Shown here one piece after another: positions 1 through 54,193 of a DNA stretch of 54,193 nt. Where the stretch lies: NCBI GenBank assembly GCA_017937765.1, contig JAGBCY010000031.1, positions 1 to 54,193 on the forward strand. The letters are read 5' to 3'. Both the position numbers and the translations under genes were made by a program. A model generated the notes under the pieces. It was not told the DNA's origin. It saw nothing but the letters and a program-made list of their open reading frames with translations, and searched no databases. This DNA is from Alistipes sp. (GTDB lineage: Bacteria; Bacteroidota; Bacteroidia; Bacteroidales; Rikenellaceae). The stretch's first letter is position 1; each line of letters starts with the position of its first letter.

Positions 1-108
1 ATTTCGCTGACTGACAAAACACGCTTAAAAGACCTCTTCGACAAAACTAAATTTCAATATGACAAAGAACCTACCGACCCTAATGGGCAAAATTTATTTA
101 ATGTTTAA
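1..108 (+). CDS. C-terminal end of an unknown protein (partial)
   Basis: Frame 1 is open from the window edge to a TAA at 106-108, giving 35 residues that end in NGQNLFNV. The fragment is hydrophilic and rich in Lys, Asp and Thr, with no motif I recognise. It is as AT-rich as the kinase gene that converges on it from the other side, 24 bases away, so the two probably belong to the same AT-rich patch. Function is unknown. It could be a shadow frame, but codon use (AAA, AAT, GAC, TTA) looks natural. Confidence 0.5.
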   Translation: MSLTDKTRLKDLFDKTKFQYDKEPTDPNGQNLFNV

Positions 109-111
109 CCA

Positions 112-131
112 GTCCCGAATTTTTATGGGAC
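112..131. terminator. Weak hairpin between convergent genes
   Basis: GTCCC at 112-116 pairs with GGGAC at 127-131 around a 10-base AT-rich loop. It sits exactly between the ends of two convergent genes. The stem is only 5 bp, so a terminator role is a guess from position. Confidence 0.3.
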
Positions 132-132
132 A

Positions 133-1446
133 CTAATGATACCACATATTTGCCTTGTCTTCATTAGACTCAACACCATACCCATTTGTGTAGCATAGTC
201 CTAATTTGTACTGGGCCTCGTAGTTATCCTGTTCAGCTGCTTTTTTAAACCACTCAACAGCCTCTTCGTTATCTTCATCGTAGTAGTTTCCAAGGTAATA
301 CAACATACCGATGATGTATTGTGCCTTTGCATTTCCCTTTTGTGCAAGTGGTAAAATTAATTCAACGCACTCTTCATATTGTTCGGTTTCATACAATTCG
401 AGACCAGTGTTTATAATTGCTTCTTCGTTAATTGCGGGTTCCTTTTCTTTGTTAAAGAGCATCCATCCACCAATGCAAAGACATACAAGTAGCAGAATTG
501 ATGTTATTACTACTAAGTTTCGTTTCATGCCTTTAGATCGTTTGGTTTGTTTTTTGTGACTGTTTCCCTCGTCTGTTATGGTACAACCTAATATGCTGAG
601 AGCCTCCTCTGCACTCTGAATACGGTTCTTATAGTCAACCACAAGGCACGCTCTGATAAGCTGCTGCCAAGGCTCTTCAATACTATTTATATCGGCAGGA
701 ATTACACCTGATCTTTTCTGACGGTTCAACTCCTCACGGCCATCCTCACTTGTAGGACTGAAATTACCATAATTAAACGGAAGTTTACCGGTAAGCATCC
801 TATATGCTATAACTCCAAAACTCCATAAATCACAATTCTTCTTTAGCTCGCGTTCAGCAAGTTGCTCAGGAGCTGCGTATGCTATTGTCCCTGCACCAAC
901 AATCGAATTAGATACTATTGACTTATTAATGTTGTCGACGTGTTTACTGATGCCAAAGTCGGTAATCTTAGGTGTGATTTCACCGTTATATCGTGCAATA
1001 AGAATATTCTGCGGTTTTATGTCGCGATGAATGATATCGTGTTTATGGAGGAACCCAATACCACGGAGTATCTGTATGAGGATATTATAACGCTCTTCGA
1101 TTGTGAGCTTCTCGTGGGTTATCAAATTCTCAAGGCTACCATCTTTGTAATATTGCATCACTGCAAAGTCACACACTCCGATAGGTGTATTCAGAGTATA
1201 GCACTTTTCATAGTATGCAATGTTCTTATGTAGTGGCATATTATTAGCCATTGCCACCTCATTTTGCAGTCTTATATTTGAATTGTTGTTGCCTACGACA
1301 GATACCTTAATGGCAACATCGCGGTCTCTTATGATGTCTCGGCCACGATATACTTTGCCAAAACCTCCCTGTCCGATACAATCTTTGTCCGGATTATACG
1401 TATATCGAGAGTAAAACTCCTGAGATGTTGTGTCTTGCTTCTTCAT
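133..1446 (-). CDS. Membrane-anchored Ser/Thr protein kinase with C-terminal Sel1-like repeats
   Basis: Eukaryotic-type (Hanks) protein kinase, 437 aa. Visible motifs are the glycine loop GQGGFGKV (25-32), VAIK lysine at 47, catalytic HRDIKPQN (140-147, Asp142), DFG (163-165) and APE (192-194), so the kinase looks active. A basic linker (about 297-309) leads to one transmembrane helix (about 310-330). Beyond it are one full Sel1/TPR-like repeat (about 370-405) and a second that stops mid-motif at MWYH. By topology the kinase domain should be cytoplasmic and the repeats periplasmic. The gene is clearly more AT-rich than the DNA from 1564 onward, suggesting acquisition. It has a strong promoter 24 bases upstream. 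The substrate is unknown; clusters of such kinases with phosphatases or VWA proteins exist, but the neighbour at 1-108 is too short to judge. Confidence 0.9.
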   Translation of the reverse strand: MKKQDTTSQEFYSRYTYNPDKDCIGQGGFGKVYRGRDIIRDRDVAIKVSVVGNNNSNIRLQNEVAMANNMPLHKNIAYYEKCYTLNTPIGVCDFAVMQYYKDGSLENLITHEKLTIEERYNILIQILRGIGFLHKHDIIHRDIKPQNILIARYNGEITPKITDFGISKHVDNINKSIVSNSIVGAGTIAYAAPEQLAERELKKNCDLWSFGVIAYRMLTGKLPFNYGNFSPTSEDGREELNRQKRSGVIPADINSIEEPWQQLIRACLVVDYKNRIQSAEEALSILGCTITDEGNSHKKQTKRSKGMKRNLVVITSILLLVCLCIGGWMLFNKEKEPAINEEAIINTGLELYETEQYEECVELILPLAQKGNAKAQYIIGMLYYLGNYYDEDNEEAVEWFKKAAEQDNYEAQYKLGLCYTNGYGVESNEDKANMWYH

Positions 1447-1469
1447 AGTAGTGGATTAGATGCGTCTCG

Positions 1470-1501
1470 CAAAGATACGAATTAATACCCAAAAATCCAA
1501 A
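1470..1501 (-). promoter_or_regulatory. Bacteroidota promoter for the kinase gene
   Basis: On the minus strand TTTG (1498-1501) is followed after 20 bases by TATCTTTG (1470-1477), matching TTTG-N19/20-TAnnTTTG. The kinase start codon lies 23 bases further on. Confidence 0.75.
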
Positions 1502-1504
1502 ATA

Positions 1505-1532
1505 TACTCTGAGATGTATGCATCTCAGAGTA
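1505..1532 (-). terminator. Perfect 12-bp palindrome downstream of the lipid kinase gene
   Basis: TACTCTGAGATG (1505-1516) and CATCTCAGAGTA (1521-1532) are exact reverse complements around TATG. It lies 32 bases past the lipid kinase stop and just upstream of the kinase promoter. No long U tract follows, so the terminator role rests on position and stem strength. Confidence 0.6.
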
Positions 1533-1563
1533 ATGTGATATTATGGTGAGATCGCATTTTACT

Positions 1564-2559
1564 CTACCTCTGCTTGCTTACCTTGTCCAGGAACGACTTG
1601 TTGACAATGACGCGTACCTCGCGGTGCTGCACACGGAACTCGATGGGCGTTACGCCAAGCCACTCGCCATCGACTTCTAAGGGTATCTCGGGCGACGACT
1701 CTATGCGTATCTTCTTGCCCTGAGCGTGCAGGACGTGGCCGATCGAATATATCGTACCGTTGAACAGACGGCGTATGCGGAAGATGACGTGCCACCAGTG
1801 CAGCGGACGTATCATCGTGATATCCAGAAGATCATCGTCGGCAATAGCTGCTGGCAACTGCTGCATACCTCCACCGTTGTATCTACCTACGCCGATGGCG
1901 ATGCTAAAGAGCAGACCGTTGAATACCAGACGGTCGTCAATCCATATCTTCACACCCGCCGACTTATGGCTAAAGAAGGTGCGGAGCATACTCCACAAGT
2001 AGACCCAACGGCCCGTTCTACCACTCGCCTTCTTATGTTGGTAGAGGTGGTTTACCACGGCGTCGAAGCCCACGCCCGCAACATTGGCCATATAGCGCAT
2101 CTGGCGGTATTGCGACTCTTCGTAGTCCACCTCCGATACATCCTGCAGGAAGGTGTAACCCTCCTTCAGTGCGCGTATCGCCTCGGAGTAGTGCGTAGGA
2201 ATGCCGTACATACGTATCCAGTCGTTACCCGTACCCACGGCAATAACGGCGATTGTTATGTCCGAGGGGGCTACGCGCTTCTGGATAAAGAGGCCGTTGA
2301 CCACCTCGTGGAGCGTGCCATCGCCACCCACGACGATGATATGTCGGAAACCCTGCTCTACGGCCGACACGGTTAGCTCCGTGGCGTGGCACTTATGTTC
2401 GGTAAATACCGACTCGCACGCGATGCCGTTGTCGCGCAACAACTTAGAGATAAGCGGGTAATCGTCCAACCCCTTGCCTGAGCCGGCAATGGGGTTGACG
2501 ATCACGAACCACTTAACGTCGCCTACGACCGTAGGCCTATCTAACGTCTGCGCCTTCAT
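1564..2559 (-). CDS. Diacylglycerol kinase-family lipid kinase (YegS/DagK-like)
   Basis: Soluble lipid kinase of the DAGK catalytic family, 331 aa, the usual length. NPIAGSGKG (22-30), the nucleotide-binding GGDGT (78-82) and GTGNDW (109-114) are intact, and a C-terminal lobe includes LEVDGEWLG. The family phosphorylates diacylglycerol, sphingoid bases or related lipids with ATP; the lipid here cannot be told from sequence. It begins 15 bases after the pepD stop and is probably cotranscribed with phoH and pepD. A palindrome at 1505-1532 closes the unit. Confidence 0.92.
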   Translation of the reverse strand: MKAQTLDRPTVVGDVKWFVIVNPIAGSGKGLDDYPLISKLLRDNGIACESVFTEHKCHATELTVSAVEQGFRHIIVVGGDGTLHEVVNGLFIQKRVAPSDITIAVIAVGTGNDWIRMYGIPTHYSEAIRALKEGYTFLQDVSEVDYEESQYRQMRYMANVAGVGFDAVVNHLYQHKKASGRTGRWVYLWSMLRTFFSHKSAGVKIWIDDRLVFNGLLFSIAIGVGRYNGGGMQQLPAAIADDDLLDITMIRPLHWWHVIFRIRRLFNGTIYSIGHVLHAQGKKIRIESSPEIPLEVDGEWLGVTPIEFRVQHREVRVIVNKSFLDKVSKQR

Positions 2560-2574
2560 TCTAACGACTATGCG

Positions 2575-4038
2575 TTATGCCTTCTTGGGGGCGTTACGCA
2601 AGGTGTTAAGCAGGAAGTCGTAGAACTTCTCTACCGATGCGATCTCCACCTTCTCGTCTGGAGAGTGGGGGTAGCAGATGGTAGGACCGAACGAGATCAT
2701 ATCCATTCCGGGATACTTCGCGCCGATGATACCGCACTCCAAGCCTGCGTGGATAGCCGTAACTGCGGGCTTCACGCCGTAGAGCTTCTCGTACGACTCG
2801 AGCATAGTGTGCAGGATGGGTGACTTCATATTGGGGTTCCAGCCGCTGTACGAGCCCGAGAGCTCCACGTCGGCACCTGCCAACTCGAATACCGACGATA
2901 TAGCACCTGCCAACTCGCCCTTCTCGGTATCTACCGACGAGCGCAACAAGCACTTAACCTGGATAGTCGAGCCGTCCGATACGACGATTGCCAAGTTCGA
3001 CGATGTCTGCACGAGGCCCTCCATCGCAACTGACATACGCTGTACACCATTGGGGCAGCCGCACACGGCACGGATGAGTGAGTGCGACTCGAGGTGGGGG
3101 ATGATAGCCTTAGGACACTCAACCTCCTCGGCGAAGATCTCGATAGAGTCCTCGATGCCCTCGAACTCCTTGATGATTACCTTCTCGTAAGACTTCACGT
3201 TAGCCTCGAAGATAGCCTTCTCGGCCTCGCGAACAACGACCACAGCCCACGCCTCGCGGGGGATGGCGTTACGCATATTACCGCCCTCGACAGCAGCGAG
3301 CTCCAAGCCGTAAGACTCGGTCTCCTGGCGCAACAGACGGAACAGCACCTTGTTGGCATTGGCGCGCTGTGTGCCAATCTGGATGCCCGAGTGGCCACCC
3401 TTAAGACCCTTAACCGTAACCTTATAAGCAGCGAACTTACCCTCGAGAGGCTGCTCACGGTACTTGAATGTCACGTTTACGTCCATACCGCCGGCGCAAC
3501 CTACGTATAGCTCACCCTCGGTCTCCGAGTCGAGGTTGAGAAGAATCTCGCCCTTGAGCAAACCGCCCTTAAGGCCGAAAGCACCATCCATACCTGTCTC
3601 CTCGGTAGCGGTGAAGAGGCACTCCAATGGACCGTGTACGAGGTCCGCGTCCTCCATAGCGGCCATAGCGGCAGCAAGACCGATGCCGTTATCTGCACCG
3701 AGAGTAGTGCCATTAGCCGTCACCCACTCGCCGTCGATATATGCCTCGATGGGGTCGGTCGAGAAGTTGAACTCCTTGTCGTTGTTCTTCTGGGGAACCA
3801 TATCGGTGTGAGCCTGCATAATGATACCCTTGCGATCCTCCATACCGGGAGTTGCGGGCTTGTAGACATAGACATTCTGAGCCTCGTCTACCTTGTGCTC
3901 GAGGCCGAGCTCCTCGGCCCACTTAACGATATATGCGCGGATGGCATCCTCCTCGTGAGAGGGGTGGGGAATGTTGCAAATCTCGGCAAAGTGCTTCCAC
4001 ACGAGTGCCGGCTTCAAACCTTTCAAATTCTTGTCCAT
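2575..4038 (-). CDS. pepD: Aminoacyl-histidine dipeptidase (M20C, PepD)
   Basis: Cytosolic zinc dipeptidase, 487 aa, typical of PepD, which cleaves Xaa-His and other dipeptides. M20 metal and catalytic residues are visible: HTD (77-79), bridging Asp116 in GADNG, the general-base pair EE (146-147) in TATEETG, Asp170 in NLDSETEG, and a C-terminal His in CYPHSPDE. A dimerisation (lid) domain lies between about 190 and 390. It sits between phoH (63 bases upstream) and the lipid kinase gene (15 bases downstream). There is no signal peptide, so it should act on peptides already imported. Confidence 0.95.
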   Translation of the reverse strand: MDKNLKGLKPALVWKHFAEICNIPHPSHEEDAIRAYIVKWAEELGLEHKVDEAQNVYVYKPATPGMEDRKGIIMQAHTDMVPQKNNDKEFNFSTDPIEAYIDGEWVTANGTTLGADNGIGLAAAMAAMEDADLVHGPLECLFTATEETGMDGAFGLKGGLLKGEILLNLDSETEGELYVGCAGGMDVNVTFKYREQPLEGKFAAYKVTVKGLKGGHSGIQIGTQRANANKVLFRLLRQETESYGLELAAVEGGNMRNAIPREAWAVVVVREAEKAIFEANVKSYEKVIIKEFEGIEDSIEIFAEEVECPKAIIPHLESHSLIRAVCGCPNGVQRMSVAMEGLVQTSSNLAIVVSDGSTIQVKCLLRSSVDTEKGELAGAISSVFELAGADVELSGSYSGWNPNMKSPILHTMLESYEKLYGVKPAVTAIHAGLECGIIGAKYPGMDMISFGPTICYPHSPDEKVEIASVEKFYDFLLNTLRNAPKKA

Positions 4039-4041
4039 AGT

Positions 4042-4096
4042 TTTAGTTATTAGTTGTTAGTTATTTAGTCGTTAGCTGTTTAGTCGTTAATTAACA
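4042..4096. repeat. Low-complexity TTAG/TTAGTCGTTAG tract
   Basis: The phoH-pepD spacer on the plus strand is an imperfect run of TTAGTTATTAGTTGTTAG followed by two TTTAGTCGTTA units. It could drift by slippage. A similar AACTAATAACTAACAAC run precedes the TSUP permease gene at about 43511-43529. Confidence 0.55.
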
Positions 4097-4101
4097 GTCG
4101 C

Positions 4102-5097
4102 TTAGTTTTCGTTAGCCTTGTGCTTTAAGCTATTCTCTAACTCTTCGCGCTTGTCGAACGCCTCGACGATGTACTTCACCAGACGGTGGCGCACGATGTC
4201 GCGCTTGTCGAACTCAACGATGCCGATGCCCTCGATATTGCGTAGCGTATCCATCGCTCGCGTAAGACCGCTATCCGAGCGGCGCGGCAGGTCGATCTGC
4301 GTAACGTCGCCCGTGACGATAAACTTAGCGTTGCGACCCATACGCGTGAGGAACATCTTTATCTGCGAGAGTGTGGTATTCTGTGCCTCGTCGAGGATCA
4401 CGAAGGCGTTGTCGAGCGTGCGACCACGCATATAGGCAAGAGGTGCAATCTGTATAGTGCCCTCCTCGATATACTTCTGGAGCTTAGCGGCAGGAATCAT
4501 ATCGCCTAACGCATCGTAGAGTGGCTGCAAATAGGGGTCGAGCTTCTCTTTCATATCGCCCGGGAGAAATCCGAGCTTCTCGCCAGCCTCCACCGCCGGA
4601 CGTGTGAGGATTATGCGTCGCACCTCGCGCTCCTTGAGAGCCCGTACCGCCAGGGCGATGGCCGTGTATGTCTTACCCGAACCCGCAGGACCTACGGCAA
4701 ACATCAGGTCGCACTTCTCGGCCTGCTTGACCAGTCGCTGTTGGTTTATCGTGCGGGCACGAATTATTGCACCATTATTGCCGTAGACGATGACATCCTT
4801 ATCCACGGCTGGTGGCTCAGCTCCCAACTCCGCAAGGCTCGACGAAAAGGCCTGCGACACCACCTCCGACGATATGTGGCCATACTTCACGTAGTAGTCC
4901 ACAAGGGCATTCATCCTGCGCTCGAATGCTGCAACGTCGCTCTTGGCACCGAGGGCCTTGATCTTATCGCCGCGAGCAACAATCTTGAGCTTCGGGCTCA
5001 ACTCGCGCATCTGCTCGAGGTAGGCATCCTGTGCTCCATATAGCTCGCGGGCATCGACGCCCTCGATCAATATCTCCTTTATAGTCTCTTCACTCAT
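4102..5097 (-). CDS. phoH: PhoH-family ATPase
   Basis: PhoH/PhoL-type P-loop ATPase, 331 aa, the expected size. The N-terminal region (about 1-100) is the PhoH-like nucleic-acid-binding part. Walker A is GPAGSGKT (136-143), Walker B is VILDEAQN (233-240), and VTGD (261-264) follows as a sensor. Family members are linked to RNA metabolism and phosphate or stress responses; the exact role is unsettled. In many bacteria phoH sits beside ybeY, which is not seen here. Its upstream region is an unusual purine-rich tract (5103-5290). Confidence 0.93.
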   Translation of the reverse strand: MSEETIKEILIEGVDARELYGAQDAYLEQMRELSPKLKIVARGDKIKALGAKSDVAAFERRMNALVDYYVKYGHISSEVVSQAFSSSLAELGAEPPAVDKDVIVYGNNGAIIRARTINQQRLVKQAEKCDLMFAVGPAGSGKTYTAIALAVRALKEREVRRIILTRPAVEAGEKLGFLPGDMKEKLDPYLQPLYDALGDMIPAAKLQKYIEEGTIQIAPLAYMRGRTLDNAFVILDEAQNTTLSQIKMFLTRMGRNAKFIVTGDVTQIDLPRRSDSGLTRAMDTLRNIEGIGIVEFDKRDIVRHRLVKYIVEAFDKREELENSLKHKANEN

Positions 5098-5102
5098 AAT
5101 CT

Positions 5103-5290
5103 TTTCTTTCGCTTCACTTACGCTGCTTTACTTTTCCTGCCGCGCTTCTCTTGTTTTACTTCCGCCGCGCTTCTCTCGCTTTGCTCCTTGCTCCGCGCTT
5201 CACTCGGTTCTCTTCTCCTACTTTCCTTCTCCCATATTTCTCCCGCCGTGCTTGTTCTTCTCTCATTTGTCACTCTGCCTGACTCTTGCC
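5103..5290 (-). other. Purine-rich leader between the outer-membrane protein gene and phoH
   Basis: Read on the minus strand, about 190 bases are strongly enriched in A and G, with GAAGCGCGG occurring three times within 60 bases, amid GAGCAAAGCGAGAG-type runs. There is no clear promoter or hairpin. Another minus-strand frame stays open through it (5118-5702) only because purine-rich sequence lacks stop codons; its product is low-complexity Arg/Lys/Glu/Ser and I do not call it. Confidence 0.6.
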
Positions 5291-5299
5291 ACCTTCGTG

Positions 5300-6028
5300 T
5301 TAGAATACTATGGCTACGCCGGCGGTAATCTTGTAGGGGCGTGTCTGAAACTCCACGCCACCAAACTGGTTGTGTGTATCCTTCAGTGCGTGGACATATC
5401 GTGCCTCGAGGAGGAAGTGCTTGCCGAGGCCTATGGCTATGCTGCCTGCTACGTTCCACGTCGGATAAACCGGCCCATAGAGCATAACGTCGCCCCCCGA
5501 GGTGTACTCCGCCTTGCTCATTACCGTAAACAGCGGGCCAGCGTTTAAGCGCAGCCTGCCGTTGGCCACTCTCAGTGAGAGTAGGATAGGGATATCCACG
5601 GTGCGAGTTCTCACCCTGTGCTCCTCCTTTTCGGTGGCCACGTCCAACGAACCACCCTCGTAGGCAATCTCCGTCTCGATTGCAAAGTTGCGACCGAAGC
5701 ATACGCTCATATCAATATGGCCCTGAAAACCAAATCGTGGCTGAAGTTTAACCTCCGATGTCGAGAGGGCGCGAATGCCAGTGTAGGCACCGCCAATACC
5801 TATTCCCCACTCGGTGCGAATCCTCGGGGCCTCGACCGCGGTAGGGGAGTAGCCGTAGCCATAATCGTAGCCGTGCGTGTGGCCGTGATTATGGTCGTGC
5901 GTGTGGTTACAGTTATGGTCGTTGCAGTTGTGCTGCTGCGCCACTGCCTCGCACGGGTGTGATAGCATCGCCATAAAGACCATTACCATCAACGCAACAC
6001 TCCACGACCATCTTTTGCTATGTATCAT
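5300..6028 (-). CDS. Outer-membrane beta-barrel protein with His-rich N-terminal segment
   Basis: 242 aa with an N-terminal signal sequence (hydrophobic about 8-30, cleavage probably after AVA at 30). Residues 33-53 carry eight His and two Cys in alternating NHTHDHNHGHTHG-like order, followed by YDYGYGY. The rest alternates hydrophobic and polar residues as in an 8-strand OmpA/PorT-like barrel and ends in Phe, the usual last residue of an outer-membrane barrel. The His/Cys segment should bind divalent metal (zinc, copper or nickel); this is inference. It has its own promoter at 6078-6109. No metal transporter gene is adjacent. Confidence 0.82.
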   Translation of the reverse strand: MIHSKRWSWSVALMVMVFMAMLSHPCEAVAQQHNCNDHNCNHTHDHNHGHTHGYDYGYGYSPTAVEAPRIRTEWGIGIGGAYTGIRALSTSEVKLQPRFGFQGHIDMSVCFGRNFAIETEIAYEGGSLDVATEKEEHRVRTRTVDIPILLSLRVANGRLRLNAGPLFTVMSKAEYTSGGDVMLYGPVYPTWNVAGSIAIGLGKHFLLEARYVHALKDTHNQFGGVEFQTRPYKITAGVAIVF

Positions 6029-6077
6029 ACTCTTAATCCAAATAGTTAACTTCGGAGCATACGCTACGAATATCCTC

Positions 6078-6109
6078 CAAAGATACTCATTTTAGATAAA
6101 TAAACCAAA
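6078..6109 (-). promoter_or_regulatory. Promoter for the His-rich outer-membrane protein gene
   Basis: Minus strand: TTTG (6106-6109), 20-base spacer, TATCTTTG (6078-6085). This is a full match to the Bacteroidota consensus, and the start codon follows 49 bases later. Confidence 0.75.
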
Positions 6110-6133
6110 ATATCGGGTAAATATTTTGTAAAG

Positions 6134-6165
6134 TTTCCAAATTTGAATGAATTGACTTATCTTTG
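6134..6165 (+). promoter_or_regulatory. Promoter for der
   Basis: TATCTTTG (6158-6165) is a perfect -7 element. TTTC at 6134-6137 with a 20-base spacer is a near match for the -33 box. The der start codon is at 6200. Confidence 0.65.
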
Positions 6166-6199
6166 TGGCCGAATTATGTAATTAAAATTAGAGTATACT

Positions 6200-7504
6200 A
6201 TGAGTCTTGTAGCTATTGTAGGTCGCCCGAATGTTGGTAAGTCGACACTCTTCAACCGCCTTGTGGGTCAGCGTCAGGCTATCGTCGATGAGACGGCCGG
6301 CACTACGCGTGATCGCCACTATGGTAAGACAGACTGGAATGGTAAGGAGTTTTCCGTTATCGACACGGGTGGTTACACCGTAAATAGCGAAGATATCTTC
6401 GAGGATGAGATTCGCCGTCAGGTGATGCTCGCTATCGACGAGGCCGACCTTATCCTCTTCCTCGTTGAGGTACGCACGGGAATCACCGACCTCGATATGA
6501 TGATGGCCGATATCCTGCGTCGCTCGGGTAAGAAGGTGATGCTGGTATGTAACAAGGTTGACACCTACGACCTTATCTACTTCTCGCACGAGTTCCACTC
6601 GTTGGGTCTCGGCGAGCCCTATTGCATCAGCTCGATGTCGGGCAGCGGTACGGGTGATATGATGGATGCCATCCTTGCCAACCTCCCCGAAGATACAACT
6701 GCCGAGTACGACGCCTCGTTGCCACGCATCGCTATTGTCGGTCGTCCTAACGTCGGCAAGTCGTCGATGACGAATGCACTGCTTGGTCAGGAGCGTAACA
6801 TCGTTACCAATGTTGCAGGCACCACGCGTGACTCTATCCACACGCGCTATAATATGTACGGTATGGATTTCTACCTTATCGACACGGCAGGTATGCGTAA
6901 GAAGGGTAAGGTTACCGAGGACCTCGAGTTCTACTCTGTGATGCGTTCGATCCGTGCTATCGAGAATTCCGATGTCTGCGTGCTTATGCTCGATGCGGAG
7001 CAGGGCATCGAGTCGCAGGATCTTAACATCCATAATCTCATCGTGCGCAACCGCAAGGGTTGTGTCATTGTCGTTAATAAGTGGGACCTCGTGGAGAAGG
7101 ACAGTAACACGATGAAGGTGTGGCGTGAGTTCCTCGAGAAGAAGCTCGCACCGTTTAGCGACATCCCCATCATCTTTACCTCGGTCATCAACAAGCAGCG
7201 TATCCTCGATGTGCTTCAGGCTGCCATCCGCGTATATCAGTCGCGCAAGCGTCGCATCTCGACATCGGAGCTCAACGACTTCTTCTTGCCCCTTATCGAG
7301 AACTATCCCCCTGCGGCGACAAAGGGTAAGTATATCAAGATTAAGTACGTCACGCAGCTACCTACGCCTACACCGCAGTTTGCATTCTTCGTAAATCTTC
7401 CGCAGTATATCAAGGAGTCGTATCGTCGTTTCCTCGAGAATAAGTTGCGTGAGGAGTGGGATTTCTCGGGAGTGCCTATACAGATCTACTTCCGCCAAAA
7501 GTAA
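6200..7504 (+). CDS. der: Ribosome biogenesis GTPase Der (EngA)
   Basis: Double-GTPase needed for 50S subunit maturation, 434 aa, full length. G domain 1 has GRPNVGKS (8-15), DTGG (55-58) and NKVD (118-121). G domain 2 has a second GRPNVGKS (181-188), a DTAG motif and NKWD near 294. The C-terminal KH-like domain ends in FRQK. The stop codon TAA is the outer part of a 22-bp perfect hairpin (7502-7548). Confidence 0.98.
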
Positions 7505-7548
7505 TTTGTTGTGATAAGCCGCAATCTGCGGCTTATCACAACAAATTA
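7502..7548 (+). terminator. Perfect 22-bp hairpin at der stop; minimal form of a dispersed palindromic element
   Basis: Bases 7502-7523 are the exact reverse complement of 7527-7548 around the 3-base loop ATC, and the first three bases are the der stop codon. Bases 7509-7532 are identical over 24 nt to 14522-14545 after glyA. It looks like the longer element there with its second arm missing. A transcription terminator or mRNA 3'-end stabiliser role is inferred. Confidence 0.8.
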
Positions 7549-7649
7549 TCTCGTAGCCCATCGTTGGGATTTTGCCGAGTACTATGCTTTGCACCTTATG
7601 ACGCTAATTTCGTCTACCTGAAGGGGAGAGGATAGGTCGATAATCAAAA

Positions 7650-7685
7650 ATGGGTAGCTAAAGCGAAAAATACTTTGCTACCCAT
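7650..7685 (-). terminator. Hairpin downstream of the 190-aa gene
   Basis: ATGGGTAGC (7650-7658) pairs with GCTACCCAT (7677-7685), extended by AAAG/CTTT after one bulged T. It lies 32 bases past the minus-strand stop at 7717 and probably ends the 11.7-7.7 kb unit. Confidence 0.65.
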
Positions 7686-7716
7686 AAATAACTTTGCAGT
7701 GAGTTCTGCTTGCAAA

Positions 7717-8289
7717 CTACCTTTCGATAGTAGGGCGTGCGATGCTTTGTAGTACACTCTCTACCTGGCTTTTGTGTACAATGCGATAATGGGGTGCGTA
7801 GAGGTCGTTGTAGCGGCGGCTATGGTGCACGACATACTCACCACGGGCAATCATCTCGGCAAGGAGCGTAGAGTCGCGCTGAAAGCCCTCTATCGCGCTA
7901 AGCGATGCGTAGCAGGCTTCAAGAATCGTGTCCCACTCTGCGACCCAAGCACGCAGCGTAAAGCTGTTAGCCTCAGGGGATTTATTCGCGCTATTGATAA
8001 ACATTGTGGCAAGCTCATCGACACTCATCGCCCCATCGCGTACAGCCCTCAGGTCCACGCGTACGAAGTCACCCCGCCAGCCACAAGGCTCGAAGTAACT
8101 ATCTGCATTAGTCCGACCATCGTCGCTATCCTCCAACATCCGAAGTTCACGCTCGATATACGCCACAACCGCCTCGCGCGACCCAAGCATATGGGCCACG
8201 CCGAAGCGGTCTTGAAACATTGACTTATAGATGTCCTGAAGCGTAGCAGCGGGGTAGCGGTCGAGCATCGCACCGACCGCCCCACGCAT
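7717..8289 (-). CDS. Conserved-looking protein of unknown function
   Basis: 190 aa, soluble, no signal peptide or membrane segment. Recognisable stretches are YPAATLQDIYKSMFQDRFG near the start, PCGWRGDF around 68-75 and HHSRRYNDLYAPHYRIVH near the end, with His, Arg and Tyr clusters that could be functional. I recall similar Bacteroidota hypothetical proteins but no assigned function. It starts 6 bases after the stop of the DUF362 lipoprotein gene, so the two are surely cotranscribed. A start slightly downstream is possible, since MRGAVGAML is only one of several Met candidates. Confidence 0.75.
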   Translation of the reverse strand: MRGAVGAMLDRYPAATLQDIYKSMFQDRFGVAHMLGSREAVVAYIERELRMLEDSDDGRTNADSYFEPCGWRGDFVRVDLRAVRDGAMSVDELATMFINSANKSPEANSFTLRAWVAEWDTILEACYASLSAIEGFQRDSTLLAEMIARGEYVVHHSRRYNDLYAPHYRIVHKSQVESVLQSIARPTIER

Positions 8290-8295
8290 AGCTAT

Positions 8296-9276
8296 TCAGT
8301 CGATATTTACGAGTTCGTACTCCTTTGAGCCGAGACCAATCTGCTCGGCATAATCCACGATGTGTGTGCCGTGGCGTGACTTGATACGCTCCAAGAGCGG
8401 ACCGTTGTCGTTGCCATCCTCGGGAGTGATGTTAAAGACGATGTCGAGGCAGGCCTGATCGAGAGCCACGGGGTCGGTCGAGGCGAGGATGCCCACATCC
8501 TTAAGCAACGGATCGGCGGGGTGTGCATCGCAATCGCAGTCGATCGACATATTGTTCATTACGTTGATATAGACGATGTTGCCCTCTCCAAAATAGTCGT
8601 GTACCGACTGTGCTGCAGCAGCCATTGACTCGAGGAAGCCGATCTGATCGCCCGTGAAGCCCCACATCTCATCGGGGTTCTCGGTATTGCCGACAGAGTG
8701 GATATATGCCTTGCCGTTACGCGAGGCTACGCCGATCGACTGGTTCTTAAGCACGCCGCCAAAGCCACCCATAGCGTGACCCTTGAAGTGGGCGAGGTTG
8801 ATCATAAAGTCGTAGTTCTCGATATTCTTACCCACGAGGTTATACTTCAGATGTGTGGTATCCTGCACGGGGATGCGAATCTCACCCTCGGTATCCATAA
8901 TATCTACGTCGGCGATGGCAAAGAAGCCGTGCTCGCGGGCAGCCTTGAGGTGCTCCTCCGACGAGAATCGGCGACCGCGATATGCCGTGTTACACTCCAC
9001 GATGGTGCCGTCAACCGACTGAACGAGACGGCCGATAAGCTCGGGCTTGAGGTAGTTCTTGCCGCCGGGCTCGCCCGTCGATATCTTTACAGCCACGCGG
9101 CCATCGGCCTCCACGCCCAACGCTTCGTAAACGCGGAGCAAGCCCTCGGGCGAGATGTCGGTTGTCATATAGACCTTAGGCGGTGCTTGCTGCTCGGCGT
9201 CATCCGCGCTCTTTTGGTTGTTGCCACAAGCGGTGAACATCGTAGCAGTCAAGAGTAGTAGTGCTAATTTCTTCAT
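8296..9276 (-). CDS. DUF362 domain lipoprotein
   Basis: 326 aa. The signal peptide ends in a lipobox-like FTAC (Cys17), so it should be lipid-anchored. The body matches the DUF362 family, as in VAVKISTGEPGGKNYLKP, INLAHFKGHAMGGFGG and the late STDPVALDQACLD. Family members are often fused to ferredoxin-like domains and are of unknown activity; no 4Fe-4S CxxCxxC cluster is visible here. It sits between the small membrane protein and the 190-aa protein genes, and the three are likely one transcript. Confidence 0.88.
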   Translation of the reverse strand: MKKLALLLLTATMFTACGNNQKSADDAEQQAPPKVYMTTDISPEGLLRVYEALGVEADGRVAVKISTGEPGGKNYLKPELIGRLVQSVDGTIVECNTAYRGRRFSSEEHLKAAREHGFFAIADVDIMDTEGEIRIPVQDTTHLKYNLVGKNIENYDFMINLAHFKGHAMGGFGGVLKNQSIGVASRNGKAYIHSVGNTENPDEMWGFTGDQIGFLESMAAAAQSVHDYFGEGNIVYINVMNNMSIDCDCDAHPADPLLKDVGILASTDPVALDQACLDIVFNITPEDGNDNGPLLERIKSRHGTHIVDYAEQIGLGSKEYELVNID

Positions 9277-9311
9277 AGTGTGGTGTTTGTGATTTATTAT
9301 TTAACTATTCG

Positions 9312-9644
9312 TTACTCCTTGTCGTCCTTCTCCTCTTTCTCCTCCTTAGGCTCGCGAGCACGAAGCTCGTCACGCTCGGCCTGCAATGCCTTAACCTGCT
9401 CGTTTAGCTCCTGCTCCTTTCTCGATGCCTCGATGTCGGCCTCCGAGATATAGCGGCTAAACTGCTTAAACGACGATGCCGCAGCGAGGGCCAATAGGAA
9501 TGTGAGGATGTTTGACACGAGAATACCTGCGTACGGAGGCATCTCGAGAGCTAGAGCTATGGCTGCGATGATGATAAGGCACTCGGCGATAACAAAGCCT
9601 AAAACCTTAACGATAAGTACAAACTTCTGAATCTTAGTCTTCAT
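9312..9644 (-). CDS. Small two-helix membrane protein with charged coiled-coil tail
   Basis: 110 aa. Two transmembrane helices (about 9-31 and 38-57) are followed by a long hydrophilic helix (about 65-110) rich in Glu, Lys and Arg, with heptad-like spacing and a KEEKEEKDDKE end. No known domain is recognised. It is on the same strand as DUF362, 35 bases upstream of it, and 178 bases downstream of the CYTH gene. The topology suggests a small membrane scaffold, which is inference. Confidence 0.7.
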   Translation of the reverse strand: MKTKIQKFVLIVKVLGFVIAECLIIIAAIALALEMPPYAGILVSNILTFLLALAAASSFKQFSRYISEADIEASRKEQELNEQVKALQAERDELRAREPKEEKEEKDDKE

Positions 9645-9822
9645 AATATTCTCATTTTATAGGTCTGTTCAACCTCTGTTGGTCGCCCCGACCTTTATAT
9701 ACAATGTGCGTTGTTCTGATGGCTTGTGTGAGCGAGCTTGTCGTCACGCCCCGATTGATTTACCCCTCTCGCGAGTTATCATTGTTTGCCTTCGGTGGTG
9801 TCTTCACTTTAGGCGTCGTTCG

Positions 9823-10305
9823 CTATTCACGCTCCTCCTCGCTCCACGCCTTATAGGGGTGGGCGCGTAGGTGGGAGTTGTAGTAGCGGCGTATGCCCGT
9901 CACCTCGCGGCCGAGCCACGCGGGGCGTGCAAACTCCTCATCCACCGAGCAGAGCTCCACCTCGGCAATCGTAAGTCCGTGGTTATCGCCCTCGAATTCG
10001 TCGACCTCGAAGGTGTGGCCCTCGAAGTCCACATGATAGCGATGCTTCTCGATGAGTGAGCCCTCGGCCAGCTGAAGAAGCTCCATAGCCTCGCGAGGCT
10101 CGATCTCCTTCTCCCACTCGAAGCGCGAGAGGCCGCCGTCGAGCGATGGACCCTTGATTGTGAGCCACGCACGCTCGTCGCTCGTGCGTACGCGTACTGT
10201 CCGTCGCCCCGAGGCTATATAGCCCTGCACGAGGTGTGACACGCTGTGGGCGAGCTCCTTATACTCGCCCACAACCAAAAACTTACGTTCGATCTCCTCA
10301 GCCAT
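9823..10305 (-). CDS. CYTH domain protein (triphosphate tunnel phosphohydrolase)
   Basis: 160 aa, the length of the short bacterial CYTH proteins. The signature EIERKFL opens the protein (4-10). Tunnel residues follow: RVR (38-40), KG in LTIKGP, the E-K-E set around 66, HRYHVD, EVDEFEG and IAEVEL. Characterised relatives hydrolyse inorganic tripolyphosphate or thiamine triphosphate, so tripolyphosphatase is the best guess. It begins 6 bases after the peptidase stop, as if in an operon. Confidence 0.9.
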   Translation of the reverse strand: MAEEIERKFLVVGEYKELAHSVSHLVQGYIASGRRTVRVRTSDERAWLTIKGPSLDGGLSRFEWEKEIEPREAMELLQLAEGSLIEKHRYHVDFEGHTFEVDEFEGDNHGLTIAEVELCSVDEEFARPAWLGREVTGIRRYYNSHLRAHPYKAWSEEERE

Positions 10306-10311
10306 TATATA

Positions 10312-11700
10312 CTACTCCTCGTATGCAAACATAGGATCCCACGAGGGAAGCATCACGGGCTTCTGGTCGAGGAGCTTGAGAGTCTCGGCGGGGATGTACT
10401 TCTTGTCCACAACCACGCGGAACATATACTCCTCAAACCACTCGTCTGTCATAATGAGGTTGCCCTGCCAGCCGGCAGCGGGACCCCAGCTGTTCTCTAC
10501 CATCCACTTCTTGGGGTTGCCCTCGGCGTCGAGGTCTACGGCGATGAGGGTCATAGCGTGTGACGAGCCGCTGGCGAAGGTACGTACGCGTTGCTCCTTG
10601 TTCATCGGGAACTCTACGCCCATAAGTGACTCGTAGTCGAAGTTAGCGATGTCGAGCGTGCCCTTCTTCGAAAGCAGGTACTTGCCCACGTCGCACGAGA
10701 AGTACATCGCGGTGTTATCCTTAATCGAGGCGATAGCCAGAGCCTTAACCTCGTCGATGGGGAGGTTGAGATATACCCAGTTGTCGCCGTCGTACACGTG
10801 GCGATCGTACTCGATCTCGTAAACCTTGTAGTACTCGCGCGAGGGGTCGTTCATAACCATCACGAAGTCCTCCTCGAGGTTGATGTCGCCGAAGTACTCC
10901 TTGTAGAACGACTGCGGAGTGTAGAGCTTGGTATCCACAACGTTACCATCCTTGTCGCGACGTGTCCACTCGAACTCGGTGGGAGGTACGCCGTAGGCAC
11001 GCACAAGCATCGAGTAGATCTCCTTGAGCATCTCGGTCTTGAGGGCTACGGGCGAGCGACGATCGCGCTGCTCGCGGAGCGTGAGGCCGAACTCGCGGAG
11101 CTTGAGCTTAATGAGGTTGCCCACCTGAGCAGTGTTGTTCGACTGATAGTTCTCGGGCATAACCTCTGCGGGCACTACGCCATACTTCATCACGAGGTTC
11201 GACACGCCCGTAAACTGACCACCGTCGCTCAGCGGATTCTTGAACAACCACTCCACCTGACGATCCTCCATCGGGAGGTGCTTGGTGTCGATCACGGCCT
11301 GAAGAAAGAGGTTCGACTTCTCGAGCTGGTCGTAGAAGAAGAGGTAGTTCTGTGAGAACTCCATACCGCTGAGGTCGAGCTCGTCGATCATCTTGGCACG
11401 CAAGACGTTAAGGCCGGTGAAGAGCCAGCAGCGTCCCGACTGCTGCTGGTCGGTGATGCCCTTGGTCTTTACGCGGTGTGAGAAGTGGGTGTCGATCATC
11501 GCGAGGTTATCGGCATTGGTTGCGAGCTCTGCTACTGGGTTTAGAGCCAGAGCGTTACGTGCTGCGCGCTCAGCTTCGCTGTTGGTCTGACCGGTGCGTA
11601 TCTCGGTGAGCATATCGGCGGTGATGCCACCCTTGTCCTGCTGTGCAGAAAGTGCGCCCACGCTCAAGAGTGCGAGGGCGGTGATAAGAACTCTTTTCAT
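10312..11700 (-). CDS. Secreted C1-family cysteine peptidase (bleomycin hydrolase/PepC-like)
   Basis: 462 aa. A signal peptide (1-19, cut at LSA) precedes a papain-like PepC/bleomycin hydrolase fold. The triad is visible: Cys91 in QQSGRCWLF, His381 in GSSHAMTL and Asn403 in MVENSWGP. Classical PepC is cytosolic; the leader suggests periplasmic aminopeptidase action, common among Bacteroidales. A -7 element (TATATTTG) lies 41 bases upstream. The CYTH gene follows immediately. Confidence 0.93.
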   Translation of the reverse strand: MKRVLITALALLSVGALSAQQDKGGITADMLTEIRTGQTNSEAERAARNALALNPVAELATNADNLAMIDTHFSHRVKTKGITDQQQSGRCWLFTGLNVLRAKMIDELDLSGMEFSQNYLFFYDQLEKSNLFLQAVIDTKHLPMEDRQVEWLFKNPLSDGGQFTGVSNLVMKYGVVPAEVMPENYQSNNTAQVGNLIKLKLREFGLTLREQRDRRSPVALKTEMLKEIYSMLVRAYGVPPTEFEWTRRDKDGNVVDTKLYTPQSFYKEYFGDINLEEDFVMVMNDPSREYYKVYEIEYDRHVYDGDNWVYLNLPIDEVKALAIASIKDNTAMYFSCDVGKYLLSKKGTLDIANFDYESLMGVEFPMNKEQRVRTFASGSSHAMTLIAVDLDAEGNPKKWMVENSWGPAAGWQGNLIMTDEWFEEYMFRVVVDKKYIPAETLKLLDQKPVMLPSWDPMFAYEE

Positions 11701-11740
11701 AATCTTTTATCTTTATGTTATACGTTGACAAATTAATGTA

Positions 11741-11748
11741 CAAATATA
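11741..11748 (-). promoter_or_regulatory. -7 promoter element for the C1 peptidase gene
   Basis: TATATTTG on the minus strand matches TAnnTTTG. No clean TTTG was seen 19-21 bases upstream. Confidence 0.5.
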
Positions 11749-11815
11749 AGCAAAAAGATTGATAACTACAATTCTTACCAAAAAAATATCTTCTGCCGTT
11801 CAGAAAAAAATGATA

Positions 11816-13009
11816 TCAGTCGTCGGAGCCCAAGACCCTGCTTTTGCGGTATAGTAGGGCGGTAACCACGGCAAGGAGGAGTGTTATTACCCCATTTGCG
11901 AGGAACGCAAACGTGGGCTGTGAGGTGTGGAAGAGTCGGTTGATGCCATCCATAATGAGTGGTGCGATGAGTATCGCCAAGTAGTTCACGGCCATCACCC
12001 ACGCCAGTGCGAGTGTCGCCTGCTCGGGAGGAGCGTTTGTTGCCGCCTTGTCGTAGACGATCGGCTGCATAATGCCGTAGCCTAAGCCCGAGAGTATTGC
12101 ACCCGAGCAGAGCGATAGCGTCGTTGCGTGAGGAATGGACATTATGCCGAGTCCGAGACCCATAACCACGAGCGAACAGAGATTCACGCGACTACCGAGG
12201 ATACGTATTATCGTGTTAAGCATAAATCCTGGCAGCATAATAGCGAGGAAGAAAAGCGATATTACTACACCTGCGATAGAACTGCTCAGCTTAGCATCGG
12301 CCGCTACGTACGAGGTGTTGAACGTGACGACGAGCGATAGATAGGTGATTGCGAAGTAGAAGATTGCTATTGCAACTATCATCCTGAGGTTTAAGTTCTT
12401 CTGTCGGTTTTGTGCTCCCGATGGAGGCTCGGGCGATGGGGTGGTACGACTGAGAGCAGGGATGAGTATTAGGGTGATTGCGGGGAAGAGGTAGACTATG
12501 AATGCGAGGTGCCACTCAATGCCCGCAAGATAACCACTTAACGATGTTGCTGCAACGAGTGTGAGGTTGTTCACCGCTGAGCTGATACCGAGCTGTCGCA
12601 CACGGCTGTCGCCCGTAAAGTAGTCGACGACAAGACCCGTAGATAGAGGTATGATGATGCCTGCGCCTATGCCCATTATCGCACCGAGGATGATGAGTCC
12701 GGTGAGGCTGCGTGTCAGTAGCGACCCTATGCCGCTAAGGAGAAATATCACTGTGCCCGTGACAAGTAGCCGTATCTTGTTACCTCTGACCGACCACCGT
12801 CCCGAGAGGAGCATAAAGGGTATTATCATCAGTGATGGCAGCGATTCGAGCATTTCGACCTCGAGCTCGCTGGCATATGGAAATATCGTGTCGAGCTTCT
12901 CGAGGATTGGTGATATGGCCAACCCCGGGAGCGATACTATGGCCGACACGGACCACACAGCCACAAGTGCCACAAGCGGCATCGTGCCCTTTCCGGTGTT
13001 TATCTTCAT
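11816..13009 (-). CDS. MFS transporter
   Basis: 397 aa from the chosen start (MKINTGKGT). About 12 hydrophobic helices, with a glycine-rich helix around IMGIGAGIIIPLSTGL and the typical cytoplasmic break after the sixth helix (TPSPEPPSGAQNRQK). The open frame runs upstream to 13135, but those 42 residues are hydrophilic and non-helical, while the Met at 13009 directly precedes the first membrane segment. Substrate unknown. Transcribed divergently from glyA; the 126 bases upstream contain GCTGCG/CGCAGC (13060-13065 and 13090-13095) that could pair in the leader RNA. Confidence 0.88.
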   Translation of the reverse strand: MKINTGKGTMPLVALVAVWSVSAIVSLPGLAISPILEKLDTIFPYASELEVEMLESLPSLMIIPFMLLSGRWSVRGNKIRLLVTGTVIFLLSGIGSLLTRSLTGLIILGAIMGIGAGIIIPLSTGLVVDYFTGDSRVRQLGISSAVNNLTLVAATSLSGYLAGIEWHLAFIVYLFPAITLILIPALSRTTPSPEPPSGAQNRQKNLNLRMIVAIAIFYFAITYLSLVVTFNTSYVAADAKLSSSIAGVVISLFFLAIMLPGFMLNTIIRILGSRVNLCSLVVMGLGLGIMSIPHATTLSLCSGAILSGLGYGIMQPIVYDKAATNAPPEQATLALAWVMAVNYLAILIAPLIMDGINRLFHTSQPTFAFLANGVITLLLAVVTALLYRKSRVLGSDD

Positions 13010-13163
13010 AGCTAAGACGTTTTCCTTTACGCTTAAGCAATAGCCTTGCCACGGAGTCGGCTGCGCGGTAATTAAATTGTTTCGTACTTCGCAGCTTTCG
13101 CCGTAGATGCTCACCTCAAAAGATGAAAATATCATTTATTGGGTGCGATTTTCTGCTCGACGT

Positions 13164-13194
13164 TTTGATTTTCAAAATTAAGTTATTACCTTTG
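13164..13194 (+). promoter_or_regulatory. Promoter for glyA
   Basis: TTTG (13164-13167), 19-base spacer, TACCTTTG (13187-13194): a textbook Bacteroidota promoter. The glyA start is 42 bases downstream. Confidence 0.8.
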
Positions 13195-13236
13195 TTAGTT
13201 GGAAATGATTATTTTTTAACCTTACTATAAACTGAA

Positions 13237-14517
13237 ATGAACAAAGACTTACAGATTTTTGACCTGATCGCCGAGGAGCGTTCACGTCAGATGAAGGGTA
13301 TCGAGCTTATCGCATCGGAGAATTTCGTTAGCGACCAGGTGATGGCAGCTATGGGCTCTGTATGTACAAACAAGTATGCCGAGGGTTATCCCGCAGCACG
13401 CTACTATGGTGGTTGCGAGGTGGTTGACAAGATCGAGAATCTCGCTATCGAGCGCATCTGCAAGCTCTATGGTGCGGCTTATGCTAACGTTCAGCCCCAC
13501 TCTGGCGCACAGGCAAATATGGCAGTATTCTTCGCTTGCCTCAAGCCCGGCGATACATTTATGGGTCTCGACCTTTCGCACGGCGGTCACCTCTCGCACG
13601 GTTCGCCAGTGAATATGTCGGGTATGTACTTCAAGGCTGTTGGCTATAAGCTCAAGGAGGAGACCGGTAACATCGACTACGACGAGATGGAGGCATTGGC
13701 TCTCGAGCACAAGCCTAAGCTCATCGTGGGTGGTGCTTCGGCATTCTCTCGTGAGTGGGACTACAAGCGTATGCGTGAGATCGCCGACAAGGTAGGTGCA
13801 TTGCTTCTCATTGATATGGCTCACACCGCAGGTCTTATCGCGGCAGGTCTCTTGGATAACCCCGTTAAGTATGCTCACATCGTGACCTCTACAACCCATA
13901 AGACCCTCCGTGGTCCTCGTGGCGGTATCATCCTTATGGGTGAGGACTTCGACAATCCGTGGGGCTACACAACTCCTAAGGGCGTTGTTAAGAAGATGTC
14001 GCAGATCTTGAACTCTGCTGTATTTCCCGGTATTCAGGGCGGTCCGCTGGAGCACGTCATCGCAGCTAAGGCTGTAGCCTTTGGCGAGGCTCTCACTCCC
14101 GAGTATAAGGAGTACCAGCAGCAGGTAGTTAAGAACTCTAAGGCTCTGGCTGAGGCCCTCACAAAGCGTGGTTATAAGATCGTATCGGGTGGTACCGATA
14201 ACCATCTTATGCTCGTTGACCTTCGCACTAAGTTCCCCGAGCTTACTGGTAAACTTGCGGAGAAGTGCCTTGTCGCTGCCGACATTACTACCAACAAGAA
14301 TATGGTTCCCTTCGACTCTCGTACCCCCTTCACTACATCGGGCTTGCGCTTTGGTACGCCCGCTATCACCACACGTGGTGTGAAGGAGGATAAGATGGAT
14401 TACATTGCCGAGCTTATCGATCGTGTACTCTCTGATCCCGAGAACGAGGCAAACATTGCAGCAGTTCGCGCTGATGTTAATGCTATGATGGCGGAGTATC
14501 CGTTGTTCGCCTGGTAA
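13237..14517 (+). CDS. glyA: Serine hydroxymethyltransferase
   Basis: PLP enzyme that interconverts serine and glycine with tetrahydrofolate, 426 aa, full length. [10 protein letters not shown] (21-30), YPAARYYGG (51-59), LIDMAHTAG (191-199) and the PLP lysine in [11 protein letters not shown] (Lys222) are all present. Codon use is strongly biased (GGT, CGT, AAC, AAG), as expected of a highly expressed gene. The structured repeats begin one base after its stop codon. Confidence 0.98.
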
Positions 14518-14641
14518 TTTCTTGTGATAAGCCGCAATCTGCGGCACCAAGCCTCAGAGCCCCGAATGGGAAATACGCTTAAGTATGTCCCATCCGAGGC
14601 TCTTTCATTTGGCACTGCATCTCACGACTTCTCGCAAGAAA
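14518..14641 (+). repeat. Palindromic element family 1, copy A
   Basis: 124 nt bounded by imperfect 14-nt inverted ends TTTCTTGTGATAAG (14518-14531) and CTTCTCGCAAGAAA (14628-14641). Inside are arm 1, GCCGCA-ATC-TGCGGC (14531-14545), and arm 2, with AGAGCC/GGCTCT (14556-14561, 14598-14603), ATGGGA/TCCCAT (14566-14571, 14588-14593) and ATAC/GTAT (14573-14576, 14583-14586). Copy B abuts it. The glyA terminator function is probably included. Confidence 0.8.
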
Positions 14642-14763
14642 TTTCTCGTGATAAGTGGCCTACTTCGGCACCTTAGTCAAAATGGCGAATGGGAAATACG
14701 TCAAGTATGTCCCACCCGCCATTTCTCGTGTCGGCACCAAATTAAACCCCTTCTCGCAAGAAA
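14642..14763 (+). repeat. Palindromic element family 1, copy B
   Basis: 122 nt with ends TTTCTCGTGATAAG (14642-14655) and CTTCTCGCAAGAAA (14750-14763). Arm 2 keeps the copy A core (TGGGA, ATAC, GTAT, TCCCA), but its outer helix is AAATGGCG/CGCCATTT (14680-14687, 14717-14724), different in sequence yet fully paired. Arm 1 is a weaker hairpin at about 14656-14670. Confidence 0.8.
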
Positions 14764-14804
14764 TTAGGGTGTGCTTGTCCGTGTCAACAAAGATATTATT
14801 AATT

Positions 14805-14846
14805 ACTCACTACTCACTACTCACTGCTCACTACTCATTACTCATT
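14805..14846 (+). repeat. Heptamer tandem repeat (6 units)
   Basis: Three ACTCACT units, one GCTCACT and two ACTCATT lie head to tail. This slippage-prone tract is about 85 bases upstream of the sufB promoter. The rest of 14764-14930 shows nothing I can name. Confidence 0.8.
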
Positions 14847-14930
14847 GTTAGAGTGTTTCTGATCTGTAATTCGTTACACCCAAACAACGCCCGTCCTTAT
14901 ACCCGCATAACAATAATTGATAGCCGTAGA

Positions 14931-14961
14931 TTGACTTTGTGAATAATTTTTGTTACCTTTG
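14931..14961 (+). promoter_or_regulatory. Promoter for the suf operon
   Basis: TTGA (14931-14934), 19-base spacer, TACCTTTG (14954-14961); the -33 box is one base off consensus. sufB starts 20 bases downstream. Confidence 0.65.
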
Positions 14962-14981
14962 CGCGATATTATTATAAGAAG

Positions 14982-16427
14982 ATGGAAAACAAAGATCAAA
15001 ATATATTACAAGAGCTCGAATCGAGCGATTATAAGTACGGCTTCGTCACCGACATCGAGACCGAGACCATTGGTCGCGGCCTCTCGGAGGAGGTCATACG
15101 CCTTATCTCGGAGAAGAAGGGCGAGCCTGACTGGATGCTCGAGCGTAGGCTCAAGGCCTATCGCCACTGGCTCACGTTGCCCCACCCCGAGTGGGCACAT
15201 CTCGATATCCCCGAGATCGACTTTCAGGATGTAATCTACTACGCTGCCCCCAAGCAGAAGAAGCAGCTAAACTCTATGGACGAGGTAGACCCCGAGCTCA
15301 AGCGTACGTTCGATAAATTGGGCATTCCGCTCGAGGAGCAGATGGCTTTAGCGGGCGTTGCGGTTGATGCCGTGATGGACTCGGTGTCGGTAAAGACCAC
15401 GTTCCGCGACACGCTGGCCGAGAAGGGTATTATCTTCTGCTCGATATCGGAGGCTATAAAGGAGCATCCTGAGCTTATTAAGAAGTATCTCGGCTCGGTG
15501 GTACCCTATACCGATAACTTCTACGCGGCACTCAACGCTGCGGTATTCTCCGACGGCTCGTTCTGTTATATCCCTAAGGGTGTGCGCTGCCCGATGGAAC
15601 TCTCTACCTACTTCCGCATCAATGCCGAGGGTACGGGTCAGTTCGAGCGTACGCTTATCGTTGCAGACGAGGGTTCATACGTGAGCTACCTGGAGGGATG
15701 TACTGCACCACGCCGCGACGAGAATCAGTTGCACGCCGCTGTGGTGGAGATTGTGGTGGAGAAGGATGCCGACGTGAAGTACTCTACGGTGCAGAACTGG
15801 TACCCGGGCGATAAGGATGGCAAGGGTGGTATCTACAACTTCGTCACGAAGCGAGGCATCTGCCGCGAGGGTGCACACCTCTCGTGGACGCAGGTAGAGA
15901 CCGGCTCGGCTATCACGTGGAAGTATCCGAGCTGTATCCTTCAGGGTGATAACTCGTCAGGCGAGTTCTACTCGGTGGCTATGACCAACAATTATCAGCA
16001 GGCCGACACGGGCACGAAGATGATACACATCGGCCGCAACACGCGTTCGCGCATCGTGTCGAAGGGTATCTCGGCTGGCCGCTCGCAGAATGCCTATCGA
16101 GGTTTGGTGCGTGTGGCAAAGGTGGCAGAGAATGCGCGTAACTACTCGCAGTGCGACTCGTTGCTTATCGGCGATAAGTGTGGCGCACACACCTTTCCTG
16201 TCATCGACTGCCATAACCCCTCGGCTGTGTTGGAGCACGAGGCTACGACGTCGAAGATATCAGAGGAGCAGCTCTTCTACTGCAACCAGCGAGGCATCAC
16301 GACCGAGGATGCCGTGGGCCTTATCGTCAACGGCTATGCCCGCGAGGTGCTGGCGAAGCTGCCTATGGAGTTTGCCGTCGAGGCACAGAAGCTCCTCGCG
16401 CTATCGTTGGAGGGAAGCGTAGGATAG
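14982..16427 (+). CDS. sufB: Fe-S cluster assembly scaffold SufB
   Basis: 481 aa, full length. It forms the SufBC2D complex that assembles Fe-S clusters on SufB using SufC ATPase. Typical SufB sequence is seen throughout: [12 protein letters not shown] near 37, [14 protein letters not shown] in the middle, SYLEGCTAP with its conserved Cys, and [14 protein letters not shown] near the end. First gene of sufB-sufC-sufD-sufS; no sufE or sufA is adjacent. The 165-nt gap to sufC is filled by a structured repeat. Confidence 0.97.
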
Positions 16428-16548
16428 AAGCTGTCTAACAGGGCCGCTTTGTTGTTATGCTCGCTCTCAAAATGCTCATTTACGTCAAGTGAACTACGCT
16501 TTTTCAGAGCTTCGCGAGCTTAAAATCAGCTCCTGTTATACAACTTCT
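16426..16548 (+). repeat. Palindromic element family 2, copy C (sufB-sufC spacer)
   Basis: Nested pairing: AAG/CTT and TGT/ACA around TAACAGG/CCTGTTA (16436-16442, 16532-16538), then GCTCGC/GCGAGC (16459-16464, 16514-16519), CTCT/AGAG, AAAA/TTTT, GC/GC and TTTAC-GTCAA-GTGAA (16479-16493). The core matches the copy at 53351-53412. It lies inside the suf operon and could set the sufC/sufB mRNA ratio. Confidence 0.75.
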
Positions 16549-16592
16549 TATGTTAGAATATTTTAGGAAAAGAGTAAAAACGAAGTATAGAT

Positions 16593-17348
16593 ATGTTAAA
16601 GGTTGAAAATCTGCACGCCTCGGTTGGCGATAAGGAGATTCTTAAGGGCATAAACCTCGAGGTCAAGGCTGGTGAGGTACACGCCATTATGGGCCCAAAT
16701 GGCTCGGGTAAGTCGACGCTTGCCTCGGTCTTGGCGGGTAACGAGAAGTTCACGGTTACGGCCGGTAGCGTTGAGTTCGAGGGCGAGGACCTCCTTAAGC
16801 TACCCATCGAGGATCGTGCACGTCGAGGTTTGTTCCTCGGCTTCCAGTACCCCGTTGAGATTCCGGGTGTTACGATGGCTAACTTTATGAAGATTGCGGT
16901 TAACGAGCAGCGTAAGCACCGTGGCTTGGAGCCCCTCACGGCGGCTGAATATTTGAAGATGATGCGCGAGAAGAGTGCCATTGTTGAGCTCGACTCGAAG
17001 CTCACATCGCGTGCCGTTAACGAGGGTTTCTCGGGTGGCGAGAAGAAGAAGAATGAGATATTCCAGATGGCTATGCTCGAGCCCAAGTTGGCGATTCTCG
17101 ACGAGACCGACTCGGGCCTCGATATCGACGCTCTGCGTATTGTGGCTACGGGTGTCACACGCCTTAAGCGCGAGGATAACGCCACGGTGGTAATCACACA
17201 CTATCAGCGTCTTTTGGATTATATCGTCCCCGACTATGTGCACGTCTTGTACAAGGGCCGTATCATCTACACGGGCGACAAGACGCTGGCACTGAAGCTC
17301 GAGAAGGAGGGCTACGACTGGCTTATCAACGACTATCGAGAGGAGTAG
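16593..17348 (+). CDS. sufC: Fe-S cluster assembly ATPase SufC
   Basis: 251 aa ABC-type ATPase of the SufBC2D complex. Walker A GPNGSGKST (34-42), the SufC-specific signature FSGGEKKKNE and Walker B LAILDETDSGLDID are clear, and VITHYQRLLDYIVPD follows. No membrane domain partner exists; it drives conformational change in SufB and SufD. sufD follows after 3 bases. Confidence 0.97.
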   Translation: MLKVENLHASVGDKEILKGINLEVKAGEVHAIMGPNGSGKSTLASVLAGNEKFTVTAGSVEFEGEDLLKLPIEDRARRGLFLGFQYPVEIPGVTMANFMKIAVNEQRKHRGLEPLTAAEYLKMMREKSAIVELDSKLTSRAVNEGFSGGEKKKNEIFQMAMLEPKLAILDETDSGLDIDALRIVATGVTRLKREDNATVVITHYQRLLDYIVPDYVHVLYKGRIIYTGDKTLALKLEKEGYDWLINDYREE

Positions 17349-17351
17349 GCT

Positions 17352-18158
17352 ATGAGTGTGGAGAGAATAATTCAGGCGATGGGAGCTCAGCCCCTGCCCG
17401 CCGATTCGAACGTTGCGAGTGGTGTGTGGTGGCTTGTGGCCTCCGAGGATCGAAATATCGTAGTCTCGGAGGGTGCTAACGCCACGCTTGCCATTTTCGA
17501 CGCGGAGGGTGCGGTGGATGTTAACATCGACATTATGGCCGGCGCAGAGCTGCGCTTGCTGCACCTCGTGACGTCGCATAGCGCGGCACAGATAGCTATT
17601 GCTGTGGCCGAGGGCGGTGTTTGCAGAGCTACGGAGATTGTCGTTGCGCCGTCGGATACGCGCGTTGTTGCGAGCCTCGTTGGCCGCGATGCACGCTTTG
17701 AGCTTGGCGGTGCCTTTATCCTTACCGATGAGGATAACGCAAGCGTTACGGTCGATGTTAACCATATGGTTGCGGATTGTACGTCACGAACATCGTATAA
17801 GGGCGTCGCCTCGGGTAAGGCACACGGTAGCTTCTCGGGACTCGTCTACGTTGCGCCCAATGCTCAGCATACCGACTCCGAGCAGTTGAGCCGCAATATC
17901 ACGATTGGCGATGCACGCATCGAGACACTCCCGCAGTTGGAGATATATGCCGACGATGTTAAGTGTAGCCACGGAGCCACTGTCGGACAGATGGATAGCG
18001 ATGCGGTGCTCTATATGCGCCAGCGTGGTCTGGACTTGGCTACGGCTAAGCGTCTGCAGATCGAGGGCTTCGTGGACGATGTGATTCTTCACTCGTCGGT
18101 GGAGAGTTGTGTGGAGCTCGTTACGGAGGTTGTTGCGGAGAAATTAAACCGATTATAA
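17352..18158 (+). CDS. sufD: Short SufD, Fe-S cluster assembly protein
   Basis: 268 aa, well below the roughly 400-450 aa usual for SufD. The C-terminal beta-helix half is recognisable: SYKGVASGKAHGSFSGLVYV, AQHTDSEQLSRN, LEIYADDVKCSHGATVGQMD and LYMRQRGLD. The N-terminal helical domain seems missing, and the N-terminal 150 residues align only loosely. Position between sufC and sufS and the conserved SHGA motif make the call firm. The shortening is probably lineage-typical, since the start codon sits 3 bases after sufC. Confidence 0.9.
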   Translation: MSVERIIQAMGAQPLPADSNVASGVWWLVASEDRNIVVSEGANATLAIFDAEGAVDVNIDIMAGAELRLLHLVTSHSAAQIAIAVAEGGVCRATEIVVAPSDTRVVASLVGRDARFELGGAFILTDEDNASVTVDVNHMVADCTSRTSYKGVASGKAHGSFSGLVYVAPNAQHTDSEQLSRNITIGDARIETLPQLEIYADDVKCSHGATVGQMDSDAVLYMRQRGLDLATAKRLQIEGFVDDVILHSSVESCVELVTEVVAEKLNRL

Positions 18159-18164
18159 AGAGGT

Positions 18165-19385
18165 ATGGCCTTTGATGTAGATAAGATACGCGAGGACTTC
18201 CCGATACTCGGGCGTGAGGTGAATCGCCGTCCGCTCGTCTATTTCGACTCGGGAGCCACGGCGCAGAAGCCGCTCTCGGTCATCGAGCGTGGTGATGAAC
18301 TTATGCGCGAGTACAACGCCAATATACACCGTGGCGTGCATCACCTCTCGGGTAAGATGACCGAGTTGTACGAGGAGGCAAGGGAGTCAGTGCGCAGGTT
18401 TATAGGTGCTCAGCAGCGCGAGGAGGTGATCTTCACCTCGGGAGCTACCGCCTCGATAAACCTTGTGGCCTATGCCTGGGGCGAGCGTTTCTTGAGGGCG
18501 GGCGATAATATCGTCGTAAGTGAGATGGAGCACCACTCGAATATCGTGCCGTGGCAGATGGCTGCCGAACGTAAGGGTGCGGAGCTCAGGGTGTTACCCT
18601 TCGACGATAGGGGAGAGCTGAGGATGGAACTCCTCGACACGCTCCTAGACTCTCGCACACGCCTTGTGGCGGTTACCGAGGCCTCGAACACGTTGGGTAC
18701 CTGCCCCGATTTAGAGCCGATTATCGCCAAGGCGCACAGCGTTGGTGCCGTGGTTATGGTCGACGGCTGCCAGGGTATTGTCCACGGTGGTGGTAGGGTG
18801 GCCGAACGCGGCTACGACTTCTATGCCCTCTCGGGACATAAGCTCTACGGACCTACGGGTATAGGTGTCCTCTATGGCCGCCGTGAACTTCTTGAGGCTA
18901 TGCCGCCGTTTATGGGCGGTGGCGATATGGTCGACAAGGTCACCTTCGCAAAGACAACTTATGCACCGCTGCCGCTGAAGTACGAGGCGGGCACGTCGAA
19001 CTTCCTCGGGGCTGTGGGCTTGGCCGAGGCTATCGCCTATGTCGAGCGTATCGGCGTTGAGGCAATCGATGCGCACGAGCAGCATATCCTTCGTCGTATG
19101 ACCGAGCGTCTCGGGGCTATCGAGGGGTTACGTATCTATGGCACTGCGGAGCGTAAGTGCCCCATCGTGTCGTTTACGGTTGAGGGTACTCACCCCTACG
19201 ATGTGGGTATGATATTGGATAAGCTCGGCGTTGCCATCCGCACGGGCCACCATTGTGCCGAGCCTGTTATGACACACTACGGTATCACGGGTATGTGTCG
19301 TGCCTCGATCGGTATGTATAACACCGAGGCAGAGGTTGAAACGTTGGCGCGTGGTATCGAGCGTGCCGTTATGATGCTTAAATAA
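18165..19385 (+). CDS. sufS: Cysteine desulfurase SufS
   Basis: 406 aa class V aminotransferase-fold enzyme that takes sulfur from cysteine. The PLP lysine is Lys226 in ALSGHKLYGPTG and the persulfide Cys363 lies in RTGHHCAEP; HRGVHHLS (55-62) is typical of group II desulfurases. These normally need SufE or SufU as acceptor; none is adjacent. It starts 6 bases after sufD. Confidence 0.97.
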   Translation: MAFDVDKIREDFPILGREVNRRPLVYFDSGATAQKPLSVIERGDELMREYNANIHRGVHHLSGKMTELYEEARESVRRFIGAQQREEVIFTSGATASINLVAYAWGERFLRAGDNIVVSEMEHHSNIVPWQMAAERKGAELRVLPFDDRGELRMELLDTLLDSRTRLVAVTEASNTLGTCPDLEPIIAKAHSVGAVVMVDGCQGIVHGGGRVAERGYDFYALSGHKLYGPTGIGVLYGRRELLEAMPPFMGGGDMVDKVTFAKTTYAPLPLKYEAGTSNFLGAVGLAEAIAYVERIGVEAIDAHEQHILRRMTERLGAIEGLRIYGTAERKCPIVSFTVEGTHPYDVGMILDKLGVAIRTGHHCAEPVMTHYGITGMCRASIGMYNTEAEVETLARGIERAVMMLK

Positions 19386-19393
19386 CGAATGGT

Positions 19394-20077
19394 ATGTTTA
19401 TAGTATTGGAGGGACTTGACGGAGCTGGCAAGTCGACGCAGATATCAAAGCTCAGGGCTATGTTCGACGCAATGGGCGTGGAGTCGGAGTACCTCCACTT
19501 TCCGCGCTTCGATGCTCCGGTCTATGGCGACCTCATCGCGCGCTTCCTGCGTGGCGACTTGGGTACGGTCGAGGGTGTTAATCCCTACCTTGTTGCTCTG
19601 CTCTATGCGGGCGATAGGGCCGATGCTGCGAAGATGATACGTGGCTGGCTGGCCGATGGTAAGGTGGTTATCGTCGACCGCTATGTCTACTCGAATATCG
19701 GCTACCAGTGCGCAAAGATTGCTGATAGGGCGGAGCGTAATAGGTTGAGAGAGTGGATACTACATACGGAGTACAAGGAGTTCGGTATCCCGCGTCCCGA
19801 CCTGTCGCTGTTCCTCGATGTGCCCTTCTCGTTCACCGAACGTAAGCTCACCGAAACGCGCGAGGGCGACGACCGTAGCTATTTGCAGGGGGGTAAGGAT
19901 ATCCACGAGGCATCGCTCGACCTGCAACGCCGTGTGCGCGAGGTCTACCTCGATGCTGCTGAGGATTACGACGATATCTCTGTCGTGGATTGCTCTACTT
20001 CGGATGGTGCGATGGCCACGCCCGAGGAGATTTATCGCCGCATTATGCACTTCGTAGAGCCTCTTATTAAACGTTAA
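19394..20077 (+). CDS. tmk: Thymidylate kinase-like nucleotide kinase
   Basis: 227 aa. P-loop GLDGAGKST (7-15), the DRYVYSN motif near 97 and a Gln/Gly-rich lid (REGDDRSYLQGGKD) fit dTMP kinase, which makes dTDP for DNA synthesis. It is 8 bases downstream of sufS and probably in the same transcript. Some Bacteroidales carry more than one tmk-like gene, so paralogy is possible. Confidence 0.9.
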   Translation: MFIVLEGLDGAGKSTQISKLRAMFDAMGVESEYLHFPRFDAPVYGDLIARFLRGDLGTVEGVNPYLVALLYAGDRADAAKMIRGWLADGKVVIVDRYVYSNIGYQCAKIADRAERNRLREWILHTEYKEFGIPRPDLSLFLDVPFSFTERKLTETREGDDRSYLQGGKDIHEASLDLQRRVREVYLDAAEDYDDISVVDCSTSDGAMATPEEIYRRIMHFVEPLIKR

Positions 20078-20081
20078 TCGC

Positions 20082-21140
20082 GTGACAAGGAGCTGTCTAA
20101 TACACGCCCTCGGCTGGCTCTTGGGTGCATTGTTCATATTCTCGGGTGCCACGAAATCCATCGACCCCGTGGGCACCTCAATCTTCGTTGATAAATATTT
20201 GGTCACCTATGGTTTAGAGCCTCTTATGCCTGCGGCATTGGCTCTCGGCGTGGCTGTCGCCGTGGTGGAGGTGGCCGTGGGTGTTATGCTCATTGGTGGC
20301 GTTATGCGCCGAATGGTGGCACTGCTGTCATTTGTTATGATGGCTCTGTTTACGGTGGTTACACTACTCAGTGCTACCGTGTTACCTATCGGCGACTGTG
20401 GCTGTTTTGGCGAGGTTGTGAGCCTTACGCCGTGGGGCACGTTCCTTAAAAACCTTGTCATCCTGCCCATTACTTTTTTCGTGTGGCGTTGTGCCGAGCG
20501 GAGAGCCTTCTCGCGTCGCGATGCTGTGATCACGGCCGTGGCAATCCTTCTACCACTCGGAGTAAACCTCTATGCCCTGCGCCATCAGCCGCTTGTCGAC
20601 CTTATGCCGTATAAGGTCGGTACCGACCTGCGCGAGGCTGTTGCTCGTGAGCGCGATGCGGAGGATGTGCGTAGCGTCCTACGCTTTAGAAACATAGTAA
20701 CTGGTGCAGTCGAGGAGTTTGCGGCGGAGGATGCCGAGTGCTGGCTTCGAGAAGATTTGGAGTATGTCGATGTGCGCACGGAGAGAGTCGTGAAGGAGAA
20801 TGATAACTATGCGGATTTTGTCTTATATAATGCTTATGGAGAGGATGTTACAGATGACGTTTTAGCTCGTTCGGGACGCGTTGCGTGGCTAACGATATAT
20901 GATTCGTCTGCCATTACTTCCGAGCATCGCGAGGCTATCGGCCGCCTCTATGCAGCCTATCCGGCATCGGCTGTCGTGGTGCTCACGGCCGACAAAGAGA
21001 TGGAGATCCCCGAGGTGGAGGGCTCCGAGGTTTATGGCGTAGATGCAATGACTCTCCGCTCGATAAATCGTGCAAATGTTGGCGTTGTCGTGCTCCGCGA
21101 TGGCGTTGTTGAGTTCAAGGCCGACATCCGCGATATTTAG
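20082..21140 (+). CDS. DoxX/MauE-like membrane protein with C-terminal periplasmic domain
   Basis: 352 aa starting at GTG 4 bases after tmk. Four to five transmembrane helices in the first 165 residues carry FSGATKSIDP and GDCGCFGEVV, the signature of the MauE/DoxX-like group, where the Cys pair is linked to redox or disulfide chemistry. The hydrophilic C-terminal part (about 190-352) has an alternating strand/helix pattern reminiscent of a thioredoxin fold but no CxxC. I recall this as the Bacteroides BT_3928-type family. Function unknown, perhaps thiol redox in the envelope. A terminator follows. Confidence 0.8.
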   Translation: MTRSCLIHALGWLLGALFIFSGATKSIDPVGTSIFVDKYLVTYGLEPLMPAALALGVAVAVVEVAVGVMLIGGVMRRMVALLSFVMMALFTVVTLLSATVLPIGDCGCFGEVVSLTPWGTFLKNLVILPITFFVWRCAERRAFSRRDAVITAVAILLPLGVNLYALRHQPLVDLMPYKVGTDLREAVARERDAEDVRSVLRFRNIVTGAVEEFAAEDAECWLREDLEYVDVRTERVVKENDNYADFVLYNAYGEDVTDDVLARSGRVAWLTIYDSSAITSEHREAIGRLYAAYPASAVVVLTADKEMEIPEVEGSEVYGVDAMTLRSINRANVGVVVLRDGVVEFKADIRDI

Positions 21141-21179
21141 TTAGGAGCAACCAGCTACCATATCGCCGATTGGCAAGAT

Positions 21180-21211
21180 AATTGACCGTCCCGTTTGTGG
21201 AACGGTCAATT
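21180..21211 (+). terminator. Rho-independent terminator or attenuator before the efflux operon
   Basis: AATTGACCGT (21180-21189) pairs with ACGGTCAATT (21202-21211), followed by TTTATTTTTA. It ends the suf-tmk transcript only 8 bases before the adaptor start codon. With no clear promoter between it and the efflux genes, it could act as an attenuator. Confidence 0.75.
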
Positions 21212-21219
21212 TTATTTTT

Positions 21220-22248
21220 ATGCGCAGATTTTCACCTATTATTCTCCTTATCTTGTCGTCGTGTGGTGGTAGCACAACCCCCGAGGAGCAACCACCCGTG
21301 CCAGTTAAGTGTGTCGTTGCTACGTCGTTAGAGTACGTCGAGCGTGACTTTGCTGCTCTATCGACGGCCGACGACGCCGTGAACTTGGCCTTCAAGATTG
21401 CTGGGCGCGTGGTAGATATCCCAGTGGCTAAGGGCCAACTTGTTGCCCGTGGTGAGCTCCTCGCCGAACTCGATTCGAGGGATGTGGAGCTTCAGGTGTC
21501 GGCCTCGCGTGCTGCCTATCGTGAGGCCGAGTCGCGCTTGGAGCGTGCCGAGCGACTGCTCGAACACAACGCCATCTCGGAGCAGGAGGTTGAGTCGGTG
21601 CGTAGTGCCACGGCACAGGCCGAGTCGGCCTATCGCAACGCCCTCGACCTACTCGCCGATACACGTATCGTAGCTCCATTTGCGGGCATTGTCGAGCGTA
21701 CTTATGTCGATGCTTTCCAGCGTGTTGCATCGGGTGAGACCGTCGTGCGTCTGGTTAATCCTGTGAGTACTACGGTAGGATTCACTGCCCCAGAAAACCT
21801 TATCTCGGAGCTTGCCAAGCCAACGACACACTTCCGTGTTCGGTTCGATGCCTATCCCGACGTGGATTTTCGAGCCGTGATAAAGAGCTTTGCCCGCACG
21901 TCGTCCGATGCCTTAGGTTTCCCCACGTCGCTACGCCTTACGGATGTCGACACTGCGCTCTACCGCATATCGCCCGGTATGACCTGCATCGCCACGGTCA
22001 TCACGCCCGAGAGTGATAGGCGTGCCGTCAGTCTGCCACTCACGGCCATCTATGCCCCTATGGGCGAGGGTGATTATGTCTGGGTCGTGGGCGATGATAG
22101 TCGCGTGGAGCGTAACCGTGTGACGATAGGAGGCCCTACGGGACTTGGCGATGTCGTGGTGCTCGAGGGTGTTGACGCGGGTGATAGGGTGGTCGTTGCG
22201 GGGGTCTATCGACTGACCGATGGCGATGAGGTGAAGATTGTGCAGTAG
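21220..22248 (+). CDS. RND efflux periplasmic adaptor (membrane fusion lipoprotein)
   Basis: 342 aa HlyD/AcrA-type adaptor. A short leader ends in a lipobox-like SSC (Cys15), so it is inner-membrane lipid-anchored. A lipoyl half-motif (KIAGRVVDIPVAKGQLVARG), an Ala/Glu-rich helical hairpin (about 85-145), the second lipoyl half (DTRIVAPFAGIVE) and a beta-barrel region follow in order. It bridges the pump and the TolC-like channel encoded downstream. Substrate unknown. Confidence 0.92.
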   Translation: MRRFSPIILLILSSCGGSTTPEEQPPVPVKCVVATSLEYVERDFAALSTADDAVNLAFKIAGRVVDIPVAKGQLVARGELLAELDSRDVELQVSASRAAYREAESRLERAERLLEHNAISEQEVESVRSATAQAESAYRNALDLLADTRIVAPFAGIVERTYVDAFQRVASGETVVRLVNPVSTTVGFTAPENLISELAKPTTHFRVRFDAYPDVDFRAVIKSFARTSSDALGFPTSLRLTDVDTALYRISPGMTCIATVITPESDRRAVSLPLTAIYAPMGEGDYVWVVGDDSRVERNRVTIGGPTGLGDVVVLEGVDAGDRVVVAGVYRLTDGDEVKIVQ

Positions 22249-22266
22249 CTTAAAACTTAACGCGTT

Positions 22267-25200
22267 ATGTTTAATATTTCACGTTATTCCGTCACTCACG
22301 CAACGATCATCTGGTTTCTACTTGCTGTGATGCTTATCGGTGGCATCTACGCCTTCTATGCGTTGGGCAAGCGCGAGGACTCGACGTTTACGATCAAGAG
22401 TGCCATTGTGGAGTGCCGCTACCCCGGGGCTACGCCCGAGGAGGTGGAGCGTCTCGTAGCGGAGCCCCTCGAGCGCGAGATACGCACACTTTCGTCGGTA
22501 CACAAGATAGGCTCCGAGTCGCACTTCGGTTATGCGCGACTCCTCGTCGAGCTTAACCCTGCAACGCCCGCTCGGCGTATCCCGCAGCTATGGGACGAGC
22601 TAAGGCGCAAGGTTGCCAACGTGGAGGGTAGTCTGCCCGATGGCACGAGCGACGTTATGGTGTATGATGGCTATGGCGATGTCTACGGCCTCTATTATGC
22701 GCTGTGCTCCGATGGCGGATATTCGTGGGATGAATTGCGAGGCTATGCTATTGATATACAGACTCATCTCTATACAATCGACGGGGTAGAGAAGGTCGCG
22801 CTTGCAGGCGAGCAGAGCCCCGAGGTGAGCATCTATTTGAGCCCGGCAACGCTTGCGGCATTCGAGCTTAGGCCCGAGGATATAGGTCGGGCTCTTAGGG
22901 AGCAGAGTGCCGTAGTTGGGTTAGGTGTGCACCGTGCGGGCGATGTCGTGATAGAGATTACGGAGGGTGCGACCTACTCTTCGATTGCCGACATCGAGAA
23001 TCAGTTGCTTCGGGCCAAGGATGGCAAGCAGTATCGCTTGGGCGATGTTGCACGCATCGAGCGTGGATACAGGGAGCCAGCTACATTAAGGATGAGGGTC
23101 AATGGGGACGATGCCATAGGTATCGCTGTGGCGTCGAATCCCGAGATGGATGTCGTCGCCGTAGGCGATAGGGTCGAGGCAACGCTCCGCGATCTTCGGA
23201 GGGGGCTACCGGCGGGCCTCGATATAGTTACGCTTTACCCAGAGAACGAGATTGCTCGTAAGGCGAATAACGACTTTCTAATCAACCTCTTGGAGTCGGT
23301 TGCCATCGTGATACTTCTGGTTATGGTGGTTATGGGTTGGCGGTCGGGCGTTGTTGTCGGCTCGTCGCTAATCTTCTGCATCGGGGCTACGCTCGTGATT
23401 ATGCTCTACGTTGGCGAAGGGCTGAATCGTACCTCGCTCGCTGGATTTATCATAGCTATGGGTATGCTCGTGGATAATGCCATCGTCGTGGTAGACGGCA
23501 CCACGTCGCTTATGCGTTGCGGGGTGTCAGGACCCGAGGCGGCCGTGCGTGCAGCTACGGGGCCACGTGTGGCACTCCTTGCTGCGACGCTTATTGCCAT
23601 TGTCTCGTTCCTTCCGCTGCAACTCGCACCCTCGTCCGTCGCCGAGATTATACGTCCGCTCTTTGTGGTCATCGCCATCTCGCTTGTGATGAGCTGGGTG
23701 CTGGCCATAACGCAGGTGCCGCTGATGAGCGTGGATATGTTGCGAGTTAAACCTGAGGTCGGTCAGATGCCTCGCTCTCAGTGGTTTAGTCGCATCCTGC
23801 GACAGCTTATACGCCACCGCTGGGCAACGGCAATGGCAGCTGTCGTGCTCTTAGTGCTCTCACTCTGGGCTATGGGTCGTATGCCTCAGAACTTCTTTCC
23901 ACAGCTCTCGAAACCCTATTTCCGTGCCGACGTAATCCTGCCCGAGGGTTACGATATCGAGGCCACGGAGCGGCGTCTACAAGAGATGACCGCGTGGCTC
24001 AAAGGGCGTAAGGAGGTCAAGCGTGTGTCGACCACGGCGGGTGGAACACCTCCGCGCTACTACCTCGCAAGTGGCAGCTATGCCTTGCGTCCTAACTATG
24101 GAAATATCCTTGTCGAGCTACACTCCACGGAGGCTACGGCTGCGGTAGAGGAGGCCTTTGATGGCTGGGTCACGACCACAATCCCCGATGTGTGGCTGCG
24201 CTCCTCACTCTTTCGACTCTCGCCAGTGCCCGATGCTACCATCGAATTTGGCTTCGTGGGTGAGAATGTCGACACGCTCGCACGCCTCGTGAGCGATGCC
24301 ATGCGGGTGATGTCGGCTCACGTTGATACGCGTAACGTGCGTAACAGCTGGGGTAACCGTGTGGCCCAGTGGCAGCCGCGCTACTCCGAGATTAAGGCTC
24401 AGCGATTGGGTGTCGAGCGCAGCTCGATGATCTCCTCGCTTGATATCGCCACCTCGGGTCTCGAGGTTGCCACCTACCGTGAGGCTGACCTCCAGATGCC
24501 AATCCTTCTACGCACCGAGCCCCCGGCAGATGGGTTGTTGACATCGCTTACGACGATGCCCGTGTTCTCCACCGCAGGGCGCAGCTTCTCCCTCGAGCAA
24601 GCGGCCGCAGGCTTCGACTTTAGCTTTCGGCCCTCGGTCATCAAGCGCGTGAACTCGGAGCGTGTGATGAAGGCGCAGTGCGACCCTCGGCGTGGTGCCA
24701 ATGCCATCGCGCTACTTGGTGAGCTACGGCACGAGATTACCGAGAGTGTCGATCTTCCTGCGGGCTATCGCGTTGAGCTCTATGGCGAGGAGGAGAGTCG
24801 CGAGGAGTCGAACTCGGCACTCCTTTCGCAACTACCTATAACGCTGATAATCATCTTTGTTGTGCTTCTCCTGCTCTTTGGCAACTATCGCGATCCGATA
24901 GCCGTCCTTGTAACCTTGCCGATGATATTCGTGGGAGTGGTTCTGGGCCTCGGCCTTACGGGTAAGATGTTCGACTTCTTCTCGTTGCTCGGCCTCTTGG
25001 GGCTTGTGGGTATGAATGTGAAGAATGCCGTGGTGCTTATATCGCGCATCAGGGAGCTGCGTGCCGAGGGACGCGCTGCTGCCGATGCAGTCGTGAGTGC
25101 CGCCTGTGACCGCTTCCTGCCCGTTGTGGCTGCCTCGGGAACCACGGTGCTCGGTATGTTGCCTTTGGCCTTCGATGCTATGTTCGGAAGTATGGCCGTG

Positions 25201-25290
25201 ACGATTATGGGAGGCCTCGTCGTGGCCACCGTGCTTGTGCTTATGTTGCTTCCTGTTGTCTATTCACTCCTTTATCGCATACGTTTATGA
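22267..25290 (+). CDS. RND efflux transporter permease (AcrB family)
   Basis: 1007 aa, 12 transmembrane helices with two large periplasmic loops, full length for the HAE-type RND group. In helix 4 the motif is GMLVDNAIVVVD: the proton-relay Asp pair of AcrB is Asp-Asn here. The helix-10 lysine is kept in GMNVKNAVVL. The C terminus overlaps the next start by 4 bases (ATGA). With its adaptor and TolC-like partner it should export drugs, bile components or metabolites; specificity cannot be read. Confidence 0.95.
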   Translation: MFNISRYSVTHATIIWFLLAVMLIGGIYAFYALGKREDSTFTIKSAIVECRYPGATPEEVERLVAEPLEREIRTLSSVHKIGSESHFGYARLLVELNPATPARRIPQLWDELRRKVANVEGSLPDGTSDVMVYDGYGDVYGLYYALCSDGGYSWDELRGYAIDIQTHLYTIDGVEKVALAGEQSPEVSIYLSPATLAAFELRPEDIGRALREQSAVVGLGVHRAGDVVIEITEGATYSSIADIENQLLRAKDGKQYRLGDVARIERGYREPATLRMRVNGDDAIGIAVASNPEMDVVAVGDRVEATLRDLRRGLPAGLDIVTLYPENEIARKANNDFLINLLESVAIVILLVMVVMGWRSGVVVGSSLIFCIGATLVIMLYVGEGLNRTSLAGFIIAMGMLVDNAIVVVDGTTSLMRCGVSGPEAAVRAATGPRVALLAATLIAIVSFLPLQLAPSSVAEIIRPLFVVIAISLVMSWVLAITQVPLMSVDMLRVKPEVGQMPRSQWFSRILRQLIRHRWATAMAAVVLLVLSLWAMGRMPQNFFPQLSKPYFRADVILPEGYDIEATERRLQEMTAWLKGRKEVKRVSTTAGGTPPRYYLASGSYALRPNYGNILVELHSTEATAAVEEAFDGWVTTTIPDVWLRSSLFRLSPVPDATIEFGFVGENVDTLARLVSDAMRVMSAHVDTRNVRNSWGNRVAQWQPRYSEIKAQRLGVERSSMISSLDIATSGLEVATYREADLQMPILLRTEPPADGLLTSLTTMPVFSTAGRSFSLEQAAAGFDFSFRPSVIKRVNSERVMKAQCDPRRGANAIALLGELRHEITESVDLPAGYRVELYGEEESREESNSALLSQLPITLIIIFVVLLLLFGNYRDPIAVLVTLPMIFVGVVLGLGLTGKMFDFFSLLGLLGLVGMNVKNAVVLISRIRELRAEGRAAADAVVSAACDRFLPVVAASGTTVLGMLPLAFDAMFGSMAVTIMGGLVVATVLVLMLLPVVYSLLYRIRL

Positions 25291-26543
25291 GACGATATAT
25301 CGCCCTCCTTTTCGCCCTGATGGCTAACGTCGTAGCTGCTCGGGCACAACTTTCGCTTCGGGATTATGCCGCGGCTGTTGCCGAGTATAGCCATACGCTC
25401 GCCGCCTCGGAGGCCGTGGTTGAGGGCTCCGATGCCGACCTTCGCCGTGCACGTAAGGGTTATCTTCCGTCGTTGGATATGGACCGTGAGATGAACTACT
25501 CGTTTCGTAAGCGTGTCGAGGAGCGCAGGCTCGGTTGGGCTATGCGCGCCGATATCGCGCAGCCGATATTCGACGGAGGTAGTATCCGTGCAGCAGTTCG
25601 GCAGGCCGAGGCTCGTAGCGTTGTAGCCAGAGAGAGACTTGATGCCACAATCCTCGACGAGGAGTACCGTGCCGTGGCGGCATATTGGGCACTCTCGAGG
25701 GCTGAGATATATGCGCGGGCGATGAGTAACTACCTCGCGATTGTAAGCTCGTTGCGCGATGTTGTCGCGCGACGCTTCGATGAGGGATACACCTCGAAGA
25801 GCGATCTGTTGCAGGTGGAGTCGCGCCTGAGCGATGCCGAGTATCTCCTCTCGTCGGCCGATGAACAACGACTCGTCGCCCTGCATAACTTCAACATCCT
25901 GCGCGGCTACGATCCGATGACCGATGTCCGACTTGCACAGAGCATCCTCGACAGTATGTATATGCCTCAGCGAGCGATGCTTAGCGACATCCTTGCCCGC
26001 CATCCAGAGTATGGTATAACGCTTGGCGAACGCGATTATGCTCGCTGGGGTGTGCGTGCCACGTGGGCAGAGTTTCTGCCATCTATTAACTTAGGAGTCT
26101 ACGGCCTATGGCAGCCCAACTCGCCAAATGTCAAGGGTGCTGGCACGCGCATCGACGGTGGGGTGGCTCTCACATTTCACACGCCAATCTTTCACTTTGG
26201 CGAGCGCAAGCAGGCACTGCGTTCGGCGCGTAGTGCTCAGCGTGTCGCGGAGCTCGCTATTGCCGATGCTGCCGACCGCATCTCGTTGGAGGAGAGTAAC
26301 GGCTGGACTAATCTGCAATCTACACGTGCACGTGTAGATGCCACACGGCGTAACCTCGAGCTGGCTAAGGAGAACCTCGACATCAGCACCTACTCCTACC
26401 ACGAGGGTCTGGCCACGATCCTCGATGTGTTGCAGGCGCAGCTTAGCTGGCTACAGATATATGAGAATGCCATCGCTGCCCACTACGACTATGCCTTAGC
26501 CATTGCCGCCTACCGTCGCATCACGGCACAAGGTGTGTGGTAG
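25287..26543 (+). CDS. TolC-family outer-membrane channel of the RND efflux system
   Basis: 418 aa with a signal peptide (cleavage near ARA, about 20). Two repeated long-helix units typical of OEP/TolC proteins are seen, as in YRAVAAYWALSRAEIYARA with RFDEGYTSKSDLLQVESRL in the first half and its counterpart YSYHEGLATILDVLQAQLS in the second. It completes the tripartite pump and is translationally coupled to the permease. A hairpin terminator follows at 26574-26606. Confidence 0.93.
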   Translation: MRRYIALLFALMANVVAARAQLSLRDYAAAVAEYSHTLAASEAVVEGSDADLRRARKGYLPSLDMDREMNYSFRKRVEERRLGWAMRADIAQPIFDGGSIRAAVRQAEARSVVARERLDATILDEEYRAVAAYWALSRAEIYARAMSNYLAIVSSLRDVVARRFDEGYTSKSDLLQVESRLSDAEYLLSSADEQRLVALHNFNILRGYDPMTDVRLAQSILDSMYMPQRAMLSDILARHPEYGITLGERDYARWGVRATWAEFLPSINLGVYGLWQPNSPNVKGAGTRIDGGVALTFHTPIFHFGERKQALRSARSAQRVAELAIADAADRISLEESNGWTNLQSTRARVDATRRNLELAKENLDISTYSYHEGLATILDVLQAQLSWLQIYENAIAAHYDYALAIAAYRRITAQGVW

Positions 26544-26573
26544 ACGTGCCGTATCACGTAACGCCAATAATAA

Positions 26574-26606
26574 ATCCCTATGCTTCATATGTCAAAGCAT
26601 AGGGAT
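26574..26606. terminator. Perfect 12-bp hairpin between convergent genes
   Basis: ATCCCTATGCTT (26574-26585) and AAGCATAGGGAT (26595-26606) are exact complements with a 9-base loop. It lies between the TolC-like gene and the OsmC-like gene and may serve both directions. Confidence 0.75.
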
Positions 26607-26654
26607 CTATTAATGAGTAACTACGCGATAATCAGTGTGTAATACGTAGGGAGG

Positions 26655-27062
26655 TTAGCTCTCCACCTCGCCAGTCGTCACGATCGACGTCTCGTGCGAG
26701 AGCGGTGCTATGCGGCGAATCATCTGCAACATTCCGCAGTATTTGTCGTGCGCGAGGTTTATGGCGCGGCTGATGATGAGCTGCTCTTTTAGTGTGCGGC
26801 ACTCGGCCGAGTAGACGATGTTAAAACTGTTGTAGCGACTCTCGGCCACGACCGTCGCGGTAGATAGTGTACCCTCGAGCGATATCTCGAGCATCGTGAG
26901 GTCGCCGACGTGCTCCTTTAGTAGTCCCACGATGGTGCGACCGGCACAATCGGCCGTGGCATAGAGGAGCATCTCTTTGGGATTTAGGCTCTCGAGCGGG
27001 CGGTTGTCGCTGAGTGTGAAGCGATGGTCGGAACCCATTTGGAGCGTTATTTTCTGTATCAT
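26655..27062 (-). CDS. OsmC-family protein
   Basis: 135 aa, the usual OsmC/Ohr size. Two cysteines occupy the peroxidatic and resolving positions: Cys39 in YATADCAGRT and Cys109 in HDKYCGM; a Glu lies between in the VAESRYNSF region. The family reduces organic hydroperoxides with thiol help, though the YhfA-like subgroup is poorly characterised. It is monocistronic, convergent with the efflux operon and divergent from the TPR gene. Confidence 0.85.
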   Translation of the reverse strand: MIQKITLQMGSDHRFTLSDNRPLESLNPKEMLLYATADCAGRTIVGLLKEHVGDLTMLEISLEGTLSTATVVAESRYNSFNIVYSAECRTLKEQLIISRAINLAHDKYCGMLQMIRRIAPLSHETSIVTTGEVES

Positions 27063-27140
27063 ATAGAAAAATATTTGGTTTATACACCAAACGTGGGCAA
27101 TAATCGTTCCTAATAGTAGTGTGTATTCGCGAAAAAATAG

Positions 27141-27148
27141 TATCTTTG
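27141..27148 (+). promoter_or_regulatory. -7 promoter element for the TPR gene
   Basis: TATCTTTG fits TAnnTTTG. It lies 21 bases before the Met at 27170 and downstream of the alternative start at 27119, so it decides the start. The -33 box is not obvious. Confidence 0.6.
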
Positions 27149-27169
27149 CCCTATATTATATATTGTAGT

Positions 27170-30151
27170 ATGCGTAGGATAATCTTTAAATTTGCTATAT
27201 CGCTATTGGCTACGGTCGTGGTTTCGGAGTCGATGGCTCAGGTGCCCCTCTCAAGCGGGCGTGTTGATTATGTCGAGAGTATGCTCGAGCGTGGCCGCTG
27301 GGGCGAGGCACGTGTCGCTCTTAATAGGCTTGGCCGCGAACTCGACCCTATTGTCGATGCCGGTACCGTGGAGTGGGTAGAGTATCAGAAGATGCGCTGT
27401 GCCGTGGAACTCGGTGCGGCTGATGCCGATATAATGATGGAGAGTTTCATCGAACAGTACCCCTGGAGCATCTACCGCAATAGCGTGATGTTTATGCTGG
27501 CTACGGAGACCTGTGATAGGGGCGATTACCAGACGGCTGGCGAGCTATTTGCTGCGGTTGATTATAAGGGCTTAAATACCGAAGAGAGGGAGCGTTACGA
27601 TATACGTGTGGGATATATCCACTTTAACAACAATGACTATGCAACGGCCCTCCAGCACTTTCTTAAGATTGGAAAGCTGAGTAAGTACTATCCCCACGCC
27701 CTTTATCATCGTGCCTATATCGCCTATCGCGAGGGCCGAAATGTTGAGGCTGCGGCTGGCTTCGAGGAGCTCGGTACGTATGATATCTACTGCGACCTTG
27801 CCCCCTACTATCTGTTGCAGATCGAGTATCGCAAGGGTAACTATGACGCCGTGATCGAGGGTGGCCAGCGACTGCTGTCGTCGGCCTCGGCGGAGACATA
27901 TGTCGACCTTGTGCGCATCCTTGCCGAGAGCTACTTTATCAAGGGTGATTATGCCAATGCCATCCGATATATGGCCAACTATCCGGCCTCGAAGTTCGAC
28001 CGCCAGACCTATTACATCAAGGGCTATTCGTTGTATCGTATGGCTCGTTATCGCGATGCTGTGAAGTCGTTGTATAACGTCTGCGGTGCGGAGGATGCCC
28101 TCACGCAGAACGCTGCGTTCCATCTCGGTGACTGTTACCTTCGTCTCGGCGATAAGAAGCAGGCTGCCGAGGCATTCGGTATGGCCTCGGTCGAGGGCTT
28201 CGATGAGGAGATTGCCGAGGATGCAATGCTCAACTACTGCCGCTTGATGTATGAACTCGGTGGTGGTATCTTCAACGAGTCGATAAACATCCTAAAGGAG
28301 TACCTGTTGCGCTACCCCGACTCAATCTACGAGGGCGAAATTAAACAGTTGCTTATCGCTGCCTACTATAACTCGGAGGATTACGATGCGGCCTATGTCG
28401 CCATCCACGAGTTCAAGAATCCCGATAAGGAGCTTCGTTCGGTACTCCAGAGGGTTGCAGTGTTCCGCGCTGTGGATGCCATCGAGCGTGAGGATTGGGA
28501 TATGGCTTGGCGACTTTTGTCGGAGGCCGATGCCATTGGCCTTGTGGCGAAGTATAACGCTTTGGCCCTCTACTGGCAGGGAGAGGTCGCCTATCACACG
28601 GGCGATATGGAGCGCGCCATTGAGAGATATGAGGACTATGTGCGTCGCGCGCCTAAGAGCGAGATAGAGTATCACTACGCCCACTACGGTATGGGTTATG
28701 CCTACTTCGCGCAGGGCAATATGGAGGAGGCCCGCGATGCCTTCGAGGAGTTCGTGCGCGACTATACCAAGCGCGATGCCTATCTCTACGATGCCCACAA
28801 CCGTCTGGGCGATGCCTACTTCTCGACGCGCGAGTTCTCCGATGCGCGCCGTGTGTATAAGGTATCGGCTGCCTCGGCATATGACGAACGCTACTATGCT
28901 GAGTACCAGTTGGCTATGGTCGATGGTATTGATAATAAGACGAAGAATAAGATCGACCGCCTTAAGGGTATCGTGAGCGCGGCTAATGGCGACTATGTCG
29001 ACGATGCGTGGTATGAGCTTGGCCGTACCTATCTTGCCCAGGAGCGTTATCGCGATGGAGCCAATACGTTGCAGGAGTTTGTCGACTCCGATCCCACGTC
29101 GCCCTACTACGTCGGTGCGCTCTCGGACTTGGCCCTTGCCTACTACAATATGGGTCGTAAGAGCGATGCTCGCGAGTGCTACGAGAAGGTTGTCGAGGCC
29201 GACCCGCAGTCGTCATCGGCACTGGAGGCTATGCGAGGCATCCGCGAGATATATGTCTCGGAGGGTAGGATCGACGACTACTTCGCCTATGCCGAGCGCA
29301 GTGGTGTGCAGAGCGATATGAGCATCGCTGCCCGTGACTCGCTGACGTTTGCAGCGGCTAAGGGTGTCTACCTCGATGGTAACGTCGAGTTGGCGAGCCG
29401 TAAGCTCGGCGAGTATCTCGACGACTTCGATAAGGGTTACAACCGTACCGAGGCCCTCTTCTATCTTAGCGACTGTTATGTGATTATGGAGAAGAATGCC
29501 GAGGCTCTCGACGCTATGGAGCAGCTTCTCGCGTTGGGTAGTACGCAGTACACGGAGCGTGTGCTTGATGTCTATGCGCGTATGAGCTACGACGAGGAGA
29601 AGTTTAAGGAGTCGGCCGAGGCCTACTTCCAGCTCTATAATACGGCCCACGACCAGAAGCGTCGTGCCGTGGCTTCGGAGGGTTATGTCGACGCTATGCT
29701 TCGCTATGCGTCGGGCGATGAGGTGTTGGCTATGGCCGAGGTTGTTGATGATATGAAGGATGCCACCGAGTGGGCTCGGCGTCAGACTATGCGGGCTAAG
29801 GCCGATGTCCTCAGAGAGAAGGGCAACCGCAAAGATGCTATGGCCATCTACGCTACGCTTGCCGAGAATACTATGACCGAGGAGGGTGCCGAGGCCTACT
29901 ATCGCCTCGTTGAGGATAGCTACCTTCAGGGCAACTACTCCGACGTCGAGAAGCGTGTATATAACTTGGGTCAGTGTGGTTCGATGTTCTGGCAGGCAAA
30001 GATGTTCTTGGTGCTTGGCGATGTACTTGCCAAGAGTGGTAATACGTTCCAGGCACGCGCAACATACCAGAGTATCGTCGATGGTTACACCCCGAAGGAT
30101 GATGGCATCGTCGAGGAGGCTAAGAAGCGTATCGCCTCGCTTGCAAAGTAA
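27170..30151 (+). CDS. Large periplasmic tetratricopeptide-repeat protein
   Basis: 993 aa from MRRIIFKFA; the frame extends to 27119, but the promoter lies inside that extension. A signal peptide ends at SMAQ (about 24). The rest is almost all TPR-like helix pairs, about twenty or more, with recurring Y-x-x-G/A-x-x-x-Y/F patterns such as YALGDCYLRLGDKKQAAEAF-type units. It should be a periplasmic or outer-membrane-associated scaffold. The beta-barrel gene follows after 24 bases, so the two products probably work together. No catalytic motif is visible. Confidence 0.9.
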   Translation: MRRIIFKFAISLLATVVVSESMAQVPLSSGRVDYVESMLERGRWGEARVALNRLGRELDPIVDAGTVEWVEYQKMRCAVELGAADADIMMESFIEQYPWSIYRNSVMFMLATETCDRGDYQTAGELFAAVDYKGLNTEERERYDIRVGYIHFNNNDYATALQHFLKIGKLSKYYPHALYHRAYIAYREGRNVEAAAGFEELGTYDIYCDLAPYYLLQIEYRKGNYDAVIEGGQRLLSSASAETYVDLVRILAESYFIKGDYANAIRYMANYPASKFDRQTYYIKGYSLYRMARYRDAVKSLYNVCGAEDALTQNAAFHLGDCYLRLGDKKQAAEAFGMASVEGFDEEIAEDAMLNYCRLMYELGGGIFNESINILKEYLLRYPDSIYEGEIKQLLIAAYYNSEDYDAAYVAIHEFKNPDKELRSVLQRVAVFRAVDAIEREDWDMAWRLLSEADAIGLVAKYNALALYWQGEVAYHTGDMERAIERYEDYVRRAPKSEIEYHYAHYGMGYAYFAQGNMEEARDAFEEFVRDYTKRDAYLYDAHNRLGDAYFSTREFSDARRVYKVSAASAYDERYYAEYQLAMVDGIDNKTKNKIDRLKGIVSAANGDYVDDAWYELGRTYLAQERYRDGANTLQEFVDSDPTSPYYVGALSDLALAYYNMGRKSDARECYEKVVEADPQSSSALEAMRGIREIYVSEGRIDDYFAYAERSGVQSDMSIAARDSLTFAAAKGVYLDGNVELASRKLGEYLDDFDKGYNRTEALFYLSDCYVIMEKNAEALDAMEQLLALGSTQYTERVLDVYARMSYDEEKFKESAEAYFQLYNTAHDQKRRAVASEGYVDAMLRYASGDEVLAMAEVVDDMKDATEWARRQTMRAKADVLREKGNRKDAMAIYATLAENTMTEEGAEAYYRLVEDSYLQGNYSDVEKRVYNLGQCGSMFWQAKMFLVLGDVLAKSGNTFQARATYQSIVDGYTPKDDGIVEEAKKRIASLAK

Positions 30152-30175
30152 GAGTCAAACCCCAAAAGCGAAAGA

Positions 30176-31954
30176 GTGAAGATTATGAGAAAGAGAGATA
30201 TAATATTTGCAGCCCTCGCGCTCGTTGTTGCAGCCGTGCCGTTCAAGGCCTCGGCTCAGGAGCACAAGCGCGTGGAGGTCACCACGATATATAACCCCGA
30301 GGTGCAGCCCGCCAAGAAGCTCGCGGTGCCCACGGTTATCGAGGATAGTCCTGTCATTGAGCCCGAGATAAACTACGGCATCACGCCCGACACGTGGCAG
30401 ATAGAGCTCGACGACCACTATATCAACCCCGCGAAGGCGAGCTTTTGGGACTTCGGTCGTGCTAAACGTTTCCATACGCAGTTGGGCTCGGGCTACCCGC
30501 TCATTAGCCGCGCTACGTTGCGCTATGCTACGGAGAACGTACGCCTCGGATACTTCGGCTTTGGCGTCGACCACGGCGCAAACTTCGCCCGTAAGCGTTC
30601 GTCGGATGGCGTGCTACGCTCGATGGCCGATAGCTACGATATGCGTAATAGAGCATATATCGGTGGTGGCGTATTCTCTGGCTGTCAGATGTTTGAGATC
30701 GGCTTGGAGTATACCTGCGATCTATTTAACAACTACGCCACGGCAGCCTATCAGCCAAATGGCGGCTCGCAACTTGTCGGCTCTCCGGATATGATTCCTA
30801 TGGTCTCTAAGCCCGACCTGTTGGTGTTCCACGATGCCGACCTTGTGCTTCGCTATGGCGACGACTTCGCCAACCTCTCGCGCCTGAACTTCGCAGTCGA
30901 GGCCCACGGAGGTATCTGGAGCCACGCACTGCCCCCTTCGGGGTGTACGATATTCCGCGAGATGGAGTATCGTGCTGGTGGCTCGCTCCACTTTGCCCGT
31001 CGGTTTGGTCAGAATAGAATCGACCTTAAGGGTGGATTTGATATGTGGCAGGTGGTTGAGGACGACTACCGTAATACGCGCTTCGATATCACGGCGAGCT
31101 ATGCCCGTAAGTTTGGCTTTGTGAGTGTCGACGCCTCGCTCGGTTATATGTACGATAGGGTGCGCTCACGCACAAAGCCCTCGCACTTCTTTATCCCGAG
31201 TGCGCGCGTAGTCTTCGACACAGGGCTGCGAGCGATTACGCCCTATGTCGAGCTTAATACCACGGTGTCGCAGAACGGCATCTCGAATCTTTATGGCGAG
31301 AATCCCTATCTTAACTATCGCTACTACGTGGACGATGTGCATACTCCGGATAAGCTCGATATGTTCGATGCTATGGCCAATACGCGCAGCTACAACCTCG
31401 CTGCTGGCTTCACGGGTTCGGACAATGCCTCACGCGTAGAGTATCGTCTCAAGGTCGGTGCTAACTTTATGCGTGACCAGCTTATATGGTACGTCGCTAC
31501 GCCCGGTACGTTTAGCGTAGCTACGGAGAATAATAACCGCCTCTTTGCAGGTGTCGAGGTGGACTACCGCCCCGTTGGTGGCCTGCTCATTGCAGGAAAG
31601 TTCTACGCCCACGCCGATAATACCGACTCGCCATACGTCGTGGACGATGCACGCGTGAAGGCAAACGTTAAGGTGGAGTACAGCATCAAACGCTGGAAGC
31701 TCTACGCCTCGGGCGACTTTACGGGTAGCCGTAAGTGGTCGGGTGCGGTGATTGATGCCCAGACGCACAAGGCACCTGTTGTTTTCGAGGCGCAGCCCTC
31801 GTTTGATCTGCGTGCTGGCGTGTCGCTGCGCACTTCGAAGCTCGTGGAGATATATGTTGATGGCTATAATCTGCTGGGCAGTCAGATATACGATTATGCC
31901 TACTACTATCGTAACGGCGCAGGCTTTATGGCTGGCGTAAAGATTGACTTCTAA
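30176..31954 (+). CDS. Outer-membrane beta-barrel protein (TonB-receptor-like barrel without plug)
   Basis: 592 aa. A signal peptide (about 1-27, ending SAQ) is followed by a Pro/Val-rich periplasmic stretch with EVQPAKKLAVPTVIEDSP, then about 500 residues of amphipathic strands with aromatic girdles, ending GVKIDF with a terminal Phe. No TonB plug motif is obvious, so it may be a plugless barrel. It lies between the TPR protein and a membrane protein and is cotranscribed. Function unknown; an export or assembly partner of the TPR protein is a reasonable guess. A start at the internal Met (MRKRD) is equally possible. Confidence 0.82.
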   Translation: MKIMRKRDIIFAALALVVAAVPFKASAQEHKRVEVTTIYNPEVQPAKKLAVPTVIEDSPVIEPEINYGITPDTWQIELDDHYINPAKASFWDFGRAKRFHTQLGSGYPLISRATLRYATENVRLGYFGFGVDHGANFARKRSSDGVLRSMADSYDMRNRAYIGGGVFSGCQMFEIGLEYTCDLFNNYATAAYQPNGGSQLVGSPDMIPMVSKPDLLVFHDADLVLRYGDDFANLSRLNFAVEAHGGIWSHALPPSGCTIFREMEYRAGGSLHFARRFGQNRIDLKGGFDMWQVVEDDYRNTRFDITASYARKFGFVSVDASLGYMYDRVRSRTKPSHFFIPSARVVFDTGLRAITPYVELNTTVSQNGISNLYGENPYLNYRYYVDDVHTPDKLDMFDAMANTRSYNLAAGFTGSDNASRVEYRLKVGANFMRDQLIWYVATPGTFSVATENNNRLFAGVEVDYRPVGGLLIAGKFYAHADNTDSPYVVDDARVKANVKVEYSIKRWKLYASGDFTGSRKWSGAVIDAQTHKAPVVFEAQPSFDLRAGVSLRTSKLVEIYVDGYNLLGSQIYDYAYYYRNGAGFMAGVKIDF

Positions 31955-31964
31955 AACTTGGAAT

Positions 31965-32591
31965 ATGTCGAAGAGAAAGAGATCATCTGGAGGTGTCGTT
32001 CGTGTGAATTGGAGTGCGCTCTTTCATCGTATGGTGGATCGCCCTGCTACAAACTCATCGTCGCAGGCGTTGATGTGGGGCTTGGCGTGGCTAATCATCG
32101 GTGCCATTGTTGGCTGGCGTTTTGACCTCGTGCCCACGTCGATGCTCAGCTATACGTGGGGCAGCGCGCGACTTATATGGCACACGGCCTTTGGCCTCAC
32201 GATGTGGGTATCCTCCACGGTTGTATTCTTTGCGGGTGCCGCTATGCTCAACCGCCGCGTGTCGATTGCCGAGCTATTCGGGCGTATGCTCTTTGCTCAC
32301 TGGCCCGTGACGCTCGCAATGCTTCCCGGCATACTTACCGATAAGATTGCCTACTCGACGTTTATGCGTAATCCGGGTGTGGCGTTCGAGCAGTCGCCAA
32401 TGTACGCCTCGCTCCTTGCGGTGATTATGACCATCATCCTCGTGTGGTATCTCTACTGGGGCTACTGCGCCTTCCGCCGCTCGGTGTCGCGTAGTGGGGT
32501 GGTGACGTTTGTGGTGTACGTCATTGCCTTTGTGCTCTCGGTCTACCTGTCGCGTGTGACGCTCGGGGCACTTTATGCAGGAATATGGTAG
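31965..32591 (+). CDS. Inner-membrane protein, about five helices, unknown function
   Basis: 208 aa from MSKRKRSSG, chosen because the longer frame (from 31944) overlaps the previous gene. A basic N-terminal tail is followed by about five transmembrane helices (first WGLAWLIIGAIVGW), a pattern like Yip1-type proteins. No catalytic motif. It follows the barrel gene by 10 bases and closes the transcript; the SRP RNA gene on the opposite strand begins converging just beyond. Confidence 0.78.
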   Translation: MSKRKRSSGGVVRVNWSALFHRMVDRPATNSSSQALMWGLAWLIIGAIVGWRFDLVPTSMLSYTWGSARLIWHTAFGLTMWVSSTVVFFAGAAMLNRRVSIAELFGRMLFAHWPVTLAMLPGILTDKIAYSTFMRNPGVAFEQSPMYASLLAVIMTIILVWYLYWGYCAFRRSVSRSGVVTFVVYVIAFVLSVYLSRVTLGALYAGIW

Positions 32592-32625
32592 CGTGTGGAT
32601 TGTTGAATAAGGGATAAAAAAAAGA

Positions 32626-32721
32626 GGGTAAGCTACTTATATCGCACCGCTACAACCGCATACCCTTGCTCGATTCCTCGCCTGGGGGGTTCTGCAGGAG
32701 CTGGTCGTATAAGACTTACCC
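32626..32721 (-). ncRNA. ffs: SRP RNA (4.5S type)
   Basis: Read on the minus strand, the ends pair as one long helix (GGGTAAG at 32715-32721 with CTTACCC at 32626-32632, then TCTTATA/TATAAGT). The tip contains CCAGGCGAGGAATCGAGCAA (32666-32685): the CGA-GGAA-TCG stem with a GGAA tetraloop flanked by CAGG and AGCA, the Ffh-binding loop of bacterial SRP RNA. About 96 nt, short bacterial type without an Alu domain. Eight T residues (32616-32623) follow the closing helix and form the terminator. It binds Ffh for co-translational membrane targeting. Confidence 0.93.
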
Positions 32722-32726
32722 GGGTG

Positions 32727-32757
32727 CAAAAGTACAAAAAAAATGTATCTTTGCAAA
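32727..32757 (-). promoter_or_regulatory. Promoter for SRP RNA
   Basis: Minus strand TTTG (32754-32757), 19-base spacer, TACTTTTG (32727-32734): full consensus. The predicted start, about 5 bases past the -7 box, coincides with the helix start at 32721. Confidence 0.8.
32746..32753 (+). promoter_or_regulatory. -7 promoter element for mltG, inside the SRP promoter spacer
   Basis: TATCTTTG on the plus strand lies wholly within the 19-base spacer of the opposite-strand SRP promoter. No TTTG is found 19-21 bases upstream, where the SRP transcript begins. Confidence 0.6.
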
Positions 32758-32770
32758 AAAAATGGGAAAA

Positions 32771-33787
32771 ATGAAAAGGAAAATTTTTGTGATACTGCTG
32801 GTAATCGTTGTGGTTGTGATGGTTACGGCCGCGTGGAGCTATCAGATGTTTTATGGCGCAGCCGTCGAGGAGCGTGTGACAATCGTCCTTCGCGGCGATG
32901 AGAGCTACGAAAAGATGACCGAAAAGGTGAAGCGCGAGGTCGCCTATCCGTGGGCCTTCGATTTCTATGCTAAGTATATCGACTTGGATCGTGGCATCGA
33001 GCCTGGAACCTACACCTTTGAGGAGGGTATGACGGTTATCGACGTTGCGCGCACGCTCAAGTTTGGTAGCGATAACGCCGTACGTCTTACGATAAATAAC
33101 GCCCGCACGCCTGAGATTTTGGCAGGTAAGATTGCCCGCCAGATCGAGGCCGACTCAGTTGCGGTGCTCGGAGCTCTACGCAACAAAGAACTTATCAAGG
33201 AGATGGGCTTCGACTCGGCTGAGGCTATGTTCTCGATATTTCTGCCTAATAGCTACGAGGTCTATGCCGATATCTCGCCCGAGGCTCTGGTGCGCCGTAT
33301 GAAGCAGGAGTCGGATAAGTTTTGGGGTGACGCCAAGCGTCAGGAGCAGCTCGCAAGAGTAGGTCTTACACCCTTCGAGGTTATGACCCTTGCCTCTATC
33401 GTCCACGAGGAGACTAACGCCGAGGACGAGATGGCGCGTGTGGCAGGCGTCTATATCAACCGCCTGAATATCGGTATGCCGTTGCAAGCCGACCCCACGC
33501 TGAAGTATGCCGTTGGCGACTTCTCGATCAAGCGTGTGCTCGACAGACATAAGGAGGTCGACTCTCCATATAATACATATATGTATGCCGGCCTGCCACC
33601 TACGCCTATCGCTATGCCCGATATGGCGGCTATCGAGGGTGTGCTGAACTATGAGGAGCATAAGTTTCTCTACTTCTGTGCCCGTCCCGAGATGGATGGC
33701 CACCACAATTTCGCACGTACGTTGAGCGAGCATAACCGTAATGCTGCGGCCTACCACCGTGCTTTGGATAGAATGAAAATCAGATAG
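32771..33787 (+). CDS. mltG: Endolytic transglycosylase MltG
   Basis: 338 aa from MKRKIF. The open frame runs up to 32666, but that overlaps the SRP gene and the promoter, so 32771 (or 32762, MGKMKRK) is the true start. One N-terminal membrane helix (IFVILLVIVVVVMVTAAW) precedes the YceG/MltG domain, with the conserved ASIVHEETNAEDEMARVAGVY-like region holding the catalytic Glu, then LQADPTLKYA and the SPYNTY motif. It cuts nascent peptidoglycan strands at the inner membrane. It heads a run of seven plus-strand genes. Confidence 0.95.
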   Translation: MKRKIFVILLVIVVVVMVTAAWSYQMFYGAAVEERVTIVLRGDESYEKMTEKVKREVAYPWAFDFYAKYIDLDRGIEPGTYTFEEGMTVIDVARTLKFGSDNAVRLTINNARTPEILAGKIARQIEADSVAVLGALRNKELIKEMGFDSAEAMFSIFLPNSYEVYADISPEALVRRMKQESDKFWGDAKRQEQLARVGLTPFEVMTLASIVHEETNAEDEMARVAGVYINRLNIGMPLQADPTLKYAVGDFSIKRVLDRHKEVDSPYNTYMYAGLPPTPIAMPDMAAIEGVLNYEEHKFLYFCARPEMDGHHNFARTLSEHNRNAAAYHRALDRMKIR

Positions 33788-33793
33788 AGGGTT

Positions 33794-34387
33794 ATGATAG
33801 GACGAGATTTCTGGTACGACGTTCTGCGCTCGGGTGCGATACTTGGTGTGGCTATGGCCATTGCGCACGTCTTAGAGCAGTATATGATTGTGTATAGCGG
33901 CGAGAGTATCACCTCGGTTATCGTGTGGTATCTTCTTGTTTGGACTATTTCTGCCGGTGTGTTTATCTGGCTTCTTGTGCGATTCTCGAGGCGTCGTGCC
34001 GCAGCGTCGGACCCAAAGTATGGGTATAGCTACTCGGTGGCATTGTCTTATATCCTTATGGTGTCGATGCTTGCGGGCGTGATTGTAGGAGCTACGAACA
34101 CAATATATGTTGGTGCGATGGGCTACGGCGAGTATGTCGAGGGAATGATTGGTCGCGTGGAGGAGATTAAGCAGATGTACACAGAGATGAATATAACGAC
34201 CCTAAACGGCGAATTTGACAAGATGTGTGAGGTGCTGCGCACTGCTGAGCGACCCTCGATGCTTAGCAGCGTGTTCTCGTCGTTTAACACCTACATTACC
34301 ACTGGCGGCTTGTGTGGCTTGATCATCTCAGCTATTGTTAGTCGAAAGCCGCAACTATTTAATACTGATGATAATAGCAATGAGTAA
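33794..34387 (+). CDS. DUF4199 membrane protein
   Basis: 197 aa with four transmembrane helices in the pattern of the Bacteroidota DUF4199 family (a helix near 13-30, VIVWYLLVWTISAGVFIWLL, VALSYILMVSMLAGVIVGAT and a last one near 170-183). The loop between helices 3 and 4 is helical and acidic. Unknown function; often found next to a GT2 glycosyltransferase, as here. Its last 8 bases overlap the next gene. Confidence 0.85.
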   Translation: MIGRDFWYDVLRSGAILGVAMAIAHVLEQYMIVYSGESITSVIVWYLLVWTISAGVFIWLLVRFSRRRAAASDPKYGYSYSVALSYILMVSMLAGVIVGATNTIYVGAMGYGEYVEGMIGRVEEIKQMYTEMNITTLNGEFDKMCEVLRTAERPSMLSSVFSSFNTYITTGGLCGLIISAIVSRKPQLFNTDDNSNE

Positions 34388-35363
34388 GAAGTTGGATATA
34401 TCTGTTGTCGTACCCCTCTATAACGAGGTGGAGTCGCTCCCGGAGCTTGTCGCGTGGATCGACCGCGTGGCTCGCAAAAATAGCCTGTCGTATGAGATAA
34501 TTATGATAGACGACGGCTCGACGGATGGTTCGTTCCAGGAGGTCGAGAGGCTTCGTGCGGAGTATCCCGCCATCCGTGGCGTGAGCTTTATGCGTAACTA
34601 TGGTAAGTCGGCAGCCCTGTACGTTGGCTTCGATATGGCTGAGGGAGAGGTTGTCTTTACGATGGATGCCGACTTGCAGGACTCGCCCGACGAGATTCCC
34701 GAGATGCGCCGTATGATCTTGGAGGAGGGCTACGACCTTGTGTCGGGCTGGAAGCGTAAGCGTTACGACCCCATTGGCAAGCGTTGGCCGAGTAAGTTTT
34801 TCAACCTCACAGCGCGCGTGATGTCGGGCATCAAGCTCCACGACTTCAACTGCGGCCTCAAGGCCTATCGCCGTAAGGTGGTTAAGAGCATCGAGGTATA
34901 TGGCGAGATGCACCGTTATATCCCGATTCTTGCCAAGCACGCGGGCTTTAAGCGTATCGGTGAGAAGGTTGTCGAGCATCACGAGCGTAAGTATGGCAAG
35001 TCGAAGTTCGGCCTCGAGCGTATGGTTAAGGGCTACCTCGACCTTATCTCGGTGTCGTTTATGTCGCACTTCGGTCGCTCGCCAATGTATCTGTTTGGCG
35101 GCCTCGGTACGCTGATGTTCCTATTTGGTGGTGTGACGACGATATGGGTTATTGCCGATAAGCTCTACTCGCAGGCTAATGGCCTCGTGTGGCGCGGAGT
35201 TACGGAGCAGCCGCTCTTCTACTTGGCATTGCTGGCTATCGTGCTCGGCGTGCAGCTCTTCCTCGCGGGCTTCCTCGGCGAGATGATTAACCGTCGTTCG
35301 ACGGACCGCAACCACTATCTTGTGGATCGCAGGACCCAGGACGACAACACGGATAAGAAGTAA
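34380..35363 (+). CDS. GT2 glycosyltransferase (polyprenyl-phosphate type, GtrB/DPM1-like)
   Basis: 327 aa from MSKKLDISVV; the frame reaches 34335, but the ATG at 34380 overlaps the DUF4199 stop and directly precedes the domain. The GT-A domain shows VVVPLYNEVESL, IDDGSTDGS and MDADLQDSPDE (DAD metal site). Two C-terminal helices (MYLFGGLGTLMFLFGG and PLFYLALLAIVLGVQLFLAG) are typical of enzymes that load a sugar on undecaprenyl phosphate. The sugar is unknown. Confidence 0.92.
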   Translation: MSKKLDISVVVPLYNEVESLPELVAWIDRVARKNSLSYEIIMIDDGSTDGSFQEVERLRAEYPAIRGVSFMRNYGKSAALYVGFDMAEGEVVFTMDADLQDSPDEIPEMRRMILEEGYDLVSGWKRKRYDPIGKRWPSKFFNLTARVMSGIKLHDFNCGLKAYRRKVVKSIEVYGEMHRYIPILAKHAGFKRIGEKVVEHHERKYGKSKFGLERMVKGYLDLISVSFMSHFGRSPMYLFGGLGTLMFLFGGVTTIWVIADKLYSQANGLVWRGVTEQPLFYLALLAIVLGVQLFLAGFLGEMINRRSTDRNHYLVDRRTQDDNTDKK

Positions 35364-35383
35364 GTTAAATAAAATAAGTTATT

Positions 35384-35848
35384 ATGATTCAGCGAATTCA
35401 AACACTTTATCTGTTGGTCGTAACAGCGTTTATGGCCATCACACTCTTTGCCCCTATTGCTACGTTTACCGCAGCCTCGGGCGATATATTCACGCTTTCG
35501 GCCTTCGAGCTCTCGAATGGCACGCAGTCCGAGGGCACGGTCTGGATGGGTATCCTTATGGTGCTCGCTACCGTGTTGCCGCTCGTAACAATTTTCCTCT
35601 TTAAGAACCGCCAGTTGCAGTTGCGCCTGTGTGGTGCAGAGGTGGTATTGCTTCTCGGAGCTATCGCCTTTGTAGCTATATATTACTGGCTTTCAGCCTC
35701 TAACGCTTTAGAGAATATCGAGATCGTGCATCGCAGCTTCGGCTGGGCGGCTATTATGCCTATCGCTGCTCTTGTGTTGGCTTTCTTAGCTGCACGCAGT
35801 ATCTTCAAGGATGAGATTCTGGTGCGCTCGCTCGATCGTATTCGTTAA
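35384..35848 (+). CDS. DUF4293 membrane protein
   Basis: 154 aa, four transmembrane helices, starting MIQRIQTLYLLVV. The pattern (IQR-x-QTLYL opening, acidic loop, terminal helix then basic tail) matches the Bacteroidota DUF4293 family. No function is known. It lies between the glycosyltransferase and thioesterase genes on the same strand. Confidence 0.85.
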   Translation: MIQRIQTLYLLVVTAFMAITLFAPIATFTAASGDIFTLSAFELSNGTQSEGTVWMGILMVLATVLPLVTIFLFKNRQLQLRLCGAEVVLLLGAIAFVAIYYWLSASNALENIEIVHRSFGWAAIMPIAALVLAFLAARSIFKDEILVRSLDRIR

Positions 35849-35884
35849 TAGTTGGTGCTGAAATAGTTAATCACGGTTTTTGAT

Positions 35885-36295
35885 ATGAAGAGTTTTGAGA
35901 CGAAGATACGTGTGGAGTATCATCATACCGATCAGATGGGTATTGTCCACCACTCGAACTATATCAAGTTCTTCGAGGTGGCACGCACCGAGTGGCTTAG
36001 AGCCATCGGCCTCACCTATGCCGAGATGGAGCGTAGGGGTGTTATGATGCCTATTGTCGACGTGCAGGTGCACTATCGTAATCCGGCCTACTACGACGAG
36101 CTTATCGCTGTTACGGCCTACGTCGACGAGATGCCTATGGCGCGTATGAACTTCAGGTACGAGGTGCGTGGCGAGGATGGCCGCGAGATTGCCTCGGGAT
36201 CTACGACGCTCGGCTTTATCGACCACATCACGCGTCGTCCGCAGCGTGCTCCAAAATGGCTCTTGGAGGTATTGGAGGAGGAGTTTAATAAGTAG
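35885..36295 (+). CDS. Hotdog-fold acyl-CoA thioesterase (YbgC/4HBT type)
   Basis: 136 aa. HHTDQMGIVHHSNYIKFFE (12-30) contains the conserved Asp of the YbgC/4-hydroxybenzoyl-CoA thioesterase group, and EVARTEWLR follows. It cleaves acyl-CoA or similar thioesters; the substrate is not determined. The stop is 4 bases before the UbiA start, indicating cotranscription. Confidence 0.92.
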   Translation: MKSFETKIRVEYHHTDQMGIVHHSNYIKFFEVARTEWLRAIGLTYAEMERRGVMMPIVDVQVHYRNPAYYDELIAVTAYVDEMPMARMNFRYEVRGEDGREIASGSTTLGFIDHITRRPQRAPKWLLEVLEEEFNK

Positions 36296-36299
36296 TGTG

Positions 36300-37166
36300 A
36301 TGAGTACAATCTTGGATTACCTGCGCTTGGTGAAGTTCTCGCACACGATCTTCGCTATGCCTTTCGCGCTGTTGTCGTTCACCTATGCCGTGACTACAAC
36401 GGACGTGGAGCTCAATATATGGCTGCTGTTGTTGCAGGTCGTAGGCTGTATGGTCTTTGCCCGCAATGTGGCTATGGGCTTCAATCGTTGGGCCGATAGA
36501 CGTATCGACGCCGAAAACCCGCGCACGGCCGACCGTGAGATTCCGGCAGGCAGGGTCTCGGCACGCGGTGCGGTTATCTTTGTCATTATCAATGCTTTGC
36601 TCTTTATCGCTACGGCCATCACGATCAATCCGTTGTGTGGATGGCTCTCACCCGTGGCTCTCGCCATCGTTATGTTTTATAGCTATTGCAAGCGTTTCAC
36701 GTCGATGGCCCACTTGGTACTCGGACTATCGCTCGGCATTGCCCCTGTGGGCGCATATATGGCCGTTACGGGTGGTGCAGCGACGGAGTGCTGGATATTG
36801 GCGGCTGTCGTTATGACGTGGTGCGCAGGCTTCGATATTATCTACGCACTTCAGGATGCGGAGTTCGACCGTAAGCGCGGACTACACTCTATTCCTTCAC
36901 GATTCTCACCACTCACATCGCTAATAATAAGTGCATTACTGCATCTTGCGAGCGTCGCACTTCTTGTTATCTTTGCTACGTCGCAGCCCCAGACGTGGTT
37001 GCTATGGGTGGGGTGTGCGATGTTTACCGCGATATTGGCTATGGAGCACTACCTCGTAACCCCTACGAAACAGCGAAATATCGGCATTGCGTTCGGTACG
37101 TTTAATGCTCTGGCAAGTATGTCGCTGGCCATTTGCCTTGTTGCTAACTTACTGATCTATGGATAA
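36300..37166 (+). CDS. UbiA-family prenyltransferase (probably menaquinone route)
   Basis: 288 aa from MSTILDYLRL; the longer frame (from 36168) overlaps the thioesterase gene and is hydrophilic. About eight helices, with the prenyl-diphosphate motifs NRWADRRIDAENPRT and DAEFDRKRGLHSIP. The pattern resembles the polyprenyltransferase of the futalosine menaquinone pathway (MqnP) more than UbiA proper, but protoheme or 4HBA substrates cannot be excluded. It starts 4 bases after the thioesterase stop. Confidence 0.9.
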   Translation: MSTILDYLRLVKFSHTIFAMPFALLSFTYAVTTTDVELNIWLLLLQVVGCMVFARNVAMGFNRWADRRIDAENPRTADREIPAGRVSARGAVIFVIINALLFIATAITINPLCGWLSPVALAIVMFYSYCKRFTSMAHLVLGLSLGIAPVGAYMAVTGGAATECWILAAVVMTWCAGFDIIYALQDAEFDRKRGLHSIPSRFSPLTSLIISALLHLASVALLVIFATSQPQTWLLWVGCAMFTAILAMEHYLVTPTKQRNIGIAFGTFNALASMSLAICLVANLLIYG

Positions 37167-37168
37167 CT

Positions 37169-38080
37169 ATGTGGGTAGGTGCGGCATTTATCTCGGCACT
37201 ACTTCTCGGCCTCTACGATGTGGCTAAGAAGCGGTCGTTGGCGGGTAATGCCGTTATCCCCGTGTTGCTTCTCAATACGCTGTTCTCGTCGCTTTTACTG
37301 CTGCCATATATCCTCGATGCTAATCTTGGTTTTGGGTGGTTTAGCTCAGAATTCTTGATGACGGGCTACGGCAGCGACAATGGCCTCAGCGAACATTTGC
37401 TCGTTGCACTGAAGGCCTCCATTACGCTATCGTCGTGGTTGTGTGGCTATTACGCCATTAAGCATCTGCCGCTCACAATTGTTGGCCCCGTCAACGCCAC
37501 GCGTCCCGTTATGGTGCTCATCGGTGCCTTCGTGCTCTTTGGCGAGCGTCTCAACCTGTTGCAGTGGGGTGGTGTGCTGCTTACCATCGTATCGCTCTGG
37601 CTGCTTAGCCGCGCGGGCCGCAAGGAGAGTATCGACTTTCGTAGTAACCGCTATGTGTGGGCACTCTTTGCCGCTATGATTTTGGGTGCGGTGAGTGGCC
37701 TCTACGATAAGTTCCTCATCGCCAATTGTGGCATCGGTCCCCTCTTTGTTCAGAGCTGGTTTGGCATCTATCAGTTTGCTATGATGTGCATAATCTGCGC
37801 CGTCATCTGGCTGCCACGCCGAGCATCGGAGCCATTCCACTGGAGTTGGGCAATACCGCTTATCTCGATATTCGTGACGCTCGCAGACTTCTGCTACTAT
37901 CACGCCCTCGATAGCGAGGGTGCGATGATTGCGGTGGTGGCAATGATACGCCGCTCTTCGGTTATCGTCACGTTCCTTTGCGGAGCCCTGCTCTTTGGTG
38001 AGCGTAACCTCCGAGCTAAGGCAGTCGACTTGGTGTTAATCCTTGTTGGTATGGTGCTCTTGGCGTTGGGAAGCTGCTGA
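37169..38080 (+). CDS. EamA/DMT-superfamily permease
   Basis: 303 aa, ten predicted helices in two similar halves, the hallmark of DMT permeases. Each half ends in an EamA-type motif: GAFVLFGERLNLLQWGGVLL in the first and GALLFGERNLRAKAVDL in the second. It starts 2 bases after the prenyltransferase stop, last in the mltG run, and a strong terminator follows. Substrate unknown. Confidence 0.9.
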   Translation: MWVGAAFISALLLGLYDVAKKRSLAGNAVIPVLLLNTLFSSLLLLPYILDANLGFGWFSSEFLMTGYGSDNGLSEHLLVALKASITLSSWLCGYYAIKHLPLTIVGPVNATRPVMVLIGAFVLFGERLNLLQWGGVLLTIVSLWLLSRAGRKESIDFRSNRYVWALFAAMILGAVSGLYDKFLIANCGIGPLFVQSWFGIYQFAMMCIICAVIWLPRRASEPFHWSWAIPLISIFVTLADFCYYHALDSEGAMIAVVAMIRRSSVIVTFLCGALLFGERNLRAKAVDLVLILVGMVLLALGSC

Positions 38081-38098
38081 TTGGTAGGATAGTACAAA

Positions 38099-38130
38099 AA
38101 AACAGTGCCAATTGTTATTGGCACTGTTTT
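38099..38130. terminator. Bidirectional Rho-independent terminator
   Basis: AAAACAGTGCCAAT (38099-38112) pairs perfectly with ATTGGCACTGTTTT (38117-38130) around TGTT, with A- and T-rich flanks on both sides. It ends the mltG run and the small minus-strand ORF, whose last codons it overlaps. Confidence 0.88.
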
Positions 38131-38255
38131 GTTTTGAAGAGATCCGTGAGGTAGGTGTCCAACATAAGCAGGTCCGCCTCGCCACACGCTACGTCGTTAA
38201 ATAGGTAGTTCTCCTCGTTGTAAAGTTGTAATGTACGTGGGTCGATTTCACTCAT
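38115..38255 (-). CDS. Possible 46-aa protein downstream of the sigma factor
   Basis: MSEIDPRTLQLYNEENYLF leads into an acidic amphipathic helix (VACGEADLLMLDTYLTDLF) ending KTKQCQ. Composition looks like a folded small protein rather than random frame. A longer frame to 38318 exists, but the Met at 38255 begins the plausible part. It is 103 bases past the sigma factor stop, and its end lies in the terminator arm. No family is recognised. An accidental ORF is the main alternative. Confidence 0.45.
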   Translation of the reverse strand: MSEIDPRTLQLYNEENYLFNDVACGEADLLMLDTYLTDLFKTKQCQ

Positions 38256-38357
38256 AGGCATCGCTCTCGTTAAAATGTTAATAATGCTTTTTGCCGCCGT
38301 GGGGAGTGGCGTTTGCACTACTAACGAGCGCGTGTCTGCCTATATTGTGCAGCCGAA

Positions 38358-38942
38358 CTAATTTAATACAATATTTTTCTCCTTAATCATCCTGCGCAGG
38401 TTGATAAGGGCGTAACGCATACGTCCGAGGGCGGTGTTTATGCTCACCTCCGTCTGCTCGGCAATCTCCTGAAACGATAGCTTCGAGTAGTATCGCAGGC
38501 GCACCACCTCCTGCTGCTCCTCGGGGAGAAGGCCGATAAGGTCGCGAATGGTCTGCTCCATCTCGCCGTGTACCATATCGTCCTCGGTTGTTGGCTCGGC
38601 GAAGCGCAACGTGCCGACGATGTCGTAGCCCGCCTCAGACTCGTTAATCTGGCGACTCGACTTCTCGCGACGGAAGTGGTCGAGGACGCGGTTGTGTGCT
38701 ATACGCAATACCCACGATAGGAACTTGCCGGAGTCGGTATAACGACCCTCGTCAATAACCTTCACAGCCTTAATAAATGTCTCTTGGAAGATATCATCGG
38801 CAATGTCGTCATCTTTGACCATCATACCGATGTAACTACGCACGCGTCGCGAATGACGCTCGATAAGTTCAGATATAGCACTCCTATCGCCCGAAAGATA
38901 ATTATTAAGCAATACACGATCGCTCAATGCTGTAACGTTCAT
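38358..38942 (-). CDS. ECF-type RNA polymerase sigma factor
   Basis: 194 aa. Region 2 (about 20-90) shows DDIADDIFQETFIKAVKVID and WVLRIAHNRVLDHFRREK; region 4 (about 130-180) shows LLPEEQQEVVRLRYYSKLSF followed by a helix-turn-helix (EIAEQTEVSINTALGRMRYA). No anti-sigma factor gene is adjacent. Regulon unknown. It has its own promoter (39026-39056) and a 5' untranslated region of about 80 bases. Confidence 0.93.
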   Translation of the reverse strand: MNVTALSDRVLLNNYLSGDRSAISELIERHSRRVRSYIGMMVKDDDIADDIFQETFIKAVKVIDEGRYTDSGKFLSWVLRIAHNRVLDHFRREKSSRQINESEAGYDIVGTLRFAEPTTEDDMVHGEMEQTIRDLIGLLPEEQQEVVRLRYYSKLSFQEIAEQTEVSINTALGRMRYALINLRRMIKEKNIVLN

Positions 38943-39025
38943 ACTCTCCTATTTTATTGGTTCAAGAGCAGAATTTCTTCGATAGGCAATGCGGTTTTAA
39001 TGGTTAATAAACTTTGTTTTCGATT

Positions 39026-39056
39026 GCAAGGTATGAATAAATTTTCAAACTGCAAA
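39026..39056 (-). promoter_or_regulatory. Promoter for the sigma factor gene
   Basis: Minus strand TTTG (39053-39056), 19-base spacer, TACCTTGC (39026-39033), one base shifted from the -7 consensus. Between it and the uvrC stop (39057-39215) I see nothing convincing. Confidence 0.5.
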
Positions 39057-39215
39057 ATATTATCGCTCTTTTGTCGTTATGCCTCCTCGCTCGAAATTCT
39101 TGCATTTGTTGGGCAAAATCTGTGCCACAGAGCGAGTTATGAGGTTGGAGAGGGTGCGACGTTGCATTATTGCCGTGGGGCGAAACGACCAAAAAGCGGG
39201 GCGAAATGTCATACC

Positions 39216-41039
39216 TTAATTCTCGCTGTTATCGTTAAAATATGACTTTATGGCCATCGCACGGCTTAAGCCCACCACCTCGCTGAGCTCCTCGGTCGAG
39301 GCGTTGCGCACGGCAGTCACGGTGCGAAACTTACGTAGTAGGGCAGTGAGGCTCTTGTCTCCGATGCCGGGGATGTGGCTTAGCTCGCTGTCGATGAATG
39401 CCTTTGTGCGCTTTTGGCGGTGGAAGGTGATACCAAAGCGGTGCGCCTCGTCGCGGATGTGACATACAACCTTGAGTGGCTCGCCCGTGCGTGTGAGGTA
39501 ATAGGGCTCGGGGTCACCGGGGTAGAATACCTCCTCGAGTCGCTTGGCGAGGCCTACGATGGGCACGCGCTTCTCGATGCCTAACTCCTTGAGTATGGCG
39601 TAGGCACTCGATAGCTGACCCTTACCGCCATCTACGATGATCAGATCGGGAAGCTCGGCCCCATCGCTCAGTAGGCGCGAGTAGCGACGATGGATAATCT
39701 CGCGCATTGAGGCAAAGTCGTCGGGACCCTCTACGGTCTTTATGTTGAAGTGGCGATACTCCTTACGCGATGGCTTGCCGTTGCGGAATACAACGCACGA
39801 GGCTACGGGGTTGGTACCCTGAAGGTTAGAGTTATCGAAGCACTCTATGTGACGTGGCTCGCGGTCGAGGTGTAGCTCGCGCTTCATTGCCTGCATAAGT
39901 CGTTCGGTGTGACGCTCCGGGTTCTTTATCTCGAGATTCTTCATCAGCTCAGCGCGGTAGATGCGTGCGCTGCGTAGCGAGAATTCCAATAGGTCGGCCT
40001 TCTCGCCGCGCTTCGGAATAGTGAAGGTCACGCCGTCGAATAGCAGTGCGAGCGAGGGCATAATCGGTACGATGACCTCGTGCGCAAGGCCTCCAGCAAT
40101 GTTGGTGGCTATGTGCTGTATGGCGCGCGAGAGGAGCTCCTCGTCCGAGGCCTCGATGCCTGGTGTCATACGTATGGTCTGCACGGCGACAATCGAGCCG
40201 TGGCGTATGCTGAGGAAGTTGCAATACACCACGTCGTCGTCCTTAAGGAGCGAGAATACGTCGGAGTCGATGATCTTCGAGCTGACAATCACCGAGCGCG
40301 ACTGATAGTCGTCGAGTGAGCGCAGACGCTGCTTGTAACGCTCTGCCACTTCGAATTTTAGCTCCTCGGCCGCGTGCATCATCTCCTCCTCGAGCCACTT
40401 GCGTACGGGACGCAGGTCGCCCTTAAGTATCGACTGTGTGAGGGCTATGCTACGTGCGTACTCCTCTTCGCTCTCAGCTCCGATGCAGGGAGCCTTGCAG
40501 TTGCCGAGATGGTATTGCAGACATACGCTATGCTTGCCGCGGCTGATGCTCTCGGCCGAGAGGTTTAGTTTGCACGTCCTTAGGGGTATGACGTCGCGGA
40601 TGAACTCCAATATGGAGCGTTGCGTGGATATCGAACCATAGGGCCCGAAGTACTGCGAGCCGTCGCGCACGAGCTGGCGCGTGGACTGCACGCGTGGAAA
40701 TGGCTCGCGACGGATGACAATCCAAGGATATGTCTTGTCGTCCTTAAGGAGGATATTGTAGCGCGGTTGTAGACTCTTGATGAGCGAGTTCTCGAGAAGC
40801 AGGGCATCCTGCTCGCTGTCGACAACGATATGACGTATGTCGACAATCTGCTTGACCAAGACAATCACCTTGGCCGAGTGGTCGCGGTTCTCGACGAAGT
40901 ACGACGACACGCGCTTACGTAGGTCCTTTGCCTTGCCTACGTAGATGATTACGCCATTGCGGTCGACGAACTGATAGACCCCCGGCGAGTGTGGTAAGGC
41001 CGAAACTTGCTCCTTTATATGTTGACGAACTATATCCAT
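39216..41039 (-). CDS. uvrC: UvrABC excinuclease subunit C
   Basis: 607 aa, full length. The N-terminal GIY-YIG nuclease (SPGVYQFVDRNGVIIYVGKA, about 18-37) makes the 3' cut, a UVR domain lies near 200-235, the RNase H-like domain with ECFDNSNLQG and IIVDGGKGQL makes the 5' cut, and helix-hairpin-helix motifs close it (IPGIGDKSLTALLRKF, VGLSRAMAI). The start codon lies 7 bases past a -7 box, so the mRNA may have almost no leader. Confidence 0.97.
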   Translation of the reverse strand: MDIVRQHIKEQVSALPHSPGVYQFVDRNGVIIYVGKAKDLRKRVSSYFVENRDHSAKVIVLVKQIVDIRHIVVDSEQDALLLENSLIKSLQPRYNILLKDDKTYPWIVIRREPFPRVQSTRQLVRDGSQYFGPYGSISTQRSILEFIRDVIPLRTCKLNLSAESISRGKHSVCLQYHLGNCKAPCIGAESEEEYARSIALTQSILKGDLRPVRKWLEEEMMHAAEELKFEVAERYKQRLRSLDDYQSRSVIVSSKIIDSDVFSLLKDDDVVYCNFLSIRHGSIVAVQTIRMTPGIEASDEELLSRAIQHIATNIAGGLAHEVIVPIMPSLALLFDGVTFTIPKRGEKADLLEFSLRSARIYRAELMKNLEIKNPERHTERLMQAMKRELHLDREPRHIECFDNSNLQGTNPVASCVVFRNGKPSRKEYRHFNIKTVEGPDDFASMREIIHRRYSRLLSDGAELPDLIIVDGGKGQLSSAYAILKELGIEKRVPIVGLAKRLEEVFYPGDPEPYYLTRTGEPLKVVCHIRDEAHRFGITFHRQKRTKAFIDSELSHIPGIGDKSLTALLRKFRTVTAVRNASTEELSEVVGLSRAMAIKSYFNDNSEN

Positions 41040-41045
41040 TTATCG

Positions 41046-41053
41046 CAAAAGTA
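41046..41053 (-). promoter_or_regulatory. -7 element for uvrC, very close to the start codon
   Basis: TACTTTTG on the minus strand matches TAnnTTTG and ends 7 bases before the uvrC ATG. No clear -33 box. Confidence 0.5.
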
Positions 41054-41073
41054 CGAAAAAAATCTGTAACCGC

Positions 41074-41104
41074 TTTATCCTTTCGTGAAAAATCACTATC
41101 TTTA
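41074..41104 (+). promoter_or_regulatory. Promoter for the CvfB-like gene
   Basis: TTTA (41074-41077), 19-base spacer, TATCTTTA (41097-41104); each box is one base off consensus. The start codon is 26 bases downstream. It diverges from the uvrC promoter. Confidence 0.5.
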
Positions 41105-41129
41105 CACACTTATAAATAGATTTTGAATT

Positions 41130-41969
41130 ATGAGAACAGGCGAAATACAGCGACTCACCGTAGCTCGTATATCGGACTTCGGTCTATATCTTAAGGATGA
41201 TGAGGGTGCAGAGGTATTGCTCCCGAACCGTTTTACGAGGCTCGATATGAAGGAGGGCGACGAGGTGGAGGTATTTGTTTACCACGACTCGGAAGATCGT
41301 CTTGTGGCATCTACTGAAAAACCGCTTATCAAGGTGGGTGAGGTTGCAGCCCTCAAGGTTGTGGATAAGAGTATCCACGGCGCATTCCTCGACTGGGGAC
41401 TCTCGGGCAAGCACCTCTTCCTTCCTAACCGCAACCAGCAGGGCGGTGTCATCGCGGGACAGCTCACGGTGGTGTATATGTACGTCGACGAGCGTACGGG
41501 CCGTTGCGTGGCGACAAACAAGATTAAACCCTTCATCTATAACGATGATCCACTGACGGTGAAGGTTGGCGACGAGGTTGACGTGCTCGTGGCGTTCGAG
41601 ACACCGATAGGTTATCGTGTGGTTATCGACAATCGCCACTGGGCTATGATATACAAAAACCAGCTCTTCCGCCCCATCCGCGTGGGCGACAGATGTCGTG
41701 GCTGGGTACGTAAGATTACCGAGGATATGCGTATCGACGTGAGCCTCCAGCAGCAGGGCTTGGCCGAGGTGGAGACATCGGTCGTAAGGCTCGAAAAGAT
41801 GCTTAAGGAGCACGGTGGCGTTCTCTCGGTAAATGACCATAGCGATCCGCAGGATGTCGCTCGCCTTACGGGTATGAGTAAAAAGGTCTTTAAGCGTGCA
41901 TTGGGTATGCTTCTTAAGCAGGGCAAGGTGCGCCAGACGGAGTTCGGTATAGAGACGATAAAGAGATAG
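41130..41969 (+). CDS. S1-like RNA-binding protein (CvfB/YitL family)
   Basis: 279 aa. Three S1-type OB folds in series: GLYLKDDEGAEVLLPNRF (about 18-35), GAFLDWGLSGKHLFLPNRNQ (about 90-110) and a third near 140-215. A winged-helix-like end (GMSKKVFKRALGMLLKQGKV) matches the CvfB architecture. Relatives bind RNA and affect virulence-gene expression in Staphylococcus; the role here is unknown. The methyltransferase gene follows after 2 bases. Confidence 0.9.
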   Translation: MRTGEIQRLTVARISDFGLYLKDDEGAEVLLPNRFTRLDMKEGDEVEVFVYHDSEDRLVASTEKPLIKVGEVAALKVVDKSIHGAFLDWGLSGKHLFLPNRNQQGGVIAGQLTVVYMYVDERTGRCVATNKIKPFIYNDDPLTVKVGDEVDVLVAFETPIGYRVVIDNRHWAMIYKNQLFRPIRVGDRCRGWVRKITEDMRIDVSLQQQGLAEVETSVVRLEKMLKEHGGVLSVNDHSDPQDVARLTGMSKKVFKRALGMLLKQGKVRQTEFGIETIKR

Positions 41970-41971
41970 TT

Positions 41972-42730
41972 ATGGCTCTAAAGACGGCAGAGAGGGTGTC
42001 GCGCGAGGTGTCGGATAACTTCGTGTTCCAGCGTTCGCGGTTGGCCTATGTCGAGGCTGCACGCCGCGTGTCGGGCCGTGTGCTTGAGATAGGCACGGGT
42101 ACGGGATATGGCGTGGAGATTATTGCCCCGAGTGCCGAGAGCTTCGTAACGATAGATAAGACACGTTCGGCGGATCTGCCGCCTATGCCCGCGGGCGTGG
42201 AGTTCCTCGAGGCGAGGGTGCCGCCCCTGCCCTTCGAGGATGAGTCGTTCGACTGCGTGGTGTCGTTTCAGGTCATCGAGCACATCAAGCACGACAAGGC
42301 CTTTGTCAAGGAGGTGCACAGGGTGTTGCGTAAGGGGGGTAGGTTTATAGTGAGCACGCCAAATAAGCCAATGTCACTGACGCGCAATCCGTGGCACGTG
42401 AGGGAGTATACGGCTGAGGAGTTCGATAAACTCTTCGCGGAGTTTGCCGATGTCGAGAGGCTCGGTGTTGCGGGTAACGAGCGCGTGTGGGAGTATTACG
42501 AAAAGAATCGCGAGTCGGTGCATCGTATTATGCGCTTCGATGTTTTGCGTATGCAGTGGTGGTTGCCGCGTTGGATACTGCAGCTGCCGTACGACGTGAT
42601 GAATAGGTTGAACCGCCGTCGTCTGCACGCTCGGAATACGACGCTTACAGAGGCGATACGTATGGAGGATTATAACATTCGGAGAGTCGATAGTGAGTGC
42701 TTCGACCTCTTTTACATAGCAACGAAGTAG
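41972..42730 (+). CDS. Class I SAM-dependent methyltransferase
   Basis: 252 aa. The SAM-binding motif LEIGTGTGYGVEI (about 36-48), the acidic turn TIDKTRSADLPP and DCVVSFQVIEHIKHD (motif post I/IV) fit the UbiE/Methyltransf_11 group. The C-terminal third is Arg-rich with no known domain, so the substrate is unknown. Spaced 2-3 bases from both neighbours, as in an operon. Confidence 0.9.
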   Translation: MALKTAERVSREVSDNFVFQRSRLAYVEAARRVSGRVLEIGTGTGYGVEIIAPSAESFVTIDKTRSADLPPMPAGVEFLEARVPPLPFEDESFDCVVSFQVIEHIKHDKAFVKEVHRVLRKGGRFIVSTPNKPMSLTRNPWHVREYTAEEFDKLFAEFADVERLGVAGNERVWEYYEKNRESVHRIMRFDVLRMQWWLPRWILQLPYDVMNRLNRRRLHARNTTLTEAIRMEDYNIRRVDSECFDLFYIATK

Positions 42731-42733
42731 GGT

Positions 42734-43492
42734 ATGAAGAGTAGGGTGGCAATCTTGCAGCGCGATATCGTGTGGTGCGACGTGGAGCGCAACCTCCGTG
42801 AGTTGGAGGCTATGCTCTCTGGGGTCGAGGCCGATGTCATCGTCCTCTCGGAGATGTTCCAGACGGGCTTCGTGACGGAGCCTCGGAGCGTTGCCGATGG
42901 AGGGGCTACGCTTGGCTGGATGCAGATGATGGCCAAGCGGTTGGATGCCGCCATTGTTGGCTCTGTGATAGTTGCCGATGGCGAAAGTTACCGCAACCGT
43001 ATGTACTTCGTGAAGCCTACGGGCGAGGTTGAGTGGTACGATAAGCACCACCTCTTCTCTGTCGGTGGCGAGGCACACCTCTTTACGGCGGGTCGCGAGC
43101 GTAGGGTTGTGGAGTGGCGCGGCGTGAGGTATCTGTTGGAGATATGCTACGACCTCCGCTTTCCGGTGTGGAGTCGCCAACGTGGTGATTACGACGCTGT
43201 CATCTACTCGGCATTGTGGCCCAAGCCGCGCAGGGAGGTGTGGCGCACGTTGCTTAGGGCGCGTGCCATCGAGAATCAGGCCTACGCCATCGGTGTCAAC
43301 CGTATAGGTGCGGAGCCTACGTTGGAATATGCGGGCGACTCGGCGGTTATCGACAGCCGCGGTGTTGCGCTCGTGGATATGGAGGCAAGCGCGGGCGTTG
43401 CAGTTGTGGAGTTGGATATGGAGAGGCTCGCATCGTTTAGAGAGCGATTCAACGTCGCGGCCGATGCCGATGATTTTGTACTGAGGGTGTAA
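42734..43492 (+). CDS. Nitrilase-superfamily omega-amidase (YafV/NIT2-like)
   Basis: 252 aa. The catalytic triad fits: Glu in VLSEMFQTGF, Lys in WYDKHHLF and Cys in LLEICYDLRFPVW. ENQAYAIGVNR and the MFQTGF signature place it with the YafV/omega-amidase branch, which hydrolyses alpha-keto acid amides (keto-glutaramate). It follows the methyltransferase gene by 3 bases. No direct pathway partner is seen nearby. Confidence 0.92.
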   Translation: MKSRVAILQRDIVWCDVERNLRELEAMLSGVEADVIVLSEMFQTGFVTEPRSVADGGATLGWMQMMAKRLDAAIVGSVIVADGESYRNRMYFVKPTGEVEWYDKHHLFSVGGEAHLFTAGRERRVVEWRGVRYLLEICYDLRFPVWSRQRGDYDAVIYSALWPKPRREVWRTLLRARAIENQAYAIGVNRIGAEPTLEYAGDSAVIDSRGVALVDMEASAGVAVVELDMERLASFRERFNVAADADDFVLRV

Positions 43493-43535
43493 CGCAGATT
43501 GCTAAATTAGGAACTAATAACTAACAACTAAATAT

Positions 43536-44312
43536 ATGAGTGTAAACGAGATATTGTTGCTGCTTGGCTCGGGAGTGCTTGTGGGTATAATTAATACGTT
43601 GGGAGGTGGTGGCTCGGTAGTGTCAATGGCCCTGTTTATGGCTATGGGTATGCCTGTGGCTATTGCCAATGGTACGAACCGTATTGCGGTCGTTATGCAG
43701 AACCTATCGGCTACGATAGCCTTTATGCGCAAGAATATGCTCGACATAAAGAACAGTCTGCTGCTCGGAGTTCCCACAATCCTCGGTACCATCGCCGGCT
43801 CGCTTCTTGCCATCGACGTGAGCGATACGACGTTTAAGATATGCCTCAGCGTCGTGCTGGCCATCATCCTCATATACCTGATCTTCGATCGCGATAAGGT
43901 ACCCAATAGGGAGGGCCATAAGCTCCAGATACGCTGGTGGCACTATCTGCTCTTCTTCCTTGTGGGCTTCTATGGTGGCTATATCTATATCGGTCTCGGC
44001 TTCTTGATTCTTGCCGTCACGATCTGGACTATGAATCTCGATATCGTCACGGCTAACGTGCTCAAGGGCTGCGTGATATTTATCTCCACGCCCTTCGCAT
44101 TGGCGGTGTTTATGTATAACGGCCAAGTTGATTATATGGTCGGTCTGCTTCACGGTGCGGGTAATATCCTCGGTGCTATCCTTGCATCGCACTGGGTGGT
44201 AAGCTGGGGCGTGAAGTTTGTTAAGTGGTTTACGTTAGTGATCATCGTCGTTTCGTTTGTCGACCTTGTGGGGTGGATATCGTTACAGACGCTGCTTTCA
44301 AATATGCTTTAA
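43536..44312 (+). CDS. TSUP-family (TauE/SafE) anion permease
   Basis: 258 aa with about eight helices and two GG-rich repeat motifs typical of the family ([14 protein letters not shown] and [17 protein letters not shown]). Family members export or import sulfite, sulfoacetate or other anions. It is preceded by an AACTAATAACTAACAAC low-complexity spacer and followed 3 bases later by uvrA, probably in the same transcript. Confidence 0.9.
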
Positions 44313-44315
44313 ACA

Positions 44316-47141
44316 ATGGCTAAGAAGCTGATAGAGGTAACGGGTGCAAGGGTGCATAACCTGAAGAACGTGGATGTCGCCATCCCACGCGACTCGCTCG
44401 TCGTGATCACCGGCCTCTCGGGTTCGGGTAAGTCGTCGTTAGCCTTCGATACGATATATGCCGAGGGTCAGCGTCGTTATATGGAGACCTTGTCGGCTTA
44501 TGCCCGACAGTTCGTGGGTAATATGGAACGCCCCGATGTCGACCACATCACGGGTCTTAGTCCGGTTGTTGCAATCGAGCAGAAGACGACGAATAAGAAC
44601 CCGCGTTCGACCGTGGGCACCGTGACGGAGATTAACGATTTCTTGCGTCTGCTCTATGCTCGTGCTTCACGCGCCTACTCTCCGCATACGGGTGAGCCTA
44701 TGGTGCGCTACTCCGACGAGGAGATATGCCGCCTTATGATCGACGGCTTCGATGGCCGCAGGGTGGCATTCCTCGCACCGGTGGTCAGAGGACGTAAGGG
44801 CCACTACCGCGAGCTGTTCGAGACTATGTCGCGCAAGGGCTATATCTATGCCCGCATCGACGGCGAGATTCGCGAATTCTCGGCGGGCCTTAAACTCGAT
44901 AGATTTAAGATTCACACGATTGATATGGTCATCGACCGCCTTGTTGTTGGCGAGGCTCACCGCGAGCGTATGCTCTCGTCTATGGCCGAGGCTATGCGCC
45001 AGGGTAAGGGTACGATGATGCTCTATGACTACGCTACCGAGGGTTTGCGTTACTACTCACGTAACCTTATGTGTCCTACGACGGGTGTGGCCTTTGCCGA
45101 GCCCGAGCCCCATACCTTCTCGTTTAACTCGCCTAAGGGTGCTTGCCCCGAGTGTAACGGTCTGGGTGAGAGGGCTGTGTTCGATATGCGTAAGATTGTG
45201 CCCGATGGGTCGATGTCGCTGCGTGATGGCGGTATGGAGCCTTTGGGTAAGTACCATAATAATATGCTCTTTGCGATGATGGATATGCTGGGCCGTCGTT
45301 ACGACTTCACGCTTGACGACCCCATCGACACCATCTCGCAGGAGGGAATGAATGCCATACTCTATGGCGATTCGGAGCCTATGACCATCAACCTCTCGGA
45401 GTTCTCGTCGCTTGGTGGCAATCAGCTCTGCCAGTGGATGGGCCTCTCGGAGTGGATTATGCGCAATGTCGACGAGGAGTCGAAGCGCGGACAGAAGTGG
45501 CGCGACCAGTTCCTCGTGATGCAGACTTGCCTGGCGTGTGGTGGCTCGCGTCTAAAGCCCGAGTCGTTGCACTTCCGCATCGGAGATAAGAACATCGCCG
45601 AGGTGTCGGCACTCTCGATCCTCGAGTTTAGGGAGTGGATCGAGCATATCAACGAGTGGCTCAACGATAAGGAGCGTGCCATCGCCCGCGATATCGTCAA
45701 GGAGATTCGTGAGCGTGCAGGCTTCCTCGTAGACGTGGGTCTCGGTTACCTGTCGCTGTCGCGTGCGTCACGCACCATCTCGGGTGGCGAGGCGCAGCGC
45801 ATAAGGCTCGCAACGCAGATAGGCTCGAAGCTCGTCAACGTGCTCTATATCCTCGATGAGCCGAGTATCGGACTGCACCAGAGGGATAACCATCGACTAA
45901 TCGAGAGCCTTCGCAACCTACGCGACGTGGGTAACTCTGTCGTTGTCGTCGAGCACGACGAGGATATGATGCGCTCGGCCGACTACATCGTCGATGTCGG
46001 TCCGTTGGCGGGACGTCGCGGTGGTAAGATTGTGGCTGCCGGCACGTTCGAAGAGATATGTAAGAGTGATAGTATCACGGCCGATTACCTTACGGGACGT
46101 CGTAAGATCGAGCGCACGCAGCCGATAAGAGAGGGTAGTGGCGAGTGGCTCACGTTGCGTGGTGCCGAGGGCCACAACCTCAAGGGTGTCGACGTGAGGA
46201 TTCCGCTCGGTAAGCTCGTATGCGTCACGGGAGTCTCGGGCTCGGGCAAGTCGTCGCTTATCAACGGTACGCTGCGTCCAATCCTTTCGCGCTTGTTGTA
46301 TCGCTCACTGGATCAACCGCTTAAGTACGAGGCGTTGGAGGGCGTCGAGGCTATCGACAAACTCGTCGTTGTCGATCAGTCGCCCATTGGTCGTACGCCG
46401 CGAAGTAACCCCGCAACCTACACAAACGTCTTTGCCGACATACGTAAGCTCTTCGAGCAGACGCCTGATGCCCAGATTCGTGGATATAAGGCCGGTCGCT
46501 TCTCGTTCAACGTCAAGGGTGGTCGCTGCGAGGAGTGTCGCGGTGCAGGTCACCAAACCATCGAGATGAACTTCCTGCCCGACGTCTATGTTAAGTGCAG
46601 GGCTTGTGGTGGTCGTCGTTATAATCGTGAGACTCTGGAGGTTAAATATAAGGGTAAGAGCATCAACGATGTGTTGGATATGACGATAAATATGGCCGTA
46701 GAGTTCTTCGAGCATATCCCCTCGATATACCAGAAACTGCGCGCCATTCAGGAGGTGGGCCTCGGATATCTCACGTTGGGTCAGCCCTGCACGACGCTCT
46801 CGGGTGGTGAGTCGCAGCGCATAAAGCTCGCTACGGAGCTGGCTAAGCGCGATACGGGGCGTACGCTCTATATCCTCGATGAGCCCACCACGGGTCTCCA
46901 TTTTGAGGATATACGTCAGTTGCTCGGTGTGATTAATCGTCTGGTCGATTGTGGAAATACGGCCATTGTCATCGAGCATAATTTGGATGTTGTGAAGGTC
47001 GCCGACTGGATCATTGATATGGGGCCTGAGGGTGGTAACGGTGGTGGCCGTGTCGTTGCCGAGGGAACGCCCGAGGATATTATGCGGGTTGAGTCGAGCT
47101 ATACGGGTCAGTATCTGCTTAAGCTCTTGGAACATAAATAA
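44316..47141 (+). CDS. uvrA: UvrABC excinuclease subunit A
   Basis: 941 aa, full length. Two ABC ATPase modules, with [14 protein letters not shown] (about 32-45) and [14 protein letters not shown], signature motifs SGGEAQRI and SGGESQRI, and Walker [13 protein letters not shown] and [12 protein letters not shown]. Zinc modules: [18 protein letters not shown] paired with CRACGGRR, and a first module reading CPTTG...CPECNGLG, missing one Cys of the usual four. It scans DNA for damage with UvrB. A UUCG-loop terminator follows. Confidence 0.97.
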
Positions 47142-47160
47142 TTCCGTGCAGTTGCTGCGA

Positions 47161-47188
47161 AAAAAAGAGGCTTTCGAGCCTCTTTTTT
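47161..47188. terminator. Bidirectional terminator with TTCG loop
   Basis: AAAAAAGAGGCT (47161-47172), TTCG, AGCCTCTTTTTT (47177-47188). It serves uvrA and, on the other strand, the DUF4251 gene whose stop codon abuts it. Confidence 0.92.
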
Positions 47189-47749
47189 TTATATCGCGAA
47201 GATATTTCCGGAGTACTGTACGCTGTTGTAGAATGGCGACGAGAGGGTGAGGAGTGCACCTCCGTAGCGCGAGTATATCTCGAGTGAGAAGGTGTAGTCG
47301 GTCGACGAGAACATCGTCGAGCGGAAGGTTATGTGCCAGCCATCGTTGGTCTGCTCGGCGGTGTAACCCTCGACCATCGGCAACACGTAGTTGAATACCA
47401 CGGGGTAGTAGGGCGGAGTATAGCCCTTGAGGTAGGGTAGACAGACATCCACCGCCTGGCTCCAGACCACGATCTCGTAGGACGGGTTCATAAGGTTTCG
47501 TGTCATTCCTCCGGGGAGCTGTTGCATAGTCTGAGGCACGAAGCGGTAGTTGTGCGAGAGTACGAGCGAGTCGACGAAACGCTCGTAGGCCGCAAGACGC
47601 TCGGCGCGACGTTGTTGGCGTGCCTCCTGCTGTGCTGTGCGCGTGGCATTTTTTGCGGCTGTGGTGTCGCTCTGCGCCTCGATACTGATGACTATGCCGA
47701 GGATGAGCATAGCGATAATAGATAGGGTGGTGATAAATGATCGTTTCAT
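47189..47749 (-). CDS. DUF4251 secreted protein
   Basis: 186 aa from MKRSFITTL; the upstream frame (to 47797) adds residues that do not look like a signal peptide. The signal sequence runs to about residue 25 (SIEAQ). An Arg/Ala-rich helix (about 32-55) leads to the DUF4251 domain, starting FVDSLVLSHNYRFVPQTM and ending NSVQYSGNIFAI. Members are Bacteroidota envelope proteins of unknown function. The gene stands alone between two terminators. Confidence 0.88.
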   Translation of the reverse strand: MKRSFITTLSIIAMLILGIVISIEAQSDTTAAKNATRTAQQEARQQRRAERLAAYERFVDSLVLSHNYRFVPQTMQQLPGGMTRNLMNPSYEIVVWSQAVDVCLPYLKGYTPPYYPVVFNYVLPMVEGYTAEQTNDGWHITFRSTMFSSTDYTFSLEIYSRYGGALLTLSSPFYNSVQYSGNIFAI

Positions 47750-47801
47750 AGGCATAATGTTTAGTACGCCTCGTATGAAGCAAACACTATACCACAAAAA
47801 A

Positions 47802-47830
47802 TGAGCACCGAGAACTATGCCCGGTGCTCA
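47802..47830 (-). terminator. Rho-independent terminator of the symporter gene
   Basis: On the minus strand TGAGCACCG (47822-47830) pairs with CGGTGCTCA (47802-47810), and a T-rich run follows. It lies 20 bases past the symporter stop. Confidence 0.88.
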
Positions 47831-47850
47831 CCATAATATAAAAGGTGTCG

Positions 47851-49071
47851 CTATCGCTTGACAAACCTGTCGACCACGGCGGTACAAGCGGCATCACCCG
47901 TGATGTTCAGCGTCGTACGAATCATATCGAAGATACGGTCGAGGGCGTAGAATAGAGGTAGACCCTCAAGCGGGATGTTTGCAGCAACAAGCACCGCAGC
48001 GGCCAAGAGCGTAGGACCGGGCACTCCCGCCTGGCCGATGGCTCCGAGTGCGCAGACGATCGTTATGGATACGTAGTCGGCCATCGTGAGGTCGATGCCG
48101 TAGAACTGGGCAAAGAATGTTGCCAGCAACGCGTAGTAGATGGCGTTACCCGACATATTGATCGTAGCACCGAGCGGAAGAACAAATCCCGATGTCTGCT
48201 TCGAGATACCCATCTCGTCGCACGCCTCCATATTCACTGGTAGCGTAGCGAGTGACGAAGCGGTAGAGAACGACACTACCTGAGGCTTGATCATCGCACG
48301 GAAATACTTGCCAAGCGGCACGCGTGAGAAGAGTGCGATTGTGAGCGGATAGAGACCCAGACCGATGATAACCACGGCGATAAGATCTATCCAGAGCACG
48401 TTTGCTACCTGAATAAGGATATCGAAACCGAAGGTTCCGGTGGCATCGGCGATAAGACCAAAGACACCAAACGGGGCTACGAGCATAACCTTGCCGATAC
48501 ACCAGATGAGTGCGTCGAGGATGATGTTCAGTCCGTTTGTGATCTTGTGACGTTTCTCAGCAGCAAGCGACGATACGCCAAAGCCGAAGAATAGACCGAA
48601 GATGATGATCTGAAGGATATCTCCCTTAGCCAATGCCTCGATGGGATTGGCTGGAATCATACCTATCACCGTGTCCCAGAAGCCCATAGGCGCAGGTGTT
48701 GCGCTGGTGGCGTCAACCGTCTCGGCAGCCGAGGCAAGCGATATCAAGGCTGTGTGGTCGACCGAGGCTCCGGGCTGGAATAACTCGCCGAGGAAGAGGG
48801 CCACAGCGATTGATATGATCGTAGTAACAATCATATAACCAATGCTTAGGCCGCCAATAAGTCCTGCCGACTTGGTCTCGCCCAAGGCCGAAGCTCCGCT
48901 GATGATGGATACCAGCACGAGGGGCACGACAAGCATCTTGATAAGTTGGATAAAGAAGTCGCCTAAGGGTTTAAACACTGAGGCCTCGGGACCCATAAAT
49001 ATTCCCACGATGATACCTATGACCATCGCCACGATGATCCATAGGCCTAAGTTCTTCAATAGCTTTTTCAT
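47851..49071 (-). CDS. Dicarboxylate/amino acid:cation symporter (DAACS, GltP/DctA type)
   Basis: 406 aa with eight helices and two re-entrant loops. Typical motifs are FIQLIKMLVVPLVL (helix 2), a Ser-rich hairpin SFSTASSLATLPV and PLGATINMSGNAIYYAL, and GVPGPTLLAAAVL near the end. It imports glutamate, aspartate or C4-dicarboxylates with Na+ or H+. It carries its own terminator, and a -7 element (49093-49100) lies 22 bases upstream. Confidence 0.93.
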   Translation of the reverse strand: MKKLLKNLGLWIIVAMVIGIIVGIFMGPEASVFKPLGDFFIQLIKMLVVPLVLVSIISGASALGETKSAGLIGGLSIGYMIVTTIISIAVALFLGELFQPGASVDHTALISLASAAETVDATSATPAPMGFWDTVIGMIPANPIEALAKGDILQIIIFGLFFGFGVSSLAAEKRHKITNGLNIILDALIWCIGKVMLVAPFGVFGLIADATGTFGFDILIQVANVLWIDLIAVVIIGLGLYPLTIALFSRVPLGKYFRAMIKPQVVSFSTASSLATLPVNMEACDEMGISKQTSGFVLPLGATINMSGNAIYYALLATFFAQFYGIDLTMADYVSITIVCALGAIGQAGVPGPTLLAAAVLVAANIPLEGLPLFYALDRIFDMIRTTLNITGDAACTAVVDRFVKR

Positions 49072-49092
49072 CTACGCTTTAGTTTTATTCTA

Positions 49093-49100
49093 CAAAGATA
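49093..49100 (-). promoter_or_regulatory. -7 element for the symporter gene
   Basis: TATCTTTG on the minus strand. A second candidate, TATATTTG, lies at 49112-49119. Neither has a clean -33 box. Confidence 0.5.
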
Positions 49101-49174
49101 GTGTTTTTGACCAAATATACAATCCCAAGTGACAAAAATCGCGCATCGTAGTGCGAATATTGCGATAAATGTAG

Positions 49175-49182
49175 TAACTTTG
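49175..49182 (+). promoter_or_regulatory. -7 element for the sirtuin gene
   Basis: TAACTTTG fits TAnnTTTG and ends 16 bases before the start codon. No clear -33 box. Confidence 0.5.
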
Positions 49183-49198
49183 GAAAAACTTATGAGCT

Positions 49199-49906
49199 AT
49201 GAACAGAAAGAAGATTGTTGTATTTACGGGCGCGGGAGTGAGTGCCGATAGCGGCATTGCCACGTTCCGTGACTCGGATGGTCTCTGGGCAAACTACCGC
49301 ATCGAGGAGGTATGCACGCCCGAGGCACTTAAGCATAACCGCGCTAAGGTTGTAGAGTTCTATAACCTTCGCCGCAAGGAGTCGCTTACGAAGCGACCCA
49401 ATGCTGGGCACCTCGCAATCGCCTCGATGGAGGAGTGGGCCGATGTTGAGGTCATCACGCAGAACGTGGATAACCTCCACGAGCAGGCAGGATCATCGCG
49501 CGTGCTCCACCTCCACGGCGAGCTGATGAAGCTGCGCTCGGAGCGTAATCCCGATCTAATTTATCCGATTGAGGGTTGGGAGCAGAGGCTTGATGCCACG
49601 GCCGAGGATGGCGCACCCTTACGTCCGCATATCGTCTTCTTTGGTGAGTCGGTGCCTATGTTCGACCCCGCGTGCAAGGTGGTAGCGGAGGCCGACATAC
49701 TCATCGTTGTAGGCACGTCGCTTGCGGTATATCCTGCAGCATCGCTTGTCTATTACGTGCGCGACCGTCAGGTGCCTATCTACCTCGTCGACCCGGGTAA
49801 TCCCGATACGGCGATGATGCGTAACCCGCTCACGCATATCAAGGAACGCGGTGCTGTTGGTGTGCCACAACTCGTTGAACAGCTGCGAAATGAGCTTGCG
49901 AAGTAG
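49199..49906 (+). CDS. NAD-dependent protein deacylase (sirtuin, class III-like) lacking zinc cysteines
   Basis: 235 aa Sir2 family. The NAD site reads GAGVSADSGIATFRD (11-25), TQNVD (87-91) and catalytic His106 in HLHGE. Tyr55 and Arg58 in FYNLRR match the Tyr-x-x-Arg pair that lets SIRT5 and CobB-type enzymes remove succinyl and malonyl groups. The zinc ribbon normally after HLHG has no CxxC: only two Cys exist in the protein (39 and 159). It overlaps the next gene by 17 bases. Confidence 0.92.
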   Translation: MNRKKIVVFTGAGVSADSGIATFRDSDGLWANYRIEEVCTPEALKHNRAKVVEFYNLRRKESLTKRPNAGHLAIASMEEWADVEVITQNVDNLHEQAGSSRVLHLHGELMKLRSERNPDLIYPIEGWEQRLDATAEDGAPLRPHIVFFGESVPMFDPACKVVAEADILIVVGTSLAVYPAASLVYYVRDRQVPIYLVDPGNPDTAMMRNPLTHIKERGAVGVPQLVEQLRNELAK

Positions 49907-50408
49907 GGCTGAAGAGCGTGCCGCAGAGCTACTGAAGTTTTGTCGCACGGAGGGCTATAATACACGGATAGCCCTCCTTGTAGACCTCGCGCGCCATTCG
50001 GGACGTCGCCGTTTTGTGGCGTGGGACTTCGAGCGAAATGCACCAATATTTACGTGTCCTGTGAGCCACGGCAGTGGCTCGCAACGTCCGCACCTCCGCA
50101 GTGCCTATGCCCGCCTTTCGAACGAGGATGGCTCGCATCTGTCATCCGAGGGCCGAGCCCTTGTTTCGGAACGCTACGAGGGTCGTTATGGCGTGGCCTA
50201 TCGACTCGATGGCTTAGAGGCTACAAATTCGAACCTGCGCTCGCGCTGTGTGGTTCTCCACGGCTGGGAGCATACCACTTCGTTTCCAATCTGGCCCATT
50301 GCCACGGCGGGTAGCTTTGGCTGTCCTGTGCTGTCGCGTAGGATGATGGCGTGTGTCGACGAGTTGCTCCGCAATGAACGGTGTGTCGTTATCGAACTTT
50401 TCCGCTGA
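49890..50408 (+). CDS. L,D-transpeptidase-like protein (YkuD_2 type) without visible signal peptide
   Basis: 172 aa from MSLRSRAEER, the first Met that fits an overlap with the sirtuin end; the frame extends to 49851. The catalytic domain shows HGSG (60-63), HGW (124-126) and SFGCPVLS (142-149, Cys145). This matches the murein L,D-transpeptidase catalytic-domain family (cross-linking of peptidoglycan stems through a Cys thioester). Such proteins are usually exported, but no hydrophobic leader is present in either start version. It may be cytosolic or translocated otherwise, or the gene has lost its 5' end. Confidence 0.82.
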   Translation: MSLRSRAEERAAELLKFCRTEGYNTRIALLVDLARHSGRRRFVAWDFERNAPIFTCPVSHGSGSQRPHLRSAYARLSNEDGSHLSSEGRALVSERYEGRYGVAYRLDGLEATNSNLRSRCVVLHGWEHTTSFPIWPIATAGSFGCPVLSRRMMACVDELLRNERCVVIELFR

Positions 50409-50412
50409 AATG

Positions 50413-50444
50413 TTTGAATATTTAAAAAAAGTTTTCTACCTTTG
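50413..50444 (+). promoter_or_regulatory. Promoter for the small lipoprotein gene
   Basis: TTTG (50413-50416), 20-base spacer, TACCTTTG (50437-50444): full consensus. The 5' leader is about 79 bases. Confidence 0.78.
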
Positions 50445-50527
50445 TATTAATGATTGGGTGTCGTGTTTGGGTATCGCGGTGCTCGTCGGATGCAAACAGT
50501 TAAAAATCAAATAAAAACTAAGAGACT

Positions 50528-50890
50528 ATGAAGAGACTTGGAGCTATGCTCGTAGCACTCGTGTCGGTTGTGTTGCTTGCAGGATGTAGCGTATCATCTA
50601 ACCACACTGAGAATCTCAACCTCGTACAGACTAATGTCGTATTGCAGGAGGATAACTTCCACATTGTTAAGACCGTGACTGCTGAGGCATCGCAGGCTTA
50701 CATCTTTGGCATCGGCGGTATGAGCCGCAAGGCGTTGCGTGACAATGCTGTTGCTGAGCTCACCGAGAAGGCTCGCCTCACTGGCTCGCAGGCCTTGATT
50801 AACGTGACGGTTAAGTCGGATGTTCAGGTAGTTCTTTTCTGGACTAAGACCACTATGCGTGCTTACGGTACTGTTGTAGAGTTTGAGTAG
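50528..50890 (+). CDS. Small lipoprotein of a Bacteroidota-type family
   Basis: 120 aa. The lipobox LLAGC places lipidated Cys at 20. The mature part has NLVQTNVVLQEDNFHIVKTV and GIGGMSRKALRDNAVAELTE, ending in a strand-rich AYGTVVEFE. I recall similar Bacteroidota lipoproteins listed under DUF6567, from memory only. No enzyme motif. The strong promoter and biased codons suggest good expression. A 16-bp hairpin terminator follows. Confidence 0.82.
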   Translation: MKRLGAMLVALVSVVLLAGCSVSSNHTENLNLVQTNVVLQEDNFHIVKTVTAEASQAYIFGIGGMSRKALRDNAVAELTEKARLTGSQALINVTVKSDVQVVLFWTKTTMRAYGTVVEFE

Positions 50891-50937
50891 CATATGGCGC
50901 GCTGCAAGGTGCTTGGCGCACGCTTGTGACGAATATA

Positions 50938-50975
50938 AATTTAGGGAGTTTAGCAATCGCTAAACTCCCTAAATT
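50938..50975 (+). terminator. Perfect 16-bp terminator hairpin
   Basis: AATTTAGGGAGTTTAG (50938-50953) pairs with CTAAACTCCCTAAATT (50960-50975), loop CAATCG. It ends the lipoprotein gene. The 82 bases beyond hold a minus-strand purine-rich tract (51003-51040) and no gene. Confidence 0.88.
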
Positions 50976-51057
50976 GTTAGTATTCATCGAACTAATAAAA
51001 CAGAAATCTCTCTGCTTTGCTCTCGACTCCGCTGCGCTGTCTTACTGCCGGAATTCG

Positions 51058-52164
51058 CTACTTGAAGTAGATATCCAATAGCTCCTTGGCTGCAATGAAC
51101 GACGAGAGCTTGGCTTCCAAGACGCGTTGCTCGACATCGGCCATACGTGCCTCGACCTCGGGGTTGTTGTAGAAGCTCGACTTCAGCGTCTCGTTGATGG
51201 TCTCGTACATCCAATACTTATTCTGGCGGTTACGGTTCGAGGTGAAGTAGCCGTTGAGCTCGATGTGTTGCAAGTACTGCTCCACGCCCTGCCATACCTC
51301 CGCGAGACCTGTACCCTCGTGCGACGAGCAGGTGTAGACCTTGGGTCGCCACTCCGAGTCGGGCAGCGGGAAGAGCATCAACGCACCCTGATACTGAGCC
51401 TTAGCAAGCTCCGCCTTAGTGACATTCTCGCCATCGGCCTTGGTGATAACCATCATATCGGCCATCTCCATAATACCGCGCTTGATACCCTGGAGCTCGT
51501 CACCGGCACCAAAAATCTGAAGCATCATAAACATATCAACCATCGAGTGTACGGCTGTCTCCGACTGGCCAACACCCACCGTCTCGATAAAGATAACATC
51601 GTAGCCCGCAGCCTCGCACAAGACGATAGTCTCGCGGGTCTTACGTGCAACGCCTCCGAGCGAGCCTGCCGAGGGCGAGGGGCGCACGAAGATGTTGGGG
51701 TTGTGGCAGATGCTCTCCATACGTGTCTTATCGCCGAGGATCGAACCGCCGCTACGCTCCGACGAGGGGTCGATGGCAAGCACGGCGAGCTTGTGGTTGT
51801 ACGATGTAACCATATTACCGATAGCCTCGATGAAGCTCGACTTGCCGGCACCCGGAACGCCCGTGATACCGATACGTATCGAGCGACCAGAGTGGGGTAG
51901 ACATCGTTCGATAATCTCCTGAGCCTGAGCATAGTGCGTAGGGTTGTTGCTCTCGATAAGAGTTATGGCCTGCGCCAGTATTGTGATGTTGCCCTTGAGG
52001 ATTCCGTCGACGTACTCGTCGGTAGTCATCTCGCGACGCTTGCGACGCACGAAGTAGGGGTTGACAACGGGCTTATCCTCCACGCCGGCGGTCACATTCA
52101 GTGCGCTATCGTGGTGAGCATCGAGGTACTCTTTCTCGTAGTGTTCTATCTTTGTATATGACAT
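51058..52164 (-). CDS. meaB: Methylmalonyl-CoA mutase-associated GTPase MeaB
   Basis: 368 aa G3E-type GTPase that protects and reloads cobalamin-dependent methylmalonyl-CoA mutase. Walker A is GVPGAGKSS (102-110), and the Mg-binding DPSSERSGGSILGDKTRM and VITKADGEN (TKAD base motif) are present. The C-terminal helical part gives dimer contacts. It fits mce and mmdA encoded nearby on the other strand; the mutase genes themselves are not in the window. The thioredoxin-like gene is 17 bases upstream. Confidence 0.95.
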   Translation of the reverse strand: MSYTKIEHYEKEYLDAHHDSALNVTAGVEDKPVVNPYFVRRKRREMTTDEYVDGILKGNITILAQAITLIESNNPTHYAQAQEIIERCLPHSGRSIRIGITGVPGAGKSSFIEAIGNMVTSYNHKLAVLAIDPSSERSGGSILGDKTRMESICHNPNIFVRPSPSAGSLGGVARKTRETIVLCEAAGYDVIFIETVGVGQSETAVHSMVDMFMMLQIFGAGDELQGIKRGIMEMADMMVITKADGENVTKAELAKAQYQGALMLFPLPDSEWRPKVYTCSSHEGTGLAEVWQGVEQYLQHIELNGYFTSNRNRQNKYWMYETINETLKSSFYNNPEVEARMADVEQRVLEAKLSSFIAAKELLDIYFK

Positions 52165-52181
52165 AACTTTAGGTATTTACG

Positions 52182-52655
52182 CTATTTATCTGTAATTCGA
52201 TTTAGGGTCGAGGCAGTTAGCTGCTGCACGGCACCAAACCACTCGGTGCGCTTGTGCTTGGTGTCGTACACCACACAAAACGGCACGTAGTTTATGCCGA
52301 AGGACTTAAACGTGCGGTGGTCGAGGTCGTATGCCAATGTATACTTCACATCGCCCATCAACGTGGCTATCGCATCGTCGCAGCTCTGCACCTCTGCCGT
52401 GATTAGCACGATCTCCATCTCCTCGGCGAGGTTCGTGCTGAGGTTTGCCAACTCGCGCATCGCCACGTGGCAGGGCTCGCTCTCGGAGTGTATGAACAGG
52501 AGGCATATATATCCCTTTGCAGAGAGCTCGAGCTCATTGCCGAGTGGCGAGTCAACATCAATTTTAGGGATGCGCTCACCAAGGCGTATGCTCTGCGCAT
52601 CGGCATTGACGGCCGTGGCCACCGCGAGGGCGAGTATTAGGAGTAATCGTTTCAT
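52182..52655 (-). CDS. Secreted thioredoxin-fold protein with single active-site cysteine
   Basis: 157 aa from MKRLLLIL (the frame extends to 52700 without a better start). The signal peptide ends near ADAQ (21). A TlpA/AhpC-like core follows: FIHSESEPCHVAM carries Cys62 where a CxxC would normally be (here SEPC), and VPFCVVYD supplies the conserved cis-Pro. A one-Cys thioredoxin could act as a peroxiredoxin-like or isomerase-type protein; this is inferred. It is probably cotranscribed with meaB. Confidence 0.78.
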   Translation of the reverse strand: MKRLLLILALAVATAVNADAQSIRLGERIPKIDVDSPLGNELELSAKGYICLLFIHSESEPCHVAMRELANLSTNLAEEMEIVLITAEVQSCDDAIATLMGDVKYTLAYDLDHRTFKSFGINYVPFCVVYDTKHKRTEWFGAVQQLTASTLNRITDK

Positions 52656-52808
52656 CGTAGCTATACGGATTATTATGCGAAGGTAGCGAAAATTCTGCAA
52701 TTATCAATCTCTATCCCCATTTTTTTGTGGTATTGTCAAACATTTCTCCGCTAAATTGTGGGTCGTTTCGCGCGCACACAAAATATTTAAAAAAAAGAGG
52801 TCAAAATA

Positions 52809-52840
52809 TTTCGTCGTTTCAAAAAGTTGAAGTACCTTTG
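52809..52840 (+). promoter_or_regulatory. Promoter for mce
   Basis: TTTC (52809-52812), 20-base spacer, TACCTTTG (52833-52840). The leader to the mce start is about 70 bases and is A-rich at the end (AAAAACTAAACGCT before ATG). Confidence 0.65.
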
Positions 52841-52917
52841 GGTGATTTTTGTGGATTCAATTTTGAAAGGACAGCAATAAAAAAATATTAAGTTAAACTT
52901 TATAAAAACTAAACGCT

Positions 52918-53328
52918 ATGAAAGTATCGCACATTGAGCATCTCGGCATCGCCGTTAACAGCTTGGAGGAGGCAATTCCCTACTGGGAGAACGTATTGGG
53001 TCTTAAGTGTTACGCTATCGAGGAGGTAGCCGACCAGAAGGTTAAGACTGCATTCTTTATGCTTGGTCAGACCAAGATCGAGCTCTTGGAGCCCACCTCA
53101 CCCGAGTCAACCATCGCGAAGTATATCGAGAACAAGGGCGTAGGTATCCACCATATGGCTTTGGCTTGCGAGAATATCGAGGAGCAGTTGGCCGACGCTG
53201 AGGCTCACGGTATCCGTCTTATCGACAAGACTCCCCGTAAGGGTGCTGAGGGTCTCACCATCGCATTCCTTCACCCCAAGTCAACTCAGGGTATCCTTAC
53301 TGAGCTTTGCGAGAACAAGAATAAGTAA
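52918..53328 (+). CDS. mce: Methylmalonyl-CoA epimerase
   Basis: 136 aa, full length, VOC-fold metalloenzyme that interconverts (R)- and (S)-methylmalonyl-CoA. Its two beta-alpha-beta modules begin HIEHLGIAVNSLEEAI and GIHHMALACENIEEQL, with metal His residues at 8 and in GIHHM, and Glu residues in the IELLEPTSPES turn. Codon use is heavily biased. It feeds the decarboxylase encoded next; a structured repeat lies between them. Confidence 0.95.
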   Translation: MKVSHIEHLGIAVNSLEEAIPYWENVLGLKCYAIEEVADQKVKTAFFMLGQTKIELLEPTSPESTIAKYIENKGVGIHHMALACENIEEQLADAEAHGIRLIDKTPRKGAEGLTIAFLHPKSTQGILTELCENKNK

Positions 53329-53350
53329 TCTAATTTGGTTATCTTGGCGG

Positions 53351-53412
53351 TGCTCTCATTCTCGAAATCCTCATTTACGCTCGGTAAACTGCGGTTCATC
53401 GAATTACGAGCA
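53351..53412 (+). repeat. Palindromic element family 2, copy D (mce-mmdA spacer)
   Basis: TGCTC/GAGCA (53351-53355, 53408-53412), ATTC/GAAT (53358-53361, 53401-53404), AA-T-CC/GGTT, and TTTAC-GCTCG-GTAAA forming the tip. Core TCATTTAC...GTAAACTGC matches copy C at 16426-16548 (TCATTTAC...GTGAACTAC), while the outer helices differ but stay paired. Confidence 0.75.
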
Positions 53413-53538
53413 TCTAAAACTAACTCAAATTATATCACCTATTAACACCGTGGGATGTTAGTGTAGTGCTCTAAAATGGGGTAGACCGAACATCTCGAAA
53501 GCAACGAAATTAATTAAAACTAAAAAAATAAAAACACT

Positions 53539-54193
53539 ATGAGTGAGATTCAGAAAGCGATTGATAAGTTGATGGACAACCGTCAAACTGCACGTATGGG
53601 CGGTGGCCAGAAGGCAATCGACAAGCAGCACGAGAAGGGTAAGTATACAGCTCGTGAGCGTATTGCAATGTTGTTGGACGAGGGTAGCTTCGAGGAGTTC
53701 GATATGTTCGTAACTCACCGTTGCTATGACTTCGGTATGGATGCAAAGCATACGTTTGGTGATGGCGTTGTTACTGGTTATGGTACCATCGCAGGTCGCT
53801 TGGTTTACGTATTTGCTCAGGACTTCACCGTGACTGCTGGTTCGTTGTCAATCTCTTTGGCTGATAAGATCTGTAAGGTTATGGATATGGCCGTTCATAA
53901 CGGTGCTCCTTGCATTGGTTTGAACGACTCGGGTGGTGCTCGTATCCAGGAGGGCGTTAACGCCTTGGCTGGTTATGCTAACATCTTCCAGCGTAATGTG
54001 ATGGCTTCGGGTGTTATCCCCCAGATTTCAGCTATCTTTGGTCCCTGCGCAGGTGGTGCCGTTTACTCACCCGCTTTGACCGACTTTATCATCATGCGTC
54101 GTGAGACTTCTAACATGTTCCTTACTGGTCCTAAGGTTGTTAAGACCGTTACTGGCGAGGATGTAACTCAGGAGCAGTTGGGTGGTGCTAATA
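53539..54193 (+). CDS. mmdA: Methylmalonyl-CoA decarboxylase/propionyl-CoA carboxylase carboxyltransferase subunit (5' part)
   Basis: The first 218 codons of an acyl-CoA carboxylase beta-type protein (family length about 515 aa); the window ends inside the gene. Clear crotonase-like carboxyltransferase features: [53 protein letters not shown] and the oxyanion stretch [18 protein letters not shown]. In Bacteroidales this normally decarboxylates methylmalonyl-CoA to propionyl-CoA, with the sodium-pump subunits downstream. The start at 53539 is preceded by the A-rich AAAAATAAAAACACT. Confidence 0.93.

Follow-up and report, generated by a model that had tools for sequence, protein, structure and literature searches.

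Two similar palindromic sequences lie head to tail directly behind glyA in a 54,193-nt stretch of an Alistipes sp. draft genome (the window), and they raise the question of what kind of element stands so close to the end of a gene. The earlier note on this DNA, made from the letters alone, had proposed a dispersed palindromic element (REP- or MITE-like) or a structured RNA that might also terminate glyA. Much of its description was borne out: both copies are present, with borders that shift by a few bases (Table 1), the similar inverted ends of units A and B can be seen, and both units carry the fixed core TGGGA-A-ATAC / GTAT-G-TCCCA within flanking helices that differ, AGAGCC/GGCTCT in unit A and AAATGGCG/CGCCATTT in unit B. 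What that description lacked is the main point of the present analysis: the units are fused, in sense orientation, to stop codons, and unit A begins inside the stop codon of glyA, the product of which matches SHMT (Pfam). The palindrome at 7502–7548, which had been grouped with the two copies, is indeed related to them, as a 45-nt solo version at the stop codon of der (the product of 6200–7504 matches EngA (Der) domains, Pfam).

Table 1. Positions, within the window, of the gene-end features at glyA and der.
Feature	Position	Strand	Remark
glyA stop codon TAA	14515..14517	+	last two bases also open the unit A outer stem
Unit A, 128 nt	14516..14643	+	
Unit A outer stem, 5′ arm AATTTCTTGTGATAAG	14516..14531	+	
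Unit A local hairpin hp1 GCCGCAATCTGCGGC	14531..14545	+	read from sequence; alternative to the long fold
Unit A central hairpin hp2, conserved apical core	14556..14603	+	
T-rich tract past hp2 of unit A	14601..14609	+	sequence and family statistic
Unit A outer stem, 3′ arm CTTCTCGCAAGAAATT	14628..14643	+	
Unit B, 126 nt	14640..14765	+	AATT common to units A and B
Unit B central hairpin hp2 (AAATGGCG...CGCCATTT), then CTCGT	14680..14724	+	
Tail AGGGTGTGCT... past unit B	14766..14803	+	looks like a decayed 3′ half-unit, by eye from locus L313
Solo 45-nt near-perfect palindrome	7503..7547	+	begins in the der (EngA) stop codon

Compared with 200 shuffles, units A and B folded with z-scores of −8.2 and −5.1 on the sense strand and of −10.2 and −9.8 on the antisense strand; hp1 is absent from the minimum-energy fold of unit A. 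Tails like the one past unit B are also present behind many other clusters, and at L313 a full unit is followed by 3′ halves of units repeated in tandem, an arrangement that suggests decay of a half-unit as the origin of the recurrent GGTGTGCTATCCC-like tail. Further downstream, at 14804–14844, lies an array of about six 7-nt repeats (TACTCAC), and similar ACTCACT stretches were seen behind some other clusters. Another repeat-like stretch, GTGTCATTCTGAGCGTAGCGAAGAATCTC, follows a unit tail at about 1390–1425 of locus L011 (minus strand), with similar text after C24:75213.

The proposal of a dispersed palindromic element held when the whole source genome (1.92 Mb, 85.7% complete) was searched. 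A nucleotide search gave 45 matches, and a covariance model built from 34 units gave 142 matches over both strands, which we reduced by hand, retaining the better strand, to at least 86 units in 64 clusters. This count is a lower bound, 150 of 455 candidates having been scored, and it includes the one 45-nt solo palindrome as well as weak matches (the one near tRNA-Arg at E 0.003). No cluster mixes strands, and 76 of the 86 units fall in the 125–134-nt length bins, with a typical length of about 127 nt. The term REP in its strict sense did not survive, since the units are mostly 120–134 nt rather than 20–40 nt long and a search of 37 genomes of the genus gave no Y1 transposase.

The covariance-model search for relatives that the earlier note had proposed was run on two samples. 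In the first (E up to 0.01), 25 of 61 genomes had a match, source included; 25 of the 37 genomes of the same genus did so, and among other families, sampled at one genome per family under stricter filters, none of 24. In the family sample (E up to 1e-5), copies were present in 37 of 150 genomes, belonging to 3 of 22 genera, by match to the model. The named genomes from a scan with the core pattern were Alistipes sp. and Rikenellaceae drafts among the 80 of at least 115 loci listed, and many of these matches came, by record title, from ruminant hindgut samples. Plasmids and phages gave no match to the units and viral contigs none to the exact core pattern, and a phage or plasmid origin was rejected on these grounds. 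No Rfam family reached its gathering score for the units in the window (best E 1.5 for 14500–14900, which is chance level), and the searched literature, with partial journal coverage, yielded no description of this family. A Bacteroidales small SRP RNA (Rfam RF04183) lies at 32622–32728 on the minus strand.

We then asked where the units stand relative to genes, taking at each cluster the longest ORF of at least 90 codons that ended between −60 and +40 nt. In 61 of the 64 source clusters, a same-strand ORF ended −16 to +12 nt from the unit start, and 45 clusters started exactly at the second base of the stop codon (stop at −1), which was TAA in 41 and TAG in 4. At the right ends, used as a control, an opposite-strand ORF ended anywhere in the −60 to +40 interval in 10 of 64 clusters and at −1 in none. 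Of the three exceptions, two follow tRNA genes in sense orientation, one about 120 nt behind tRNA-Gly and the other, the weak match with E 0.003, 26 nt behind tRNA-Arg; the third is near a contig end, by eye behind a unit-like remnant. In view of the tRNA cases, what the sites share may be a transcript end and not the stop codon in itself.

The same placement was found in the relatives, whose units were searched in the 80 of at least 115 core-pattern loci listed. After 12 of 109 clusters near locus ends had been left out, an ORF ended within −12 to +9 nt in 84 of the 97 tested, exactly at −1 in 58; among the other 13, several were judged by eye to be non-first members of an array or to stand behind an ORF of fewer than 90 codons. 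At the right ends, an opposite ORF ended in 12 of 85 clusters, twice at −1; in both of these the end adjoining the stop carries the left-end sequence, so that the strand given by the model is wrong and both cases fit the rule. Such wrong-strand calls were seen at L106 4549–4678, L111 2205–2332 and probably L086 6789–6918: the model can misplace the strand because the units are palindromic, and the strand of a single unit has to be read from its end sequences. A further sample of 30 genomes, in which 31 loci were searched (L078 had no match and one locus gave two clusters), showed, with ORFs of 60 codons or more admitted, an ORF end at −16 to +15 nt in 28 of 31 clusters. In clusters that begin, as most do, on the second stop base, the AA or AG of the stop is able to pair with a TT or CT that closes the unit on its 3′ side.

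The glyA site itself has no unit in the 14 relatives listed (a glyA match was found in 34 of 37 genomes, source included), and we therefore compared many sites instead. Twenty-four unit-bearing source genes, taken by a seeded random choice, were looked up in two relatives, giving 17 matched gene ends in G035 and 19 in G022; by eye, 6 of the 17 ends carried a unit or a solo hairpin (two partial, one solo), as did 6 of the 19. An ordinary hairpin-plus-T terminator was found at 18 of the 24 empty orthologous sites, as against 16 of 63 filled source sites when the sequence past the last unit was searched (Fisher P about 5e-5; 63 of the 64 clusters had enough downstream sequence, and the control inside genes gave 6 of 63). 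One gene may also be followed by different subtypes in different species, as is the case for the gene upstream of C11:16442 among the unit-chosen loci listed. At the der stop codon, among 10 relatives listed, a complete unit of a different subtype stands in G011 (L234), behind a der match (G011:C81:10805-12106) that has one in-frame TGA according to the search; a solo palindrome akin to that at 7503–7547 occurs in G035, at a different gene (L306).

The species with empty sites share 85–88% DNA identity at glyA and der with the source, a distance at which neither exact insertion junctions nor a target-site duplication can be read, and evidence for dispersal came from within one genome. In G025 (18 of 25 units listed), 55 pairs among 18 copies had a mean identity of 96.8% inside the unit, whereas the 30 nt of flank averaged 28.5% on the left and 39% on the right. 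Near-identical units between dissimilar flanks mean that the module is dispersed in its own right, either by transposition or through conversion among units already in place.

Near-identical copies of a discrete module at unrelated sites are also what would be expected of a selfish non-autonomous DNA transposon (a MITE, ERIC- or NEMIS-like), moved by a DDE enzyme at TA and tolerated at gene ends with no function for the host. Terminal inverted repeats, short length and dispersed copies were all found, the stops TAA and TAG both contain TA, and the stop was TAA at 41 of 45 filled −1 sites against 11 of 24 empty orthologs (the others being 13 TAG; empty as judged by eye). Random insertion at TA would, however, not place 45 of 64 clusters at one base and nearly all of them in sense, and the right side has no consistent TA. 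The terminal repeats differ, with compensation, inside one genome, which is a poor fit to a transposase that reads sequence, and no longer element with paired ends was seen among the matches listed for the source genome. We regard this explanation as unlikely; the units themselves may belong among MITEs.

To ask whether pairing is kept beyond sequence, as had been claimed from units A and B, we turned to the family (fold, T-tract and hp1 statistics cover the 226 of 236 units that are 115–145 nt long), and the claim was supported across many copies. The outer stem varies between units yet stays paired, also where the stop is TAG: in one such example AGTTTC stands opposite GAAACT, and the outer stem of L073, with its TAG stop, has AGTTTTCGATTTTA opposite TAAAATCAAAAACT. 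In a hand-drawn sense structure of 33 pairs (outer stem plus central hairpin), 16 pairs had changed on both sides, more than in all 500 shuffles, which lose the relatedness of the units, and more than in slid controls (6 to 10), which retain it. The antisense strand gave a nearly full-length hairpin of 37 pairs, 27 of them double-changed (slid controls 8 to 13). The RNAalifold consensus had just 15 pairs in sense, all in the central hairpin, against 37 in antisense. As the units are related by descent, these changes represent fewer independent events than the number of units.

The fold is likewise asymmetric. With RNA parameters the antisense strand gave the better fold in 213 of 226 units, gaining on average 11 kcal/mol in source units and 15 in relatives; DNA parameters gave the same count, 213 of 226, at a mean gain of 5.4. 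The antisense strand had 1131 G-U pairs and the sense strand 231. In 211 of 226 units the hp1 segment, in the 5′ half, folded better than its shuffles did on average, with a mean of −7.4 kcal/mol in sense and a similar value on the complement (−6.6); the mirrored 3′ segment did so in 106 of 226, as expected by chance.

One possible reading of the asymmetry is an antisense RNA as the functional molecule, a long hairpin transcribed toward the gene that would act as an RNase III substrate or as an antisense regulator of the 3′ end; the better antisense fold, the excess of G-U pairs and the 27 double-changed pairs of the 37-pair consensus all agree with it. The fusion to stop codons is left unexplained by such an RNA, the sequence to the right of the unit varies, and no antisense promoter was noticed, although the search for one was not systematic. 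We consider this reading very unlikely.

The covariation might instead be a mutational artefact. Template switching at quasi-palindromes perfects hairpins, and correction of this kind could produce matched changes with no selection on structure. The perfect or near-perfect solo palindromes at 7503–7547 and L306 resemble fold-back products, as does the unit at 1502–1629 of L010, in which the apical core of hp2 is inverted relative to the rest, as by strand switching. Correction would not favour one strand, however, certain mismatches recur at fixed stem positions, and columns that are G-U on one strand keep their pairing through changes. Such correction may contribute to the palindromes, but as the whole explanation we find it very doubtful.

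With these alternatives weighed, the reading that we prefer, at a probability of roughly 60%, is that the ~127-nt palindromic units found across the genus are gene-end cassettes, a dispersed terminator or 3′-end module that replaces ordinary terminators. Termination at the units is a prediction. Of 207 units read in sense, 169 have a T-rich tract (at least 5 T in 8 nt) behind the GC-rich hp2, as do 18 of 207 control windows; these windows lie in the GC-rich hp1 segment, a placement that favours the contrast. On the antisense strand the tract is weaker (104 of 192 against 38 of 192); units in which the core pattern was not found were dropped, leaving these 207 and 192. A strict hairpin-plus-T finder scored within just 12 of 63 source clusters. 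A pattern scanner called no terminator in unit A or B, and its 7 matches in the region equal the chance expectation of 7.1. The earlier suggestion that the repeats might terminate glyA holds up, by inference only.

In the gene-end cassette reading, hp1, hp2 and the U-rich tract of the transcript would end transcription and shield the 3′ end of the mRNA, taking the place of an ordinary terminator at the gene end, and the 3′ arm of the unit would stay mostly untranscribed. Because the 3′ arm of the outer stem lies beyond the proposed stop, the sense RNA cannot explain the covariation of that stem. The better antisense fold, together with outer-stem covariation, suggests that something else constrains the unit as well, perhaps a hairpin of single-stranded DNA with a part in dispersal, or an antisense RNA. 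If the former, the antisense fold would serve copying and spread rather than the mRNA.

A bolder version would make the units dual-use mobile elements, acting as host terminators on the sense strand and, as full-length antisense single-stranded DNA hairpins, being copied and integrated in one orientation at stop codons by a putative recombinase, with the terminal stem rebuilt to pair with the stop bases. Insertion at a stop codon would be harmless or even useful in this case, since the sense strand would serve as a terminator of the host gene. This is a speculative proposal, and in this specific form we judge it rather unlikely.

Candidate movers were sought in the same 37 genomes of the genus. 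A Y1 transposase (RAYT) was found in none of these incomplete drafts, while 5 of 14 control genomes were positive; a REP/RAYT system was rejected because no such enzyme was detected in the source or the 37 genus genomes and because of the length of the units. No integron integrase scored above the curated cut-off in the 37 genomes, nor in any of the 14 control genomes, so that the screen had no positive control, and an integron attC origin was rejected with that qualification; weaker tyrosine-recombinase matches were present in all 37. Matches to reverse transcriptase (PF00078) occurred in 14 of the 37, G000 and G025 having a weak single match each, and in none of the high-copy genomes G011, G017, G021, G022 and G035 (incomplete drafts); it was rejected as the mover on account of these negative high-copy genomes.

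Among the small dispersed palindromes that are common in bacteria, units joined to stop codons almost regularly, with single-base precision and in a single orientation, would be unusual. Such a family raises the question of how a dispersing DNA module finds the ends of ORFs, and it suggests that ordinary terminators can be replaced by a mobile module. A family with both strong covariation and strand asymmetry also makes RNA-level and DNA-level selection on one hairpin separable.

Several known systems share some of these traits. Integron attC sites are imperfect palindromes at gene 3′ ends, in one orientation, with structure conserved over sequence and one strand that folds better, and their core bases are AAC/GTT; the Alistipes units differ in standing behind dispersed chromosomal genes (glyA, der), and AAC/GTT was not evident by eye. 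REP and BIME elements are likewise palindromic and lie near gene 3′ ends. The units resemble them in both respects, but are longer and occur in 37 genomes in which no Y1 transposase was found, REPs being 20–40 bp in the published abstract (PMC3733652).

Closer in length, inverted ends and dispersal are the 127-bp ERIC/IRU/RU-1 elements of enterobacteria, and also NEMIS/Correia, RUP and BOX. Excerpts of the published accounts state that ERIC is co-transcribed with its neighbours and affects the stability of upstream transcripts (PMC2229807), that in one case RU-1 is fused to the 3′ end of an ORF that has lost its normal stop codon (PMC2759123), and that pneumococcal repeats are over-represented between convergent genes (PMC3049150). 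As far as these excerpts go, ERIC-type elements have TA at their ends and lie in intergenic and intragenic positions, whereas nearly all clusters of the Alistipes units stand in sense, at or inside the stop, and the terminal stems covary; the separation rests on the descriptions of these families, not on their sequences. DNA uptake sequences of Neisseria and Pasteurellaceae are co-opted as intrinsic terminators at many gene ends (PMC1852404); in the part of that account consulted they are paired, fixed words of ~9–11 nt, in contrast to the ~127-nt units with their variable stems.

Within the Bacteroidota, the BrickBuilt MITEs of Porphyromonas gingivalis are, in the excerpt of their description, built of 23-nt tandem repeats with 12-bp ends like those of IS5-family insertion sequences, and are intergenic with no overlap of coding sequence (PMC4596501). 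They are like the units in phylum, dispersal and long stem-loops, and unlike them in the tandem repeats, the IS5-like ends and the intergenic placement free of coding overlap. Among palindromic candidate RNAs from the human microbiome, HMP2_4205 (132 bp, Bacteroidetes) is described, in the text available, as a predicted terminator from a set found mostly in Bacteroidetes (PMC8040213). Compared by description only, such candidates match the units in length and palindromy, stop-codon fusion and dispersed copies being undescribed in that text, and they may include relatives of the units reported here.
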